64,000 nt of DNA from Christiangramia gaetbulicola (GTDB taxonomy: Bacteria > Bacteroidota > Bacteroidia > Flavobacteriales > Flavobacteriaceae), in assembly GCF_003054225.1 (NCBI RefSeq), contig NZ_QBKQ01000001.1:1178001-1242000 (forward strand), in the 5' to 3' direction. Every line of letters starts with the position of its first letter. Position 1 is the stretch's first letter. The position numbers were made by a program, and so were the translations under genes. Shown piece by piece: positions 1 through 64,000 of this stretch. The notes below the pieces were generated by a model. It did no database searches and was not told the origin of the DNA. It worked only from the letters and a program-made list of their open reading frames with translations.

Positions 1-96
1 CAAATTCATATTCCAGGGATCTTCGTACAAAGGATCTTTGAAGGAAAGAACTACGAGAAAAGAATTGAGCAACGCACGGTAAGACAAAAAGCATAA
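1..96 (+). CDS. scoA: 3-oxoacid CoA-transferase subunit A, C-terminal end (partial)
   Basis: Only the last 31 codons and the TAA stop are in the window; the gene begins before base 1. The readable tail contains IPGIFVQRIFEG followed by a basic end (RTVRQKA), as in the A subunit of succinyl-CoA:3-ketoacid CoA-transferases. The stop lies two bases before the start of the B subunit, the usual arrangement for this heterodimer. It would transfer CoA between succinyl-CoA and acetoacetate. Identification leans on the neighbour as much as on the short tail. Confidence 0.85.
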   Translation, partial: QIHIPGIFVQRIFEGKNYEKRIEQRTVRQKA

Positions 97-98
97 TT

Positions 99-758
99 AT
101 GGCACTGGACAAAAACGGAATAGCACAAAGAATAGCTAAAGAGGTAAAAGATGGATATTATGTGAACTTGGGAATAGGTATTCCAACCCTGGTAGCTAAC
201 TTTGTAAGAGATGATATACAGGTAGAATTTCAGAGTGAAAACGGAATTCTTGGTATGGGGCCATTTCCTTTTGAAGGAGAGGAAGATGCCGACCTTATCA
301 ATGCAGGTAAACAAACGATCACCGCCTTACCGGGAGCAAGTTTTTTTGATTCAGCCACAAGCTTTGGGATGATTCGCGGTCAGCATGTAGATCTAACCAT
401 TCTTGGCGCTATGGAAGTTGCTGAAAATGGTGATATCGCGAACTGGAAGATCCCTGGAAAAATGGTAAAAGGTATGGGAGGAGCGATGGACCTTGTTGCT
501 TCGGCTGAAAATATTATCGTTGCAATGATGCATACCAATAAAGCGGGAGAATCGAAACTTTTAAAACGATGCTCGCTGCCTTTAACAGGAGTAGGTTGCG
601 TGACCAAGATCGTTACCAATCTAGCGGTTATCGAGGTAACCGATGAAGGTTTCAAGTTACTGGAAAGAGCACCTGGCGTTAGCGTTGAAGAAATTCAGCA
701 GGCTACCGAAGGAAAATTAATAGTTGAAGGTGAAATACCAGAGATGAAACTGGGCTAA
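99..758 (+). CDS. scoB: 3-oxoacid CoA-transferase subunit B
   Basis: Catalytic subunit of a cytoplasmic CoA-transferase (succinyl-CoA plus a 3-oxoacid gives succinate plus 3-oxoacyl-CoA), used in ketone-body and fatty acid breakdown. At 219 residues it matches the usual length of B subunits. The SENG motif near residue 46 carries the glutamate (E47) that forms the thioester intermediate, and GIGIPT near residue 25 and the glycine-rich GMGGAMDL near residue 125 are family hallmarks. It follows the A subunit by two bases, so both are translated from one mRNA, which ends at the long hairpin just downstream. Substrate specificity (acetoacetate or another 3-oxoacid) cannot be decided from sequence. 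Confidence 0.93.
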   Translation: MALDKNGIAQRIAKEVKDGYYVNLGIGIPTLVANFVRDDIQVEFQSENGILGMGPFPFEGEEDADLINAGKQTITALPGASFFDSATSFGMIRGQHVDLTILGAMEVAENGDIANWKIPGKMVKGMGGAMDLVASAENIIVAMMHTNKAGESKLLKRCSLPLTGVGCVTKIVTNLAVIEVTDEGFKLLERAPGVSVEEIQQATEGKLIVEGEIPEMKLG

Positions 759-784
759 ATAACAGCTTTCTACTAATTCTTATG

Positions 785-852
785 AAAGGATGTGGTAGGT
801 GATGGTTTTGGATGAGGCTCAAAACTTTAACATCACCTGTTACATCCTTTTC
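785..852 (+). terminator. Terminator of the scoAB operon
   Basis: A long imperfect inverted repeat: AAAGGATGT then AGGTGATG on the left pair with CATCACCT then ACATCCTTT on the right, with a 3-base internal loop on each side. The right arm runs into TTTTCT. It lies 27 bases after the scoB stop. Confidence 0.75.
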
Positions 853-920
853 TAGTCTGGGCTAAGAGCTTCTATAAACATCGATTAAGTGCAGAATAAT
901 TCGTTAAAATGCGTTAAAAT

Positions 921-951
921 TTTATCATAATGTTATAATCTCCTACTTTAG
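921..951 (+). promoter_or_regulatory. Candidate promoter of the M4 metalloprotease gene
   Basis: TTTA, 19 bases, then TACTTTAG resembles the Bacteroidota TTTG/TAnnTTTG promoter with one mismatch in each element. It would start transcription about 25 bases before the GTG start. A tandem CGTTAAAAT repeat (902-910 and 912-920, 10-base period) lies immediately upstream and could be an activator site. Confidence 0.4.
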
Positions 952-982
952 GGCCAGTAAAACCAAACTAAACCCTATTAAC

Positions 983-3900
983 GTGAGAAAAAAATTACTC
1001 CTCAATTCCGCATTATTTGCGGGATTAACCCTTTTTACTTTCCACACAAATGCTCAGGAATCTGACAAGGAGGTAAAAAAACGTATCAATGACGAGAAGG
1101 GGAAGCCCACCCTTATCGTATTTAAAGAAAATTCCAGCTACAAAGCAAGTGATAACCGAAAGCTGTTTAAGGAACAGTTGAAGCTAAACGACCATTCGAA
1201 CTTCAAAAAAATAAAATCGGAGCGGGATAACGCAGGCTTTAAACATGACAAATTCCAGTTATTCTACAAAGACCTTAAAGTAGAATTCGCAACCTATACC
1301 ATTCATTCGGCTGGAGAGGATCTGCGATCTATGAGCGGTGAATACTACAATGTTGAAGATGTGGATGTCACCCCAAAGATCTCTGCACAGGTAGCTTTTA
1401 GAAAAGCTGTTCAGCATATAGGAGCGCAATCCTATCTATGGGAAGATCCTGCCAGTGCCGCTAAAATAGGTTACAGCAAACCTGAAGGCGAACTGGTACT
1501 GTTACCTACCATGGAATTTGAAGCGGTAAACGAAAAGAGTTTTAAAGAAGAGGTTCGCTTAGCTTACAAATTTGATATCTACGCGACAGCACCGGTAAGT
1601 CGTGGTAATCTTTATATCGACGCTAAAAACGGTAGAGCTTTATTATACGATGCCGTTATAAAGCATGCCGGTAAGTTTAGTCATGCTAAATCTGGTAATG
1701 CAGCAACATCTAAAAGATCGATGCTGGAAGATGCCATGTTTGCAACAGGAACTGCAGCTACAAGGTATAGCGGGTCCAAAAGTATTCAAACCTCTGTAAG
1801 CGGATCTTCTTATATACTTTCTGATGTGACCAGGGGTAACGGTATACAAACCTATGATATGAATACCGGGACTAATTACAGCAACGCGGTTAACTTCACC
1901 GATAATGATAATAACTGGACAGCAGCAGAGCATAATAATGCCGCAAAAGATAATGGCGCATTAGATGCACATTGGGGTGCAGAAAAGACCTATGATTATT
2001 TTGCCAGTGTTCACAATCGTAACAGTTTTGATAACCAGGGAGCGGCTATTCGCAGTTATGTGCATTACGACAATGCTTATGATAATGCTTACTGGAATGG
2101 TAGTGTAATGACCTATGGTGATGGTAGTGGAACTTATTTTGACATACTTACTTCACTAGATGTTGCTGCCCACGAAATTGGACACGCGGTTTGTGAAAAA
2201 ACAGCTAACCTGGCCTATCAGAAAGAATCCGGAGCTATGAACGAAGGTTTTTCCGATATCTGGGGAGCCTGCGTTGAATATTATGCTGCACCTTCAAAAT
2301 CTACCTGGTTGATCGGGGAAGACATCGAAAGACGTTCCGGTAGTGCTGCTCTAAGATCTATGAGCGATCCTAATTCTGAGGGTCAGCCAGATACTTATGG
2401 AGGAACTTACTGGAAAAATGTGAACTGTACACCTACAGATCAAAATGATTATTGTGGAGTGCATACCAATAGCGGAGTTTTAAATTACTGGTTCTATGTT
2501 CTGGCTGTCGGGAAATCTGGTACCAACGATATTGGAAACTCGTTCAACGTGACGGGGATCAGTATAGATAAAGCGGCTAGAATAGCCTATAGACTGGAAA
2601 GCGTTTACCTTTCTGCCAATTCAACTTTTGCCAATGCCAGGACTTACGGAATTCAGTCTGCCATAGATCTTTATGGGGAAGGTTCTCCGGAAGAGATCGC
2701 TGTGACCAATGCATTTTATGCCGTTGGGGTTGGAGCAGAGTATGGAAATGTTAGCTACTGTACTTCTAAAGGAAATAGTGTTGCAGATGAATACATAGGT
2801 AGAGTTCAATTAGGAGATATAGATAATGCTTCTCCTGCAGGCAGCGGATATACAGACTTTACTTCTGTTTCCACAAATCTTTCAAAAGGAAATTCTAACA
2901 CTATAACTATAACTCCAACCTGGACAGGAACTACCTATAATGAAGGCTATGCAGTGTGGATCGATTATAATCAGAATGGTGATTTTAGCGATGCAGGAGA
3001 ACTGGTATGGAGCAAAGCAGCCTCTAAAACTACTCCGGTTTCCGGATCTTTCACTGTGCCGGCTAATGCTGCCAGCGGGGAAACCAGAATGAGAGTTTCT
3101 ATGAAATACAACGGTATTCCAACCGCATGTGAGAGCTTTAATTATGGAGAAGTAGAAGATTACACAGTAAACATTGGTGCTGGTGCTGCAGATACCCAAG
3201 CGCCTTCTGCACCGTCTAATTTGGCGGCCAGCGGTACTACTCAAACTACTACAAGCCTTTCCTGGAATGCTTCTTCAGATAATGTAGCCGTAACAGGTTA
3301 TGATATTTACCTGGATGGAAGTTTGCTAGGTTCTACAACATCAACCAGTTCCAACATCACTGGTCTTACTTCTTCAACCACTTATGCTTTTTACGTAAAA
3401 GCTAAGGATGAGGCTGGAAATGTTTCAGCAAAATCGAATACGATATCTGTAACAACCCTGGGTAGTTCAGTTTCTTATTGTGCTTCAAAAGGGAATGATT
3501 CTAACTACGAGTGGATAGACCTTGTACAATTGAATAATTTGAACAATCCTACAGGGAATAATGGCGGTTACCAGGATTTCACTTCTATGAGCGCAAACCT
3601 GCCCTATGGATCTAATACTATTTATATAAGTACCGGTTTTTCTGGTACCGCTTATACAGAGTACTGGAAGATATGGATAGATTATGATAAGGATGGTGTT
3701 TTTGAAACTTCAGAACTTGTAGTAAACGGATCTTCATCCAGCAGCGGAACTTTATCTGCTTCTTTTACGGTGCCTACTACCGCAACTGCAGGACCTACAA
3801 GAATGAGAGTTTCCATGAAGTATAATTCGGTTCAAACAGCCTGTGAGACCTTCTCTTATGGTGAAGTTGAAGACTACACGGTGAACGTAGGACAGGCGGC

Positions 3901-4195
3901 TGCAAATATAGCCGGCAACGGATACGCTTTAGGTGATTCAAAAGCTCTTGGTAACGAGAAAAATGTTTTTGACGCCAGCCTTTATCCAAACCCGGTAGTA
4001 AGTGGAAACCGCCTGAATGTGGATATTCCAGACAACAGAAAACTGGATTACAAGATCTTTAATTCTGTTGGCTATGAAGTGGCTTCCGGAACACTTAATA
4101 AGGTAATTAATGTATCAAAATTAACCAGCGGAACTTATATAATCAGGTTCAGTGATGGTCAAAAGGAGATCGTTAAGAAGTTCATCAAGCTTTAA
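983..4195 (+). CDS. Secreted M4 (thermolysin-like) metalloprotease with GEVED, Fn3 and T9SS sorting domains
   Basis: Secreted zinc endopeptidase. The GTG start is chosen because it gives a clean signal peptide (basic start, hydrophobic core, cut near TNA-QE). An FTP/PepSY-like propeptide fills about residues 30-220. The catalytic domain carries HEIGH (H397, H401), NEGFSD with the third zinc ligand E421, and the catalytic histidine H494 in GVHTNSG. Downstream are a GEVED domain (about 592-732), an Fn3 domain (about 737-829), a second GEVED domain (about 831-973) and a C-terminal type IX sorting domain (about 995-1070, with YPNPV and TYIIRF). Known relatives are exported through the T9SS and degrade extracellular protein. 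It is a single-gene unit ending at a strong terminator. Function is confident; the natural substrate is unknown. Confidence 0.93.
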   Translation: MRKKLLLNSALFAGLTLFTFHTNAQESDKEVKKRINDEKGKPTLIVFKENSSYKASDNRKLFKEQLKLNDHSNFKKIKSERDNAGFKHDKFQLFYKDLKVEFATYTIHSAGEDLRSMSGEYYNVEDVDVTPKISAQVAFRKAVQHIGAQSYLWEDPASAAKIGYSKPEGELVLLPTMEFEAVNEKSFKEEVRLAYKFDIYATAPVSRGNLYIDAKNGRALLYDAVIKHAGKFSHAKSGNAATSKRSMLEDAMFATGTAATRYSGSKSIQTSVSGSSYILSDVTRGNGIQTYDMNTGTNYSNAVNFTDNDNNWTAAEHNNAAKDNGALDAHWGAEKTYDYFASVHNRNSFDNQGAAIRSYVHYDNAYDNAYWNGSVMTYGDGSGTYFDILTSLDVAAHEIGHAVCEKTANLAYQKESGAMNEGFSDIWGACVEYYAAPSKSTWLIGEDIERRSGSAALRSMSDPNSEGQPDTYGGTYWKNVNCTPTDQNDYCGVHTNSGVLNYWFYVLAVGKSGTNDIGNSFNVTGISIDKAARIAYRLESVYLSANSTFANARTYGIQSAIDLYGEGSPEEIAVTNAFYAVGVGAEYGNVSYCTSKGNSVADEYIGRVQLGDIDNASPAGSGYTDFTSVSTNLSKGNSNTITITPTWTGTTYNEGYAVWIDYNQNGDFSDAGELVWSKAASKTTPVSGSFTVPANAASGETRMRVSMKYNGIPTACESFNYGEVEDYTVNIGAGAADTQAPSAPSNLAASGTTQTTTSLSWNASSDNVAVTGYDIYLDGSLLGSTTSTSSNITGLTSSTTYAFYVKAKDEAGNVSAKSNTISVTTLGSSVSYCASKGNDSNYEWIDLVQLNNLNNPTGNNGGYQDFTSMSANLPYGSNTIYISTGFSGTAYTEYWKIWIDYDKDGVFETSELVVNGSSSSSGTLSASFTVPTTATAGPTRMRVSMKYNSVQTACETFSYGEVEDYTVNVGQAAANIAGNGYALGDSKALGNEKNVFDASLYPNPVVSGNRLNVDIPDNRKLDYKIFNSVGYEVASGTLNKVINVSKLTSGTYIIRFSDGQKEIVKKFIKL

Positions 4196-4216
4196 ATTTG
4201 ATTTGCCAAATGAAAG

Positions 4217-4244
4217 AGCCGGATTTAACGATCCGGCTTTTTTT
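4217..4244 (+). terminator. Terminator of the M4 protease gene
   Basis: AGCCGGAT, a 6-base loop, then ATCCGGCT, a perfect 8-base-pair stem followed by a run of seven T. It touches the stop codon of the converging gene on the other strand. Confidence 0.9.
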
Positions 4245-4602
4245 ATGCAAACGAAGTTGAATTCTCTTCGATGTCTATCAGGAAGTCTATTGCTTCATCC
4301 TGGGTAATAAGTTCTCCTCTGGAGTTAGCTTGCGAGAAATAGTTATACCAGCCAACCTTTTCCAGGTTGCTTTCAAGAACCTTTACTTCTTCTATAGAGG
4401 GCATTTTCCAGACGGTCATATAACGGTAATCACTGCGATATGGAGTGAATTCATCATTACGGGCCCAACCCAGGTTTTCTACACCACTAGCTTTCATGTT
4501 ATTCACACGCTGATGCATATTATCCATGAGTTCCTTTCTCTTTTCCCGGCTTAATTTCATCCACCTGGTAGTGACATTCCACATTTCGATATATAAATAC
4601 AT
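4243..4602 (-). CDS. Conserved protein of unknown function, possibly a dimeric alpha-beta barrel
   Basis: A 119-residue soluble protein that I do not assign a function. It has no signal peptide or membrane segment. It begins MYLYIEMWNVT and has a helix rich in basic residues (LSREKRKELMD), a strand with YRYMTVWKMP and an acidic end. That layout suggests the small ferredoxin-like alpha-beta fold of DUF6616/Dabb-type proteins, recalled from memory rather than compared. It stands alone and converges on the M4 protease. A TACCTTTA element about 40 bases upstream (4643-4650, minus strand) could be its -7 box. Confidence 0.65.
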   Translation of the reverse strand: MYLYIEMWNVTTRWMKLSREKRKELMDNMHQRVNNMKASGVENLGWARNDEFTPYRSDYRYMTVWKMPSIEEVKVLESNLEKVGWYNYFSQANSRGELITQDEAIDFLIDIEENSTSFA

Positions 4603-4720
4603 AGAATTAAATTTTTAGTTAGAAAAAAGATTAATAGCTATATAAAGGTAACATTCAGATTTGAGAAAACCAGAAGTTTGGCTGGGTAAGTTTTTGATTA
4701 GTAGTGTATTAAAATTTAAA

Positions 4721-4751
4721 AAGGTCTGAATATCTTGAATATTCAGACCTT
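4721..4751 (-). terminator. Terminator of the DUF4331/TPR cluster
   Basis: AAGGTCTGAATAT, a 5-base loop, then ATATTCAGACCTT, a perfect 13-base-pair stem. On the minus strand it is followed by a T-rich stretch (TTTAAATTTT). It lies just past the stop codon of the TPR lipoprotein gene. Confidence 0.8.
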
Positions 4752-4776
4752 TTATAAAATGGAAAGTATTGGGTTT

Positions 4777-6057
4777 TTACAAAGCCTGTATTTCTTTATA
4801 AGTTACCGGTCCCAGTTCAAATTTGGCTTCCAGTAGCTCGCCTTTCAATCTTTCAACCTCACTCTTACGATTATTGGCCTTATAAACCTTAGCCATCGCT
4901 AACTGTGCTTCGGGTTCAAAAGTTTTACCAGCAACATTATTTTCTATGATCTGTAAAGCTTCCGCCTTATTGCCATTTTCCAATTCTGCCAGTGCCAGCA
5001 TTTGATAAGTTTCTGGTGTGGCTCTGTTAGCTATTTCCTTTCTGGCCAGTTGCAGTGCCTTTTGTTCATTTCCGTTTTCAGCCAGGTAAACTTTAAGGTT
5101 ATGGGCATTATACATCTCACCATATTCCGGTTTACTGGTCAATTTAATGTAGTTATCAAGAGATTCATTTTTTAATTTCGAATTCCCATTGCTTTCGGCT
5201 ATTTCGGCCTTTAAGAGGTAAAGATCGGGCGACTGGTGGCTTACCAGAATGGAATCTAAAATTCGAAGAGCCTCCTCGGTATTATCTTCATGAGAGAAAA
5301 GTATCCAGGCGATTCCTTTTTTAGCGTAAGAATTCGCGGGATCTATCTCCAGGGTTTTTAAGTAATGATCATAACTTTCCTTTATCCTTCCGGCATGACC
5401 GTAATAATCTGCGATATTGGAGTAAACCCACAATAATAAGCTCCTGTTCTTGCTTTCTTCTGCCTTTTGCCGTGCTTTCTCCATGAACATGATCGTACGG
5501 TCCAGATCACCTTTATAATCGTTCCATTTGGCTGCACGTATCATATAATTGAAATCGTAGGGATCTGCAAACAGCTTTTGCAGGCTATCAGCCTTTATAT
5601 AATGTCCCAGTTCCATATGAACATCAAATAAAAGATGCTGATTTTCGGGAAGATCTTTTCCCAGATACGAAGCCGAATCAGCGTATACCAAAGCTTCTTT
5701 AAATCTATGCTGAGAAATATAATTCCTGGCTAAAGAGCGGTAATATTTGTCTTTATCAATATTCGCTACTTCCACCGCCTTTTCCAGGGTTTTTTCTGCT
5801 TTCTTAAGATATTCAACATCACCAGTAGACTCGAAGAAGGAATTGTATTGTCCTGCTACGGGCCCGAAACTTGGCAATTCTACACTATCTGCAGTGATCT
5901 TTGAATTCCACAGCTCAAAATAGGGAGAAGTAGTTCTTGTTTCCTGTACGGCAAGGTATTTATTGTAATCCCCGGGACTGGAAACTATTTCTTTAGATTG
6001 CCTGTCACAGCCTATGATCAGGATGGAAAGAAGGATGTAAAAAATATTGATTCTCAT
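4777..6057 (-). CDS. TPR-repeat lipoprotein of the DUF4331 cluster
   Basis: A 426-residue lipoprotein: a short hydrophobic signal ends in the lipobox LIIGC with the lipidated cysteine at position 17. The rest is mostly helical TPR-type repeats, seen as recurring A/L/Y-spaced helix pairs such as EALVYADSASYLG, ESYDHYLKTLEIDPANSYA, EALRILDSIL and KALQLARKEIANR. TPR arrays bind partner proteins, so a scaffolding role at the membrane is inferred. It follows two DUF4331 genes on the same strand but is separated from them by a strong hairpin, so its expression is probably lower than theirs. No enzymatic motif is visible. Confidence 0.75.
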   Translation of the reverse strand: MRINIFYILLSILIIGCDRQSKEIVSSPGDYNKYLAVQETRTTSPYFELWNSKITADSVELPSFGPVAGQYNSFFESTGDVEYLKKAEKTLEKAVEVANIDKDKYYRSLARNYISQHRFKEALVYADSASYLGKDLPENQHLLFDVHMELGHYIKADSLQKLFADPYDFNYMIRAAKWNDYKGDLDRTIMFMEKARQKAEESKNRSLLLWVYSNIADYYGHAGRIKESYDHYLKTLEIDPANSYAKKGIAWILFSHEDNTEEALRILDSILVSHQSPDLYLLKAEIAESNGNSKLKNESLDNYIKLTSKPEYGEMYNAHNLKVYLAENGNEQKALQLARKEIANRATPETYQMLALAELENGNKAEALQIIENNVAGKTFEPEAQLAMAKVYKANNRKSEVERLKGELLEAKFELGPVTYKEIQAL

Positions 6058-6080
6058 GATTTCTACTTATTAGATAAAAA

Positions 6081-6123
6081 AGAGGTTGTATGTGATCGGG
6101 AATGTTTCCCGCATACAACCTCT
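6081..6123 (-). terminator. Strong hairpin between the DUF4331 lipoprotein and the TPR gene
   Basis: AGAGGTTGTATG pairs perfectly with CATACAACCTCT, with an inner CGGG/CCCG helix. On the minus strand the stem is followed directly by six T. It sits in the 80-base gap between two co-directional genes, so it is either the end of the DUF4331 transcript or a partial terminator that lowers TPR gene expression. Confidence 0.8.
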
Positions 6124-6137
6124 AGGCAAAATTCATA

Positions 6138-6848
6138 TTATTCCGGCGCTCCGATATACGGAAAACTGCTGGTTATATTATCTGCGGTTAAAGCCACACC
6201 GTCGGTAACCAGTTGAGGTAATCCACCTTCACCATTAAAGCGTGCTCCGGTTTCTCCACCAAATAAAAGGATAAGGGAAACATCGATCACATCGTCCTGA
6301 AGCGTTCTGCCAGTAAGGCCTACTGCTCCTTCAAAAGTTGGTGCTCCACTTCCTGGGTTAAAATAGGTCGTAGGGGCGTCTGGTGCTACTTCAAGTACAT
6401 CTGCAGCCAGAACTGTGGTTAATACAGTTGCTGAAACCGGGTTTGGATTATCCATTGAAGTTGGTTCAGGCCCGTTAAGGATATCACCAAGGATATTAGG
6501 TTCAAAATTAATTGCTGCCGGGTCTGCTCCAAGAGCTACTGCATATGCATCGTGCAAACCTTCCAGTTGTGCTTCAAAAGAAGCCTGGAAAGCAGCCCCC
6601 ATTTCAGAAGGGATCGTTCTGTTGTGCATGTTCTTGATCTCTGAACTGCTGCTAAGAACAGTGTTTATTCCTGGTCTTCCCATATGGTCTACCTGGCTAT
6701 AAGTTCCACTGAAATCTACCTCCATTACCGGTGGCGGGTTCATCCCATCAGTTTCAGTCATCATAAAGTCATCATCTTCGCTACAACCTACCATCAATAT
6801 GCTTAGGCATAGGGCAGAGAACAAAATATTTATATTACGTAATCTCAT
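6138..6848 (-). CDS. DUF4331-like lipoprotein
   Basis: A 236-residue protein with a type II signal ending LMVGC (lipidated C22), then an acidic linker (SEDDDF) and a proline-rich segment. The body resembles the second half of DUF4331 proteins, with repeated references to a polar, Gly/Asp-rich core (VDFSGTYSQVDHMGRPGINT, FEGAVGLTGRTLQDDVIDVSL). It follows the DUF4331 gene by 26 bases, so the two are probably co-transcribed. It may supply the part of the fold missing from the shorter neighbour. The biological function of DUF4331 is not known to me; location in the outer or inner membrane lipid layer is inferred from the lipobox. Confidence 0.72.
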   Translation of the reverse strand: MRLRNINILFSALCLSILMVGCSEDDDFMMTETDGMNPPPVMEVDFSGTYSQVDHMGRPGINTVLSSSSEIKNMHNRTIPSEMGAAFQASFEAQLEGLHDAYAVALGADPAAINFEPNILGDILNGPEPTSMDNPNPVSATVLTTVLAADVLEVAPDAPTTYFNPGSGAPTFEGAVGLTGRTLQDDVIDVSLILLFGGETGARFNGEGGLPQLVTDGVALTADNITSSFPYIGAPE

Positions 6849-6874
6849 AATTCTATTTTTTAAATAATTAAAGT

Positions 6875-7552
6875 CTATTGTTTACGGTTCGTAGTTACCC
6901 ATGTTTTGTAAACCGGGATTCCCAGAACATTGGTGGCAGTTGGAGTTCCCAGTAAAGAATTTGGAATTTCCAAAGCAATAGACAGGGTGTTGGCACCGTC
7001 GAAGGTATCTGTTCCTGGAACGTTGAATCCTGAATTGTCCTCTGCAGTAGGAGCTACAACTTCGTTGAATCTCACAAAATCAAAATAGAACGCATCCTGT
7101 CTTGGTCCTGCAAATATGGAAGCTCCACTGGCAGTAGTGTTAGTGATAGCCGTGGTAGAAGAAATTTCTACGCTACCTAAAGGACTGTCGGTATTAACTT
7201 CACTATCAAGTCCTGTAGAACCTGGAGTAAAAGGTCCGAAGAAATACATCATCCCGTCTCTAGGGATCGCCTGTATCACTCTGTCTTCAACCAGGTCTCC
7301 ATCAAGGTCGATATTGATCTCTACAAGTACATCTTCATCGAAGCTTCCATAAGTAAGGTCTGGAAGAACGTTGGATTGGACATCTACAATAAATACCGTG
7401 TTACTGGATCCTGTAGTTGGTTCGAATGCATAAAAATCAGCGATATCTGCTGAAGTTCCGGCCACTCCCGGAGCATCTACGTGGTCTGCGGCTATAAAAA
7501 TTGCTGCGGAAAGAGCAATTCCTAAAACTGCGAAAAGCTTAACTTTTTTCAT
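6875..7552 (-). CDS. Secreted DUF4331 family protein
   Basis: A 225-residue exported protein with a Sec signal (KLFAVLGIALSAAIFIAA). Right after it comes the DUF4331 signature ADHVDAPGVAGTSADIADFYAF, of which the D/H/D residues could form a metal or ligand site (inference). Full-length DUF4331 proteins are usually longer; here the family appears to be split between this gene and the lipoprotein downstream. It is first in the minus-strand cluster. I saw no convincing promoter in the 150 bases upstream, which are T/A-rich. Confidence 0.75.
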   Translation of the reverse strand: MKKVKLFAVLGIALSAAIFIAADHVDAPGVAGTSADIADFYAFEPTTGSSNTVFIVDVQSNVLPDLTYGSFDEDVLVEINIDLDGDLVEDRVIQAIPRDGMMYFFGPFTPGSTGLDSEVNTDSPLGSVEISSTTAITNTTASGASIFAGPRQDAFYFDFVRFNEVVAPTAEDNSGFNVPGTDTFDGANTLSIALEIPNSLLGTPTATNVLGIPVYKTWVTTNRKQ

Positions 7553-7706
7553 AAGGTTTGTTTTTAGATCAAAAACTTTCTTGTTTTTAACTGCTATATG
7601 TACGCTTATGAAAAGGGGTGGGGTTTTGTATTCGTAGTTAAGGTTTTGTTAAAGAAATTTATGGCTTTTCAGCAGCCTAATATCAGGGCTTTAATAATAG
7701 TATTTA

Positions 7707-8423
7707 TTATTCCAGAGAAGTGATCTCGCTATCACTAAGCAGATTTTCCTGCCTAAGCTTCAGGATAACCTGTGCTATAGCCACCACATCCCGCTCGCAA
7801 TATTTCACGATACGGTCCAGTTCTCCATTCTCATAATATATGTCCCTTACCATAGAACCATCTATATCTTCCTTGGGAGATGGTATTCCCAGAACATGGG
7901 TTAGAAGTTTAAGGGACGTATAATGTTTATAATCTCCGAATTTCCATAATTCCAGGGTATCCAGATGAGGTACTTCCCAGGGCTTCTTTCCGAAGAGATC
8001 AAGCTTTGCCGGAAGTCTCATATTATGAATAAGCATACGCCGGGCGATATACGGAAAATCGAATTCCTTCCCATTATGTGCGCAAAGAAGATTATAAGGC
8101 TGGGGAAAATACTTTTCCAGCAGGCTCGTGAAATCTCTTAATAATTCTTTTTCCTCTCCTTTAAAACTGGTCAGCCTGAAATGCCTGCTTCCATCCCTGA
8201 AACTGAAGAAACCGGCAGAGATACAAATGATCTTTCCAAACTCGCTCCAAATGCCGGCGCGGGAATAGAATTCTTCAGCAGTAAACTCATCTTTTCGCTG
8301 ATACTTGGATTTTTCATCCCACAACGATTTTTTTACCTCATCTAATTCAGAGTAATCCCTGAATTCAGGTACGGTTTCAATATCCAGAAAAAGGATATTT
8401 TCCAGGTTTAATTTAAGAAGCAT
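7707..8423 (-). CDS. Predicted 3'-5' exonuclease of the DEDDy (PolB-like) family
   Basis: A 238-residue RNase H-fold exonuclease. All three exonuclease motifs are visible: DIET (D14, E16) for Exo I, NGKEFDFPY for Exo II and YCERDV for Exo III, the last giving the DEDDy type with a tyrosine four residues before the final aspartate. The layout matches the stand-alone PolB_exo_2 family (PF10108). It would remove nucleotides from DNA 3' ends using two metal ions; whether it serves repair or another task is unknown. Its start overlaps the end of the upstream serine hydrolase gene by 11 bases, so translation is likely coupled. Confidence 0.85.
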   Translation of the reverse strand: MLLKLNLENILFLDIETVPEFRDYSELDEVKKSLWDEKSKYQRKDEFTAEEFYSRAGIWSEFGKIICISAGFFSFRDGSRHFRLTSFKGEEKELLRDFTSLLEKYFPQPYNLLCAHNGKEFDFPYIARRMLIHNMRLPAKLDLFGKKPWEVPHLDTLELWKFGDYKHYTSLKLLTHVLGIPSPKEDIDGSMVRDIYYENGELDRIVKYCERDVVAIAQVILKLRQENLLSDSEITSLE

Positions 8424-9561
8424 GATCTAACATTTTATAAGCTTCCTCAATATACATATAAAAGTCCTGGTAATGTTTATCACCGTTTGTACTTCTTATA
8501 AGTTTACTGCCCAGCCGTACGATCACCAGGTCATCTTCAGGAATTACTATAACGTACTGGCCTAAAATCCCGCGCATGTAAAAGATATCTTTATCAAGAT
8601 GATCGCTCAGCCAGAAGCCGTAACCATAATAGGGAGTTTCTTCGAATCTCGGTTTTGAGGCTTTTGCGATATAAGCCGAATCCAGTAACTGTGTTCCCTG
8701 CCATTCACCATCGTTGATGAATAGCTTCCCGAATTTGGCAAAATTGCGAGCATTGCTGGCGATACAGCAATAGGCCTTTTCCATACCCGATTCTTTGCTG
8801 TCCAGCTGCCATAGAGCATCATCGTTCATTCCCATTGGTTGCCAGAAACTTTCACTTAGGTATTGGCTCAGGGTTTTTCCGGTGGCTTTTGCTATGACCA
8901 TACCCAATAATTCGGTGTTGCCGCTGAGGTATTTAAATTCTTTGCCCGGTTTATTTATAACTTTAAGATCCAGGATCTGTTCTTTAATATCATCATCAAA
9001 ATAGGCTCTTGCTGTAGAGGCGAAGGGATTATAATAGTTCTCGTTCCAGTTAAGCCCAGAGGACATTGAAGAAAGATCTCCAATAGTAAGTTGCTTATCA
9101 AATTGGGGATAAAAATCTGCTACTGGTTGGTTGATGTTTTCCAGGTGACCATCCTGAATGGCCTTGAACATTAAAGCAGAAACAATGCTTTTTGCCATGG
9201 AAAACGAATTGGTCCTGGACATTTCATTGTAACCATTATAATATTCCTCGAACCAGATGCTGTCATTTTTGATGATGAGAAAAGCAGCGGTCTCCAGTTC
9301 CTGGTTAAGACTATCTAATTTTGAAGTTGGTGAAGCTTCGTTATAATCTTGAGATAAAGCCCATGGCTGAACTTTATCTGGTTTTTGGATCACATGGTTA
9401 TCAAAATAAGTGTAGTCGTCTATAAAGGCGGTCTTATGACCTGTAAAATAGGTCGTGGCAATTCCCTTAAAGATATAGCCATAACCTGCAACATATAATA
9501 CCAAGGAGGCCAGAAGCAGGAATGCAATGAATAATAAAAATGCTTTTGAGAGCTTTTTCAT
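8413..9561 (-). CDS. Membrane-anchored serine hydrolase (class C beta-lactamase-like)
   Basis: A 382-residue protein with one N-terminal membrane segment (FLLFIAFLLLASLVLYVAGY) and a periplasmic penicillin-binding-protein-like domain. The catalytic SxxK motif is SMAK (S121, K124). A YLSGN segment fits the position of the YxN motif, and RGILGQY near the C-terminus replaces the usual HxG. These changes are typical of beta-lactamase-related esterases and peptidases rather than true beta-lactamases, so antibiotic resistance should not be assumed. It is first gene of a pair with the exonuclease; the functional link is unclear. Confidence 0.82.
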   Translation of the reverse strand: MKKLSKAFLLFIAFLLLASLVLYVAGYGYIFKGIATTYFTGHKTAFIDDYTYFDNHVIQKPDKVQPWALSQDYNEASPTSKLDSLNQELETAAFLIIKNDSIWFEEYYNGYNEMSRTNSFSMAKSIVSALMFKAIQDGHLENINQPVADFYPQFDKQLTIGDLSSMSSGLNWNENYYNPFASTARAYFDDDIKEQILDLKVINKPGKEFKYLSGNTELLGMVIAKATGKTLSQYLSESFWQPMGMNDDALWQLDSKESGMEKAYCCIASNARNFAKFGKLFINDGEWQGTQLLDSAYIAKASKPRFEETPYYGYGFWLSDHLDKDIFYMRGILGQYVIVIPEDDLVIVRLGSKLIRSTNGDKHYQDFYMYIEEAYKMLDHAS

Positions 9562-9632
9562 CTATAATATTTTAATTCAACCAGAATTGAGGAAAGTTGA
9601 GACTCAATTTTTCCAGTAGTAAAATACTATTT

Positions 9633-10103
9633 TTAAAACAGACTTTGCTGTGAAGGAGGGTTTTCCATATCGAGCAGCCATTTTTTTCTTTGTAATCCTC
9701 CGGCATAACCGGTAAGCGATCCATCACTGCCTATAACCCGGTGGCAGGGAACGATGAACCATAAAGGATTTTTTCCATTAGCCGAAGCTACAGCCCTGAT
9801 AGCTTTCTTATCTCCCAAATCTTTTGATAACTGAAGATAAGAGGTAGTAGTACCATAAGGGATCTCAAGTAATTTTTTCCAGACTTTTTTCTGAAAATCT
9901 GTGCCTTGCGGATTCAATTTAAGATCGAAGCTTTTTAAGATTCCCTGGAAATATGCTTCCAACTGTGAAGCAGGTTCTTGCAGTTCTGAAGGGATTTCTG
10001 CAGAAACAATACCTTCATCCAAAACCTTTACTGAAGCCAGTCCATATGAATCACCCGTTAATTCTGCAATTCCCAGAGGAGTCTTAATTCTGGCTTTTTT
10101 CAT
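9633..10103 (-). CDS. ogt: Methylated-DNA--protein-cysteine methyltransferase
   Basis: DNA repair protein that moves the alkyl group from O6-alkylguanine to its own cysteine in a suicide reaction. The active site is PCHRVIG with C120; the GTDFQKKVW and YGTTTSY segments and RAVASANGKNP are family hallmarks. I start at the ATG giving MKKARIKTPLG (156 residues). An upstream start in the same frame would add about 20 Lys/Arg residues that are only the out-of-frame reading of the neighbour's acidic tail. The start overlaps the end of the CNNM-type gene by 20 bases, so the two are probably co-translated. Confidence 0.93.
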   Translation of the reverse strand: MKKARIKTPLGIAELTGDSYGLASVKVLDEGIVSAEIPSELQEPASQLEAYFQGILKSFDLKLNPQGTDFQKKVWKKLLEIPYGTTTSYLQLSKDLGDKKAIRAVASANGKNPLWFIVPCHRVIGSDGSLTGYAGGLQRKKWLLDMENPPSQQSLF

Positions 10104-11241
10104 TCTTTTCCTCTTCTTCAGTTTTCTCCTCGTCTTTCTTTTCTTCTTTCTTCTCCTCAGCATCTTCTGTTTCCTGATCCTGTTTTCTCTGGATCAATCC
10201 AAGGCGTTTTGCACGTCTTTCCCAGTTCTTTCTGGCCAGCATCTGCATATCCTCAACACTATCACTTTCATCCATGATCTCAAGGCCTAGCAGGGTTTCA
10301 ATGATATCTTCCATGGTGACGATTCCGGTAACATTACCGTATTCGTCCACGATCATGGAAATATGCGCCCTTTTCTGAACAAAAATTTCAAAAAGTTCCG
10401 GAATAGGCGTGTTATCATTGGTAACGAGGATGTCTCTTTTTATTTCGCTTAAAGGCTGGTGACCTTTTTCATCGATTACTTCTTCAAGAACATCATCTTT
10501 AAGGATAAAACCGGAAATGTTTGTAGATCTACCCTGGTAAACAGGAATACGCGAAAACTTCAGGTTTTTATGGTTCTGATGAAATTCCTTTAATGAAAGG
10601 CTCTCATCTTCGGTTATCGCCACAGAAAATGGGGTCATCACATCTTTTGCCTCCACAGATTTAAATACCAGAAGGTTTTTGATCACCGTAGTCTCGCTTT
10701 CTTCAAATACACCTTCTTCTTCCGCAGCATCTGTTATAGCTGCAAATTCTTCCCTGCTCATAGAACTTACGTGGGCCGATTTTCCTATAAGTTTTGTAGT
10801 AAGCATCAATAGCCATAGAATTCCGGTATACTTCAATGGGAAGATCATCAAGGTTAGCGCTCTGGCTGTGAAATTTCCCAGGGACTTCCAGTAAGTGGCT
10901 CCAATGGTTTTTGGGATGATCTCAGATAAAATAAGAATGGCCAGGGTCATCACCGCAGAGACGATCCCTACAGAATTGCCGCCATCACCAAATGTTTTCT
11001 CTGCCTGCACCCCAACCAGGATAGCACCTACGGTATGCGCAATGGTGTTTATGGTTAGAATTGCTATAAGAGGTTTATCGATATCCTGCTTTAAACTTGC
11101 CAGGATTTTGGCATAAGGTTTACCTTCTTTCTTCTTGATCTTAATGTATGATGGCGTAATACTGAGCAATGCCGCTTCAAGTATTGAGCACATGAATGAA
11201 AAGAAGATCGATAAAAATGCATAAATAAATAATAAGCCCAT
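10084..11241 (-). CDS. CNNM/CorC-type membrane protein with CBS pair (hemolysin family)
   Basis: A 385-residue inner-membrane protein. The N-terminal DUF21/CNNM domain (about residues 1-155) has four hydrophobic segments and the family sequence LSEIIPKTIG. Two CBS domains follow (about 200-325), containing DVMTP and IVDEYGNVTGIVTMEDIIE. Relatives take part in Mg2+ or Co2+ efflux and divalent cation balance; the exact ion is not readable. The usual C-terminal CorC_HlyC domain is absent. Instead there is a low-complexity tail of about 35 residues made almost wholly of Glu, Lys and Asp. Its 3' end overlaps ogt by 20 bases. Confidence 0.85.
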   Translation of the reverse strand: MGLLFIYAFLSIFFSFMCSILEAALLSITPSYIKIKKKEGKPYAKILASLKQDIDKPLIAILTINTIAHTVGAILVGVQAEKTFGDGGNSVGIVSAVMTLAILILSEIIPKTIGATYWKSLGNFTARALTLMIFPLKYTGILWLLMLTTKLIGKSAHVSSMSREEFAAITDAAEEEGVFEESETTVIKNLLVFKSVEAKDVMTPFSVAITEDESLSLKEFHQNHKNLKFSRIPVYQGRSTNISGFILKDDVLEEVIDEKGHQPLSEIKRDILVTNDNTPIPELFEIFVQKRAHISMIVDEYGNVTGIVTMEDIIETLLGLEIMDESDSVEDMQMLARKNWERRAKRLGLIQRKQDQETEDAEEKKEEKKDEEKTEEEEKNEKSQN

Positions 11242-11318
11242 ACGCTTAAATGACTGTTAGACTGGCTAATTTATATATTCTGAATGCAAAATTTAAAAAA
11301 GAAATGATAAAAGGGAAT

Positions 11319-11348
11319 TAAAAAAGCCTTCCGGTATCCCGAAAGGCT
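11319..11348 (-). terminator. Terminator of the single-span membrane protein gene
   Basis: On the minus strand, AGCCTTTCGG, a 4-base loop, then CCGGAAGGCT (10 pairs with one T-G) followed by TTTTTTAATT. It is 25 bases past the stop of the upstream gene. Confidence 0.9.
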
Positions 11349-11372
11349 TCTAATTATTACTGATAACAGGGC

Positions 11373-11849
11373 TTAAACGGCCATATTTTTATGAATGATC
11401 TCATCCCATTTTTTTGCCTCATGCAAGCGTATGTCCGCATCGGTGCTTTCATAATCCTCTTCATCATAAAAGACCAGTTCGGTCACTTTTGAAGAATTTT
11501 GCTCTGCAAGCTGAAGACCAAGATGAATGATCCTTTCTTTATTAGAATCAACACGAAGAGTGTTTTTTGAAATATTCACCTTGCTCACCTTTTTCAGGTC
11601 TATCACTAAATGATCTATTTCCATTTTGGGATCAATCGCTACCAGAATTTTATTCGAACTGTCCAGCCCAAGGCTTAAATGACCAATAGTTTCGAATTTA
11701 TCCAGCTTAAGGCCGTGTTTCCCGGCAATTGTATTAAGGGCTTTTTTTTGTTTCGCTTCTATGGATTTTTGTTTTCGCAAAACGTATATTATTGGGAACA
11801 TGAAGATAACGAACAACAGTGTTCCGATCATTAAAGATGATTTATCCAT
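11373..11849 (-). CDS. Conserved single-span membrane protein of unknown function
   Basis: A 158-residue protein with one N-terminal membrane helix (about residues 6-24, GTLLFVIFMFPIIYVL) followed by a basic stop-transfer stretch (RKQKSIEAKQKK). The soluble part, predicted cytoplasmic, alternates strands and charged loops (ILVAIDPKMEIDHLVIDLKKV) and ends with an acidic segment (FYDEEDYESTD). I recognise no domain. It is followed by its own strong terminator, so it ends a transcription unit; the gene upstream is another small protein on the same strand about 90 bases away. Confidence 0.7.
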   Translation of the reverse strand: MDKSSLMIGTLLFVIFMFPIIYVLRKQKSIEAKQKKALNTIAGKHGLKLDKFETIGHLSLGLDSSNKILVAIDPKMEIDHLVIDLKKVSKVNISKNTLRVDSNKERIIHLGLQLAEQNSSKVTELVFYDEEDYESTDADIRLHEAKKWDEIIHKNMAV

Positions 11850-11938
11850 TTTATTTTTATTAAGTAATTGAACAACTACCCGCTCATAAAAGGAACGAGT
11901 AAATTTTGCTTTTTAAAGCCTGTAAATAAGCTGTTTAA

Positions 11939-12295
11939 TTACCAGAAAAAATGGAAGGGAAAAATCTGTGTTTTTAAAAGGTTTCTCTTGTTCGGCTGAA
12001 AAGTTGAAGCAACTTTTTCTTCAGAAGATACTTGGGATTCAAATTCGGTAAAACGTAGATCCAGGTACTGGGGAAAGAAATCATTTTCATTCTCCTGTGA
12101 AGATCTAAAGTTACCTTCAGCAACAGTCTCTTCAAAAATTACAGCCTTGGTATTCTGCTCTGTTCTTAGAAATTCTCCCTGTCTTGAATCAAGATCTGGA
12201 GTTACTTTGGTGAAAGCAAAAGCGTTCGTGGCTGAGGTTAGGAAAATAACCTGCAGCAGGAACAGACTAAAAAAAGAAGACTTCTTAATTTTCAC
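11939..12295 (-). CDS. Small secreted protein of unknown function
   Basis: A 118-residue protein with a clear Sec signal peptide (KKSSFFSLFLLQVIFLTSATNAFA, cut after AFA). The mature part is about 94 residues, polar and rich in Glu, Gln and Phe, with no cysteine and no recognisable motif. It is likely lineage-specific. Reading-frame integrity, the signal peptide and position between two same-strand genes support a real gene, but there is no functional clue. Confidence 0.55.
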   Translation of the reverse strand: MKIKKSSFFSLFLLQVIFLTSATNAFAFTKVTPDLDSRQGEFLRTEQNTKAVIFEETVAEGNFRSSQENENDFFPQYLDLRFTEFESQVSSEEKVASTFQPNKRNLLKTQIFPFHFFW

Positions 12296-12398
12296 AATGT
12301 AAAGCTACTGAGAAAACAGATTCGTGACTGAAAATTATAGTTATATTTTTCAGATCTAGATTATTTTATTTGGTGTTAAAATACTCAGAAATAGAAAT

Positions 12399-12420
12399 GC
12401 CGGTCGAATTAAACCGGCAC
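12399..12420 (-). terminator. Candidate terminator of the heme operon after hemB
   Basis: TGCCGGT, an 8-base loop, then ACCGGCA. On the minus strand the stem is followed by an interrupted T-rich stretch (TTTCTATTT). It lies about 50 bases past the hemB stop. Confidence 0.6.
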
Positions 12421-12470
12421 TCCTGTTATATAAATTATTAAACCCAAACCTTTTAAATCGGGGAATGATA

Positions 12471-13460
12471 TTAAGAAATTAATTTCACTGCTTCTTTCGC
12501 AAAATAGGAAGCGATCATATTCGCTCCTGAACGTTTAATAGCGGTTAATTGTTCCAGGATTACGGCATCATGATCTAGCCAGCCTTTTTCGGCTGCAGCT
12601 TTTATCATTGCGTATTCCCCACTTACCTGGTATACCGCAACAGGTACATTTACAACGTTCTTGATATCTCTGACGATATCCAGGTAGCACAATCCAGGTT
12701 TTACCATAACTATATCGGCACCTTCTTCGATATCCATCAAAGTTTCTCTAATGGCTTCATCGCGATTTGAAGGATCCATTTGGTAGGTCTTTTTATCTTT
12801 TGGAATATCCTTGGCGTCTACCGGGGCCGAATCCAATGCATCTCGAAAGGGTCCGTAAAAAGCGGAAGCATATTTCGCGCTATAGCTCATGATGCCTGTT
12901 TCATCGAATCCTTCATCTTCAAGGAGGCTGCGTATTTCAAAAATACGACCATCCATCATATCACTTGGCGCTACGAAATCTGCTCCTGCCTTGGCGTGGG
13001 AAAGAGACATTTCAGCAAGCAGGGCAGTAGTATCATCATTCAATACCTTTCCGTCGGCAATGATCCCGTCATGTCCGTAAGCAGAATAAGGATCCAGGGC
13101 AACATCGGTCATTACCAGCATTTCAGGAACGGCATTCTTCACGGTTTTTATTGCTCGTTGCATCAAGCCTTCAGGATTTATTGCTTCCTTACCTGCGTTA
13201 TCTTTAAGATCTTCAGGCACCTTTACAAATAGCAAAACCGACTTCAAGCCCAGGCTCCAAAGTTCCTTTACCTCTTTTTCAATTAGATCGAGGCTATACC
13301 TGTAATATCCCGGCATAGATGCGATCTCATCTTTTACATTTTTCCCTTCAACAATAAATAGCGGCACTATAAAATCATTAGGAGAGATAATGGTCTCTCT
13401 AACCAGTGATCTTATAGATTCGTTCGTTCTTAGTCTTCTGTTTCGGCGTAGTGGGAACAT
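12471..13460 (-). CDS. hemB: Delta-aminolevulinic acid dehydratase (porphobilinogen synthase)
   Basis: Condenses two 5-aminolevulinate molecules to porphobilinogen, the second common step of heme synthesis, in the cytoplasm. At 329 residues it has full length. The two Schiff-base lysines are K196 in SYSAKYAS and K254 in VMVKPG. In the metal region the sequence reads DVALDPYSAYGHDG: the cysteines of zinc-dependent enzymes are replaced by Ala and Asp, so this is the zinc-independent, magnesium-type form. It is the last heme gene on the minus strand, separated from hemF by a four-helix bundle gene. Confidence 0.96.
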   Translation of the reverse strand: MFPLRRNRRLRTNESIRSLVRETIISPNDFIVPLFIVEGKNVKDEIASMPGYYRYSLDLIEKEVKELWSLGLKSVLLFVKVPEDLKDNAGKEAINPEGLMQRAIKTVKNAVPEMLVMTDVALDPYSAYGHDGIIADGKVLNDDTTALLAEMSLSHAKAGADFVAPSDMMDGRIFEIRSLLEDEGFDETGIMSYSAKYASAFYGPFRDALDSAPVDAKDIPKDKKTYQMDPSNRDEAIRETLMDIEEGADIVMVKPGLCYLDIVRDIKNVVNVPVAVYQVSGEYAMIKAAAEKGWLDHDAVILEQLTAIKRSGANMIASYFAKEAVKLIS

Positions 13461-13500
13461 AGCGTTAAGTTTTAAGTTATAAGCTTTAAGCTAATTATAG
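13461..13500. repeat. Left arm of inverted repeats flanking the four-helix bundle gene
   Basis: A TTAAG/CTTAA-rich stretch containing AAGCTTTAAGCT, itself palindromic. Its reverse complement contains AGCTTAAAGCT, which recurs on the other side of the four-helix bundle gene. It begins right at the hemB start codon side. Confidence 0.5.
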
Positions 13501-13863
13501 ATCAGATTTAATTTTCTGAATTAGTACATAAAGCATTTTTTTGATTTCCATTATTTCAGTCATCAGCTTTTCAGAATTTGCTGAATCTATAAATTTTAAA
13601 TCTGTAGAAACTAAAATTAAATATTCAAGTTCGAAAGCTGAACCTGAAGAAATATGCAGGAAACGTAAAAATTCTTTTTGGGTTTCTCTTCCACAACCTT
13701 CAACAATATTCGTTGGGATAGAAAGGGCCGCTCTGTTTAATTGTGAGATCAAATTGAATTTTTCCTCTGCAGGAAAACTCCTGGTAATTTTATAGATTTC
13801 CAGTACCAGGGCATGAGCCTTTTTCCAAACCATATAATTTCTATAATCTACCATAGTTGTCAA
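13495..13863 (-). CDS. Four-helix bundle protein (23S rRNA intervening-sequence family)
   Basis: A 122-residue all-helical protein of the family found in 23S rRNA intervening sequences and widely scattered in Bacteroidota genomes (TIGR02436-like). Visible hallmarks are YRNYMVWKKAHALVLEIY at the start, FPAEEKFNLISQLNRAALSIPTNIVEG in the middle and the helix FLRFLHISSGSAFELEYLI. Fold is known from relatives; molecular role is not. Here it interrupts the heme operon between hemF and hemB and is flanked by short inverted TTAAG-type repeats, suggesting a late insertion. The start could also be three codons downstream (MVDYRNY). Confidence 0.85.
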   Translation of the reverse strand: MTTMVDYRNYMVWKKAHALVLEIYKITRSFPAEEKFNLISQLNRAALSIPTNIVEGCGRETQKEFLRFLHISSGSAFELEYLILVSTDLKFIDSANSEKLMTEIMEIKKMLYVLIQKIKSDL

Positions 13864-13865
13864 TA

Positions 13866-13900
13866 ATAAGAGCTTAAGACTTAGAGCTTAAAGCTATTAT
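13866..13900. repeat. Right arm of inverted repeats flanking the four-helix bundle gene
   Basis: Contains AGAGCTTAAGACTTAGAGCT and AGCTTAAAGCT followed by ATTAT. The AGCTTAAAGCT core matches the reverse complement of the left arm. It lies between the four-helix bundle start and the hemF stop. Confidence 0.5.
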
Positions 13901-13903
13901 CCT

Positions 13904-14806
13904 CTAAACCCATTTCACGGGCTTCTGTAATACTTTAAGCAGCTTCTCTTCTTCGCTTCCTTTTTCAGGATGATGGTCATAGACCCACTGTACATGGGGT
14001 GGCAGACTCATCAAAATACTTTCGATCCTTCCGTTGGTTTTAAGCCCGAATAAAGTTCCTTTATCATGCACTAAATTGAACTCCACATAGCGGCCACGTC
14101 TTATTTCCTGCCATTTTCTATTCTCTTCAGTATAAGACATGTTTTTTCTCTTTTCCACAATAGGAACGTAGGCTTCCAGGAAGGAATCTCCAATATCGGT
14201 TACAAAATCATACCAGTCTTCGATCTTCATATGGCTGTCACCTTTCAGGTAATCGAAGAAAAGTCCGCCAATTCCGCGGGCTTCATCGCGATGTGCGTTC
14301 CAGAAATACTCATCGCATTTTTGTTTATAATCTGAGTATAAGGAAAAACCATGGGGATCACAGGCCTTTTTAGAGACCTTATGGAAATGTCTCGCATCTT
14401 CTTCAAAAAGATAATAGGGGGTAAGGTCCTGCCCGCCGCCAAACCACTGGTCTATAACGGTTCCATCTTTATCATACATTTCAAAATATCTCCAGTTCGC
14501 GTGTACTGTAGGAACCATAGGGTTTTTTGGGTGAAGTACCAGGCTGAGCCCACAGGCGAAAAAATCTACGTCACCAACCTTAAAATATTTTTGCATTGCA
14601 GGAGCCAAAGCGCCGTGAACAGCAGAGATATTAACTCCTCCTTTTTCGAAAACCTTTCCATTTTCGATAACCCTGGTTCTTCCGCCACCGCCTTCTTCGC
14701 GCTTCCAGATGTCTTCGTGGAATTTGGCCTTTCCATCAATTTCCTCAAGTTTTGAGGAGATCTTATCCTGTAGTTCCTTTATATATTTTAAAAACTCGTT
14801 CCGCAT
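13904..14806 (-). CDS. hemF: Oxygen-dependent coproporphyrinogen III oxidase
   Basis: Converts coproporphyrinogen III to protoporphyrinogen IX with O2, by two oxidative decarboxylations. Full-length (300 residues) with family sequences GGGGRTRVIENG, the HANWRYFE segment and WFGGGQDLTPYY, and RGRYVEFNLVHDKGT. Using the aerobic enzyme fits an aerobic marine organism; no hemN is in this window. The start codon shares one base with the stop of the unknown gene upstream (TAATG arrangement), so translation is coupled. Confidence 0.96.
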   Translation of the reverse strand: MRNEFLKYIKELQDKISSKLEEIDGKAKFHEDIWKREEGGGGRTRVIENGKVFEKGGVNISAVHGALAPAMQKYFKVGDVDFFACGLSLVLHPKNPMVPTVHANWRYFEMYDKDGTVIDQWFGGGQDLTPYYLFEEDARHFHKVSKKACDPHGFSLYSDYKQKCDEYFWNAHRDEARGIGGLFFDYLKGDSHMKIEDWYDFVTDIGDSFLEAYVPIVEKRKNMSYTEENRKWQEIRRGRYVEFNLVHDKGTLFGLKTNGRIESILMSLPPHVQWVYDHHPEKGSEEEKLLKVLQKPVKWV

Positions 14807-15201
14807 TAACTTAAGGATTTTGCTTCTTTTATTTTTTCGATCAGGCCGAAGGAATATGTTTTAGATTCAGTTTGGAAATATTCGTAAAAGAATAACGCAT
14901 GGCTGGCCAATTGTTGTGTATGGTCTGGCTCCACCAGTGTAATATTCAGCATAAGATCACCAAAATGTTCATACTGGTCTGCACTGAATCTTTTATTTTG
15001 AAGTTTTAGAAGCAATACATCGGGTAAAGTTTCATAGAGTCCCGAAAGTCCGGTTTCTATGATTTCCTCCAGCGCTTTATCGACTTTTTCCCTCTGGCTT
15101 TTTCTCCAGAGATCTGGCATAAAGTCTTCCTGAAGCAAACCCGTTAAGACTTCCCCGGCCTTTTCATTTTCATCGTCTCTAAAACTCTTACTGCGTATCA
15201 T
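14806..15201 (-). CDS. Unknown helical protein encoded between hemE and hemF
   Basis: A 131-residue soluble protein with no signal or membrane segment. It is predicted mainly helical and begins [19 protein letters not shown], with an acidic [22 protein letters not shown] helix and a Phe/Tyr-rich [19 protein letters not shown] segment. I know no domain for it. It overlaps hemE by 4 bases (ATGA) and hemF by 1 base, so it is translationally locked into the heme operon on both sides. That makes a role in heme synthesis, such as passing substrate between HemE and HemF or tuning either enzyme, a fair but untested guess. Confidence 0.75.
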
Positions 15202-16232
15202 CTGTTTGGCGGTTGGTATCCCTTTACCGCATCTACAAAAGCTTTCGCGTTATCTACCGGGATATCTGGTAAGATACCATGGCCCAGGTTGGCGATATAT
15301 CTGTCTTTACCAAAAGCATTGATCATATCGTTAACCATATACTTTATCTCAATTGGTTTGGAATATAATCTTGCAGGGTCAAAGTTACCCTGAAGGGTGA
15401 TCTGTCCGCCACTTAAATACCTCGCGTTTCTAGCTTCACAGGTCCAGTCTACTCCAAGTGCAGCTGCACCTGATTGTGACATTTCTTTCAAGGCGAACCA
15501 GCATCCTTTACCATAAGCGATCACGGGTACTTCGTCTTTTAATGCATCGATGATCTGCTGCATATACTTCCAGGAGAATTCCTGGTAATCTTTAGGTTCT
15601 AAAAGTCCACCCCATGAATCGAAAAGCTGTATAGCATCTACACCCGCTTTTACTTTTTCCTTTAGATAAGCGATCGTGGTGTCCGTGATCTTTTGTAATA
15701 AAGTATGCGCAGCGATAGGTTCCATAAAGCAGAATCTTTTCGCCTTGTCAAAGGTTTTTGAACCCTGGCCTTGCACGCAGTAACATAATATGGTCCATGG
15801 AGAACCGGCAAAACCTATTAAAGGAACATCGTCGTTAAGTTCCTGTTTGGTAAGTTTGATAGCTTCAAAAACATAGTCCAGTTCTTCATTCACATCTGGA
15901 ACGATTACTTGCTCAACCTTTTTGGCAGTATTTACAGGGTTTGGTAACCATGGTCCAACCCCAGGTTTCATTTCCACTTCAATGTTCATCGCCTGCGGCA
16001 CCACCAGGATATCGCTAAAAAGAATAGCGGCATCAGGTCCAATCTGCCTGATCGGCATAACCGTAATTTCTGTAGCCAGCTCCGGAGTTCTGCAACGGGT
16101 GAAGAAATCATATTTCTCCTTAAGTTTCATGAAATCTGGTAAATATCTACCGGCCTGTCTCATCATCCAAACTGGTGGGCGTTCAACAGATTCTCCTTTT
16201 AGTGCTTTTAAAAACAGGTCGTTCTTTATCAT
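15198..16232 (-). CDS. hemE: Uroporphyrinogen decarboxylase
   Basis: Removes four acetate carboxyls from uroporphyrinogen III to give coproporphyrinogen III. The N-terminal signature [14 protein letters not shown] and the second signature [16 protein letters not shown] are both intact, and [10 protein letters not shown] near the C-terminus is typical. Full length at 344 residues. It starts 13 bases after the hemD stop and overlaps the next gene by 4 bases. Confidence 0.97.
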
Positions 16233-16245
16233 TTCCTGATGTATT

Positions 16246-16896
16246 TTATTCGTTCTTTAAATTCGAGACCACTTTTGCGATCACATTTTCAATTGCGGGT
16301 TTGGTAGCGACAATAATTTTATCTGTATGTTTTCTTGCTTCTGTAGCGGTAGTTTCTCCAATGCAAAATGCCGTTGTATTTAACGGGTTCTTTTCAGTGA
16401 AACTCTTAACTCCGCTGGGGCTGAAAAACAAAATGCCATCAAATTCCGATTCGAATTTTCTTGGGTTCAGGCTGGTTTCGTAAACCCTGGTCTCGTTATA
16501 TTTTATATTATTTTCTTTTAATATCTCCGGAAGTTCTTCTCTTCGCTTATTTCCGCTGAAAAAGTGAAATTCCTTTTGAGCATGTTCTTTTACTATTTGC
16601 AAAGCCAGCTCTTTGGCGTTATCTGCCCTGGCTGAAATTTTCAAGCCACGAGCTTCGGCATAAGCAGCCGTTTTCTCACCCACACAAAAGCAATTTTCAA
16701 CTGCAATATTCTTTCGTTCAATTGCTTTCAGGGCATTTTTACTGGTGAAAATAGCATTCCCGATCTTGCTATCCTCTAATTTGAAATCAATGAACTTAAT
16801 AGTGATCGCATCATATTCTACCAATCCTATTCTGCTGTTCAGCAATAACTCTTTCTGGTTAAGAGCGAGTTTTTTGGTGGATAGAACCGTAGGCAT
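16246..16896 (-). CDS. hemD: Uroporphyrinogen-III synthase
   Basis: Closes and inverts ring D of hydroxymethylbilane to give uroporphyrinogen III. The family is weakly conserved, so the call rests on length (216 residues), the two-lobed pattern, recognisable segments ([40 protein letters not shown]) and position three bases after hemC and before hemE. Confidence 0.92.
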
Positions 16897-16899
16897 CGA

Positions 16900-17817
16900 T
16901 CAATTATTTAATACCGACTTTATATCGGCCATCAATTCTTTTCCGCCGTTATTCAGTATTTCCAGAGCACAGTCTTTTCCTAAATTCTCGACTTGGGCTA
17001 CAGGTAGACTTTTCTCAACATCTATCTTATGCTTTCCATCTAAACTGAATAAAGCTCCATGAAAATGTATATGTTCATCCACGATCCTGGCTAAAGCTCC
17101 AATAGGCGCTGTACAGCCACCTTCGAGAACTTTCAGGAACTCACGCTCAACATGAACACATATCTCAGATTCTTTATGATTTAGCAAGGCTAAGGCTTCG
17201 CGGCAATATTCGTCATCCTCCATCGCAACAATAAGCATGGCGCCCTGCGCAGGTGCCGGGATCATCCAGTTGAGGTCGATGAAATTCTCTGGTTTTATCT
17301 CTATCCTTTCCAGGCCTGCAGCAGCGAAGATCGCCCCATTCCATTCGTTATCATCAAGCTTCTGCATACGGGTATTTACATTGCCGCGCAGATCCACTAC
17401 TTTATGATCTGGATATTTATGAAGCCATTGTGCTTTTCTTCTTAAACTTCCGGTAGCAATGGTGCCTTCTCCATTTTCTAAAAACTTTACGCCTTTATGC
17501 ACCAGGATATCTTTATTACTCGCCCTCTTCATCACCGCTCCTTCAACAATTCCCTTGGGCAAAGCCGTTGGAACATCCTTCATAGAATGTACAGCGATAT
17601 CAACTTCTCCCTTGATCATAGCGACGTCAAGGGTCTTGGTGAAAATCCCCGTAATTCCCATTTCGTATAGAGGCTGATCCAGATTTAGATCCCCGGTAGA
17701 TTTTACAGGAACCAGTTTAGTCTTATGACCTGTTTTTTCAAGAGCATTTTGTACGGTTTTGGCCTGCCAAAGCGCTAATTCGCTATCGCGGGTACCAATT
17801 CTTATCACTTTGCTCAT
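16900..17817 (-). CDS. hemC: Hydroxymethylbilane synthase (porphobilinogen deaminase)
   Basis: Polymerises four porphobilinogens to hydroxymethylbilane. IGTRDSELALWQA at the N-terminus, ATGSLRRKAQ and LRGNVNTRM (substrate-binding arginines) and EGGCTAPIGA, whose C235 carries the dipyrromethane cofactor, are all present. Length (305 residues) is normal. The start overlaps the hemA stop by 4 bases. Confidence 0.97.
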   Translation of the reverse strand: MSKVIRIGTRDSELALWQAKTVQNALEKTGHKTKLVPVKSTGDLNLDQPLYEMGITGIFTKTLDVAMIKGEVDIAVHSMKDVPTALPKGIVEGAVMKRASNKDILVHKGVKFLENGEGTIATGSLRRKAQWLHKYPDHKVVDLRGNVNTRMQKLDDNEWNGAIFAAAGLERIEIKPENFIDLNWMIPAPAQGAMLIVAMEDDEYCREALALLNHKESEICVHVEREFLKVLEGGCTAPIGALARIVDEHIHFHGALFSLDGKHKIDVEKSLPVAQVENLGKDCALEILNNGGKELMADIKSVLNN

Positions 17818-19070
17818 TTTGTAACTTCTTCTAAATGAAAGACCTTTTGTATAAGTTCAAGGCTTTCATCGGTGGTTTGGTTATCTTCCTTTAAATGATT
17901 GGCGAAGTGTTTCATGATCTTTTGAATGATCCTGTTACTTACGATCTCTGCCTGTTCATCATTAAAGTCTGATATCTTTTTACGTTGAAAATCGAGTTCG
18001 GCATCCTTCATCATTTTCAGCTTTTTCTTTAAAGCTTTAATGGTAGGTGCAAATTTTCTCGTTTCCAGCCACTGGTTAAAATCGTTTTCAACCTCGGCGA
18101 TGATCTCTTTTGCCTGCGGAATGAATTGTTTACGTCTTTCCAGGGTTTCATCTGTCATTTGAGATAGATGATCAAGATGGATCAATTTTACATTTTCCAG
18201 TTCCTGAACATCGTCTGAAACGTTCTTGGGAATAGAAAGATCAAGGATCAGAAGCTCTTTTTTCGGGTAAATAAGTTCCTTTGAAATGGTAGGATTATGA
18301 GCTCCGGTAGCAACGATAAGAATATCGCTGTTTCTTATTTCGGCCTGTAGATCTGCGTAATCTTTAACGATAAGGTTAAACTTACCAGCGATCTTTTCAG
18401 CTTTGTCCTTGGTACGGTTTATAAGGGTAATATGGTTGTTCCTGGTGTGTTTTACCAGGTTCTCACAGGTATTTCTCCCAATTTTACCGGTCCCGAAAAG
18501 AAGGATGTTCTTTTCAGAAATATTTTCAATGTGCTTTAAAATATACTGAACCGAAGCGAAGGAAACAGAAGTTGCTCCACTGGAGATCTCGGTTTCGTTC
18601 TTGATTCTTTTGCTTGCCTGTATCACCGCATTCACCAATCGCTCCAGGAATGCATTTACCAGACCTAATTTTTTAGATCTTACAAATGCAACTTTAAGCT
18701 GACTTATGATCTCGAAATCTCCCAGGATCTGACTGTCCAGTCCTGTTCCCACTCTAAATATATGTGAGATGGCTTGTTTGTTCTTATATACGTAAGCTAC
18801 TTTTTCGAATTCTTCTACAGTACCGTGTGTATGTTCGCAAAGTAATTTTATAAGCTGAAATGGGTGCTGCGCGAAACCATAGATCTCGGTTCGGTTACAG
18901 GTAGAAGTCACTAAAATACCGTCAATACCTTCATCTTTAGCCTGTTCCAGCAGTCTTTGCTTGGACTCTTCGGTAAGACTAAAATGGCCTCTTATCTCAG
19001 CATCGGCCTTCTTGTAACTTAAACCTATGGTATAAAAGTGTTTTCCTTTAGAAATGTGATAATCTTCCAT
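17814..19070 (-). CDS. hemA: Glutamyl-tRNA reductase
   Basis: Reduces glutamyl-tRNA(Glu) to glutamate-1-semialdehyde with NADPH; this commits glutamate to the C5 heme pathway. The catalytic cysteine is C58 in TSTCNRTEIYG. The NADPH-binding glycine segment LLFGTGKIGRN and the C-terminal dimerisation helices are present (418 residues). hemL is not in this window and must lie elsewhere. First gene of the minus-strand heme operon, with a TAATTTTG -7 element about 25 bases before the start. Confidence 0.96.
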   Translation of the reverse strand: MEDYHISKGKHFYTIGLSYKKADAEIRGHFSLTEESKQRLLEQAKDEGIDGILVTSTCNRTEIYGFAQHPFQLIKLLCEHTHGTVEEFEKVAYVYKNKQAISHIFRVGTGLDSQILGDFEIISQLKVAFVRSKKLGLVNAFLERLVNAVIQASKRIKNETEISSGATSVSFASVQYILKHIENISEKNILLFGTGKIGRNTCENLVKHTRNNHITLINRTKDKAEKIAGKFNLIVKDYADLQAEIRNSDILIVATGAHNPTISKELIYPKKELLILDLSIPKNVSDDVQELENVKLIHLDHLSQMTDETLERRKQFIPQAKEIIAEVENDFNQWLETRKFAPTIKALKKKLKMMKDAELDFQRKKISDFNDEQAEIVSNRIIQKIMKHFANHLKEDNQTTDESLELIQKVFHLEEVTK

Positions 19071-19095
19071 GTATCAGTTTAGGTGGACACGGCAG

Positions 19096-19103
19096 CAAAA
19101 TTA
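19096..19103 (-). promoter_or_regulatory. -7 element of the hem operon promoter
   Basis: TAATTTTG on the minus strand matches the Bacteroidota -7 consensus TAnnTTTG and would start transcription roughly 20 bases before the hemA start codon. No matching TTTG at the -33 position is seen at normal spacing. Confidence 0.5.
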
Positions 19104-19154
19104 ATATAAGCTTAAATCAAAAAGTAACGCTGGAGGCACTAAATATGTCGATAG

Positions 19155-19168
19155 ATGATAATTATCAT
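19155..19168. promoter_or_regulatory. Perfect 14-base palindrome between hemA and the AraC gene
   Basis: ATGATAATTATCAT is a perfect palindrome in the middle of the divergent intergenic region. The TGATAAT half resembles half of a Fur box, but the two halves overlap rather than being spaced by one base, so assignment to Fur is doubtful. It could be an operator for the neighbouring AraC regulator. Confidence 0.35.
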
Positions 19169-19198
19169 GAAAATAAGACCCAAAAGATGAAAATGCCC

Positions 19199-19206
19199 TA
19201 CTTTTG
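19199..19206 (+). promoter_or_regulatory. -7 element for the AraC regulator gene
   Basis: TACTTTTG, an exact match to TAnnTTTG, about 67 bases before the ATG. No clear -33 TTTG is present, so the promoter may need an activator. Confidence 0.45.
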
Positions 19207-19236
19207 TAGTAATGATAGCAGGTTTAGAGCGATTAG

Positions 19237-19253
19237 TTTAGATTGATTCTAAA
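19237..19253. promoter_or_regulatory. Candidate iron-type (DtxR-like) operator upstream of the AraC gene
   Basis: TTTAGATTGATTCTAAA is a near-perfect palindrome (TTTAGA/TCTAAA around TTGAT). It differs by a single base from the palindrome at the feoA start (46581-46597) and resembles the one on the TonB receptor promoter (42005-42020). It lies 20 bases before the AraC start codon, downstream of the -7 element, where a bound repressor would block transcription. Confidence 0.55.
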
Positions 19254-19272
19254 TAAATAAAAATTGCATTCT

Positions 19273-20163
19273 ATGGAAGATCACTTAAAAAATAACGCTG
19301 TAAGTATCTCTGAAGAGATAAAGATCGAAGATGGTTTTTTCATTCTTAAGTTTCAGAACGATACTTCAGATACCAAGCTAATGTCCAGGGAGATAGACAA
19401 TAGTTTTATCCAGTTTCATTTTAATGTAAAAGGCACAAGCAAGTTCCTTTTTAATAATGGCAGTTACGAATTGCCTTTAGCCGAAGAGAATTCATTATTG
19501 CTTTATAATCCGCAGAGAGACCTGCCTTTGAATGTTTCTTTGGCGCCAGAATCCTGGCTGATATCCCTGGTGATCTCGATCAAGAAATTCCATGCACTTT
19601 TCTCGCAGGAAGCAGATTATATCACTTTTTTAAGTTCAGACAATAAGGATAAGAAGTACTACAAGGACGCGGCGATATCTCCGTCTATGGCGGTGGTTTT
19701 GAATCAGTTAATGAATTTTAACCTAACGCCAAGTATTAAAAATTTATATTTTAAGGCCAAGGCTTTTGAATTGTTGAGTCTGTATTTCAATAAAGCAGAA
19801 AATCCCGACCTGGAGCAATGTCCGTTTTTAAGTGATGAAGAAAATATTAAAAAGATAAGGAGAGCTAAGGATATTGTTATTGCCCGGATGGCCGAACCGC
19901 CTTCGTTACAGGAACTTTCCGAAGAAATAGGCTTGAGCCTGAAGAAGCTAAAAGAAGGTTTTAAGCAGATCTATGGTGATTCTGTATATAGTTTCCTTTT
20001 CGATTATAAAATGGAATACGCCCGGAAGTTACTGGAAACCGGTGAGTATAATGTGAACGAAGTTGGTTTGAAAGTTGGCTATAGTACCGCGAGCCATTTC
20101 ATTGCCGGGTTCAAAAAGAAATTTGGAACAACCCCTAAAAAATATACGCTTTCAGTAAATTAG
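19273..20163 (+). CDS. AraC family transcriptional regulator of the heme locus
   Basis: A 296-residue cytoplasmic regulator. The C-terminal AraC domain (about residues 195-296) shows both helix-turn-helix units: SLQELSEEIGLSLKKLKEGF and NVNEVGLKVGYSTASHFIAGFKKKFG, ending TPKKY. The N-terminal part (about 20-150) looks like a sensory cupin-type domain, as in PchR-like regulators. I start at ATG (MEDHLKNN); a TTG three codons upstream is less likely. It is divergent from hemA and precedes hemH, so control of heme or iron genes is a good inference. An iron-type palindrome sits just before its start codon. Confidence 0.88.
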   Translation: MEDHLKNNAVSISEEIKIEDGFFILKFQNDTSDTKLMSREIDNSFIQFHFNVKGTSKFLFNNGSYELPLAEENSLLLYNPQRDLPLNVSLAPESWLISLVISIKKFHALFSQEADYITFLSSDNKDKKYYKDAAISPSMAVVLNQLMNFNLTPSIKNLYFKAKAFELLSLYFNKAENPDLEQCPFLSDEENIKKIRRAKDIVIARMAEPPSLQELSEEIGLSLKKLKEGFKQIYGDSVYSFLFDYKMEYARKLLETGEYNVNEVGLKVGYSTASHFIAGFKKKFGTTPKKYTLSVN

Positions 20164-20166
20164 GTG

Positions 20167-20880
20167 ATGCATAAATTCCTTTTCGCTTTCGTGTTTTCGA
20201 TATTGTTAAGTCTGGAAATGGCGGCTCAGAGGAGTGTACTAATATTTCATGAGACCGAGGACTACAGGCATGCATCTATAGAAAATGGTATTCAGGCCAT
20301 ACAGCAGATGGGAGATGAAAACAATTTCAAAACATTGGTTAGCCAGGATAGTAATTTCTTTATAGAGAATGATCTGAGTTCCCTGGATCTGATAATATTT
20401 CTGAATACCGAGGGAGATATTTTGGATATGGAAGAGCAAATGGCTTTTCAGAATTATATGGATAATGGCGGTAATTTCTTCGGAATTCATGCCGCAGCAG
20501 ATACAGAGCATGATTGGAGTTGGTACGGAGATCTTGTAGGCGCTTATTTTAACGGTCACCCTGAAATTCAGGAAGCCGAATTGAATATAAAAATGCCCCA
20601 GCATATGACCGTGGAACATTTACCTGAGCCATGGAAAAGAGTGGATGAATGGTATAATTATAAAGAAATATCCCGCGGTTTAAACATTTTTATGACCCTG
20701 GATGAGAGTACTTATGAAGGCGGTGAAAATGGCGATTTTCATCCTATTGCCTGGTTTCAGAATTACCGCGGTGGCGGAAAATCTGTTTATACAGGTCTCG
20801 GGCACACTTCAGAATCCTATTCAGAGCCGAATTTTCTGAAACATTTAAGCAGGTGTATCGAATTTGCGATGATGGATTAA
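20167..20880 (+). CDS. Secreted ThuA-like protein
   Basis: A 237-residue protein with a signal peptide (FLFAFVFSILLSLEMAAQ) and a ThuA domain, a glutamine-amidotransferase-like fold. Typical ThuA segments are present: FHETEDYRHASIENGIQAI, a central GGNFFGIHAAADTEHDW and the C-terminal PIAWFQNYRGGGKSVYTGLGHT with the conserved histidine. ThuA relatives act in trehalose or other sugar use; the role here is unknown. I prefer the ATG three bases after an in-frame GTG. It follows the AraC gene by three bases, so the two are co-transcribed. Confidence 0.82.
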   Translation: MHKFLFAFVFSILLSLEMAAQRSVLIFHETEDYRHASIENGIQAIQQMGDENNFKTLVSQDSNFFIENDLSSLDLIIFLNTEGDILDMEEQMAFQNYMDNGGNFFGIHAAADTEHDWSWYGDLVGAYFNGHPEIQEAELNIKMPQHMTVEHLPEPWKRVDEWYNYKEISRGLNIFMTLDESTYEGGENGDFHPIAWFQNYRGGGKSVYTGLGHTSESYSEPNFLKHLSRCIEFAMMD

Positions 20881-20940
20881 AAATTATTCTATTATAGAAA
20901 ACTACGATAGTAAAGGAAGACAAAGAATTATACAGAATAT

Positions 20941-20948
20941 TATTTTTG
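20941..20948 (+). promoter_or_regulatory. -7 element of the hemH promoter
   Basis: TATTTTTG matches TAnnTTTG, 18 bases before the hemH ATG. The 86-base gap between the ThuA gene and hemH is otherwise AT-rich with no clear -33 element. Confidence 0.45.
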
Positions 20949-20966
20949 AGTTGAAAAAGAAAAATT

Positions 20967-22001
20967 ATGAGTAAAGGTGTACTGATGGTTAACCTGGGTT
21001 CCCCCGATAGTACCGACCCAAAAGACGTGAAAAAATATCTTGGCGAGTTCCTAATGGACGAGCGCGTGATCGATGTTCCTTACTGGGCGCGTACATTGCT
21101 GGTAAAGGGAATTATCCTGAATACACGTCCTAAAAAATCGGCAGAGGCATACCAGAAGATCTGGTGGGAAGAAGGTTCACCGCTGATCGTACTTTCAGAA
21201 AGGTTGCAATCCAAGATCGATGATCAAACCTCGATTCCTATTGCTTTGGCTATGAGGTATGGAACGCCAAGTATATTGCAGGGATTACAGGAATTACACG
21301 ATAAGGGTGTAGATGAGGTATTACTTTTTCCGCTGTACCCTCAATTTGCTATGGCCACTACCGAGACAATCCTGGTGCTGGCAGAGGAGCTTAGAAAAGA
21401 GCATTTCCCTGAAATGAGTTTCACCACTGTTCCGCCTTTCTATAATCATTCAGATTATATAAGAACCCTGGGAAATAGTATCGCTGAATCCCTGAAGGAT
21501 GTGGAATATGAACATCTTCTTTTTTCATATCACGGTGTACCAGAAAGACATATTAGAAAGAGTGATATAACCAATTCACATTGTAAGATAGATGGCTCCT
21601 GTTGCCAGTCGGCTTCTACGGCGCACCAGTTCTGTTACCGTCATCAGTGTTACGAGACCACCCGTCTTGTAGCCGAATATCTTGGAATGAAACCTAATAC
21701 TTACAGCGTTTCCTTCCAGTCCAGGCTAGGATTTGATCCATGGTTAAAACCTTATACAGATAGAACTATTGAAAGATTTGGGAAGCAGGGGATGAAGAAA
21801 ATGGCCATTGTGACTCCGGCTTTCGTTTCAGATTGCTTGGAAACCCTAGAAGAGATCGCCATGGAAGGTGAAGAGATCTTCCACGAAGTAGGTGGAAAAG
21901 AATTTACCGTGGTTCCTTGTCTGAATGATAGGGAAGAATGGGTAAAAGTGCTTTCGAGATGGATCGATGAATGGGCTCATCAAAAGCCGGTCGAGGCTTA
22001 A
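20967..22001 (+). CDS. hemH: Ferrochelatase
   Basis: Inserts Fe2+ into protoporphyrin IX, the last step of protoheme synthesis. VNLGSPDS at the start, the catalytic histidine H189 in FSYHGVPERH, and FQSRLGFDPWLKPY and FVSDCLETLEEI (conserved acidic face) are all present; 344 residues is normal. It also carries a cysteine-rich stretch (CKIDGSCCQ...CYRHQCYET). Its stop codon overlaps the start of the MATE exporter by one base. Confidence 0.97.
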   Translation: MSKGVLMVNLGSPDSTDPKDVKKYLGEFLMDERVIDVPYWARTLLVKGIILNTRPKKSAEAYQKIWWEEGSPLIVLSERLQSKIDDQTSIPIALAMRYGTPSILQGLQELHDKGVDEVLLFPLYPQFAMATTETILVLAEELRKEHFPEMSFTTVPPFYNHSDYIRTLGNSIAESLKDVEYEHLLFSYHGVPERHIRKSDITNSHCKIDGSCCQSASTAHQFCYRHQCYETTRLVAEYLGMKPNTYSVSFQSRLGFDPWLKPYTDRTIERFGKQGMKKMAIVTPAFVSDCLETLEEIAMEGEEIFHEVGGKEFTVVPCLNDREEWVKVLSRWIDEWAHQKPVEA

Positions 22002-23341
22002 TGGCCGTTCGAAATTCTAAAGAGCTGGGCGAAAAGCCTATTGGGAAGCTGTTAATTCAGCAAGCCGTTCCTGCGTCTGTCGGGATCCTGGTAATGTCCC
22101 TTAATATTCTTGTAGATACTATTTTTGTTGGAAACTGGATTGGACCCATAGCTATTGCGGCAATAAATGTGGTGCTTCCGGTTTCGTTCTTTATAGCCGC
22201 CTTGGGAATGGCCATTGGTATTGGCGGTTCCTCAATTATTTCCCGTGCCCTTGGTGCTGATGATAATTATAAAGCTCTTAAGACCTTCGGAAACCAGATC
22301 ACGCTAACGATCTTACTTTCCAGTGCGCTGGTAATACCCGGGCTAATATTCGTGGATAGTCTGATCCCGGCTTTTGGGGGAAAAGGGGAAATATTCGATC
22401 CTGCCAAAATATACTATATCATCGTTTTGTGCGGGGTTCCTTTCCTGGCTTTAGCCATGATGGGGAATAACGTAATCAGGGCAGAGGGAAAACCAAGGTT
22501 TGCCATGACGGCGATGATCATTCCTTCTGTCGCTAACCTGATCCTGGATTATATTCTTATCAACCGTCTCGATATGGGTATGCAGGGAGCTGCTCTTGCT
22601 ACAACGGCTTCTTATGTTTTCTGCCTGGGTTATATTGTATGGTTCTTTTTATCTAAGAATTCAGAATTAAAGATCAGCGCAGCCCACTTCAGGCTGGATA
22701 TTCCTATTTTAAAGGAAATGTCTTCCCTTGGCGCAGTTACCCTGGCGAGACAGGCCGTGGTAAGCATCACCTATCTTTTGATGAACAACATTCTTTTTGA
22801 CCTGGGAGGGGAAGATTCGGTTACCGTATATGCGATTATTGCCAGAATGCTCATGTTCGCATTATTTCCTGTGCTGGGAGTTACCCAGGGATTTCTGCCA
22901 ATTGCCGGGTTCAATTACGGGGCTCAAAAATTTGCACGGGTTAGAAAAAGTATAAATACCGCCATTTTATATTCCTCTTTAATGGGACTTTTGATCTTTC
23001 TGGGGATTATGTTCTTCGCGTCAGATATCGTAAGCATATTTACCGATGAAGCTTCGATTATTGAACAAACCCCGTCTGCAATGCGATGGGTATTTGCGGC
23101 GATACCAATCGTTACCATTCAACTGATCGGGGCGGCCTATTTTCAGGCCATAGGAAAAGCAATTCCTGCATTCCTTTTAACGTTGTCCAGGCAGGGCTTT
23201 ATCTTTATTCCCCTGGTTCTAATATTACCTTATTTTTATGGGGAGATAGGTGTTTGGATTTCTTTTCCTATAGCAGATCTTCTTTCAACCATTATTACTG
23301 CCTATTTTCTAAACCGTGAGATCAAGGAGACCCTGAAATAA
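22001..23341 (+). CDS. MATE family efflux transporter
   Basis: A 446-residue inner-membrane protein with about 12 hydrophobic segments in two homologous halves, as in MATE cation-coupled drug or metabolite exporters. The N-terminal segment LVMSLNILVDTIFVGNWIGPIAIAA and GGSSIISRALG are typical. I start at the ATG that shares a base with the hemH stop (MAVRNSKELGEKPIG); a start 30 bases upstream would lie inside hemH. Coupling to hemH raises the chance that it moves a porphyrin, heme or a related toxic compound, but the substrate is not readable. Confidence 0.88.
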   Translation: MAVRNSKELGEKPIGKLLIQQAVPASVGILVMSLNILVDTIFVGNWIGPIAIAAINVVLPVSFFIAALGMAIGIGGSSIISRALGADDNYKALKTFGNQITLTILLSSALVIPGLIFVDSLIPAFGGKGEIFDPAKIYYIIVLCGVPFLALAMMGNNVIRAEGKPRFAMTAMIIPSVANLILDYILINRLDMGMQGAALATTASYVFCLGYIVWFFLSKNSELKISAAHFRLDIPILKEMSSLGAVTLARQAVVSITYLLMNNILFDLGGEDSVTVYAIIARMLMFALFPVLGVTQGFLPIAGFNYGAQKFARVRKSINTAILYSSLMGLLIFLGIMFFASDIVSIFTDEASIIEQTPSAMRWVFAAIPIVTIQLIGAAYFQAIGKAIPAFLLTLSRQGFIFIPLVLILPYFYGEIGVWISFPIADLLSTIITAYFLNREIKETLK

Positions 23342-23347
23342 GCCTTA

Positions 23348-23376
23348 TTGAAAATTAACTTAAATCCTTATCTTTA
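23348..23376 (+). promoter_or_regulatory. Candidate promoter of the sortilin-like/hemJ operon
   Basis: TTG, 18 bases, then TATCTTTA, one base off TAnnTTTG. It lies 23 bases before the start codon in a 58-base gap. Confidence 0.4.
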
Positions 23377-23399
23377 AAACTTAACTAACCTGCACCTCT

Positions 23400-26300
23400 A
23401 TGAGTAAAAATCTACTTCAGTTAAGCATTATTCTATGTTTATTATTTAACGGAATTTTTATTGAGCAGACGTCGGCTCAGAACTACGATGAGAAATTATA
23501 TGGCGCCCTTGAATATAGGTTGATAGGACCTTTTAGAGGAGGGAGAAGCGCTGCTGTTACTGGCGTTCCACATAAACCAAACCTGTTCTATTTTGGAGCT
23601 GCAGGCGGTGGAGTATGGAAAACAGAAAATGGAGGTAGAAGCTGGGAAAATATATCTGATGGTTATTTTGGTGGATCTATAGGTGCTATCGAAGTAGCAA
23701 AAAGTGATCACAATGTCATCTATGTTGGAGGAGGAGAAAAGACGGTTCGTGGGAATGTATCTTCTGGATATGGAATCTGGAAATCTGAAGATGCTGGCAA
23801 AACCTGGACCAGTGCCGGATTAAAAGAGAGCAGGCATGTACCTAGAATAGTAACTCATCCCAAAGATTATAATACCGTTTACGCGGCTGTCCTGGGGAAT
23901 ATCTATAAACCTACGGAAGAACGTGGGGTTTATAAATCTACCGATGGTGGTAAGAACTGGAGAAAGGTATTGTTCTCCAACTCACAGTCTGGTGCGGTAG
24001 ATCTAACTATGGATCCCAATAATCCAAGGATACTTTACGCTTCTACCTGGAACGTGCAAAGAACACCATATAGCCTGAGCAGTGGAGGTGAAGGTTCAGC
24101 TTTATGGAAAAGTACAGATAGCGGCGAGAATTGGAAAGAGATCTCAAAAAATAAAGGTTTTCCGCAGGATACATTGGGTATTATAGGTGTCACGGTTTCT
24201 CCAGCTAATAGCGATCGTGTTTGGGCAATCGTGGAAAATAAAGATAAAGGCGGAGTTTACAGAAGTGATGATGGTGGAGCTACCTGGGAGCTTATTAATG
24301 ATGACCGCAGCCTGAGACAAAGAGCCTGGTACTATACCAGAATTTATGCCGATACAGAAGATGAAGATATAGTTTATGTGCTGAACGTAGACTACCATAA
24401 AAGTACAGATGGAGGTAAATTCTTTACATCAGATAAAGCACCACATGGTGACCACCATGATCTCTGGATCGCTCCTGAAAATTCTCAGCGCATGATCATG
24501 GGGGACGATGGAGGAGCACAGGTGACCTATGATGGTGGAGAAACCTGGAGTACTTATCATAACCAGCCAACCTCGCAGTTTTACCGCGTAACCACAGATA
24601 ATGCTTTCCCATACCGGATTTATGCTGCTCAGCAGGACAATTCTACCGTTAGGATAAGACATCGTACCGAAAGTGGAAGTATAGATGAAAGCGCCTGGGA
24701 ATCGACTGCAGGAGGAGAAAGCGCCCATATTGCCGTGGATCCTGAAAACAGCGATATCGTCTATGGAGGAAGCTATGATGGCTTCTTAACCAGGTATAAC
24801 CATGAGAACGGAACCGTTAGAAGCGTGAGCGTATGGCCCGATAATCCCATGGGTCATGGTGCCGAAGATCTCAAATACAGATTTCAGTGGAATTTCCCGA
24901 TCTTCTTTTCTCCGCATGACTCTGATAAACTCTATACGGCTTCAAATCACCTGCACCTGACTACCAATGAAGGAGAAAGCTGGAAAGAAATTAGTCCGGA
25001 TCTTACCAGGAATGATAAGTCAAAGCAAAAATCTTCTGGAGGACCAATTACCCAGGATAATACTTCCGTAGAATATTACAGCACCATTTTTGCCGCGGCT
25101 GAATCCCCGGTGAAGGAGGGAGTTCTTTGGACAGGTAGTGATGACGGACTTATCCACGTTTCTAAGGATGGTGGCGAGAACTGGGAAAATGTCACACCTA
25201 AGGGAATGCCCGAATGGATGATGGTAAACAGCATGGAACCTTCTTCTTTTGATGCGGGAACTGCGTATGTTGCCGGGACACGTTATAAACTTGGAGATTT
25301 CGCTCCATATTTATATAAAACTACCGATTACGGGAAGTCATGGAAAAAGATTACCAACGGAATTGAAAATGAACATTTCACCAGGGTCTTAAGAGAAGAT
25401 CCGGAGCAAAAAGGACTTCTTTATTCAGGGACCGAAACCGGGATGTATATTTCTTTTGATGATGGAGCAAACTGGAAAAAATTTCAGTTGAATCTGCCAA
25501 TCGTACCTATTACAGATCTTGCCATCAAAGACAATAATCTTATTGTAGCTACTCAGGGTAGAAGTCTCTGGATCATAGACGACCTCACGCTTATTCATCA
25601 GTTAGGCAAAGTCGATAAAGATTCAAACGTTCTTTTCCAACCGAAAGATAGTTACCGGATGAGTGGAAGCTCTTCTGAATCTCTTAGCGCCGGGACCAAT
25701 CATCCGGCAGGAGTGATGACCTATTTTTATCTTAAAGATCCAAAAGATAAAAAAGTAAAAATCAGTTACCTGAATACTTCTAACGATACCATCCAGAGTT
25801 TTAGCACTACAGATGATAAGAATAAACTGGAAGTGGAAGAAGGTGCCAATATGCATACTTGGAATATGCGTGGTAAAGGAGCTGAAAGACTGGAAGGAAT
25901 GATCCTGTGGTGGGCAAGTACTGAAGCTCCGCAGGCAGTTCCCGGCACCTATCAGGTAGTTCTTGAAGTTGGTGATGAAGTACTGAAAAAAGAATTTAAA
26001 ATATTAGCAGACGCCAATGCTGAAACTGATATCGCAGGCATGCAGAAGCAATACGACTTTATTAGCAGCGTGAATAAAACCGTTGATAAGGCGCATAATT
26101 CCATCAGGAAAATGAGAGATATCGAAGCTCAGCTTGAAGATTTCCAGAAGCAGTACAAGGGAAATGAAAAGGTACAGCCCCTTATTGAAAAAGCTAAATC
26201 TCTGAGCAAGCAACTTTCTGAGATCGAGAATGCCCTGTATCAAACCAAGAACAGGAGTAATCAGGATCCGTTGAATTTCCCGATCAAGCTTACCAATAAG

Positions 26301-26501
26301 CTTGCACATTTGAACAGCCTGGTGAGCATAGACGATTTCCCGCCAACAACCCAGGATATCATGGTGAAGGATGAACTTACGGCCGAGATCAATGCTGAAC
26401 TGGATAAATTTGATAGCTTGCTGGCAGATGAGATCAAGGAATTTAACAGGCAGTTCAATGAAATGGATCTGAACTATTTATTCGTACAGGCTGAAGAATA
26501 A
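23400..26501 (+). CDS. Large secreted sortilin/VPS10-like Asp-box beta-propeller protein
   Basis: A 1033-residue exported protein with a signal peptide cut near TSA-QN. Residues about 30-740 hold around ten BNR/Asp-box repeats of the form S-x-D-x-G-x-x-W (KTENGGRSW, KSEDAGKTW, KSTDGGKNW, RSDDGGATW, VSKDGGENW, KTTDYGKSW and others), which build a beta-propeller. A beta-sandwich-like part and a long helical tail (about 880-1030) follow. Relatives are annotated as glycosyl hydrolase or sortilin-like, but no catalytic site is evident, so binding is more likely than hydrolysis. There is no T9SS tail. Its stop overlaps the hemJ start by one base. Confidence 0.85.
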   Translation: MSKNLLQLSIILCLLFNGIFIEQTSAQNYDEKLYGALEYRLIGPFRGGRSAAVTGVPHKPNLFYFGAAGGGVWKTENGGRSWENISDGYFGGSIGAIEVAKSDHNVIYVGGGEKTVRGNVSSGYGIWKSEDAGKTWTSAGLKESRHVPRIVTHPKDYNTVYAAVLGNIYKPTEERGVYKSTDGGKNWRKVLFSNSQSGAVDLTMDPNNPRILYASTWNVQRTPYSLSSGGEGSALWKSTDSGENWKEISKNKGFPQDTLGIIGVTVSPANSDRVWAIVENKDKGGVYRSDDGGATWELINDDRSLRQRAWYYTRIYADTEDEDIVYVLNVDYHKSTDGGKFFTSDKAPHGDHHDLWIAPENSQRMIMGDDGGAQVTYDGGETWSTYHNQPTSQFYRVTTDNAFPYRIYAAQQDNSTVRIRHRTESGSIDESAWESTAGGESAHIAVDPENSDIVYGGSYDGFLTRYNHENGTVRSVSVWPDNPMGHGAEDLKYRFQWNFPIFFSPHDSDKLYTASNHLHLTTNEGESWKEISPDLTRNDKSKQKSSGGPITQDNTSVEYYSTIFAAAESPVKEGVLWTGSDDGLIHVSKDGGENWENVTPKGMPEWMMVNSMEPSSFDAGTAYVAGTRYKLGDFAPYLYKTTDYGKSWKKITNGIENEHFTRVLREDPEQKGLLYSGTETGMYISFDDGANWKKFQLNLPIVPITDLAIKDNNLIVATQGRSLWIIDDLTLIHQLGKVDKDSNVLFQPKDSYRMSGSSSESLSAGTNHPAGVMTYFYLKDPKDKKVKISYLNTSNDTIQSFSTTDDKNKLEVEEGANMHTWNMRGKGAERLEGMILWWASTEAPQAVPGTYQVVLEVGDEVLKKEFKILADANAETDIAGMQKQYDFISSVNKTVDKAHNSIRKMRDIEAQLEDFQKQYKGNEKVQPLIEKAKSLSKQLSEIENALYQTKNRSNQDPLNFPIKLTNKLAHLNSLVSIDDFPPTTQDIMVKDELTAEINAELDKFDSLLADEIKEFNRQFNEMDLNYLFVQAEE

Positions 26502-27049
26502 TGGAATATTACAATTACATAAAAGCACTGCACCTCATATTTGTGATCACCTGGTTCGCGGGCTTATTCTATATCCCCCGGTTATTTATATACCAGATCG
26601 AGGCCTATCAGAAAGATGAACCTGAGAAGAGTATTCTTACCCGTCAGTTAAAACTGATGACCAAAAGATTGTGGTTCATCATCACCTGGCCTTCGGCGAT
26701 ACTCGCCAGTATCTTTGCTTTTACCTTGCTCATTATGATCCCAGACTGGCTTCAGCAACCGTGGATGCATGTAAAACTGGGATTTGTGGTGCTATTATAT
26801 GCCTACCATATTAAATGTCATCTTATTTTCAGGGAGCTTCAGAATGACGTGGTGAAATGGAATTCGAACAAAATGAGGATCTGGAATGAGGGTTCAACGT
26901 TAATTCTGTTTTCGGTTATTTTCCTGGTGATCGTTAGGGATGCTATCAACTGGATCTATGGAGTTGTCGGTATTTTTGTACTCGCGATCATGCTCATGCT
27001 GGGTATCAAACTTTATAAAAGAATAAGAGCAAAAAATCCAGATGCCTGA
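26501..27049 (+). CDS. hemJ: Protoporphyrinogen oxidase HemJ
   Basis: A 182-residue membrane protein with four to five hydrophobic helices. The HemJ family signature is present at the N-terminus: ALHLIFVITWFAGLFYIPRLF, with H11 and R27 conserved, and WMHVKLGFVVLL containing the essential lysine. HemJ oxidises protoporphyrinogen IX to protoporphyrin IX, the step between HemF and HemH, and replaces HemG/HemY, neither of which is seen here. It is joined to the sortilin-like gene by a one-base overlap, not to the other hem genes. Confidence 0.92.
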   Translation: MEYYNYIKALHLIFVITWFAGLFYIPRLFIYQIEAYQKDEPEKSILTRQLKLMTKRLWFIITWPSAILASIFAFTLLIMIPDWLQQPWMHVKLGFVVLLYAYHIKCHLIFRELQNDVVKWNSNKMRIWNEGSTLILFSVIFLVIVRDAINWIYGVVGIFVLAIMLMLGIKLYKRIRAKNPDA

Positions 27050-27090
27050 AATGGTTCGATAATTGTAACAATTGAGGCAAGCCGTCAACT

Positions 27091-28545
27091 ATGAAACTGC
27101 TTAAATTATCTTTACGAACCCGTATTTTTATCTCCATGATCTTATTGGTGCTGGGAGCATCGATCCTGATCTTTGGGGTTACGGTCTATCAATATAAGCA
27201 GGAAGCTGAAAGTTACCACAAGGAAAGGCTGGAAAGAAAACAAAAGGCGATCCTGGAGAACATTAAGTTCGTACTTGCCAGTACTACCTACGTGGTAGAT
27301 ACAGAAAATCTTGAGCCTATTTTCAATGAGCGCAACAAGATCGATGAGATGGCTGAGGTTCACGAAATGCAGATCCATATTTATGATCTGGAAGGAAACC
27401 TCATTATTAAATCTGATGAATCTTTCTTTAAAGATACCACCGAGGTAAAGATCGAAAAAGAGACGCTGGAAAAGCTGGATGCTACGGCCGACAAGAGATA
27501 CCTGAAGAAGACCGAGATCAACGGGCAGAAATACCAGTCTTCTTATTCCTATATCACAGATGGTAAATTCAAGCCGCTTGCTATCTTATATTTGCCCTAT
27601 TTGCAGGACGATAGTTTACTTAACAGGGACCTGAATAATTTCCTTGTGCGCATGGGGGAGGTTTACCTGTTCATGCTTTTTATTGCCATTATCCTCTCAT
27701 TTTTTCTTTCAAAATATATTACCAAGTCCTTGAAAATAGTTTCTGAAAAGATCAACCAGACCCGGCTTGATAAGAGAAACCAGAAAATTGAACTTTCTAA
27801 CGCAACAGAAGAGATCTATGCCCTTGTTTCGGCTTATAATAGTATGATAGATGAACTTGAAGAAAGCGCGGTAAAACTGGCTACAGGGGAGCGTGAGCAG
27901 GCCTGGAGGGAAATGGCGAAACAGGTGGCCCACGAGATCAAGAATCCGCTTACGCCAATGCGTCTAAGCGTGCAAAGCTTTCAGCGTAATTTTGATAAGA
28001 ACGACCCCAATATAGAATCTAAAGTAGAGGAATACAGTAATACGCTCATCAACCAGATTGATACTATGAGTTCTATTGCTTCTGCATTTTCGAATTTTGC
28101 CAAAATGCCGGCTCAGCAGAGCGAAACTTTAAATGTGCCTAAGATCGTGAAGCTCGCGCTGGATATTTTCAATGAGAACTACATCGAATTTAAATCTGAG
28201 AAAGAGGAGATACTGGCTAAATTCGACCGTACCCAATTGATCAGGGTGGTTACCAACCTAGTTAAAAATGCTACCCAGGCTTTAAAAGATGTGGAGAATC
28301 CTCATATTCTGGTGATGGTAGAAGAGGAGGAAGAGACTGTGCTGGTTTCGGTTTCAGACAATGGTTCGGGAATTTCTGAAGAAAATAAAGAAAAGGTCTT
28401 TGAGCCAAAATTTACCACCAAATCGAGCGGAATGGGACTTGGCCTGGCGATGGTTAAAAACATCGTGGAGACCTATAACGGAAGCATTAGCTTTGTTTCA
28501 AAACAAAATAAAGGCACTATATTTAACGTACGATTTCCAAAATAA
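27091..28545 (+). CDS. Membrane sensor histidine kinase (HAMP-HisKA-HATPase)
   Basis: A 484-residue two-component kinase. Membrane helices at about residues 10-30 and 190-212 bracket a periplasmic sensor domain of about 155 residues. A HAMP linker follows, then the dimerisation/phosphoacceptor helix QVAHEIKNPLTPMRLS with H281, the N box NLVKNATQALKD and the G boxes DNGSGIS and GMGLGLAMVKNIVE. The PLTPMRLS context resembles NtrY-type kinases. No response regulator lies next to it, so it is an orphan locally. It follows hemJ by 41 bases and precedes an enoyl-CoA hydratase by 5 bases; signal unknown. Confidence 0.92.
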   Translation: MKLLKLSLRTRIFISMILLVLGASILIFGVTVYQYKQEAESYHKERLERKQKAILENIKFVLASTTYVVDTENLEPIFNERNKIDEMAEVHEMQIHIYDLEGNLIIKSDESFFKDTTEVKIEKETLEKLDATADKRYLKKTEINGQKYQSSYSYITDGKFKPLAILYLPYLQDDSLLNRDLNNFLVRMGEVYLFMLFIAIILSFFLSKYITKSLKIVSEKINQTRLDKRNQKIELSNATEEIYALVSAYNSMIDELEESAVKLATGEREQAWREMAKQVAHEIKNPLTPMRLSVQSFQRNFDKNDPNIESKVEEYSNTLINQIDTMSSIASAFSNFAKMPAQQSETLNVPKIVKLALDIFNENYIEFKSEKEEILAKFDRTQLIRVVTNLVKNATQALKDVENPHILVMVEEEEETVLVSVSDNGSGISEENKEKVFEPKFTTKSSGMGLGLAMVKNIVETYNGSISFVSKQNKGTIFNVRFPK

Positions 28546-28550
28546 AATTT

Positions 28551-29333
28551 ATGAGTTATAAGAACATATTAGAGGAGATAGATGATAATATCTTAACGAT
28601 CACTATTAATAGACCTAAAAAACTTAATGCCCTTAACCGGGAGACCATCCAGGAACTTCACGATGCGCTTAAAGAAGCTAAAAGCGATGATGAGGTGAAA
28701 GTTGTGATTTTAACCGGTAGCGGTGAAAAAGCATTTGTAGCTGGCGCAGATATTAGCGAGTTTGCAGATTATTCTCCGAAAGAAGGAAAGGGACTTGCTG
28801 CCGATGGGCAGAAAAAATTATTTGATTATGTAGCAAATTTCCCAAAACCGGTCATTGCAGCGATAAACGGATTTGCACTTGGTGGCGGACTTGAACTTGC
28901 CCTGGCGGCACACTTCAGAGTGGCCAGCGATAACGCGAAAATGGGACTTCCAGAGGTTTCTCTTGGGGTGATCCCTGGTTATGGGGGGACACAGCGTTTA
29001 CCACAACTAGTAGGAAAAGGACGCGCCATGGAAATGATCATGACCGCCGGAATGATAGATGCTAACCAGGCATTGCAATATAATCTCGTGAACCACGTGG
29101 TGGAACTCGGAGATTTGCTTGAATTTACTGAAGATATCGCGGCTAAGATCATGAAGAATTCTATGGTAGCGATTTCAGGAGCGATAAAGGCGATCAATGC
29201 CAATTATGATGATGGTGTAAATGGATTTGAAACCGAGATCAATGAATTTGGACGTGCTTTTGGTACCGAAGACTTTAAAGAAGGAACTACAGCTTTCCTG
29301 AATAAGAGAAAAGCAGACTTTCCGAATAAATAG
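28551..29333 (+). CDS. Enoyl-CoA hydratase/isomerase family protein
   Basis: Crotonase-fold enzyme (260 residues) that most likely adds water to 2-enoyl-CoA in fatty acid beta-oxidation. The CoA-binding AFVAGADISEF, the oxyanion-hole segment GFALGGGLELALAAHFRVAS and the catalytic glutamates in LELALAA and LPEVSLGVIPGYGGTQRLP are intact, which favours hydratase activity. It starts five bases after the kinase stop, so it shares its transcript, and is followed by a complex terminator. Chain length preference is not readable. Confidence 0.92.
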   Translation: MSYKNILEEIDDNILTITINRPKKLNALNRETIQELHDALKEAKSDDEVKVVILTGSGEKAFVAGADISEFADYSPKEGKGLAADGQKKLFDYVANFPKPVIAAINGFALGGGLELALAAHFRVASDNAKMGLPEVSLGVIPGYGGTQRLPQLVGKGRAMEMIMTAGMIDANQALQYNLVNHVVELGDLLEFTEDIAAKIMKNSMVAISGAIKAINANYDDGVNGFETEINEFGRAFGTEDFKEGTTAFLNKRKADFPNK

Positions 29334-29341
29334 AAGCAACT

Positions 29342-29429
29342 AAAGAGGCGATCGTTAGTTTTAAAACCTCATCCTGTCCCGATGCTTCGGGATAGCTTGA
29401 CGAAAAATTATAGCGATCCCCTCTTTTTT
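29342..29429 (+). terminator. Complex terminator after the enoyl-CoA hydratase gene, with a nested palindrome
   Basis: An outer helix (AAAGAGG with CCTCTTT, plus GATCG with CGATC) ends in a run of T. Nested in its loop is TCCCGATGCTTCGGGA (29377-29392), a separate perfect 6-base-pair hairpin of the kind dispersed in Flavobacteriaceae intergenic regions. Confidence 0.75.
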
Positions 29430-29475
29430 ATTATTACAAAATATGGAAATAATCCTTTAAATAGGAAAAATTCCA

Positions 29476-29483
29476 TATTTTTG
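29476..29483 (+). promoter_or_regulatory. -7 element immediately before the radical SAM gene
   Basis: TATTTTTG matches TAnnTTTG and ends only four bases before the ATG; a TTTA 17 bases upstream fits a weak -33. If used, transcription would begin at or near the start codon, giving a leaderless mRNA. Confidence 0.5.
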
Positions 29484-29487
29484 CTTT

Positions 29488-30561
29488 ATGTCGTCAGAGG
29501 AATATATCAAAGGAAGAGGAGCACAATTAAACGTTTCTAATCGGTTTCACGAAAACAGTCATGAAACGAGGGACGATTTTCTCAACTATTGCGCTTCAGA
29601 AGGTGAGGAAGCTGAAAGCAATCGCACTACGATCATAGAAACCTTTCCCAAAACAATAATAAATAAAGTGACCAGCCCCGATGTGGGAATGGATTTTTCA
29701 CTGAATCCTTACCAGGGATGTGAGCATGGCTGTATTTATTGTTATGCCCGTAATTCTCATGAATACTGGGGTTACAGCGCGGGAAAAGATTTCGAACAAA
29801 AGATCCTGGTAAAACGGAATGCGGTGGAACTGTTGGAGAAAAAATTAAAAAGCAAAAGCTGGAAGGCATTGCCTATCGTTCTTTCTGGAAATACCGATTG
29901 TTACCAGCCCATCGAGAAGAAATTGAAGATTACCAGGAATTTATTGCAGACCTTTTTAAAGTATCGCCATCCGGTGGGAATGATCACCAAAAATGCGCTC
30001 ATTCAGAGAGACATGGACATTCTTAAAGAGCTGGCGCAGGATAACCTGGTTCATGTTAATATTTCTATCACCTCGCTCCAGGAAGAAACACGCAGGATCC
30101 TGGAACCTCGAACAGCAAGTATTAAAAAACGACTGGAAACGGTTGAAAAACTGTCGGCAGCGAATATCCCGGTGAGCGTGATGATGGCGCCTATAATTCC
30201 TTCGATCAATAATCATGAGATCATGCCGCTGGTAAAGGAAATAGCTGAAAGAGGAGCTCTTGGAGTAGGTTATACGATCGTAAGGCTGAATGGTGCCATC
30301 GGGGAGATCTTTAGCGACTGGATAAGGAAAACGATGCCAGATAGGGCAGACAGGGTATTGAATCAGATTGAGAATATTCATGGAGGTAGTTTGAATGATA
30401 GCAGGTTTGGAACCCGCATGAAGGGAGAAGGAGAATTTGCCGATCAGGTGAAACAACAATTCGCGATAGCGAGAAAACTATACCTGAAAGACCGTGAAAA
30501 ACCAAAACTCAATTGTAAACTTCATGAGGATTACAAGGACGGGCAGATGAAGCTTTTTTAA
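29488..30561 (+). CDS. PA0069 family radical SAM protein
   Basis: A 357-residue radical SAM protein related to spore photoproduct lyase (SplB) and PA0069. The 4Fe-4S cluster motif CEHGCIYCY supplies C78, C82 and C85. SGNTDCYQPIE and ITKNALIQRDMDIL follow as usual for the family. The N-terminal GRGAQLNVSNRF segment and the ending CKLHEDYKDGQMKLF are characteristic. The reaction of PA0069 proteins is unknown; a role in nucleic-acid repair has been guessed from SplB likeness only. It is followed 75 bases later by a DNA glycosylase gene on the same strand. Confidence 0.88.
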   Translation: MSSEEYIKGRGAQLNVSNRFHENSHETRDDFLNYCASEGEEAESNRTTIIETFPKTIINKVTSPDVGMDFSLNPYQGCEHGCIYCYARNSHEYWGYSAGKDFEQKILVKRNAVELLEKKLKSKSWKALPIVLSGNTDCYQPIEKKLKITRNLLQTFLKYRHPVGMITKNALIQRDMDILKELAQDNLVHVNISITSLQEETRRILEPRTASIKKRLETVEKLSAANIPVSVMMAPIIPSINNHEIMPLVKEIAERGALGVGYTIVRLNGAIGEIFSDWIRKTMPDRADRVLNQIENIHGGSLNDSRFGTRMKGEGEFADQVKQQFAIARKLYLKDREKPKLNCKLHEDYKDGQMKLF

Positions 30562-30636
30562 TCCTGACTACTCAAAAACTGAAATTTTCAATAACTTCAA
30601 AAATTATAATTCAGGAAATTCTAAAAACAAAAAATT

Positions 30637-31419
30637 ATGCCCGAGTTACCAGAGGTCGCCTATCAGAAGTTGTATGTAGATTCTACTAGCCTGCACCAAA
30701 AAATAGTGAAGGTTGATCTGGGTGCAGATAAGATCTTTCAGTCCCCGAAAAAGGATTTTGAAGAAGTCCTTACGGGAAATGAATTTGTTGCCAGCCATCA
30801 GATTGGTAAATACCTTTTAATGGAACTAAAGGATAAAGGCTTTCTGGTAATACACTTTGGAATGACCGGTAAGCTGGACTATTTCCAGCATAATGAGATC
30901 CAGAAACATGCGCAATTGACCTTGATTTTCGAAAATGGAGGTAAACTGTCTTTTGTTTGCCCCAGGAAATTCGGGAAGCTTTTTCTAACTGAAAGTATCG
31001 GGGCTTTCAGGAAACAACAGAATTTAGGTCCACATGCTACCGAGCTTAAAAAAGCCGATTTCCATAAGTTATTCGAAAAGAAAAAAGGAAGTGTGAAAAC
31101 CGCTTTAATGGATCAGTCTTTTATTGCCGGGCTCGGGAATTTATATGTAGACGAAATGTTGTTTCAAAGTGGCATTCATCCCAAAACAAAATCGGAGAAC
31201 CTGAATAAAAAGGACCTGGACAAAATGTATAAAAACATGGTCGACATATTGGATACGGTCACTAAATGTAAAACTGAGGGCGTTCCGGTTCCAGATTCAT
31301 ATTTACGAAGGCACAGAAACGAAGAAGAAGACTGCCCTAACGGAAAAGGAAAAATTGAAATGATAAAAGTAGGAGGAAGGAGCACCTATTTTTGTCCTGA
31401 ATGCCAGGAGGTAAAATAG
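30637..31419 (+). CDS. Fpg/Nei family DNA glycosylase
   Basis: Base-excision repair glycosylase/AP lyase of 260 residues. The N-terminal MPELPEV gives the catalytic P2 and E3, and K58 in QIGKYL is the conserved beta-hairpin lysine. The helix-two-turn-helix has FIAGLGNLYVDEMLF. The C-terminal zinc-finger region has only three cysteines (CPNGKG...FCPEC): the second cysteine of the first CxxC is replaced, so zinc binding may be altered. Fpg (oxidised purines) or Nei (oxidised pyrimidines) cannot be told apart safely; the short substrate loop and the ending favour a Nei-like enzyme in Bacteroidota. Confidence 0.88.
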   Translation: MPELPEVAYQKLYVDSTSLHQKIVKVDLGADKIFQSPKKDFEEVLTGNEFVASHQIGKYLLMELKDKGFLVIHFGMTGKLDYFQHNEIQKHAQLTLIFENGGKLSFVCPRKFGKLFLTESIGAFRKQQNLGPHATELKKADFHKLFEKKKGSVKTALMDQSFIAGLGNLYVDEMLFQSGIHPKTKSENLNKKDLDKMYKNMVDILDTVTKCKTEGVPVPDSYLRRHRNEEEDCPNGKGKIEMIKVGGRSTYFCPECQEVK

Positions 31420-31422
31420 AAG

Positions 31423-31451
31423 TTGCTTTAATTTTTAATTAGGTATATTTA
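31423..31451 (+). promoter_or_regulatory. Candidate promoter of the TPR-AraC gene
   Basis: TTG, 18 bases, then TATATTTA, one base off the -7 consensus, about 35 bases before the ATG. Confidence 0.4.
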
Positions 31452-31486
31452 GCGTCCTTCAAAATCTGGGGGATTTTAATAATTCT

Positions 31487-33184
31487 ATGAGATTTTTCAA
31501 ACTTGCTTTGCTTCTTTGCTTATTCATTTCTTTTAATCTAATTGCTCAAAAAGATTCTTTAGAAACTAAGACTTATGATGAGCTCAGAACGTTAATAGGA
31601 GGATTAGAAAAAGAGGAAATCAACTTTGATCTTATAAATTATTACCTCAGGAAAGCCGAAAAGGAGCGAAATATTGAGCAGCAATTTGCAGCTAAAAGCT
31701 TATTTATCGAAGCTTCTATCTGGGATAGAAATTTTGATAGAGCACAGGACTCCTTAAAGCCCTTAAGAAATTTTTCTTCCCAACATGAATTAGCACCTCA
31801 AACTGTTAGTTCTTTATTTCGAATTGGCGTGGCTTATTTTTATCAGGGTCTATTGGGAAAAGCTTTGGATATTTATAATGAGGCCCTTGCTATTTCAGAA
31901 GAAATAAAAGATAAAAAGATTCAGCATAAGTTACTGCTTCAAATAGGATATATTAGATCCTCTATTGGAGATCATACTGAGGCTATAGATATTTATAACA
32001 AAAGTTTAGATGTTTTAGATGATTCAGATTTCGAAGCTATAGAGTTAGAAAAGGCTAATGCACAAAGCTATTATTATCTATCATTAACTTTTACCGATAT
32101 AAAGAAGGGAGACTCTGCTTCCTATTATATCGAAAAGGCTTTAAAATTAACTCAAAAGGAAAAGGACTCCTGCCGAAGAAAATATTTTCTAAGAAGTAAA
32201 GCAAACATTCAATTGCTTAATAATGATCTCTCAAACGCAGAGAATAATCTAAAAAAAGCATTTAAGTTATGCCAGCCTTCCTCTAAAGGTGATACCCTTG
32301 TATTTTATAAGGACTTAGGGGAGGTTTATCTTGCAAAAAAAGAATATAAAAAAGCCCAAAGGTATATTCAGGACGCGATCGATATTTATCAAGTCAAAGA
32401 AGGCGAAGAGGGGTTTATGGATGATTATTACAAGCTTTTAGCCAAAGCATATAAACATACCGGAGATATAGAAAAATCTAATTTTTATCTTGAAAAGTAT
32501 ATAAACACTGTAGCCCAGTTTAATAAAATCAAGGACACGGTAAACCAATCTTTAAAACTTAAGGAAGTAGAGGATTTCAAAAACGAGTTATCTACGATTA
32601 AGCAGGAAAAGAACCTAACACAAGCCCACTTAAATTATCTTTTTCTTGGAGCCTCGATCATTGTGCTTTTATTATTGGCTGTGTTGCTTCGTTTTTACAG
32701 AAATAAGAAAAAGAACGAAGAGAAATTTGAAGCCTTGTTGCAGAAAATCGAAAATAATAATGAGTTAGAACGGATTACTGATTCAAAAGATCAGGTATTA
32801 GAAGAGAAAAGCAGTAATGATGTACCTGAAGAGACTAAACAAAATATTCTGCAGGGTCTCAAAAAGCTGGAAGAAAAAGAATATTTCTTAAGACAGGATT
32901 GTAATTCTTACAATGTTGCCAGGAAGATTAATACCAATACCTCCTACCTTTCCAAGGTGGTTAATTCACATTTCGGCAAAAACTTCAATACTTATATCAA
33001 TGATCTGCGAATAAATTATGCGATCGTTAGGTTAAAGAACGATGTGATCTTTCGTTCCTATTCCATACAATCTATAGCCGAGGAGGTAGGTTATAAAAGC
33101 GCCGATTCCTTCAGTAAATACTTTAAACTTAATACCGGTTTAAATCCATCCTTTTACATTAAAGAGATCAAGAATATTGCCTGA
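31487..33184 (+). CDS. TPR-transmembrane-AraC hybrid regulator
   Basis: A 565-residue protein with a signal peptide (FKLALLLCLFISFNLIAQ), a periplasmic TPR array (about residues 60-370), a membrane helix (LFLGASIIVLLLLAVLL, about 385-402) and a cytoplasmic C-terminal AraC DNA-binding domain (about 465-565). That domain has NTNTSYLSKVVNSHFGKNF and SIQSIAEEVGYKSADSFSKYFKLNTG. This layout is common in Bacteroidota and couples an external or periplasmic signal directly to transcription. The coding sequence is more AT-rich than its neighbours. Targets are unknown; the small membrane-protein/S9 peptidase operon next to it is a candidate. Confidence 0.9.
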   Translation: MRFFKLALLLCLFISFNLIAQKDSLETKTYDELRTLIGGLEKEEINFDLINYYLRKAEKERNIEQQFAAKSLFIEASIWDRNFDRAQDSLKPLRNFSSQHELAPQTVSSLFRIGVAYFYQGLLGKALDIYNEALAISEEIKDKKIQHKLLLQIGYIRSSIGDHTEAIDIYNKSLDVLDDSDFEAIELEKANAQSYYYLSLTFTDIKKGDSASYYIEKALKLTQKEKDSCRRKYFLRSKANIQLLNNDLSNAENNLKKAFKLCQPSSKGDTLVFYKDLGEVYLAKKEYKKAQRYIQDAIDIYQVKEGEEGFMDDYYKLLAKAYKHTGDIEKSNFYLEKYINTVAQFNKIKDTVNQSLKLKEVEDFKNELSTIKQEKNLTQAHLNYLFLGASIIVLLLLAVLLRFYRNKKKNEEKFEALLQKIENNNELERITDSKDQVLEEKSSNDVPEETKQNILQGLKKLEEKEYFLRQDCNSYNVARKINTNTSYLSKVVNSHFGKNFNTYINDLRINYAIVRLKNDVIFRSYSIQSIAEEVGYKSADSFSKYFKLNTGLNPSFYIKEIKNIA

Positions 33185-33397
33185 AGAAGATGATCAAGCC
33201 CTAAATTTATAAAAATAGGGTTGGAGGATCCCCCCACCTTTTCAATCTAATCCGTTTCCCTGAAGGGGCTCTTTTAGCGGGGCTTTACAGGGTATTTTCT
33301 GTTCCCCAAATTTCTAAAACTGGGTCGTCTTTTCTTTTTAAATGGAATTTAGTGTTGCAGATTTGGTTCTGGAAATCAACTATTAAATATTTCAATT

Positions 33398-33817
33398 ATG
33401 AAATTAAAAAAACCAGTAAAGCTAATCTTCATTATGATAATTTCCGGTTCAATCGGACTCACTTTTGGATTTGGAGTTGCCCAGGGTGTCATGGCCAATA
33501 ATAAATTGGTAAACGCGATCGAAACCAAACTTCAGAAGAATTGCAATTGTGAAATTGTAAGTTCAGATGTAAGTTCTGTGGGAATTCAGTTCAATGTGGA
33601 GGACGGCTTCAGTAATTCTAAAGCCAGTTTCATTCTTGAAAATTGCGCTTTTCCTCTTTCTGTAGAACATGAAGCAATACGCCTAAATGATATGCTGAAA
33701 AGAGATATTGAAAATTATGATTCTCTAGACCTGATCACTTTTCATTTCAAAAATTCAGACCAACAAAAACCTGTAAAGTTCAAAGAAGGTTGTTTACTCG
33801 AAACCGGAAATATCTAA
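33398..33817 (+). CDS. Small membrane-anchored or secreted protein of unknown function
   Basis: A 139-residue protein with a basic start and one hydrophobic segment (LIFIMIISGSIGLTFGFGVAQGV, about residues 9-31), so either anchored or exported. The rest has three clustered cysteines (NCNC, ENC) and a later one (EGC), and a strand-rich appearance. No known domain. It begins a three-gene operon with a 32-codon gene and an S9 peptidase, with 10-base gaps. The 213 bases upstream hold G/C-rich patches but no convincing promoter. Confidence 0.7.
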   Translation: MKLKKPVKLIFIMIISGSIGLTFGFGVAQGVMANNKLVNAIETKLQKNCNCEIVSSDVSSVGIQFNVEDGFSNSKASFILENCAFPLSVEHEAIRLNDMLKRDIENYDSLDLITFHFKNSDQQKPVKFKEGCLLETGNI

Positions 33818-33827
33818 TAATAACCAG

Positions 33828-33926
33828 ATGAAGATAGACACAGCAAAGCGCATAAAAATTATTAAGGCGGCTATCGGCGTCATATTCGGCATTACTATTT
33901 ACTTATTCATTAAACTCTTATTTTAA
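33828..33926 (+). CDS. 32-residue single-span membrane peptide
   Basis: A 33-codon reading frame including the stop, encoding a basic start (MKIDTAKRIKIIK) and one hydrophobic helix (AAIGVIFGITIYLFIKLLF). Ten bases separate it from the gene before and ten from the S9 peptidase after, which supports a real gene in the operon. It is too short for family assignment. Small peptides of this type often regulate or stabilise membrane partners, but that is only an inference here. Confidence 0.6.
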   Translation: MKIDTAKRIKIIKAAIGVIFGITIYLFIKLLF

Positions 33927-33936
33927 ATTAAACACT

Positions 33937-36234
33937 ATGATATCACTTTTAAAATACGTGACGGCATTGATTCTAATGCTTTTCGTAACATCGCTGGAGG
34001 CACAGGAATTAAAGGGCTCCTATAAAGGAAACCTTGAAATTCAGGGTATGCAAATGGAATTAGTTTTCAACTTTACACCAACAGATAATGGTTATACAGC
34101 AACTTTAGATGTTCCTGCCCAGGGAGCTTCGGGATTCAAGCTCGATTCGGTAGTTTTGCAGGATAAGGACGTAACAATTAAGTCTGCCAAGTTACAAATG
34201 ACTTATACAGGGACATTTGAAAATGGTAGTATTAAAGGAACGTATAACCAAATGGGGAAAGAATATCCCTTAAACCTAGAGAAAACTGTGAAGAAAAAAC
34301 CGGGAAACACATCATTGCCATCTACTACAGTCGAACTGGAAAAGCTTGAAGCCTTAGAGACCGGAGATTATAAATATTCTGTAGAGGATTATTTTAAAAC
34401 TCCCGAAGCTTATTCCTTTCAGCTGTCTCCAGATGGAAAATATATTGCTTATATGAAACGTAGGGATTCTGGAGAGCGAGATATCTACATAAAGGAAACA
34501 GCCACCCAGAAGGAAAGTTTGCTTAAAAAACAAGGAGAGGATTTGATACGTGGATTCTACTGGTCAACCAAGGACCGTATTTTATATCTTCAGGATAAGG
34601 GCGGAGATGAAAATTACCATGTATATGGCGTAGATGTTAACGGTGAAAACGATAGCGATCTAACTCCTTTCGATGGAGTAAGAGTGAATATCATCGCTAC
34701 CTTAAAGGAAGATGAGGAGCATGTTATTGTGCAAATGAACAAGGATAATCCTGGACAGGAAGAGCCTTATAGGCTGAATATAAATACAGGTGAGGTCACT
34801 AAGCTTTATACTGTTAAAGAGGGTGATGCGCCCGTCGCAGGTTACGATTTTGATCGTAAAGGAAACTTGCGCGCTATTACGCGTGTGGTAGATGGGGTGA
34901 ATACTGAGCTTTTATATAAGATTGATGGTGAATTTCAAAGGGTTAAACTTACTGAATTTGGAGACTCTTTTGGAATTTCCTCTTTTAATACAAATTCTGA
35001 AAATCCTGATGACGCCTATGTAGTATCTAATCTGGAGGGTGATAAAACCGAAATTCAGCTTTATGACCTGAAGAAAAATAAAAGGCTAAAAACTGTATTC
35101 AGCAATGATACTTTCGATGTATCAGGGATATCGCTTTCCAGAAAGCGCGACTATGAAATTGACTATTTCAGGTATACCGGAGAAAAGACAGTGATCGTCC
35201 CAGTGAGTGATACTTATAAAAAGATCCATGCCCGTTTAAAGAAGGAGTTTGGCGAAAAGCAATTCTTCACTGTTGGAAAAACAGACGATGAAACGCAATA
35301 TATGGTTCTTGTTAACGGCGATAAGATTATAGGAGAGTATTATTTGTACGATGTAGAGAAGGATGAGGTGAAGTTGCTATACAAACTTTTACCTCAATTA
35401 AGGGCTGAAGATATGGCTTCCATGAAGCCAATTAGTTTTAAGAGTCGGGACGGTTTAGACCTTCACGGTTATATTACATTGCCTCACGACTATAAAGCCG
35501 GTAAAAGAGTACCGCTTATAGTGAATCCTCACGGTGGACCTCAAGGTATTCGTGATAACTGGGGCTTTAATCCAGAAGCACAACTTTTTGCCAGTCGCGG
35601 GTATGCAACTTTGCATGTTAATTTTAGAGTTTCTGGTGGTTACGGTAAGAAGTTCTTAAAAGCTGGTTTTGGTGAGATAGGACGAAAGGCTATGGATGAT
35701 GTAGAGGATGGTGTTGATTTTGTTGTGAACCAGGGATGGGTAAATAAAGATAAAGTCGCTATATACGGGGGAAGCCATGGCGGTTACGCAGTTTTACGTG
35801 GAATGACCAAAACCCCTGAAAAATATGCCTGCGGGGTGGATTACGTTGGAGTAAGCAACCTGAATACCTTTATGGAGACCATTCCTCCATATTGGGAGAA
35901 ATACAGGGAGATCCTTTACAAGATCTGGTACAACCCAAATATTCCTGAAGAGAAAAAAATAATGGACGAGATATCTCCTGCCTTGCATGTGGACAAAATA
36001 AAGAAGCCACTATTTGTAGTGCAGGGAGCAAATGATCCCCGGGTGAATATAGACGAGGCAGACCAGATAGTTAAAAGTCTTAGAGAGCGTGGTGTTGAGG
36101 TGCCTTATATGGTGAAATATGACGAAGGACACGGTTTTGGGAAAGAAGAGAACAGGCTGGATCTTTATAAAGCTATGATGGGCTTCTTCGCTGAACATCT
36201 TAAAGATGAAAAGCTAGAACAAGTGAAGGGATAA
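33937..36234 (+). CDS. Secreted S9 family prolyl oligopeptidase-like serine peptidase
   Basis: A 765-residue exported peptidase with signal LMLFVTSLEAQ. Residues about 25-130 form a small beta domain (GSYKGNLEIQGMQMELVFNF) seen at the front of many Bacteroidota serine hydrolases. A beta-propeller follows (about 150-500), then the alpha/beta-hydrolase domain with GGSHGG (S613), D700 in GANDPRVN and H732 in DEGHGF. Relatives release short peptides from larger ones at the cell surface or periplasm. It is last in the operon with two small membrane proteins and ends at a strong bidirectional hairpin. Confidence 0.93.
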   Translation: MISLLKYVTALILMLFVTSLEAQELKGSYKGNLEIQGMQMELVFNFTPTDNGYTATLDVPAQGASGFKLDSVVLQDKDVTIKSAKLQMTYTGTFENGSIKGTYNQMGKEYPLNLEKTVKKKPGNTSLPSTTVELEKLEALETGDYKYSVEDYFKTPEAYSFQLSPDGKYIAYMKRRDSGERDIYIKETATQKESLLKKQGEDLIRGFYWSTKDRILYLQDKGGDENYHVYGVDVNGENDSDLTPFDGVRVNIIATLKEDEEHVIVQMNKDNPGQEEPYRLNINTGEVTKLYTVKEGDAPVAGYDFDRKGNLRAITRVVDGVNTELLYKIDGEFQRVKLTEFGDSFGISSFNTNSENPDDAYVVSNLEGDKTEIQLYDLKKNKRLKTVFSNDTFDVSGISLSRKRDYEIDYFRYTGEKTVIVPVSDTYKKIHARLKKEFGEKQFFTVGKTDDETQYMVLVNGDKIIGEYYLYDVEKDEVKLLYKLLPQLRAEDMASMKPISFKSRDGLDLHGYITLPHDYKAGKRVPLIVNPHGGPQGIRDNWGFNPEAQLFASRGYATLHVNFRVSGGYGKKFLKAGFGEIGRKAMDDVEDGVDFVVNQGWVNKDKVAIYGGSHGGYAVLRGMTKTPEKYACGVDYVGVSNLNTFMETIPPYWEKYREILYKIWYNPNIPEEKKIMDEISPALHVDKIKKPLFVVQGANDPRVNIDEADQIVKSLRERGVEVPYMVKYDEGHGFGKEENRLDLYKAMMGFFAEHLKDEKLEQVKG

Positions 36235-36259
36235 ATATTCTGAATCCTGTTATATTTAA

Positions 36260-36289
36260 AAGGCTGATGCTAATGCATCGGCTTTTTAC
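36260..36289. terminator. Bidirectional terminator between the S9 peptidase and HD hydrolase genes
   Basis: AAGGCTGATGC, loop TAAT, then GCATCGGCTTT (11 pairs, two of them G-T), followed by TT and further T-rich sequence; the other side is also AT-rich. The genes converge here. Confidence 0.8.
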
Positions 36290-36939
36290 TTTTCACCATT
36301 CCATTCTTTATAGAACTGGTCAAGATACTGCACCATAAAGGCATGCCTGTCTGCAGCAATCTTACGACCGGTCTCTGTATTCATACGATCCTTTAGCAAG
36401 AGAAGTTTTTCGTAAAAGTGATTGATGGTTGGAGCATTCGATGCTTTATACTCTTCCTTGGTCATATTTAAATTCGGCTTTATCTTGGGATTATAAAGTC
36501 CTCTGTCCTTAAAGCCGCCATAATTAAAAGCACGGGCAATACCAATTGCTCCCAAGGCATCAAGCCGGTCGGCATCCTGCACGATAGCAAGTTCGGGAGA
36601 AGTGAATTTCTGGTCTACATTTCCACCCTTGAAAGAGATATTTTCGATGATTTTAATAACATGATCTATCACTTCTCCTGAAGCTCCCTGAGATCTTAAA
36701 AAATCTGAAGCCACTTTTGGGCCTACGGTCTCGTCACCACCATGAAATTTTGAATCTGCGATATCATGCAGTAGAGCACCTAATTCAACGATCTCAAGGT
36801 TGGCATTTTCTCCTTCTGCTATTAACCTGGAGTTATTGAGCACTCTTTTTATATGAAACCAGTCATGACCTCCTTCAGCATTTGCAAGGCGTTCTTTTAC
36901 GAATTTGATCGTATTATCGATCAGCGTATTTTCAAGCAT
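36286..36939 (-). CDS. HD domain phosphohydrolase
   Basis: A 217-residue metal-dependent phosphohydrolase. The HD signature is spread over GGHDWFHIKRV, LGALLHDIADSKFHGGD and IVQDADRLDALGAIGIAR, as in the YedJ-like group. Natural substrates of this group are usually nucleotides or small phosphoesters but are not defined here. It is 9 bases downstream of the acyltransferase gene, so the two are probably co-transcribed. Confidence 0.88.
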   Translation of the reverse strand: MLENTLIDNTIKFVKERLANAEGGHDWFHIKRVLNNSRLIAEGENANLEIVELGALLHDIADSKFHGGDETVGPKVASDFLRSQGASGEVIDHVIKIIENISFKGGNVDQKFTSPELAIVQDADRLDALGAIGIARAFNYGGFKDRGLYNPKIKPNLNMTKEEYKASNAPTINHFYEKLLLLKDRMNTETGRKIAADRHAFMVQYLDQFYKEWNGEK

Positions 36940-36948
36940 AAATAAGAG

Positions 36949-37680
36949 TTATATGATATCGGCAATAATGATTCGCTCCACTTTAGCGGCAAGACTTTCC
37001 GGATCTTCAGAATTAACAGGAATGGGCTTATGTGTTTTCAATTTGACATTCACTCCAAGGTCTATGGGATAATTCCCATGTTTGAAAAGTTTCCAGGAAT
37101 TATTGATGGTAATGGGCACCACGACCGCATCTGGAAGTTTTTTGAATAACATCATCAGTCCGTTCTTCCGGAATTCCTTTGGCTCCCCGGTTCTGCTGCG
37201 GGTTCCTTCTGGAAATATCACGGCAGATCTTTTGGTTTCTTTCAGGTAATCTCCAAACTGACTCATTTTCAATAAAGATTCCCGGCGATTCTTACGGTCT
37301 ATCAAGACAGAACCTCCATGCCTTAGATTGAAGGATATACTAGGGATTCCATGTCCCAGTTCTTTCTTGCTTACGAATTTGGGATGATGCTTTCTAAAAT
37401 ACCAGATAATAGGAGGGATGTCATACATTCCCTGGTGATTAGAGACAAAGATACAGGTCTTGTCTACCGGGATATCGTGATCATTTTCTATGGTAAAAGT
37501 AGTCCCCAGGATATTCAGGCTGCGCAGTAAGAACCAGTTGAAAATATCTACACTTTTCTTGTGCGCCTGGTAACCTCCAATTTTCAAACAGATCCACTGG
37601 ATAGGATGAAAAATGAGCATACTTAGAAAAAAGAAAAAATAGAATATGACCGATAAGGGATAGGAGAAAAATCTTTTCAT
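36949..37680 (-). CDS. 1-acyl-sn-glycerol-3-phosphate acyltransferase family protein
   Basis: Membrane-bound PlsC-type acyltransferase (243 residues) that probably acylates lysophosphatidic acid in phospholipid synthesis. An N-terminal hydrophobic segment (FFSYPLSVIFYFFFFLSML) anchors it. The catalytic HX4D motif is NHQGMYD and the glycerol-phosphate-binding block is FPEGTRSR. Other lysophospholipids or ornithine-lipid precursors remain possible acceptors. Confidence 0.87.
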   Translation of the reverse strand: MKRFFSYPLSVIFYFFFFLSMLIFHPIQWICLKIGGYQAHKKSVDIFNWFLLRSLNILGTTFTIENDHDIPVDKTCIFVSNHQGMYDIPPIIWYFRKHHPKFVSKKELGHGIPSISFNLRHGGSVLIDRKNRRESLLKMSQFGDYLKETKRSAVIFPEGTRSRTGEPKEFRKNGLMMLFKKLPDAVVVPITINNSWKLFKHGNYPIDLGVNVKLKTHKPIPVNSEDPESLAAKVERIIIADII

Positions 37681-37722
37681 CTTAAATTAAAAGTACAAAA
37701 ATAACTATTTCAAAATAGGCGC

Positions 37723-37751
37723 ATAAAAAAACCACGCGTAAAGCGTGGTTT
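37723..37751 (-). terminator. Terminator of the bacilliredoxin gene
   Basis: AAACCACGC, a 5-base loop, then GCGTGGTTT; on the minus strand it is followed by a run of T (TTTTTTTAT overall). Perfect 9-base-pair stem about 20 bases past the stop. Confidence 0.9.
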
Positions 37752-37771
37752 GATCTGCTATTTAAAACTTA

Positions 37772-38182
37772 TTAGCAAAATTCGTTATAAGCTCCAATCA
37801 GGTTCTCTGCGATCATATCTGCAGGACGTCCCTCAATGTGGTGACGCTCTAGCATATGAACCAGTTCCCCGTCTTTAAATAGAGCCATAGATGGAGAAGA
37901 TGGAGGGAATGGTACCATCATATCTCTTGCTTTTTCTGTAGCTTCTTTATCTACACCTGCAAAAACAGTTACCAGGTTATCTGGTTTCTTAGCGTTCTGT
38001 AGAGAAAGTCTTGCTCCCGGACGTGCATTCGCTGCAGCACAACCACAAACTGAATTCACCACTACCAAAGTAGTTCCTTTTAGTTCCATAGCCTTCTCAA
38101 CATCTTCTACAGTATGTAATTCTTTAAAACCAATATTGGTAAGATCTTCTCTCATTGGTTTTACTAATTCTGCTGGATACAT
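37772..38182 (-). CDS. BrxA/BrxB family bacilliredoxin
   Basis: A 136-residue thioredoxin-fold protein of the YphP/YqiW (BrxA/BrxB) family, with the hallmark VCGCAAANARPG active site (CGC) and VPFPPSSPSMALF. Such proteins remove bacillithiol from oxidised protein thiols. Its presence suggests that the organism makes bacillithiol, as many Bacteroidota do; the biosynthesis genes are not in this window. A TATCTTTG -7 element lies about 40 bases upstream. Confidence 0.93.
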   Translation of the reverse strand: MYPAELVKPMREDLTNIGFKELHTVEDVEKAMELKGTTLVVVNSVCGCAAANARPGARLSLQNAKKPDNLVTVFAGVDKEATEKARDMMVPFPPSSPSMALFKDGELVHMLERHHIEGRPADMIAENLIGAYNEFC

Positions 38183-38218
38183 ATATATTCTATTTTTTTA
38201 TTAAACTTTATTGAGGCA

Positions 38219-38226
38219 CAAAGATA
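38219..38226 (-). promoter_or_regulatory. -7 element of the bacilliredoxin promoter
   Basis: TATCTTTG on the minus strand matches TAnnTTTG. The nearest TTTG upstream is 26 bases away, longer than usual. Confidence 0.4.
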
Positions 38227-38364
38227 CCAAATTAAGTTCAGCTTACATATCTCAAATTACTATGTGCTAATAGGTTCAATTTATGACAGAAGCTAAGAAC
38301 AGATAGGCTTAGATTACCAATTAAATACTGAAAATGTTATCTTAGCCGCAAAGAAAATTGCCCG

Positions 38365-39099
38365 ATGATCAAATGGCTTGCCGCAGTTCTGGGATATATG
38401 TACTTCAGGTTTCCCGGCGCTATTCTTGGATTTATTATAGGTTCCCTGCTGGATAATTATATCCGGTCTTCTGGAGGCATCTTCAATTCCATGATGGGAG
38501 AGAAGAAGCAAACCGTTTCCCCGGGTGATTTTGAATTGAATCTTTTATCTCTAAGCTCTATCGTTATAAAAGCAGATGGACAGGTTTCCCAGCAGGAACT
38601 GGATTATGTACGTTCTTATTTTATCCAGGCCTACGGAAAAGAGCGGGCCAATGCCACTTTTAGAACCTTTAACGAGGTGGTAAAGAACAGGCAGGTTTCG
38701 GCTTCTAATATCGCCAGGTACCTGGCCGCGAGGACAAAATATCCTACCCGTCTACAGATCATTCATTTTCTCTTCGGAATTGCCCAGGCAGATGGTCGTG
38801 TTAGTGAAGCTGAAGCTGAAGTAATAAGCGAGATTGCCGGTTATCTTCAAATTGGAAGACGAGATTTTGAAAGCATCAAAGCGATGTTCTTTAAGAACAC
38901 AGACTCTGCCTATACCATTCTGGAGATCGATAAATCTGCTACTGATGCTGAAGTGAAAAAAGCCTATCGTAAAATGGCCAAAAAATACCACCCCGATAAA
39001 CTGGGGCATATGGATGAAGCTTATAGAAAAGGAGCTCAGGAGAAATTTACTAAAGTCCAGGAGGCATACGAACAGATACAGAAAGAGCGAGGGCTTTAG
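38365..39099 (+). CDS. DjlA-like TerB-DnaJ co-chaperone
   Basis: A 244-residue protein with an N-terminal hydrophobic segment (WLAAVLGYMYFRFPGAILGFIIGSLL), a TerB-like helical domain (about residues 55-165, with IKADGQVSQQELDYV and AQADGRVSEAEAEVI repeats) and a C-terminal J domain (about 180-244) that keeps the HPD tripeptide in KKYHPDKLGHM. That order matches DjlA, a membrane-anchored partner that stimulates DnaK. A TATCTTAG element 20 bases upstream may be its -7 box. Confidence 0.9.
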   Translation: MIKWLAAVLGYMYFRFPGAILGFIIGSLLDNYIRSSGGIFNSMMGEKKQTVSPGDFELNLLSLSSIVIKADGQVSQQELDYVRSYFIQAYGKERANATFRTFNEVVKNRQVSASNIARYLAARTKYPTRLQIIHFLFGIAQADGRVSEAEAEVISEIAGYLQIGRRDFESIKAMFFKNTDSAYTILEIDKSATDAEVKKAYRKMAKKYHPDKLGHMDEAYRKGAQEKFTKVQEAYEQIQKERGL

Positions 39100-39135
39100 A
39101 AACTTGGCTTTTATGTTTTGAAGTAAATTCTACAG

Positions 39136-39603
39136 TTATCCATTAATCAATAGCTTCATTTTCTCTGAAGTCAGGTAATCGTAACTTTTAATTTTCACCC
39201 TGAAATTTTCATCAAGAACCATTAAAACGGGAAAAGATATCGGTCTATCATCCCTGCTCCCCAGAATTAGAGGAATCTGGTGGATGCCGTTTCGTTTTAT
39301 CCTGGCCTGTTCGTTGGTAAAAACCTGACCGTCGAATTCAATTTTTTCCAGGCTTTCAGCATTCATCTTTACCGGATAAAAATCTTTATTCAGTTTTGAA
39401 ACTATCTTGGGATCTTTAAAAGCATTCCTGTCCATCTTTTTACAGTACACGCACCAGTCTGTATAAAAATATACAAATACCGGTCTGCTTTCTATCTGCA
39501 GCGAATCTTCCAGTTCTTCAAATCCCATCCATTGGATCTCCTTCTGTTGCCCCAGAACAGCTTGTGAAAGACAGATGAATATTATGAGAATTGTTCTATT
39601 CAT
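39136..39603 (-). CDS. Periplasmic thioredoxin-like protein linked to the TonB receptor
   Basis: A 155-residue exported protein (signal ending LSQAVLGQ) of the thioredoxin_7/DsbD-gamma type, with the redox motif WCVYCKKM and the cis-proline region FPVLMVLD. It starts 10 bases after the TonB receptor stop, so it is co-transcribed with it. It could reduce the CxxC pair in the receptor plug or deliver electrons to the imported metal; both are inferences from context. Confidence 0.85.
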   Translation of the reverse strand: MNRTILIIFICLSQAVLGQQKEIQWMGFEELEDSLQIESRPVFVYFYTDWCVYCKKMDRNAFKDPKIVSKLNKDFYPVKMNAESLEKIEFDGQVFTNEQARIKRNGIHQIPLILGSRDDRPISFPVLMVLDENFRVKIKSYDYLTSEKMKLLING

Positions 39604-39613
39604 GCTTCAGCAA

Positions 39614-41971
39614 CTATTCGTGCAGATTTCCAAACTTGATCCCAAAGAAAAAAGTACGGGGCCTCGATGGTCCATAGATGAAATCTGAATCCCGTGTAGG
39701 GCCGGAGTCAAAGTCATCCTGGTATTCATTGAACACATTCTGGACACCCGTACTTAGATTAATATGAAAATTCTCCGTTATATCTATATGCTGACTAAGC
39801 TTAATATTCATGTCCCAAAAAGTTGGGGACTCTATTAAATCCAACATTCCATTAGGATTGATCACCCGTGGAATGGTCATTTTGCCGGTATAAGTTCCTG
39901 TAAGGTCAACCGCAAAGCCTTCGAAAGGGGAGGTGTTAACATTTAAGTAGCCGTAAAAATCAGGATTCCTTACAAATTCAGAGATAATAATATCCTGTTC
40001 TGAACCTGAATTTGGGTCTGCTTCAAATAGGATCTGGTCTTCTTTATAGATAGAACGCTGGTAAGTTCCACCAAGTTGAAAGGTTAGATCTGAATTTGGA
40101 GAAACACCGATTTCAAAATTCGTTCCCGTTACGTAGGCTCCACTTCCGTTCCGTACTTCTTTCAGGATAGAACCGTTGGGGAGGCTTGCACCAGTACTTA
40201 CGGTAGTGAATGGATCCTGAAGTTCGGTAAAGAACCCTTCCAGAAGAAAATCTGTTTGTAGTTTGTTTTTGCTGAAAGAATAATTGAAAGAGGCCGTGTA
40301 GGCATTCGAATATTCAGTTTCGAGATCGTTCGATAAGATCACGAACTGAGGTTCTCCACCTACCGAAGATATATGCAGGTCTTCATTAAAGGCTTGCGGT
40401 GCCCTGAAGCCTCTGGCATAGCCTCCTCTAAACTGTAATTCTTCGGTTATGTCATAAAGTATGGTGATCCTTGGGCTCAGAACTGTTTGATCGATAATGG
40501 AGAATCTGGAAATATCCTCTACAGCGTAATTCCCTGTAATATTTATGTGGTCGAGCCTTGCTCCTAATAAAGCGGTGAAATTTTCAACGGGTTTCCATTC
40601 ATATTGGGCAAAAGCGGCATAAGAATTCACTTTCTGATCTATATATCGATTATAACCGGCTATATCATCTTCGGTATTGCTATGATTATATTCTACACCT
40701 GTGGTAAGCACGTCATTGTTGGCAAAATTTCTTGTGAACTGAAAACCTCCCAGTAATGCGAGATCAGTTGTATTCCCATAGGCATTAGAAGCAGAAATGC
40801 TATCCTGTGCGGTACGGCCTCCACCAAGGCCGCCATAATAACTCTTTCGGTCTGTATGCTGACCGGAAACATAAACAGAATAATTATTGGTTCTTTCGAC
40901 GTTTGAAAAGTCGTAGGTAAGTCCGCCTATAAATGTATTATGATCCAGTTGTTCGGTAATATCTGTTAAGTGAGGAGGGAGTTCCAGGCGATCACCGCCT
41001 TTTCTATATTCTTTTAGTGCGGTGAGATCAAGGCTCAGTTTACTAAGTTCATCAGGTTTAAAAAATGCTTTCGCACCCAGCGTGTTATTGGTAAGTTCGG
41101 TTATCTCGGTAAAACCATCGCCATTGGCATCGAAGGCCGAGCGATCTCTGTTCATTCCATAAATAGTAACTCCACTATTCAGATCTTCGGCTACAACCGA
41201 ACCTGCAAAATTTAAAGTTCTATCGGGGATCTCGCCATCTATTAAAGAAAGATTACTAGCGATATTCCAGGTATTCAGGACCGGTTCTTTGGTAATAATA
41301 TTTATAGTACCGGCAATGGCGTTTGAACCGAATAGCGCAGATCCTCCACTGCGGACAACTTCTACCCGGTCCAGAATAGAGGTTGGGATCTGTTCTAACC
41401 CGTATACGCTGTTCAAAGCGCTGAACACAGACCGGCTGTTTATGAGGATCTGGGTGTAACTCCCGTCAAGACCGTTTAGCCTAACCTGGGTAAAACCGCA
41501 GTTCTGGCAATTGGTTTCCACACGTACTCCGGGTTGAAAATTTAAAGTTTCAGCAACCGAAGCGGACTGGGTAGCATTGAACAATTTCGAATTCAGTACG
41601 TTAACGATGACCGGAGCCTGCTTTAGGTCTATTCTGTTCCTGGTAGCACTAATAACTACCTGGTCCAGTCCAAGTGCATCCTCTTCCATTTGGATCGTTA
41701 ATAGTTCTGCTTCATAATCCCTTGGATCAATCTTTATTTTTCTTGTTTTAAAGCCGATCGCCTGGATAATAAGTTCTGCTTTTTCAGATTTAAGCTTAAG
41801 AGAGAACCTGCCATTAGGGTCTGCACTGGCGCCATGATTGGTTCCTGAAACAGAGATATTGGCAAATGGAACTGCCCGGCCATTGTGAGATACCAGTCCT
41901 TCGATTTCAGTGGACTGAGCTATCGCCGTTGAACAAAAAATACTTAATAATATACCTGCTAAAAGCTTCAC
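39614..41971 (-). CDS. TonB-dependent receptor with CxxC plug motif, probable metal uptake
   Basis: A 785-residue outer-membrane receptor. After a signal peptide (cut near AIAQS) comes a carboxypeptidase-regulatory-like domain (about 22-95), then the plug (about 115-230) with GGSALFGSNAIAGTINI, and the 22-strand barrel ending in an aromatic residue region typical of outer-membrane proteins (TFFFGIKFGNLHE). The plug has NCQNCGFTQVRLNGLDG with C155 and C158, an unusual pair that could bind a metal or a metal complex. The GTG start is needed for the signal peptide. It is divergent from a DtxR-family regulator whose candidate operator lies on its promoter. Iron or manganese complexes are the likely substrates. 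Confidence 0.9.
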   Translation of the reverse strand: MKLLAGILLSIFCSTAIAQSTEIEGLVSHNGRAVPFANISVSGTNHGASADPNGRFSLKLKSEKAELIIQAIGFKTRKIKIDPRDYEAELLTIQMEEDALGLDQVVISATRNRIDLKQAPVIVNVLNSKLFNATQSASVAETLNFQPGVRVETNCQNCGFTQVRLNGLDGSYTQILINSRSVFSALNSVYGLEQIPTSILDRVEVVRSGGSALFGSNAIAGTINIITKEPVLNTWNIASNLSLIDGEIPDRTLNFAGSVVAEDLNSGVTIYGMNRDRSAFDANGDGFTEITELTNNTLGAKAFFKPDELSKLSLDLTALKEYRKGGDRLELPPHLTDITEQLDHNTFIGGLTYDFSNVERTNNYSVYVSGQHTDRKSYYGGLGGGRTAQDSISASNAYGNTTDLALLGGFQFTRNFANNDVLTTGVEYNHSNTEDDIAGYNRYIDQKVNSYAAFAQYEWKPVENFTALLGARLDHINITGNYAVEDISRFSIIDQTVLSPRITILYDITEELQFRGGYARGFRAPQAFNEDLHISSVGGEPQFVILSNDLETEYSNAYTASFNYSFSKNKLQTDFLLEGFFTELQDPFTTVSTGASLPNGSILKEVRNGSGAYVTGTNFEIGVSPNSDLTFQLGGTYQRSIYKEDQILFEADPNSGSEQDIIISEFVRNPDFYGYLNVNTSPFEGFAVDLTGTYTGKMTIPRVINPNGMLDLIESPTFWDMNIKLSQHIDITENFHINLSTGVQNVFNEYQDDFDSGPTRDSDFIYGPSRPRTFFFGIKFGNLHE

Positions 41972-41987
41972 GTAGAGTTATTTTATG

Positions 41988-41995
41988 CAAAGCTA
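41988..41995 (-). promoter_or_regulatory. -7 element of the TonB receptor promoter
   Basis: TAGCTTTG on the minus strand matches TAnnTTTG, 17 bases before the GTG start. The candidate operator at 42005-42020 lies between it and the expected -33 region. Confidence 0.55.
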
Positions 41996-42004
41996 TAAAA
42001 TTAA

Positions 42005-42020
42005 TTTAGGCTAATCTAAA
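42005..42020. promoter_or_regulatory. Candidate DtxR-type operator between the TonB receptor and the regulator
   Basis: TTTAGGCTAATCTAAA is a palindrome (TTTAG/CTAAA arms around GCTAAT) resembling the TTAGG..CCTAA core of DtxR/IdeR boxes. It overlaps the receptor promoter and lies just upstream of the regulator promoter, so one site could control both genes. Confidence 0.6.
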
Positions 42021-42023
42021 AAA

Positions 42024-42054
42024 TTGATTAATTAAATTTAAAAATGTATTTTTG
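42024..42054 (+). promoter_or_regulatory. Promoter of the DtxR-family regulator and ZIP genes
   Basis: TTG, 20 bases, then TATTTTTG, an exact -7 match, 19 bases before the ATG. Confidence 0.55.
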
Positions 42055-42073
42055 GGCAATTAAAATTTAATTC

Positions 42074-42730
42074 ATGTTCAGCTTATCTGAAGAAAATTAT
42101 CTCAAGGCCATTTTTCATCTGGAAACAGCTTATAAAAGTGGAGTTAGTACGAACGCCCTCGCGGAAGAAATGCAGACCAAGGCTTCTTCTGTGACCGATA
42201 TGATTAAGCGTCTGTCTGATAAAGACCTGGTGAATTATAAAAGGTATCAGGGAGTTAAACTGAGTGAAGCGGGAAAGGATGCGGCGATAGAAGTCATAAG
42301 AAAGCATCGCCTCTGGGAGGTTTTTCTGGTAGAAAAATTAGGTTTTAACTGGGATGAGGTTCATGAAGTTGCCGAGCAACTGGAACATATCAAGTCTGAA
42401 AAGCTTACCAACGAACTGGATAAATTCCTGGAATACCCAAAAAGGGACCCGCATGGAGATCCTATTCCAGATGCTAAAGGGAATTTTGCCGTGGCCAACC
42501 GTGTGCTTTTATCTGAACTTAAAAAAGGAGAAATCGGTATTTGTGTGGGTGTTAAAGATTCTTCAGCCGAGTTCCTGCAATACCTGGACAAGAACAATAT
42601 TTCTCTTGGTAAGGAGATAGAGGTTAAAGAAAAAGAAGATTTTGACCAGTCCATGCTGATAAAGATGGACGGAAAGGAATTAAGGATATCCAACCAGATA
42701 TCAGCGAACTTATATATAAAAACAACTTAG
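42074..42730 (+). CDS. DtxR/MntR family metal-dependent transcriptional regulator
   Basis: A 218-residue regulator with three domains: N-terminal winged helix (about 1-65, LSEENYLKAIFHLE and TKASSVTDMIKRLSDKDLVNY), metal-binding dimerisation domain (about 66-140, with ligands in HRLWEVFL, EVHEVAEQLEHI and PHGDP) and a C-terminal SH3-like FeoA domain (about 150-218). With bound Fe2+ or Mn2+, relatives repress metal-import genes. It sits between a TonB receptor and a ZIP transporter, both probable targets, and the TTTAG..CTAAA palindromes in this window are candidate binding sites. Iron or manganese selectivity is undecided. Confidence 0.93.
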   Translation: MFSLSEENYLKAIFHLETAYKSGVSTNALAEEMQTKASSVTDMIKRLSDKDLVNYKRYQGVKLSEAGKDAAIEVIRKHRLWEVFLVEKLGFNWDEVHEVAEQLEHIKSEKLTNELDKFLEYPKRDPHGDPIPDAKGNFAVANRVLLSELKKGEIGICVGVKDSSAEFLQYLDKNNISLGKEIEVKEKEDFDQSMLIKMDGKELRISNQISANLYIKTT

Positions 42731-42731
42731 A

Positions 42732-43553
42732 ATGGATATTATTTTAGATTATTTTGAATCTCTGGATCCTGTTTTTGCGGCTTTTCTGGCGACACTTTTT
42801 ACGTGGGGTCTTACCGCATTAGGAGCCTCCCTGGTTTTCCTATTTAAAGGGATGAACCGTGCTTTCTTTGATGGAATGCTTGGTTTTACCGGTGGAGTGA
42901 TGGTAGCAGCAAGTTTCTGGAGTCTTCTGGCTCCAGGAATTGAGATGAGTCCAGGAGAAGGTTTCGTAAAGGTGATTCCGGCAGTAGTTGGTTTTGGTTT
43001 AGGAGCTCTTTTTATTTTTGGACTGGATAAAGTGTTACCGCACTTGCATGTGAATTTCAAAATGAGCGAATCTGAAGGTATAAAAACACCTTGGCATAAG
43101 TCGGTTTTATTAACTCTTGCCATCACGCTTCACAATATTCCGGAAGGTCTTGCGGTAGGAGTTCTTTTTGGTGGTGTAGCTGCTGGATTTGAAGGCGCCA
43201 GTATCGGTGGGGCGGTTGCTCTGGCGATTGGGATAGGACTTCAGAATTTTCCTGAAGGTTTCGCCGTAGCCATGCCTTTAAGAAGATTGGGCCTTAGTCG
43301 TTGGAAAAGTTTTAATTACGGGCAACTATCGGCTATCGTGGAACCCGTGGCCGCTGTTCTGGGTGCCTGGGCTGTACTTACTTTTCAGCCTATACTTCCT
43401 TATGCCTTATGTTTTGCTGCTGGAGCAATGATCTTTGTGGTTGTGGAAGAAGTGGTTCCGGAAGCCCAGCAGGGTAACTTTACAGATATTTCTACCATGG
43501 GATTTATTGGCGGATTCATGGTGATGATGACCCTGGATGTAGGGCTGGGATAA
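42732..43553 (+). CDS. ZIP family divalent metal transporter
   Basis: A 273-residue inner-membrane protein with eight predicted helices. The metal-pathway motifs of bacterial ZIPs are present: HNIPEGLAVGVLFGG in helix 4 and QNFPEGFAVAMPL in helix 5, plus VVEEVVPEAQ. Relatives such as ZupT import Zn2+, Fe2+ or Mn2+. It starts one base after the DtxR-family gene, so it is co-transcribed with its likely regulator, which favours iron or manganese as substrate. Confidence 0.92.
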   Translation: MDIILDYFESLDPVFAAFLATLFTWGLTALGASLVFLFKGMNRAFFDGMLGFTGGVMVAASFWSLLAPGIEMSPGEGFVKVIPAVVGFGLGALFIFGLDKVLPHLHVNFKMSESEGIKTPWHKSVLLTLAITLHNIPEGLAVGVLFGGVAAGFEGASIGGAVALAIGIGLQNFPEGFAVAMPLRRLGLSRWKSFNYGQLSAIVEPVAAVLGAWAVLTFQPILPYALCFAAGAMIFVVVEEVVPEAQQGNFTDISTMGFIGGFMVMMTLDVGLG

Positions 43554-43604
43554 TATTTCCTGTAACACTTCATTGGAATGGTCGTCCTTATAATAAAGCC
43601 AACC

Positions 43605-44057
43605 ATGAAGATAGCTCTATTTTTTCTCGTTCTGTTCCATTCAGTTTTAATTGGAAATCAGGATCCTGTACCTTCCAAATATAACGTGCAGGAGGCAACT
43701 CTTTGCCAGGGAGACAATCTGGTACTGGGCGATAAGGAGATCAAATTCAAGGAAATAATTTCAGATTCGAGATGTCCTAAAAGAGTTTCCTGTATCTGGG
43801 CGGGTGAAGTTAAGGTGCTTGTAGAGTTTTATCAGGACGGTAAATTCAAAGGTGAAAAGGTTATTACTGGATCTAATTATTCAGCGGGAAATGCGAGTGT
43901 TACGGCTTCAACCGATATTTCAATAGCTGAATTTTTTAAAAACTCAGAATTCGTAATTAAGAAAGTTGTAGTGATGCCTTATCCTGAAGCAGGATATAAA
44001 ATAGGGGAGGAAGAATACAGTTTACAGCTTATGGTGTCACAAGCTTTAAAGAAGTAA
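43605..44057 (+). CDS. Secreted protein of unknown function with a conserved RCP...C-W motif
   Basis: A 150-residue exported protein; I start at MKIALFF, which gives a normal signal peptide, rather than an ATG nine codons upstream. The mature part has SRCPKRVSCIWAGEVKV, a motif recurring in small secreted proteins of Bacteroidota in which two cysteines probably form a disulfide. The function of these proteins is not known to me. It lies 51 bases after the ZIP gene and converges on the feo operon; a link to metal handling is only positional. Confidence 0.72.
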   Translation: MKIALFFLVLFHSVLIGNQDPVPSKYNVQEATLCQGDNLVLGDKEIKFKEIISDSRCPKRVSCIWAGEVKVLVEFYQDGKFKGEKVITGSNYSAGNASVTASTDISIAEFFKNSEFVIKKVVVMPYPEAGYKIGEEEYSLQLMVSQALKK

Positions 44058-44207
44058 TTAATCACCGCATCCACAATCTGAAACTCCGCAGGATCCAGAT
44101 TTCTTTTTACCACTTAGAAATGCAGGTTTCCAAACGAACTTGGTGATAATATATCCCAGTGCGAATAAAAAGGTGATAAAGACCAGTATTTCCTGTAAGA
44201 TTTCCAT
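44058..44207 (-). CDS. FeoB-associated Cys-rich membrane peptide
   Basis: A 49-residue protein with one membrane helix (EILVFITFLFALGYIITKFVW) and a short cysteine-rich tail, SCGVSDCGCGD, matching the FeoB_associated family (PF12669). It lies 32 bases after feoB in the same direction. A longer reading frame through the feoB end is possible but has no merit. Its role in Fe2+ import with FeoB is presumed from association; the cysteines may bind iron. Confidence 0.85.
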   Translation of the reverse strand: MEILQEILVFITFLFALGYIITKFVWKPAFLSGKKKSGSCGVSDCGCGD

Positions 44208-44239
44208 ATTCTTTAAGTCGTTTTCAATTCTTTTCCTTA

Positions 44240-46342
44240 CTATTTCAGCAATTGAAATGCAATGAGGGCCACTACATAAGCAAAACCACTCATTATAATT
44301 AATTGCAATAATGGCCATTTCCAGGTATTGGTTTCCCGTTTTACAATAGCCAGGGTACTCATACATTGCATGGCAAAAGCATAGAACAATAAAAGGCTGA
44401 CCCCGCTGGCAAAAGTAAACAGAGGACCTCCCAGAACCGGATTGGTTTCAGCGGCCATTCTATTCTTTATGGTTTCTTCTTCATCACTACCAACACTATA
44501 TATCGTAGCCAGTGTGCCAACAAAAACCTCTCTTGCGGCAAATGAACTAATAATGGCGATACCGATCTTCCAGTCGTAACCAAGTGGAGCCACAGCAGGC
44601 TCGATACCTCTACCCATGATACCGATATAAGAATTCTTCAGTTTAAAAGATGCGATCTCTTCATCCAGTTCATCCTGAGGAATACTGTTTTCAGTAGTAT
44701 AATTTGAAGAAACGATCTCTTCGGCATTTTCAAAATTATCTCCCGGGCCATAACTTGCCAGAACCCAAAGTATCACTGAAATAGCTAAAATGATCTTTCC
44801 GGCTCCAAATACAAAAGACTTGGTTTTTTCCACCACATTGATCGCGACATTCTTGATCATAGGCAGTTTATAATTCGGCATTTCTATCACGAAATAGCTC
44901 TTGGTCTTGGTTTTCATGATCTTATTAAGGATCCAGGCTGAAAATATGGCCATTCCAAACCCTAAAAGATAAAGGATCATTAAGGTGATTCCCTGTAAAT
45001 TAAGTCCAAGGAAAGCTTTGTCTGGTATTACCAGAGCGATAATGATCAAATAAACGGGTAACCTCGCCGAACAGGTTGTAAAAGGCACTACCAGGATGGT
45101 GATAAGCCTTTCTTTCCAGTTTTCGATATTTCTTGTAGCCATTACTGCCGGTATCGCACAGGCGGTACCAGATACCAGTGGCACAACGCTTTTTCCGCTT
45201 AAACCAAATCGCCTCATGATACGATCCATAAGGAAAACAACCCGGCTCATATAGCCAGATTCTTCAAGAATGGAAATGAAAAGGAACAGGAATGCGATCT
45301 GCGGAATAAAGATTACGATCCCACCTAAACCGGGCACGATCCCTTCAGATATTAGATTTGTAAATGAACCTGAAGGTAAAGTATCCTTGGTCCACTCGCT
45401 TAATGAAGCGAAAGCGGCATCGATCATATCCATAGGATAACTCGACCAGCTGTAGATAGCCTGGAAAATCAATAATAATATTCCGAAGAAGATAAAATAA
45501 CCCCAAACCTTGTGTGTAAGGATCCGGTCCAGTCTGGATCTTAAGTCTGTCGCGGCATTTTTATCAACTTTCATGGTTTCCCTAAGGACTCCATTAATGA
45601 ATTGATACCTCAAAATGGTTTCCTTCTGCTGAAGTCTTTTAAGATCGCTTATGGATTTGGTGCTGAAATCAGAGTTCTTCTTTAGTTCTCCACGGTTAAT
45701 GTTTCCAAAGTTCACATCCTGGGTGATCACCAGCCATAATTTGTAAAGAGACTGGTTAGGAAACGCTTTTCTTAAGTTTCCGAAATATTCCGGGTCTATT
45801 ACCGATGCATTTACGCAGGGCTCGATAGGAATATGTCTGTAATTAAGTATAAGTTCTTTAAGATAATCTATGCCCATTCTTTTACGGGCGCTAATAAGAG
45901 CGATCTTCGTCTTAAGACGTTCCTCCAGAAGTTCTACATCAAGGCTGATTCCCTTTCTATCCATCCTGTCGGCCATATTAATGGCAAGAATTGTTGGAAT
46001 ACCAAGATCTTTTATTTGGGTAAAAAGTAGAAGATTCCTTTTCAGGTTTTCAACATCGCTAACTACTACCGCGACATCTGGAAAGTCCTTGTCGTTCTTA
46101 TTGAGTAATAGTTCGATAACAACATTTTCATCAAAAGAAGATGCGTTAAGGCTATAAGTTCCGGGAAGGTCAAGAATATGGGCTTTCAGGCCCCGGGGAA
46201 GTTTACAGATCCCTTCTTTTTTTTCAACCGTAATACCGGGATAATTACCAACCTTCTGGTTAAGGCCTGTTAACTGATTAAATACAGAAGTCTTGCCGGT
46301 GTTGGGATTACCAATTAAAGCAACATTAATTTGCTTACCCAT
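44240..46342 (-). CDS. feoB: Ferrous iron transport protein B
   Basis: Inner-membrane Fe2+ transporter with an N-terminal GTPase domain. G1 is GNPNTGKTS (residues 11-19), G3 DLPGTYSL and G4 NMAD; the second half has gate motifs and about 10 membrane helices (RVVFLMDRIMRRFGLSGKS, PLVSGTACAIPAVMATR, PFTTCSARLPVYL). Length 700 is normal. It begins one base after the feoA stop, so feoA-feoB and the Cys-rich peptide form one operon. Confidence 0.97.
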   Translation of the reverse strand: MGKQINVALIGNPNTGKTSVFNQLTGLNQKVGNYPGITVEKKEGICKLPRGLKAHILDLPGTYSLNASSFDENVVIELLLNKNDKDFPDVAVVVSDVENLKRNLLLFTQIKDLGIPTILAINMADRMDRKGISLDVELLEERLKTKIALISARKRMGIDYLKELILNYRHIPIEPCVNASVIDPEYFGNLRKAFPNQSLYKLWLVITQDVNFGNINRGELKKNSDFSTKSISDLKRLQQKETILRYQFINGVLRETMKVDKNAATDLRSRLDRILTHKVWGYFIFFGILLLIFQAIYSWSSYPMDMIDAAFASLSEWTKDTLPSGSFTNLISEGIVPGLGGIVIFIPQIAFLFLFISILEESGYMSRVVFLMDRIMRRFGLSGKSVVPLVSGTACAIPAVMATRNIENWKERLITILVVPFTTCSARLPVYLIIIALVIPDKAFLGLNLQGITLMILYLLGFGMAIFSAWILNKIMKTKTKSYFVIEMPNYKLPMIKNVAINVVEKTKSFVFGAGKIILAISVILWVLASYGPGDNFENAEEIVSSNYTTENSIPQDELDEEIASFKLKNSYIGIMGRGIEPAVAPLGYDWKIGIAIISSFAAREVFVGTLATIYSVGSDEEETIKNRMAAETNPVLGGPLFTFASGVSLLLFYAFAMQCMSTLAIVKRETNTWKWPLLQLIIMSGFAYVVALIAFQLLK

Positions 46343-46343
46343 A

Positions 46344-46574
46344 TTAGCCTATTAATTCAATTTCTATTAGTAAAGCGGTTTCTTTTCTTATGGCCAGATG
46401 ACTTCCATTTATATTGAGATACATTGGATCATGGAATGGCGCAGTTTGAACCAGTTCTACCTCGTTCCCGGGAAGGCAACCCATTTCAAGCAGCTTTAGA
46501 GGTACCATATCTGCCGAGAATTCTTTGATGATTCCCCGCTGACCTCGTTTTAAATTAGCAACCGTCACCTTCAC
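46344..46574 (-). CDS. feoA: Ferrous iron transport protein A
   Basis: A 76-residue SH3-like cytoplasmic partner of FeoB, with LKRGQRGIIKEF, LKLLEMGCLPG and the terminal LAIRKETALLIEIEL strands. The GTG start is preceded, within 7 bases, by the TTTAG..TAAA palindrome, and a strong promoter lies directly upstream. First gene of the feo operon. Confidence 0.94.
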   Translation of the reverse strand: MKVTVANLKRGQRGIIKEFSADMVPLKLLEMGCLPGNEVELVQTAPFHDPMYLNINGSHLAIRKETALLIEIELIG

Positions 46575-46580
46575 TTTTTA

Positions 46581-46597
46581 TTTAGATTGATTTTAAA
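46581..46597. promoter_or_regulatory. Candidate iron-type operator at the feoA start
   Basis: TTTAGATTGATTTTAAA lies between the -7 element and the GTG start, over the expected transcription start. It differs in one base from the palindrome upstream of the AraC gene in the heme region. That placement fits repression. Confidence 0.6.
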
Positions 46598-46602
46598 CAA
46601 GG

Positions 46603-46632
46603 CAAAAGTAATGGATTTTAGACCAATACAAA
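46603..46632 (-). promoter_or_regulatory. Promoter of the feo operon
   Basis: On the minus strand TTTG, 18 bases, then TACTTTTG, an exact Bacteroidota promoter, ending about 28 bases before the feoA GTG. It is the same TTTG/18/TACTTTTG form as the rseP promoter. Confidence 0.75.
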
Positions 46633-46649
46633 AGTTAAAGGCCAAATTA

Positions 46650-47321
46650 TTAGTTATCCTCGGCTTTAAGGACTTTTAGGTCATGCATAAGGTTCTCGAT
46701 GGCTTCAGGATCTGTACCATCATAAAATCCTCGAATCTGCCTGTCTTTATCAACCAGGACGAAGTTTTCTGTATGGATCATGTCATATTTTCCGCCATCT
46801 CCGGTAGACTTTGTGGCCAGGTAAGATTTACGGGCAAGATCATAGATCTGTTTTTTATCCCCGGTGACCAGGTTCCATTTTTCATCGATGACTCCTTTTT
46901 CTTCCGCGTACTTCTTTAAAACAGGCACACTGTCTGTAACCGGAAAAACAGTATGCGATAGCAGGAAAACTTCATCATCGTTCTTGATCTTCTCCTGAAT
47001 CTGGATCATATGATCTGTCATGATAGGGCAGATCGTAAGGCAGGTAGTAAAGAAGAAATCGGCTATATAGATCTTGTCTTTATAATCTTCCTGGGTGATC
47101 GTATCACCATTTTGATTCACCAGTTCGAAATCGGCGATCTTATGATATTTTCTAACATATTGCTTGGTGGAGTCTACCAGTTCAGCATTTACCATATCTG
47201 GCTGGTATACTGGCAGGCGTTCTTCGGGTTTCAGTAATGTATAAATGCAGAAAATAATAATTACTGAGAGTATAAAGAAAACTATGGCAAAGGTTTTGTA
47301 TCGTGCAAAAAACTTGAGCAT
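46650..47321 (-). CDS. Sco1/SenC family copper chaperone
   Basis: A 223-residue protein anchored by one N-terminal helix (FAIVFFILSVIIIFCIYTLL), with a thioredoxin-like periplasmic domain. The copper site is complete: C94 and C98 in TTCLTICPIM and H183 in MIHTENF. Sco1 proteins deliver copper to the CuA site of cytochrome c oxidase or act as thiol reductants. I start at MLKFFARYK (ATG); a TTG six codons upstream is unlikely. It lies between feoA and rseP, on the same strand as feo but with its own -7 element. Confidence 0.92.
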   Translation of the reverse strand: MLKFFARYKTFAIVFFILSVIIIFCIYTLLKPEERLPVYQPDMVNAELVDSTKQYVRKYHKIADFELVNQNGDTITQEDYKDKIYIADFFFTTCLTICPIMTDHMIQIQEKIKNDDEVFLLSHTVFPVTDSVPVLKKYAEEKGVIDEKWNLVTGDKKQIYDLARKSYLATKSTGDGGKYDMIHTENFVLVDKDRQIRGFYDGTDPEAIENLMHDLKVLKAEDN

Positions 47322-47336
47322 AAGTTTAAATTTCTG

Positions 47337-47344
47337 CAAAGTTA
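47337..47344 (-). promoter_or_regulatory. -7 element of the sco1 promoter
   Basis: TAACTTTG on the minus strand matches TAnnTTTG, 15 bases before the ATG; it lies over the unlikely TTG start. Confidence 0.45.
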
Positions 47345-47418
47345 TAGCCTGGGGATCAAATAGTCGAATTCTGTTGATGAAATTTTCAGAAGAGGATAAA
47401 TCACTTGAAACATAAACT

Positions 47419-47448
47419 TTTGTAGGAGCTTATAAAAACTTACTTTTG
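47419..47448 (+). promoter_or_regulatory. Promoter of rseP
   Basis: TTTG, 18 bases, then TACTTTTG: an exact match to the Bacteroidota housekeeping promoter, ending 26 bases before the ATG. Confidence 0.75.
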
Positions 47449-47474
47449 TGCGATTTTAAATTTGAAGTTACCTG

Positions 47475-48791
47475 ATGGATCCATTTTTAGTAAAAGCCAT
47501 ACAATTAATACTTAGCCTGTCTTTTTTGATCGTTCTGCATGAACTTGGTCACTTTGTTCCGGCGAAACTTTTTAAGACCAGGGTTGAGAAATTCTTCCTT
47601 TTCTTCGATGTTAAATTTGCCCTTTTCAAAAAGAAAATCGGTGATACCGTTTACGGGATAGGATGGCTGCCTTTAGGTGGTTATGTCAAAATCTCCGGAA
47701 TGATCGATGAGAGCATGGACAAGGAGCAGATGGCTCTTCCACCTAAAGAATGGGAATTCAGGAGCAAGCCGGCCTGGCAAAGACTTATCATCATGCTTGG
47801 TGGGGTGACGGTGAACCTTGTTTTAGGTTTCCTTATCTATATGATGATCATGTTTGTTTGGGGTACGGCTTATGTTGGTCCAGATGATATGCCAGAAGGA
47901 TTTGCAGTTGTAGATTCTTTTGAAGAGTATGGATTTGAAGATGGGGACAGAATACTTGAAGTAAACGGAAAGGAATTCGAGAATAGCCTGGATATCAATA
48001 AACATCTTTTTATGAGAGATGTTGAGAACATCACGGTATTACACCAGGATGGGACCGAGGAAACTATAAGTGTTCCAGAAGAAATAGGTACCCAGATGTT
48101 CGAACAGGGCATAATGCAGCCATTCGTGCCGATAATGGCTCCTGTATTGGATTCGGTTCAACCAGGACTGGCAGCTGAAAAAGCAGGCCTTAAAAAGGGT
48201 GATAAGGTTATCTCTTTAAATGACATTGAAATAGGATACTACCATGAACTGGCTCCGGTATCTGTTGAAAATAAAGGAAAAGAGGTGAGCTTGGTTTATG
48301 AAAGAGACGGTAAAATTAAGAGTACTTCTATAACTCCTAATGAAGAGGGTAGACTTGGGTTTGTCAAAAATTACGAATTCGATATCCAGAGAAAAAGCTA
48401 TAACTTTTTACAGAGTATAAGTAAAGGTTTTGATTACGGGTATTGGACACTTCGTGATTATGTATATCAATTTAAATATGTATTCACCAAGAAAGGAGCT
48501 TCTCAATTAGGAGGTTTTGGTGCTATTGGAGGTTTATTCCCTGATACCTGGAACTGGGCCGGATTCTGGCATACCACAGCTTTATTATCGATTATCCTCG
48601 CGTTTATGAATATCCTGCCAATCCCGGCACTGGACGGCGGGCATGTAATGTTCCTGTTATATGAAATGGTAACCGGTAGAAAACCAAACGACAAGTTCAT
48701 GGAAGTAGCGCAGATGGTTGGATTCTTCTTATTGATCGCCCTGGTGCTTTACGCGAATGGAAATGATATCTATCGCTGGCTTTTTGAATAA
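47475..48791 (+). CDS. rseP: RIP metalloprotease RseP (site-2 protease)
   Basis: Inner-membrane zinc protease that cuts membrane-embedded anti-sigma factors and other substrates. The zinc motif HELGH (H22, H26) is in the first helix and the third ligand D387 is in LDGGHVM near the C-terminus. Two periplasmic PDZ domains lie between (about 120-205 and 215-300, with FEDGDRILEVNG and LKKGDKVISLNDIEIG). Length 438 is normal. It stands alone between a strong promoter and a strong terminator. Confidence 0.95.
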   Translation: MDPFLVKAIQLILSLSFLIVLHELGHFVPAKLFKTRVEKFFLFFDVKFALFKKKIGDTVYGIGWLPLGGYVKISGMIDESMDKEQMALPPKEWEFRSKPAWQRLIIMLGGVTVNLVLGFLIYMMIMFVWGTAYVGPDDMPEGFAVVDSFEEYGFEDGDRILEVNGKEFENSLDINKHLFMRDVENITVLHQDGTEETISVPEEIGTQMFEQGIMQPFVPIMAPVLDSVQPGLAAEKAGLKKGDKVISLNDIEIGYYHELAPVSVENKGKEVSLVYERDGKIKSTSITPNEEGRLGFVKNYEFDIQRKSYNFLQSISKGFDYGYWTLRDYVYQFKYVFTKKGASQLGGFGAIGGLFPDTWNWAGFWHTTALLSIILAFMNILPIPALDGGHVMFLLYEMVTGRKPNDKFMEVAQMVGFFLLIALVLYANGNDIYRWLFE

Positions 48792-48814
48792 GTAGATGAT
48801 ATCAATTAAAATAG

Positions 48815-48847
48815 AAAAGGCAGTGCGTTGGCACTGCCTTTTTTTTG
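48815..48847 (+). terminator. Terminator of rseP
   Basis: AAAAGGCAGTGC, loop GTTG, then GCACTGCCTTTT, a perfect 12-base-pair stem continuing into T. Confidence 0.95.
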
Positions 48848-48969
48848 GTTTTTACTTTTTCTAATGAAGAAATTTAAAATTATAATATTTTGCTCAAGCA
48901 CCTAAAATATTGACATTCTGAGGGATTCAAAATTCTCTAAAAATTCTTCAAAAAAAATCGAAAAAATCT

Positions 48970-49001
48970 TTTGACGGCATTTAAAAATTGATTTATATTT
49001 G
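48970..49001 (+). promoter_or_regulatory. Promoter of the tRNA-Asn gene
   Basis: TTTG, 20 bases, then TATATTTG, an exact -7 match, 23 bases before the tRNA. The 233-base gap between rseP and the tRNA holds only this and the rseP terminator. Confidence 0.7.
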
Positions 49002-49024
49002 CAACCGCTTACAAAGCAAAACAC

Positions 49025-49098
49025 TCCTCCTTAGCTCAGTTGGTTAGAGCATCTGACTGTTAATCAGAGGGTCCTTGGTTCGAGCCCAAGAGGAGGAG
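49025..49098 (+). tRNA. tRNA-Asn (GTT)
   Basis: A 7-base-pair acceptor (TCCTCCT with AGGAGGA) plus discriminator G, a D arm with AGCTCAGTTGGTTAGAGC, an anticodon arm TCTGA/TCAGA with loop CTGTTAA (anticodon GTT at 49059-49061), and a T arm with GGTTCGAGCC. CCA is not encoded (GCA follows). A terminator hairpin comes right after. Confidence 0.96.
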
Positions 49099-49106
49099 CA
49101 AAATTA

Positions 49107-49136
49107 AAGCCTGACATTTATGTTGGGCTTTTTTTA
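49107..49136 (+). terminator. Terminator of tRNA-Asn
   Basis: AAGCCTGACA with TGTTGGGCTT around a short loop, followed by seven T. Confidence 0.85.
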
Positions 49137-49189
49137 TGGATTAATATTTGGGCGAGAAGTTTATCCCGGGCGGGGAACAAGTCTCGGGA

Positions 49190-49210
49190 AGCCTAAGAGG
49201 AGGAGCAAAA
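49190..49210 (+). repeat. Partial copy of the tRNA-Asn 3' end
   Basis: AGCCTAAGAGGAGGAGCAAA plus one A repeats the T-arm/acceptor 3' end of tRNA-Asn (49083-49103) with a single mismatch, 107 bases downstream. No tRNA body precedes it, and the copy is followed by its own terminator. It is either a decayed second tRNA gene or an attachment-site scar. Confidence 0.8.
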
Positions 49211-49240
49211 AAAGCCATTCGTTTTACGAGTGGCTTTTTT
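49208..49240 (+). terminator. Second terminator, after the tRNA 3'-end copy
   Basis: AAAAAAGCCATTCG, a 5-base loop, then CGAGTGGCTTTTTT, a 14-pair stem with one T-G pair. No gene lies between it and the first terminator. Confidence 0.85.
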
Positions 49241-49359
49241 GTTTTCAGATGGAACCTATCACTAATTCTATCCTTTAGGAAATCTAATCCTTAATTTTTA
49301 TTTAATATACCGTTGATGCAAAGTTTAAACTTGTGGGTTTTATTTGTTGCCTATATAAG

Positions 49360-49440
49360 ACACACTTAAAATCGTTTAAGTTTTTGTCGACTTGATTAGT
49401 ATAGTGTGTAAGGGCTGTCTTTAAAGGCGGCCCTTTTTTT
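49360..49440 (+). ncRNA. Candidate structured RNA ending in a free-standing terminator
   Basis: ACACACT (49360-49366) can pair with AGTGTGT (49403-49409), enclosing a CTTAAA/TTTAAG hairpin. Next comes a terminator-like hairpin (AGGGCTGTC, loop TTTAAA, GGCGGCCCT, then seven T at 49411-49440). No reading frame precedes this terminator, so it may end a small RNA transcribed from upstream. I see no exact promoter, so the call is tentative. Confidence 0.35.
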
Positions 49441-49462
49441 CTTATAAAAACTTGCCGTAGTC

Positions 49463-49491
49463 TTAACTGTTTGGAAACATTAAGTTAACCT
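49463..49491. promoter_or_regulatory. Candidate Pho box upstream of the phosphate porin gene
   Basis: Three direct repeats at exact 11-base spacing: TTAACTG (49463), GAAACAT (49474) and TTAACCT (49485), separated by AT-rich TTTG and TAAG. Seven-base repeats with four-base AT-rich gaps are the layout of PhoB boxes, and TTAACC units resemble cyanobacterial Pho boxes. A TTTCTTTG -7-like element (49500-49507) follows. Confidence 0.65.
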
Positions 49492-49537
49492 TGGAGTCGT
49501 TTCTTTGCCGGCGACAAAAACTTAATAAACGATTTTC

Positions 49538-50743
49538 ATGAAAAATGCGATCTACGCAGTACTAGTGTGTGTTTTGACTTCTTTTAACCTGTACTCACAG
49601 GAGATTAGCGATACAAAATTTGGTAAAGGATTGATCAACTTCACGGCTAAGGACAGTTCTTTTAGCGTGAAATTTGCTCCAAGGATTCAGTTTAGATCAT
49701 ATACCTCCTGGGATTATGATGGTGAAAACTTTGAAGATCCAGAGCAGGCGTTTCTAATTAGAAGAGCCAGATTGAAATTTGACGGTTGGGCGCTTACTCC
49801 AAAACTTAAATACAAGATCGAATTAGGATTATCTAACAATGACATTTCTGGTGCCAATGAATTTACCCGGAATGCTCCTAGATATATCCTTGATGCGGTT
49901 CTTAAATGGAATTTCTATGAGAACTTCGAACTATGGGCTGGTCAGACCAAACTTCCCGGTAACGTAGAACGTGTAGTTTCTTCCGCCAACCTTCAGTTTA
50001 TAGATCGATCTATCCTAAATAGCAGATTCAATATAGACCGTGATATAGGATTACAACTTCACCACAAGATAAATATCGGGGAGAATTTTGTGATCAAAGA
50101 GAAACTGGCCCTTTCCCAGGGTGAGGGGAGAAATATCACTGTAGGTAATCTTGGTGGTTTGCAGTATACCGGTAGACTTGAATTATTGCCTTTCGGTGAA
50201 TTTACTAATAAAGGAGATTATGTACAGTCAGACCTTGAAAGAGAACAAACCCCAAAACTGATGTTGGGTGCGGTTTACGATTTTAACGACGATGCGGTAA
50301 AAACAAGAAGTAACCTGGGTAGTTATATGATCCTGGAAGATGGTACTTTGTATCAAACAGATATCACCACATTATTCTTGGATGCCGTTTTTAAATATAA
50401 TGGTTGGTCTATGCAGGCTGAATATGCGAACAGGGAGGCAGATGCACCTCTGGCAATTAGAGAAGGTGAGACCAATCTTCCAGACTATGTTGTTGGTGTG
50501 GGAAATGCTTTTAATATTCAGGCAGGTTATTTATTCAAAAGTAATTATGAGATCGCCGCAAGGTATTCTACCAACGATTTTAAAGAAATAACAAATTTAT
50601 TGAACAGAAAAGAATATACTCTGGGAGGTTCTAAATATATTGTAGGGCATAAATTAAAGATTCAGGCAGATTTGACCTATGCCTTACAGGATGATATAAA
50701 CGACTATATAGCTTTTAGAGCTGGTTTTGATTTTCACTTTTAA
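49538..50743 (+). CDS. Phosphate-selective porin O/P family protein
   Basis: A 401-residue outer-membrane barrel with a signal peptide (cut near LYSQ) and alternating strands rich in aromatic and charged residues, ending with the aromatic FRAGFDFHF. IRRARLKFDGWALTPKLKYKIELG and ELWAGQTKLPGNVERVVSSANLQF are typical of the OprP/OprO-like family. It would let inorganic phosphate (or polyphosphate) across the outer membrane. It is followed by the PiT permease gene, and both are preceded by similar TTAAC repeats, which supports a shared phosphate response. Confidence 0.9.
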   Translation: MKNAIYAVLVCVLTSFNLYSQEISDTKFGKGLINFTAKDSSFSVKFAPRIQFRSYTSWDYDGENFEDPEQAFLIRRARLKFDGWALTPKLKYKIELGLSNNDISGANEFTRNAPRYILDAVLKWNFYENFELWAGQTKLPGNVERVVSSANLQFIDRSILNSRFNIDRDIGLQLHHKINIGENFVIKEKLALSQGEGRNITVGNLGGLQYTGRLELLPFGEFTNKGDYVQSDLEREQTPKLMLGAVYDFNDDAVKTRSNLGSYMILEDGTLYQTDITTLFLDAVFKYNGWSMQAEYANREADAPLAIREGETNLPDYVVGVGNAFNIQAGYLFKSNYEIAARYSTNDFKEITNLLNRKEYTLGGSKYIVGHKLKIQADLTYALQDDINDYIAFRAGFDFHF

Positions 50744-50746
50744 AAA

Positions 50747-50775
50747 TTAACAATTTGGTAACAGTAAATCCTTAA
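50747..50775. promoter_or_regulatory. Candidate Pho box upstream of the PiT permease gene
   Basis: TTAACAA (50747), TTTG, GTAACAG (50758), TAAA, then a weaker TCCTTAA (50769) repeat the 11-base pattern seen before the porin gene. Aligned, the two sites share TTAACnnTTTGGnAACAnTAA. Confidence 0.6.
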
Positions 50776-50813
50776 TTTGATTGGATACTTGCACCGCTTT
50801 TTAAACATAAAAA

Positions 50814-53057
50814 ATGGAAAATATTTATTTGTTGATGTTAGTAGCATTAGTGGTTCTTGCCATCGCCGATTTGGTGGTTGGAGTTAGTAATGATGCTGTA
50901 AACTTTTTGAACTCAGCTATTGGTTCCAAAGCGATCTCATTTAAGACCATTATGATCGTGGCCAGTCTGGGTATTTTCTTTGGAGCAGTATTCTCCAGCG
51001 GAATGATGGAAGTGGCGCGTAAAGGGATCTTTATGCCCGGCCAGTTCTACTTCGATGAGATCATGATCATTTTCATGGCCGTGATGATCACCGATATTCT
51101 CTTGCTGGACTTTTTCAATACCCTTGGGATGCCGACCTCTACAACGGTATCTATTGTATTTGAATTACTGGGTGCAGCCGTTGTTATGGCCTTAATAAAA
51201 ATAAGTGCTTCAGACACGCAAACGCTTTCAAACCTTGCTGGGTATATAAATACAGACAAAGCAGGTGAAATTATCTCGGGGATATTCCTCTCGGTAATCA
51301 TCGCCTTTACTATAGGTGCCCTTGTACAATGGCTCTCCAGGTTGGTTTTTTCATTTGAATATGAGAAGAAGGTTAAGAATTTCGGGGCCATCTTTGGTGG
51401 AGTTTGTTTGACCGCTATCGGGTATTTTATCTTCTTTAAAGGTTTAAAAGGAACCCCTTACTACGGAAGTTTTAAAGATATTCTTGCCAGCCAGTGGCTA
51501 ACTGTAGTTGGTGTTAGTTTTGTATTCTGGACCCTGTTCTCATGGTTGTTCATGAAAATATTCAAGAAAAGTATACTTATTATAGTTATCGCGATTGGAA
51601 CCTTTGGTCTTGCTCTGGCATTCTCTGGGAATGACCTGGTGAACTTCATCGGGGTACCAATGGCTGCATATCACTCTTACGAGGCATGGGCAGCATCTGG
51701 ACAGGCGGCGTCTTCTTTCTCTATGGAAGTTTTAAGAGAGAAAGTACCGGCAGAACCTATCCTGTTGTTCATCTCTGGAGGTATCATGGTTTTAACCTTG
51801 TGGTTCTCTAAAAAAGCAAGAAGCGTAGCAGAGACAGAAATTGGTCTTTCCAGACAGGGTCACGGAACAGAAAAGTTCGATCCTAATATGTTATCCAGAG
51901 CTGTAGTTGCAGGAAGTACAAAACTTGCCGACGGTTTAAGACATATATTACCAGTTGGTACAAAGAGAAGGATCAGCAAAAGCTTTGAGAAACCAGATGA
52001 TATCCTTGTAGGGGATAAAGCTGAAGAACAACCGGCTTTTGATATGATCAGGGCTTCTATAAACCTTACGGTTGCCGGAGTTCTTATCTCTATCGCAACT
52101 TCTTATAAATTACCATTATCTACAACCTATGTGACCTTTATGGTGGCTATGGGTACTTCGCTGGCAGATAAAGCCTGGGGAAGAGAAAGTGCAGTTTACA
52201 GAGTTGCAGGGGTGCTTAATGTGATTGGTGGATGGTTCTTTACGGCATTTAGCGCATTTACCGCAGCCGGGATCCTTACCTATATCATCTTCCTTGGGAA
52301 AGGACCTGCAATAGCAATTCTGTTATTAGTAGCTATTGGACTATTGGTGAGAAACTATATTTCTCATAAGAACAAGGCGATCGCGAAAGCAGATAAATCT
52401 GGTCTTAAAAAATCTGAAAGTAAGACCGTACAGGGAATTATCGCTGAAAGTGCAGATAATATCTCCAACGTGGTTTCAAGATCTAACAAGATCTATTCAG
52501 ATGTATTGACCGGTCTGGCCAAACAGGATAAGAAGAAGCTTAAGAAAAGTAAGAAAGGTGTAGATAAGCTTGAAGCTGAAATTGAAGATCTTCGTGATCA
52601 TATATTCTTCTTTATTAAAAGTCTTGATGAGACAAGCGTAAGAGGAAGTAGTTTCTATATCGCTATCCTTGGTCATCTTACAGATATAGCTCAGTCTTTA
52701 GAATATATCTCTAAAAAGAGTTACAAGCATATCAACAATAATCACAAGCCGCTTAGGTATAATCAAATCACCGATCTTAAAGAGGTAGATGATACTTTAA
52801 GTGATCTTCTTGGAAAGATCGACAGGATCTTTACCGATAAGAGGTTTGAATATATTAGTGATATTGTAGATTCTAAACCTGAAATGCTTAAGAGCATCAA
52901 TGATAAGATAGAAAAACAGGTTTCAAGAACAAGAACTGAAGAGTCAAGTCCTAAGAACACGACTTTATACTTCAATATTCTGCTAGAAACTAAAGAATTA
53001 ATGAACGCTATTATGAACCTTATGGAAGAGTATCATTCCAGTTATAAAAAGGTATAA
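50814..53057 (+). CDS. PiT family inorganic phosphate transporter fused to a PhoU-like domain
   Basis: A 747-residue inner-membrane protein. The N- and C-terminal PiT signatures are visible as GVSNDAVNFLNSAIGSKA (about 23-40) and GNDLVNFIGVPMAAY, with ten or more membrane helices and a second repeat (YKLPLSTTYVTFMVAMG). Residues from about 540 to the end form a soluble helical domain (IIAESADNISNVVSRS, KVDKLEAEIEDLRDHIFFFIKSL, YYSI-type helices) resembling PhoU/DUF47, which usually sits in a separate gene. It takes up phosphate with H+ or Na+; the fused domain probably gates it. Confidence 0.9.
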   Translation: MENIYLLMLVALVVLAIADLVVGVSNDAVNFLNSAIGSKAISFKTIMIVASLGIFFGAVFSSGMMEVARKGIFMPGQFYFDEIMIIFMAVMITDILLLDFFNTLGMPTSTTVSIVFELLGAAVVMALIKISASDTQTLSNLAGYINTDKAGEIISGIFLSVIIAFTIGALVQWLSRLVFSFEYEKKVKNFGAIFGGVCLTAIGYFIFFKGLKGTPYYGSFKDILASQWLTVVGVSFVFWTLFSWLFMKIFKKSILIIVIAIGTFGLALAFSGNDLVNFIGVPMAAYHSYEAWAASGQAASSFSMEVLREKVPAEPILLFISGGIMVLTLWFSKKARSVAETEIGLSRQGHGTEKFDPNMLSRAVVAGSTKLADGLRHILPVGTKRRISKSFEKPDDILVGDKAEEQPAFDMIRASINLTVAGVLISIATSYKLPLSTTYVTFMVAMGTSLADKAWGRESAVYRVAGVLNVIGGWFFTAFSAFTAAGILTYIIFLGKGPAIAILLLVAIGLLVRNYISHKNKAIAKADKSGLKKSESKTVQGIIAESADNISNVVSRSNKIYSDVLTGLAKQDKKKLKKSKKGVDKLEAEIEDLRDHIFFFIKSLDETSVRGSSFYIAILGHLTDIAQSLEYISKKSYKHINNNHKPLRYNQITDLKEVDDTLSDLLGKIDRIFTDKRFEYISDIVDSKPEMLKSINDKIEKQVSRTRTEESSPKNTTLYFNILLETKELMNAIMNLMEEYHSSYKKV

Positions 53058-53075
53058 TCAATAGTTTGAAATTTT

Positions 53076-53106
53076 AAAAAGCCACGTCATTTTGAAGTGG
53101 CTTTTT
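53076..53106. terminator. Bidirectional terminator after the PiT gene
   Basis: AAAAAGCCAC, an 11-base loop, then GTGGCTTTTT and further T. The minus-strand gene starts its stop codon right after it, so both strands may use it. Confidence 0.9.
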
Positions 53107-53553
53107 TTATAGAGCTATTTCAAATTTGAGATCTCTGGGGAAATAGCATTTCCGGTTATCACATGCCTGGTAAGTAAGCACACCTTTAAGTTTCTCTGTG
53201 GTTAATTTTTTTGAATCTAAAGGGCGTAATTGAACTTTTGCCTGAAATTCATGACTTATAACCTCATGGGGGATTTTGTCTAAATAAATAGTGTCATAAG
53301 CAGGAACAAGCAGTTGTTGAAGTGATATTGAAAATGCACTGGACGGCTCAAAAATTATTGAACTAGGAATTATATTTTCAGGAACATCTTTATCGCTTTG
53401 AATATGGTAGCCTGGCTCTATGCTGAACGAAATAATAACTTCGGTATAAGCGTCATTGATATTGATCTCGGTTAAGTCGTTATCAAGAGCGACAAAATCG
53501 GTTTGAAGCTGAAGAAAAAGAAATGTAATTAGTATTTGCTTAAAGAAGCTCAT
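53107..53553 (-). CDS. DsbD N-terminal-like secreted protein
   Basis: A 148-residue exported protein (signal FFKQILITFLFLQLQTDFVA). The body resembles the immunoglobulin-like N-terminal domain of DsbD/TlpA-linked proteins, ending with LTYQACDNRKCYFPRDLKFEI, whose CX4C pair probably shuttles electrons or binds metal. I use the downstream start MSFFKQ; a start 17 codons upstream lies inside the previous gene. It overlaps the thioredoxin-like gene by 14 bases, so the two form a thiol-redox pair. Confidence 0.78.
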   Translation of the reverse strand: MSFFKQILITFLFLQLQTDFVALDNDLTEININDAYTEVIISFSIEPGYHIQSDKDVPENIIPSSIIFEPSSAFSISLQQLLVPAYDTIYLDKIPHEVISHEFQAKVQLRPLDSKKLTTEKLKGVLTYQACDNRKCYFPRDLKFEIAL

Positions 53554-54130
53554 TGAGTTTTTCCTTAAGTGCCAGGAGTTCAGCGTCAAAATTTTTGGAA
53601 TCAAGGAGTGACATGAACCTGATCTTGCCTTCCTGATCTATGATAAGATTCGAAGCCAGCATTACCTCATCCCTGGATAGTTCCGGCAGAATTTTTTCCG
53701 GAGCGAAACTGGCGGCAACTTCTCCATCTGTATCCAGTAAAATAGGAAAAGACAGATCGTGTTTCTTTTTCAGTTGTTGTTCTACCAGCTCTTTAGGCTC
53801 TTTTACGTCGATGATCAATACTTCTACCCCCTTATCCTTATATTCCTGGTATAGTTTCTCCAGATGTGGAGCTTCCGCATTACAAAATGGGCACCAGGTA
53901 GTGGCAATATGTAATACCAGTATTTTATCCTTATAATCCTGCAACTGGACCATTTTGCCATCCAGATCTGGTAATTCAAAATCTGGCGCTTCTTTTTTGT
54001 AGTCTATTTCAGATGTTTCTGAAGAGTCTTTGTCAGTCTGAGCATAAATATTCTGTGAGATCCAGAAGCTGAATATCATGCTGAAAATTAATTTGAACAC
54101 CAGTCCCCGTTTTGTTCTTGCTAAACTCAT
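53540..54130 (-). CDS. TlpA-like periplasmic thioredoxin (AhpC/TSA family)
   Basis: A 196-residue exported thiol-disulfide protein: signal peptide (KLIFSMIFSFWISQNIYAQ), then a redoxin domain with APDFELPDLDGKMVQLQDYKDK, the active site TWCPFCNAEAPHL (CxxC) and the IIDQEGKIRF end. It probably reduces periplasmic disulfides or helps cytochrome c maturation. It overlaps the DsbD-like gene downstream by 14 bases. The 293 bases upstream hold a free-standing hairpin but no gene. Confidence 0.9.
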   Translation of the reverse strand: MSLARTKRGLVFKLIFSMIFSFWISQNIYAQTDKDSSETSEIDYKKEAPDFELPDLDGKMVQLQDYKDKILVLHIATTWCPFCNAEAPHLEKLYQEYKDKGVEVLIIDVKEPKELVEQQLKKKHDLSFPILLDTDGEVAASFAPEKILPELSRDEVMLASNLIIDQEGKIRFMSLLDSKNFDAELLALKEKLNELL

Positions 54131-54323
54131 AACGCCTTCTTTTAATTGGCGAGTCTACTGAAAAGCAGTGCTTTATAAATTTAATATTAAATGTCTTATT
54201 GATGAAATAAATAGGTGATAATGGTCTTGCCGGGAGCATTTTAACCAAAATTAACATTGTAAGCTTCCTACGCTGAAAAAACTCCGATTTATGGTCTTTT
54301 ATCGAGTTAATTGATGAGCTTGT

Positions 54324-54348
54324 AGAAAAACCAGTCTCAGGTTTTTCT
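54324..54348. terminator. Free-standing perfect hairpin in a gene-free gap
   Basis: AGAAAAACC, a 7-base loop, then GGTTTTTCT, a perfect 9-base-pair stem with its T-run inside the stem. It lies in the 293-base divergent gap between the thioredoxin gene and the lipoprotein gene, where neither neighbour needs a terminator. The rest of the gap shows nothing I can name. Confidence 0.45.
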
Positions 54349-54423
54349 GCGGGATTTAATAGGCATATTTTCGCGCCGCCCCAAAAATCTATTGCGATCT
54401 AGCCTATTATATCGAAAATAGAA

Positions 54424-54924
54424 ATGACATTATTAAAAAATGTATTCTCTGAATACAAATTTGCCCCAGCACTTTTTAATAGCCGTTTTTTCGGCCGAAT
54501 TATTAAGTTAAATTTACTTGTAGTCTTTTTCCTATCTTTTACAGGATGTAATCCCGTAGCCCTGGTCAATCCAGAAAGTTATGGAGATAAATGGGATAAC
54601 ACCTATATATGGTTTAAACCTGGAGATATGAATACGATCTTTATCTCAGATAGCGGAGATCCAAATACCGCTGAGCCCATTCCTAACGACAGTGAATTCC
54701 TTATAGAATGGAGTAAAAAAGACGAGGTATATGATCTAAAGATCACTTCCTATTATCAACAAATAGATTTTGCTTGGTTCACTGGTTATGATGCTGAAAA
54801 TCCTTCGGAAGAAATTCCATGGGTTCAGAATGGTAATACCATAGAATTGCAAAGCACAAAATTACTGGAACCAACTGATGGTGAGATGTACCAGATCTCC
54901 ATTTCCGAAGATCTGAAAGACTAA
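54424..54924 (+). CDS. Hypothetical lipoprotein
   Basis: A 166-residue protein with a long N-terminal region (SEYKFAPALFNSRFFGRIIK) before the hydrophobic core and lipobox LSFTGC (C42); an internal ATG is not available nearby, so the start is uncertain. The mature part is acidic and has several Trp/Tyr residues (WDNTYIWFKPGDMNTIFISD, YYQQIDFAWFTGYD), suggesting a small beta-sandwich. No family recognised. It lies 55 bases before the macrodomain gene on the same strand. Confidence 0.65.
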   Translation: MTLLKNVFSEYKFAPALFNSRFFGRIIKLNLLVVFFLSFTGCNPVALVNPESYGDKWDNTYIWFKPGDMNTIFISDSGDPNTAEPIPNDSEFLIEWSKKDEVYDLKITSYYQQIDFAWFTGYDAENPSEEIPWVQNGNTIELQSTKLLEPTDGEMYQISISEDLKD

Positions 54925-54979
54925 TAACCGATCTTATTTTTCCTTGTTTTGATTATTGCGTAAATTATACCTTAAAAGT

Positions 54980-55516
54980 ATGGTTTACAACGATCAGAAT
55001 ATTCAGTTAGAGGTCTCTAAAGGCGATATCACAGATCAGCCAGATCTCGATGTTGTAGTGAATGCAGCCAATGCCGAACTTGCTCCAGGCGGAGGGGTTG
55101 CGGGAGCAATACACCAAAAGGCCGGCCCAGGGCTTTATAAGGAATGTAAACCTCTTGCTCCAATATATCCCGGAGAAGCAGTACTCACCAACGCCTTTGA
55201 TCTTCCCAATAAAAAAATAATTCATTGCCTTGGTCCAGTATATGGTCGTGATAAACCCGAAAAGGAACTTCTGGCCTCTTGCTACAGGAATAGTTTGCGT
55301 CTAGCAGATAAGGAGCGATTAGAATCCATTGGGTTTCCCGGAATCTCCACAGGCATCTTTGGGTATCCTCCAGATCTAGCGGTAGAGGTTGTTTTTAATA
55401 CAGTTTTAGCAGAACTGCCGCAGCTCGAGCATCTTAAAAAGATTAAATTTGTTGTTTTCAACGATGAGGATCTCCGGCTTTATGAATCTAAACTGAAGGA
55501 GATCAGCGATAGCTAA
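54980..55516 (+). CDS. Macrodomain protein (ADP-ribose hydrolase/binding)
   Basis: A 178-residue macrodomain that binds ADP-ribose and in this MacroD-like class removes it from proteins or from O-acetyl-ADP-ribose. Family sequences are VSKGDIT, VVVNAANAELAPGGGVAGAIHQKAG, IHCLGP and the loop GFPGISTGIFGYPPDLA. I start at ATG (MVYNDQN) rather than a TTG eight codons upstream. It lies 14 bases before pncB, so it is in an operon with NAD salvage enzymes, which fits recycling of ADP-ribosylation products. Confidence 0.92.
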   Translation: MVYNDQNIQLEVSKGDITDQPDLDVVVNAANAELAPGGGVAGAIHQKAGPGLYKECKPLAPIYPGEAVLTNAFDLPNKKIIHCLGPVYGRDKPEKELLASCYRNSLRLADKERLESIGFPGISTGIFGYPPDLAVEVVFNTVLAELPQLEHLKKIKFVVFNDEDLRLYESKLKEISDS

Positions 55517-55530
55517 CCAATCAAATATCC

Positions 55531-56943
55531 ATGAATAATTTTTCTGCTACTTATACAGATCAGTACCAACTTTCCATGGCACAGGTCTACTTTAAAAAAG
55601 GACAAAAAGATCATAACGCGATATTCGACTATTACTTTAGAAAAATTCCCTATGATGGAGGTTACGCGATCTTCTCTGGACTGGAAAATCTGCTGGAAAT
55701 AATTTCAGAATTAAGATTCAACGAAAGTGATCTTGAATTTCTAAAAAAGCAGGGATTCGAAGATGACTTTTTAAAATATCTGCGGGATTTCCGTTTCAGA
55801 GGGAGGATCTATTCTGCCAGCGAAGGGGATGTGGTCTTTCCAACCCGGCCAGTGCTACAGGTAGAAGCGAAGATTATAGAAGCTCAGATCATAGAAACTA
55901 TTCTTTTGAACCTGCTTAATTTTCAAACCTTGATCGCTACAAAGGCCAGTAGGATAAGATTGGTTGCCGGTGATTCCACTTTGCTTGATTTCGGACTAAG
56001 AAGAGCTCAGGCAACTGGAGGATATTATGCTTCGCGCGCCGCGATTGTGGGTGGTTTTGATGGCACTAGTAATGTTGTTGCGGGTAAGAATTTTGATATC
56101 CCGGTTTCGGGAACCATGGCTCATTCCTTTATTCAGAGTTATGATGACGAACTCGAAGCTTTCCGTGATTTTGCTGAAGGAAGACCCGATGGTTGTGTGC
56201 TATTGGTAGACACCTATAATACTCTTAAAAGCGGAGTTCCTAATGCAATTAAGGTGGCCAAGGAAATGGAGAGCAGGGGTGAAAAATTGCTCGCCATCAG
56301 GCTTGATAGTGGCGACCTCTCGTATTTTGCTAAAGAAAGTCGGAAACTGCTGGATGAAGCCGGACTTGATTATGTAAAGATCGCGGCCTCGAATCAACTG
56401 GACGAACACGTCATTAAAAGTTTGCTGGAACAGCAGGCGCCTATAGATATTTTTGGAGTGGGAACCAATCTGGTTACCGGTGACCCAGATGGCGCCCTGG
56501 ACGGAGTATATAAACTGGCTTTTTCCAGTGATAAACCCAGGATCAAGATCTCTGAAAGTATCTTCAAGGTAACGCTTCCGCATAAAAAGCAGGTTTTCAG
56601 GATGAAAGATGATCATGGTAAATGTATTGGAGCAGATGCCATTGGATTATTTGAAGAAAATAAGATCACCGAGATGTTCCATCCTTTTGAACCTTATAAA
56701 TCCATGAACCTTGAAAAATTTCATCAGGAACCTATACTTAAAAAGGTGATGGAAAATGGTGAAATGCTTATAGATAAAAGGAGTCTGAAAGAGATCTCGG
56801 AATATAGTCTAAGCCGCCTCTCAGAATTACCTATAGAATATAAGCGATTTAATAACCCTCATATCTACAAAATCGGGATCAGCGAAAGGTTAAGAGATGA
56901 AAGGGAAAAACTTATTAGGTCTTCAAAGCAAAAATTGAAATGA
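55531..56943 (+). CDS. pncB: Nicotinate phosphoribosyltransferase
   Basis: Forms nicotinate mononucleotide from nicotinate, PRPP and ATP; part of NAD salvage. Typical segments are LLDFGLRRAQATGGYYASRAA (with the catalytic-loop region TMAHSFIQSYDDELEAF) and the binding block AIRLDSGDLSYFA. Length 470 is normal for this family. Its stop overlaps the pncA start by 4 bases (ATGA). Confidence 0.95.
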   Translation: MNNFSATYTDQYQLSMAQVYFKKGQKDHNAIFDYYFRKIPYDGGYAIFSGLENLLEIISELRFNESDLEFLKKQGFEDDFLKYLRDFRFRGRIYSASEGDVVFPTRPVLQVEAKIIEAQIIETILLNLLNFQTLIATKASRIRLVAGDSTLLDFGLRRAQATGGYYASRAAIVGGFDGTSNVVAGKNFDIPVSGTMAHSFIQSYDDELEAFRDFAEGRPDGCVLLVDTYNTLKSGVPNAIKVAKEMESRGEKLLAIRLDSGDLSYFAKESRKLLDEAGLDYVKIAASNQLDEHVIKSLLEQQAPIDIFGVGTNLVTGDPDGALDGVYKLAFSSDKPRIKISESIFKVTLPHKKQVFRMKDDHGKCIGADAIGLFEENKITEMFHPFEPYKSMNLEKFHQEPILKKVMENGEMLIDKRSLKEISEYSLSRLSELPIEYKRFNNPHIYKIGISERLRDEREKLIRSSKQKLK

Positions 56944-57554
56944 AAGCACTTATTCTTATAGATGTTCAGAACGATTTTATGCCGGGCGGCGCACTTGCCG
57001 TACCTCAGGGTGATGAAATTGTGCCTTTAATAAATCAACTCCAGGAAAAATTTGACCTTGTGATCGCTACACAGGACTGGCATCCTGCTGGCCACGCTAG
57101 TTTTGCTACTTCACACAAAGGCAAAAATGAATTCGAGGTAATTAAATTAGATGGATTGGACCAGGTGATGTGGCCAGAGCATTGTATACAGAATACCACG
57201 GGAGCAGAGTTTCATCCAGAACTAAATACTTCATGGATCGAGGCGATTTTCAGAAAAGGAACCGATAAAAAAATAGATAGTTACAGTGGTTTTTATGATA
57301 ATGCGCATTTGAAATCCACCGGTCTTACCGGATATCTCAAGGAAAAGAAAGTTGAAGAATTATATTTTGCCGGTCTGGCTGGAGAGTACTGTGTTTATTT
57401 TTCGATCATAGACGCATTGGGAGAAGGATTTAGATCTAATTTGATCGAAGATGCTACGAGGGCATTGAATAAAGATGATTATGAAAAGGCCAGGATAGAT
57501 ATTTTGAGAAAAGGAGGAAAGGTGATCAATTCTACTGAACTTCCTTCCAATTAA
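56940..57554 (+). CDS. pncA: Nicotinamidase
   Basis: Deamidates nicotinamide to nicotinate, feeding PncB. The triad is D8 (LIDVQNDF), K106 (FRKGTD) and C151 (LAGEYCVYF); the metal site is D46, H48 (QDWHPAGHASF) and H81 (PEHC). Length 204 is normal. It is the last gene of the macrodomain-pncB-pncA operon, and its end overlaps by four bases the end of the converging barrel-protein gene. Confidence 0.95.
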   Translation: MKALILIDVQNDFMPGGALAVPQGDEIVPLINQLQEKFDLVIATQDWHPAGHASFATSHKGKNEFEVIKLDGLDQVMWPEHCIQNTTGAEFHPELNTSWIEAIFRKGTDKKIDSYSGFYDNAHLKSTGLTGYLKEKKVEELYFAGLAGEYCVYFSIIDALGEGFRSNLIEDATRALNKDDYEKARIDILRKGGKVINSTELPSN

Positions 57555-58324
57555 TTAAGATATAGGATATATCCCAGGTTGAACCAGAGTACAAAATCAT
57601 TGAATTTATTCTGCGGTCCCTGAACGTCGAGCCCATCGATCTTATCTGAATCATAATAAAGAGCCCTGGCTTCAAGTTGCAGGTCGTTCTGCCTGCCCAG
57701 CCTGTACCTAACTCCGGCACTTCCGCTTATAGAAAAGGTGCTTCCACTTTCAAGGAAAATTCCATCTTCAAAGGTATTGAACAACACTTTCGGGTTGTCT
57801 AAAGGTCCAAGTTCTGAATAGGCATCGGGACTGTAATAAACATAATTTGCACCTAGGCTTATGAACGGAGCAAAAAGAACCGCAAAATCCCTTGCTTCTT
57901 TTATTCCGAAGAAATGATATTCCAGCGCCAGGCCACCTTGATACAGTTCGGTACTCCCATGCATTGCTCTTAGTTGCCTCCCGCCTTCAGTATTTTTGGA
58001 AGCTACAGGCCCAAAATGGTCTAAATTAGAACGCATATAGTCGATCTCGGCTCGAACTCTAAAGTGTTTTCTAAAGAATAGTTTCGTGGGTTTACAATTG
58101 CAATAGGGTTTGTAGGCCAGGTTCGCATAATATACGAGGCCTACTCCAAAGCCATCATTTTCAAGGTTGTTCCTAACATTCCATCTTTCGCCGTAATCTG
58201 TAAAGAAGCCAGCAGGACCGGTAATTACACCTACTTCATGGGAGACATATAATTGACCAAAACTCTTTCCCGACCAAAGCGAGAGAAGCAAAGTAATAAT
58301 AATTATTGCTCTGGTTTTAATCAT
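57551..58324 (-). CDS. Outer-membrane beta-barrel protein of unknown function
   Basis: A 257-residue exported protein (signal IIIITLLLSLWSGKSFGQ) with alternating strands and aromatic girdles, for example FRKHFRVRAEIDYMRSNLDHF, VLFAPFISLGANYVYYS and the C-terminal LQLEARALYYDS...LWFNLGYILYLN. This suggests a small barrel of the group annotated THC0290_0291 in Flavobacteriaceae (recalled, not compared). It is divergent from gdhA and converges on pncA. No substrate can be named. Confidence 0.72.
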   Translation of the reverse strand: MIKTRAIIIITLLLSLWSGKSFGQLYVSHEVGVITGPAGFFTDYGERWNVRNNLENDGFGVGLVYYANLAYKPYCNCKPTKLFFRKHFRVRAEIDYMRSNLDHFGPVASKNTEGGRQLRAMHGSTELYQGGLALEYHFFGIKEARDFAVLFAPFISLGANYVYYSPDAYSELGPLDNPKVLFNTFEDGIFLESGSTFSISGSAGVRYRLGRQNDLQLEARALYYDSDKIDGLDVQGPQNKFNDFVLWFNLGYILYLN

Positions 58325-58458
58325 GAGAGTTGACTAGCGGTATAGGCAAATATAGCAAAATACAATATCGGAAATTTATTTAAGCTGGCTAATATAGGGC
58401 TGTTTAATATAAAAGTTAATTTTATATCAAATGACAAAATGAAACTTTTAATCATTAA

Positions 58459-59868
<1,410 letters not shown>

Positions 59869-59893
59869 GAATCAAAAAATATATTATTGCCAG

Positions 59894-59920
59894 AAGCCGC
59901 TTTTTTAAAGCGGCTTTTTT
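59894..59920 (+). terminator. Terminator of gdhA
   Basis: AAGCCGCTTT, loop TTT, then AAAGCGGCTT and further T, a perfect 10-base-pair stem. Confidence 0.95.
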
Positions 59921-59946
59921 TATAAATTCACCCCAAATTTTCCTGA

Positions 59947-60666
59947 ATGCTCATCCAGACCAAAGCGATCATTATTAGTGCTTTAAAATATGGGGAGGCA
60001 GATCTGATAGTGAAAGCTTATACTTTATCTGATGGTCTGTGCACCTACATGCTGAAAGGGGTGCTTAAGTCTAAAAAAGGAAAATTCAAGGCTTCTATGT
60101 TTCAGAGTCTTACTCAGCTGGAGATCGTTGCAAATCATCGAGGCACCGGGAAAATGGAATATTTGAGAGAAGCGAAGGTGACAGGGAATTATCAAACCCT
60201 GCATACACATCCGGTTAAACAGGCTATGACCATGTTTTTGGCCGAAATGCTGCGGAATTCCATTCATGAAGAAGAGAATAATGAGCCTCTATTTAACTAT
60301 CTCGAATATAGTTTTCAGTTCCTGGACCTTACCGATAAATTCGCTAATTTTCATTTGTTATTTTTGCTGAATCTTACGCGATACCTGGGCTTTCAGCCGG
60401 AAATCGGGATGACCGATCTTCCTTTTTTCAATCTCCTGGATGGTGTTTTCCAGGAAATCCCAACGAATGATTATTGTATAGAAGGTAAAAATGTAGATTT
60501 GCTGAAAAGTCTCCTGGGCACCGATTTTGATGCCTTGCACCAAATAAAGATGAATCAGACTTCCCGCAACGAATTGCTTAATATGCTCTTGTTGTATTAC
60601 GAGCTGCATATCGAGGGATTTCGTAAACCAAAGTCTTTGAGCGTACTAAATGAAATTTTTGGCTAA
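59947..60666 (+). CDS. recO: DNA repair protein RecO
   Basis: Recombination mediator that helps RecA load on single-stranded DNA with RecR. The N-terminal OB fold shows TKAIIISALKYGEADLIVKAYT and GVLKSKKGKFKA; the rest is helical with FLAEMLRNSIHEEENN and LNLTRYLGFQPEI. The zinc-finger cysteines found in many RecO proteins are absent, as is usual in Bacteroidota. Length 239 is normal. The next gene starts immediately at the stop codon. Confidence 0.93.
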   Translation: MLIQTKAIIISALKYGEADLIVKAYTLSDGLCTYMLKGVLKSKKGKFKASMFQSLTQLEIVANHRGTGKMEYLREAKVTGNYQTLHTHPVKQAMTMFLAEMLRNSIHEEENNEPLFNYLEYSFQFLDLTDKFANFHLLFLLNLTRYLGFQPEIGMTDLPFFNLLDGVFQEIPTNDYCIEGKNVDLLKSLLGTDFDALHQIKMNQTSRNELLNMLLLYYELHIEGFRKPKSLSVLNEIFG

Positions 60667-63066
60667 ATGCGACTAAAAATACTTTCTCTATTTCTTTTTA
60701 TTTTTTCAATTACCTCTGCCCAGGAAATTACCGTCCTGGATAATAATTCTGGTGAACCAATAGATGAAGTGGCCATCTATAATAGAGACAGATCGGTTTC
60801 TACTATTACCAATAGTGCAGGAAAAGCTGATATTTCCCAGTTTTCAGATACCGAAGTGATCATATTTAACTCTGATACCTATATCGAAGCCTATCGCAGA
60901 AAAAGGGAGATCCTCAATAATTCAAATATCGTGCTGCTACATTCCAGCGAGAATCAACTGGAGCAGGTGACCCTTTCGGTAGCACGCTTCAAATTAAAGA
61001 AGGACGAGATTCCGCAGAAGATCGTGAGTATCACTCCGTCAGAAATTCAGCTGGCGAGCCCGCAGACATCGGCAGATCTGCTGGAAAGTACCGGGCAGGT
61101 ATTTGTTCAGAAGAGTCAGCTTGGTGGGGGAAGTCCTATGATAAGGGGATTTTCAACGAACAGGTTGCTTTTGACCGTGGATGGAGTTCGAATGAATTCG
61201 GCAATATTTAGAAGTGGGAATCTTCAGAATGTGATCTCGATAGATCCTATGATGGTGGAGAGCGCAGAGATCATTTTAGGCCCCGGTTCTGTGGTGTATG
61301 GGAGTGATGCGATTGGCGGAGTGATGAATTTTTATACTTTGAAACCGAAATTCAGTTTTGATGAAGGAACTTCTTTCTCAGGAAATATCTATACCCGGTT
61401 TGCCACGGCCAATAATGAAAATACGGTGCATGCAGATCTTAATATCGGGCTGGATAACTGGGCATTCGTTACTGGGGTGACCTATTCAGATTTCGGGGAT
61501 CTTAAGATGGGGGAACACGGTCCCGATGATTTTTTAAGGAACGAATATGCCGCGAGGCAGGATGGGGTAGATGTGATACTGCAAAATGATGATCCCCTGG
61601 TTCAGAAGCCAACGGGTTATGATCAGTTAAACCTGCTTCAAAAGGTGAAATATATGCCGTCTAAAGACTGGGATCTCAATCTCGGACTCATTTATTCTGA
61701 AACTTCTGATTTTCCGCGTTACGACAGGCTATACAGAAAAAGAGATGGAGTTCTTCGTGCGGCAGAATGGTATTACGGACCTCAAAAATGGTTCCTGGGA
61801 AACCTGAACGTTAATCACCGCAGCGATTCAGAATTTTATGATAAAGTGCAGTTTACCGGGGCTTATCAATTCTTCGGTGAAAGCAGGAACGACCGGAACT
61901 TTGGCGAGAACATATTGTTTACTACTGAAGAAAATGTAGATGCTTATTCGGCAAACCTGGATTTTGAAAAGGGCTTGTCTCAAAGTAAGTTATTCTATGG
62001 TTTTGAGTATGTGCTGAATAATGTAAGTTCTAATGGTAACTTCAGAAATATTTCAAACAACGATACCGGCGAAACGGCCAGCAGGTATCCCGATGGATCG
62101 AGCTGGCAGTCTATGGCCGTTTATTCCAGTTACCAGTGGAAACTCACCGAGAAGTTTTCCTTACAATCCGGGATCAGGTATAATCATATTCTTGTAGACG
62201 CCAGTTTTGATGACCGTTTCTATGATTTTCCTTTTGAAAAGGCAGATATCAGCACCGGAGCGCTTACCGGAAGTCTTGGGTTAAACTGGAGACAGAATGA
62301 TTTTGTGGGTTGGAGGCTAGGTCTTTCAACCGCCTTTAGAGCTCCAAATATCGATGATGTTGGGAAAATATTCGATTCTGAACCTGGATCGGTGGTGGTT
62401 CCTAATCCAGACCTCAGATCTGAATATGCCTATAATGCAGAGCTGGGAGCCGATTTCAATTTTAATGAAAATATCCGCCTGGCCCTTACGGGTTATTATA
62501 CCTATCTGGATAATGCCATGGTGAGAAGGGATTTTGATCTTAACGGGGAAACCGAAATAGATTACCAGGGAGAGCCAAGCAGGGTGCAGGCGATCCAAAA
62601 TGCCGCCAATGCTTATGTCTATGGTATTGAAGCGGGACTGGAAGTAGATTTTTCTGTAGCCTTAAGGCTTAAATCCCAGTTTAGTTATACCCATGGAGAA
62701 GAGAATGAAGGAGGAGAATATGTGCCTCTGAGACACGCGGCCCCGATGTTTGGAAATACGCATTTGATCTGGAATAAAAGAAGACTGAAATTTGATCTTT
62801 TTACCGAGTATAACGGGCAGTTCGATTTTAAGGATCTTGCCCCTGGAGAACAGAATAAACCCTATTTATATGCCCTGGATGAAAACGGGAATCCATACTC
62901 ACCTTCATGGTACACATTGAATCTAACCGGGCAATATGAATTGAGTTCGAACTGGCTGGCCACGGTTTCTTTAGAGAATATTACAGACCAGCGCTACCGC
63001 ACCTATTCATCAGGAATCGCGGCTGCTGGCAGAAATTTGATCATCGCCCTATCCTACACTTTTTAA
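60667..63066 (+). CDS. TonB-dependent receptor with heme-receptor-like boxes
   Basis: A 799-residue outer-membrane receptor: signal peptide (cut near TSA-QE), a short carboxypeptidase-like domain (about 20-95), the plug (about 120-225, with GQVFVQKSQLGGGSPMIRGF and VVYGSDAIGGVMNF) and the barrel. The barrel contains TAFRAPNIDDVGK and VVPNPDLRSEYAYN, which match the FRAP and NPNL-type boxes of heme/hemoprotein receptors, so heme or hemoglobin uptake is the favoured substrate (inference). No hemophore or heme-pocket histidine was identified with certainty. It abuts recO with no gap, so it may be read from the recO transcript. Confidence 0.9.
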   Translation: MRLKILSLFLFIFSITSAQEITVLDNNSGEPIDEVAIYNRDRSVSTITNSAGKADISQFSDTEVIIFNSDTYIEAYRRKREILNNSNIVLLHSSENQLEQVTLSVARFKLKKDEIPQKIVSITPSEIQLASPQTSADLLESTGQVFVQKSQLGGGSPMIRGFSTNRLLLTVDGVRMNSAIFRSGNLQNVISIDPMMVESAEIILGPGSVVYGSDAIGGVMNFYTLKPKFSFDEGTSFSGNIYTRFATANNENTVHADLNIGLDNWAFVTGVTYSDFGDLKMGEHGPDDFLRNEYAARQDGVDVILQNDDPLVQKPTGYDQLNLLQKVKYMPSKDWDLNLGLIYSETSDFPRYDRLYRKRDGVLRAAEWYYGPQKWFLGNLNVNHRSDSEFYDKVQFTGAYQFFGESRNDRNFGENILFTTEENVDAYSANLDFEKGLSQSKLFYGFEYVLNNVSSNGNFRNISNNDTGETASRYPDGSSWQSMAVYSSYQWKLTEKFSLQSGIRYNHILVDASFDDRFYDFPFEKADISTGALTGSLGLNWRQNDFVGWRLGLSTAFRAPNIDDVGKIFDSEPGSVVVPNPDLRSEYAYNAELGADFNFNENIRLALTGYYTYLDNAMVRRDFDLNGETEIDYQGEPSRVQAIQNAANAYVYGIEAGLEVDFSVALRLKSQFSYTHGEENEGGEYVPLRHAAPMFGNTHLIWNKRRLKFDLFTEYNGQFDFKDLAPGEQNKPYLYALDENGNPYSPSWYTLNLTGQYELSSNWLATVSLENITDQRYRTYSSGIAAAGRNLIIALSYTF

Positions 63067-63078
63067 TTCTGCCTTAAT

Positions 63079-63104
63079 AAAAAGCCTTTAAGTTCCAGCT
63101 TTTT
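63079..63104 (+). terminator. Weak terminator after the TonB receptor gene
   Basis: AAAAAGC, a 12-base loop, then GCTTTTT. Short stem and AT-rich surroundings make it modest. Confidence 0.45.
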
Positions 63105-63206
63105 AAGTTTTCGCATAAGAATAATAACACATGCATTTTACCTTAGAATAATATCTTCTTTTGTTAAAAATCCTTATTTTCGCACATCATTTGAAAAAAG
63201 CAGAAA

Positions 63207-64000
63207 ATGAGCAGAAGGTTCCCTGAATACAAAGGTCTTGACCTGCCTAAGGTGGCAGAAGAAATCCTCAATTATTGGGAAGAGAATGATATTTTCGAAA
63301 AGAGCGTGTCTACCCGTGAAGGTAAAGAGCCATTCATATTTTTTGAAGGTCCGCCTTCAGCTAATGGTCTGCCGGGAATTCACCACGTAATGGCACGTGC
63401 CATAAAAGATATTTTTTGCCGATATAAAACTCAAAAAGGTTTCCAGGTAAAGCGTAAAGCCGGATGGGATACTCACGGACTTCCTGTGGAGTTAGGAGTA
63501 GAGAAGGAACTTGGAATTACCAAAGAGGATATCGGAACCAAAATAAGTATCGAGAAGTATAACGAAGCCTGTAAAAATGCGGTGATGCGTTATACCGATG
63601 TCTGGAACGATCTTACTCAGAAAATGGGTTACTGGGTAGATATGGAAGATCCATATATTACCTACAAATCCAAATATATGGAAACGGTTTGGTGGCTGCT
63701 TTCCGAGATCTATAAGAAAGATCTTATCTATAAAGGCTATACCATTCAGCCTTATTCACCAAAAGCGGGAACGGGATTGAGCTCGCATGAGCTGAACCAA
63801 CCTGGAACTTACCAGGATGTTACCGATACTACGGTAACCGCAATGTTCAAGGTAAAAGAAGATACACTTCCGGATTTTCTAAAAAATATTCCGAATTTGT
63901 TCTTTATCGCATGGACCACAACTCCATGGACCTTGCCTTCGAATACGGCTTTAACCGTTGGTCCTAAGATCGATTACGTTACCGTAAAGACATATAACCA
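63207..64000 (+). CDS. ileS: Isoleucyl-tRNA synthetase, N-terminal part (runs off the window)
   Basis: 264 codons of a class I synthetase are present before the sequence ends. The HIGH-type signature appears as GPPSANGLPGIHHVMARA, and GWDTHGLPVELGVEKELGI and WTTTPWTLPSNTAL (start of the editing domain) are characteristic of IleRS. The KMSKS motif lies beyond the window. It charges tRNA-Ile in the cytoplasm. The 140 bases upstream contain the TonB receptor terminator and a TATTTTCG element that may be a -7 box; no T-box structure is visible. Confidence 0.96.
   Translation, partial: MSRRFPEYKGLDLPKVAEEILNYWEENDIFEKSVSTREGKEPFIFFEGPPSANGLPGIHHVMARAIKDIFCRYKTQKGFQVKRKAGWDTHGLPVELGVEKELGITKEDIGTKISIEKYNEACKNAVMRYTDVWNDLTQKMGYWVDMEDPYITYKSKYMETVWWLLSEIYKKDLIYKGYTIQPYSPKAGTGLSSHELNQPGTYQDVTDTTVTAMFKVKEDTLPDFLKNIPNLFFIAWTTTPWTLPSNTALTVGPKIDYVTVKTYN

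Follow-up and report, generated by a model that had tools for sequence, protein, structure and literature searches.

Three look-alike palindromes in a 64,000-nucleotide stretch of the Christiangramia gaetbulicola genome (the window; positions 1178001-1242000 of contig 1) very probably represent two operators with similar arms. The boxes at feoA and in the leader of araC, an AraC-family regulator gene beside hemA, carry seven bases between TTTAG and CTAAA (N7) and would be Fur operators. The box between a TonB-dependent receptor gene and a DtxR-family regulator gene (dtxR) carries six (N6), and would be the operator of the MntR-like protein encoded next to it. The sequences, their conservation, the two spacing classes, and the genes that accompany them are observed; for both boxes we infer the binding protein, the metal, and repression through binding.

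All three palindromes lie where an earlier sequence-only reading had placed them (Table 1), and the feoA and araC sites, which have TTTAGAWTNAWTCTAAA in common, do differ by a single base. That reading took the sites for operators at promoters, and their conservation at orthologous promoters argues for this. The feoA start codon comes 6 bases past the end of its site, and the first ATG of the araC ORF 19 bases past the end of its own; the third site falls inside the 102-base gap between the receptor and dtxR start codons. Relative to the promoter elements, the feoA box follows the -7 element by 5 bases and covers the likely start point; the araC box follows its -7 element by 30 bases; and the 16-bp N6 box lies 9 bases upstream of the receptor -7 element, with 3 bases between its end and the dtxR -33 element. 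(The promoter pattern search found no TTG at the usual distance from the receptor -7 element.) Such placement suggests repressors. A further candidate operator, at 46617-46633, was rejected: it overlaps the -33 to -7 stretch of the feoA promoter, and its half-site is variable in relatives.

Table 1. Genes, predicted operators, and promoter elements in the window
Feature	Position	Strand	Remarks
hemA (glutamyl-tRNA reductase)	17814..19070	-	First of the heme gene run hemA-C-D-E, hemF, hemB
hemA -7 element (CAAAATTA on the + strand)	19096..19103	-	18 bases before the repeat 1 core
Direct repeat 1, AAAAGTAACGCT	19120..19131	+	Candidate AraC-protein site
araC -7 element, TACTTTTG	19199..19206	+	Pattern match alone
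Fur-type box (N7) in araC leader, predicted	19237..19253	.	19-mer 19236-19254; sequence, conservation, spacing, profile
AraC-family regulator gene (araC), beside hemA	19273..20163	+	First ATG of ORF at 19273
Direct repeat 2, AAAAATAACGCT	19288..19299	+	Within the araC ORF here; repeat 1 is 168 bp away
ThuA-family gene	20164-20880		Between araC and hemH
hemH (ferrochelatase)	20967..22001	+	Downstream of araC and the ThuA-family gene
TonB-dependent receptor	39614..41971	-	Start at 41971
TonB receptor -7 element, TAGCTTTG	41988..41995	-	
16-bp (N6) box, predicted MntR-type operator	42005..42020	.	Sequence, conservation, spacing, mntH linkage
dtxR promoter, TTG...TATTTTTG	42024..42054	+	Pattern match alone
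DtxR-family regulator (dtxR), MntR-like	42074..42730	+	Start at 42074; C-terminal FeoA domain
ZIP-family metal transporter	42732..43553	+	3' of the DtxR-family gene
feoB	44240..46342	-	PF02421, PF07664
feoA	46344..46574	-	Start GTG 46574; PF04023
Fur-type box (N7) at feoA, predicted	46581..46597	.	19-mer 46580-46598; sequence, conservation, spacing, profile
feoA promoter, TTG-N18-TAnnTTTG	46603..46631	-	-7 element 46603-46610; pattern match alone

The closest known counterpart of the N7 box comes from Riemerella anatipestifer, a member of the same order. In the available portions of PMC5609570, the predicted Fur box of this species is the 19-bp palindrome ATTTAGAATTATTCTAAAT, and four promoter fragments were gel-shifted; several of the boxes fit the consensus poorly, and one, sprT, lies on a shifted fragment. 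According to the available portions of PMC10434265, a fur mutant shows a 4-5-fold increase of feoA and feoB, which have a Fur box in front. (A different, E. coli-type Fur box is cited for Riemerella in the accessible text of PMC7976709.) Compared with ATTTAGAATNATTCTAAAT, N counting as a match, the araC site agrees at 17/19 positions and the feoA site at 16/19. Both systems have the box at feoAB; here it stands also on the AraC-family gene beside hemA, whereas Table 5 of PMC5609570, in its accessible part, has no araC/hemA site.

The C. gaetbulicola genome contains three Fur-family genes: one encodes a Fur protein (PF01475, 2.0e-27, C2:904246) whose best solved relatives are Fur proteins, and the other two, its paralogues, score weakly in every model. 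The N7 box might then be read by a PerR- or Zur-like paralogue instead of the main Fur, and Bacillus subtilis PerR, acting on hemA, provides a precedent. We consider this unlikely given the weak scores of both paralogues; the two genomes (G307 and G024) that have a single Fur-family match each and still keep the feoA match; and the same box being the Fur box in Riemerella, as the available text of PMC5609570 has it. Fur itself remains the preferred reader.

Genomes without a detected DtxR-family protein were also compared. PF02742 has no match in 58 of 294 genomes of the order; among 20 of these that were listed, 12 are genomes of 0.3-0.6 Mb, and examination of the other eight found a FeoB match in seven and Fur in five. 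A profile built from 14 distinct sites (feoA and araC of the genus, araC of Flavobacterium) scores 20.1, 18.8, 13.8, 12.2, and 11.1 bits upstream of feoA in the five Fur-positive genomes, values reached by 0, 0, 0, 3, and 10 of 500 resamples: two strong matches and three weak ones, with two of the five genomes (G024 and G041) sharing a genus. The two genomes with FeoB and neither PF02742 nor Fur score 6.2 and -1.7 bits (18 and 263 of 500 resamples). These Fur-less genomes, which lack a feoA box, belong to one genus with PF02742 likewise undetected, and the weakest Fur-positive case (10 of 500) barely outdoes one of the Fur-less cases (18 of 500). Since feoA matches, strong or weak, occur in five genomes without detected PF02742, the N7 box there does not follow the presence of a DtxR-family gene, and apparently no protein of that family is needed for it.

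Genome-wide motif scans yielded no enrichment over reversed controls: the 19-mer with up to 3 mismatches has 12 matches (control, 15), and the N6 pattern 45 (control, 100). Five of the 12 N7 matches precede feoA, araC, a sufA-type gene (at 6 bp), apbC-nifU (at 30 bp), and a DUF4856 gene (at 75 bp); of the remaining seven, three fall within ORFs, and the other four are at or close to genes that have no obvious part in iron metabolism. The set is suggestive of a Fur regulon, and the matches at the sufA-like gene and apbC-nifU would suggest iron control of Fe-S assembly. These two matches, at loci L212 and L205, precede a sufA-like gene, with a SufB-type gene next, and apbC-nifU. An N7 match and an N6-like match occur together in the DUF4856 gene promoter (L208, L220; C3:346663-346746), at a distance of about 70 bp.

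The N6 box keeps different company. In 26 Flavobacterium-type loci, whose mntH operon carries dtxR (mntH then dtxR in L148), 25 have it 68-73 bp before mntH, and 24 have it where the TonB receptor gene starts, on the start codon assigned by the ORF finder or slightly within the gene; the MntH and receptor families were confirmed in L148. Occurrence at the mntH and receptor starts ties the N6 box to a manganese-type regulon, and from this linkage an MntR operator is its most plausible reading. One part of the earlier assignment thereby survives: the site beside dtxR probably does belong to the neighboring DtxR-family protein, N6 boxes being found at dtxR/mntH operons. (Many of the Flavobacterium mntH-dtxR gaps in L124-L148 contain stretches complementary to each other, for example AGGTTCTAAG...CTTAGAACCT, which may form hairpins.)

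The DtxR-family protein is 93% identical to its Christiangramia sediminis counterpart. We call it MntR-like because its E-x-x-E-H motif is that of ScaR and SloR but its score with the nearest MntR model (NF047407), 159.3 bits, falls below the curated cut-off of 350. Like PgMntR and the structure hits ScaR, SloR, and IdeR, this system combines a FeoA-type carboxyl-terminal domain, a palindrome at its own operon, and linkage to mntH or a ZIP transporter and a TonB receptor. The IdeR/DtxR operator arms are TTAGG...CCTAA, unlike the TTTAG-N6-CTAAA found here. Where ScaR and SloR have Asp (EDYLK), the protein has Asn (ENYLK), a pattern of the type present in 80/80 dtxR loci; this Asp position is a metal ligand in BsMntR. 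The accessible portion of PMC4805248 likewise gives it as a metal-ligand position of BsMntR, and describes the Porphyromonas homologue PgMntR as binding the promoter of its own operon and not that of feoB1.

Spacing sets the two boxes apart. Upstream regions were compared for 30 feoB loci, 110 dtxR loci (109 scored, L089 being left out of the spacing scores), and 24 same-genus araC loci (L194 and L195, AraC homologues of other families, being left out of the counts). The best spacing is N7 at feoA in 29/30 loci, with one tie, and at araC in 24/24; it is N6 at dtxR in 29/29 same-order loci. For 80 further dtxR loci, the best spacing is N6 in 55, N7 in 6 (with scores of 7-8 of 10), and tied in 19; 23 of these 25 N7-or-tied loci are Flavobacterium-type, with dtxR after mntH. 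The profile of either class reaches at most 2.7 bits on the window sites of the other class and 20.3-24.3 bits on its own, with window sites or near relatives among the training sets. Most likely, then, the look-alike palindromes are two operators with similar arms and different spacers. The missing base that the sequence-only reading had put down to possible variation is real, and marks a separate class. In one locus (L084), dtxR is preceded by two boxes, one N7-like (TTTAGAATTAGTTTAAA) and one N6, a possible joint Fur/MntR promoter.

That reading had instead proposed one DtxR-family repressor for all three sites, which would have to tolerate 6 or 7 spacer bases and would link iron uptake and the TonB receptor with heme control. 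Identical arms, a DtxR-family gene adjoining the third site, the double boxes of L084, and the paired matches at the DUF4856 promoter are what such a protein might leave behind; however, the spacing classes are unmixed among the same-order loci scored, the profile cross-scores are low, the feoA box is present without a detected DtxR-family gene, and PgMntR, in the part of PMC4805248 available, does not bind the feoB1 promoter. A single repressor is thus quite improbable, and the two-operator reading is preferred.

Loose matches to either pattern stay at the level of shuffled or reversed controls. With at most one mismatch, TTTAG-N7-CTAAA has 5 matches in the window (6.1 expected) and TTTAG-N6-CTAAA has 7 (5.7 expected); the 17-mer with at most 3 mismatches gives 22 forward and 26 reverse matches in the whole genome, no excess over the reversed-pattern control (25 and 21). 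At greater stringency, two exact-match counts are notable: TTTAGATTGATTYTAAA occurs twice in the 3.64 Mb genome, at feoA and araC (control, 0), and perfect TTTAG-N7-CTAAA once, at araC (control, 16). With loose counts at chance level, counting is unusable as support, and conservation provides the real evidence of function. The feoA site is present in 23/23 same-genus loci, with versions of varying strength in seven loci of other families (L053-L059); the araC site is kept in 24/24 same-genus loci, and the dtxR site in 29/29 scored loci. As far as sequence comparison can tell, this shows the three to be functional, conserved sites. Chance resemblance in AT-rich intergenic DNA, with which the unremarkable frequency of loose matches agrees, has a negligible prospect of being right, for all three sites are kept at orthologous promoters across genera, and the 80 dtxR loci (1.60 Mb) hold 31 N7 matches against 0 for the reversed control and 101 N6 matches against 3.

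The araC box forms part of a fixed layout in the divergent hemA/araC region: hemA -7 element; direct repeat 1; araC -7 element; Fur box; and direct repeat 2. The repeats lie 167-168 bp apart in 24/24 Christiangramia and 20/20 Flavobacterium loci with hemA found (relaxed pattern). Of these 44 loci, 43 have a Fur box that begins 114-115 bp past repeat 1. The counts leave out 60 of 80 loci, those in which the search pattern found no hemA. The strict repeat pattern fits 40 loci; the hemA -7 element is 18 bases before repeat 1 in every one of them, and the araC -7 element is at 76-77 in 39. Spacer identity between the two genera is 0.38-0.46 (15 pairs compared). For comparison, the N6 box, where it is near dtxR, begins 46-92 bases before the dtxR match. 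Christiangramia has repeat 2 within the araC ORF, whereas in Flavobacterium it immediately precedes the ATG; its conservation is therefore not explained by constraint on the protein. A small ORF behind the fixed spacing was considered and rejected: in the 23 loci tested, no forward frame is free of stops over the 150 bases that follow repeat 1.

One locus (L132, 15694-18331) has two inserted genes that displace araC from hemA. The repeats beside hemA stay 167 bp apart, the Fur box and araC -7 element beside hemA have decayed, and visual inspection upstream of the displaced araC showed no Fur box. (Loss of araC from this locus was rejected, as tblastn finds the gene, moved.) L194, the homologue of another family, has two repeat copies 19 bp apart. 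A second palindrome, ATGATAATTATCAT, at 19157-19170, is partly conserved in the genus and was not seen in the Flavobacterium sequences compared. The structure model of the AraC-type protein is weak (mean pLDDT 62.1, pTM 0.43), with a strand-rich amino-terminal domain and a helical carboxyl-terminal domain.

We infer from these features that the direct repeats may be AraC-protein sites, perhaps joined in a loop. This suggests a tentative model for the hemA/araC region as an iron-gated DNA loop for heme synthesis, in which the AraC-type protein would bind both AAARTAWCGCT repeats, 167-168 bp (about 16 helical turns) apart, with one on the hemA -33 region and the other at the start of its own gene, bending the region into a loop; Fur, between the repeats, would set production of the AraC-type protein by iron supply. 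The model draws support from the layout, unchanged in two genera despite 38-46% spacer identity (two genera make up the comparison, and spacing varies little within a genus in any case), and from L132, in which the repeats persist at their 167-bp distance despite decay of the Fur box and the araC -7 element. Looping between araO2 and araI is familiar from E. coli araBAD/araC. That region, like this one, has a divergent AraC-family gene and repeats spaced by near-whole helical turns, one of them near -33/-35; unlike it, the postulated loop here would span 167-168 bp, with a Fur box between the repeats, and would serve heme genes.

Under the preferred two-operator reading, iron-loaded Fur would sit over the probable start point of feoA and over the leader of araC, blocking transcription, and iron shortage would release both, with ferrous-iron import and the AraC-type regulator made together. 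The MntR-like protein with its metal, probably manganese, would bind the N6 box and repress the receptor gene along with its own operon, including the ZIP transporter. The sequence-only reading was partly right to join iron uptake with heme control: feoAB and the AraC gene beside hemA have one operator type, N7, and iron control of this gene is likely, through the predicted Fur box and not through DtxR. Against this, Fur repression of an operon leading to hemH is not the obvious direction (hemH follows araC in L148 also).

Fur and MntR operators are known kinds; what is new is the predicted Fur box on the AraC-type gene beside hemA, together with its fixed layout. No report of such a box as an iron-to-heme route was found among the open PubMed Central papers listed in our searches, and through it iron supply could act on heme synthesis in a way that can be tested. 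More broadly, iron (Fur) and manganese-type (MntR) operators in flavobacteria appear to share their arms and to differ by one spacer base, so that two metal regulons will be mixed up by any annotation that looks at the arms alone.
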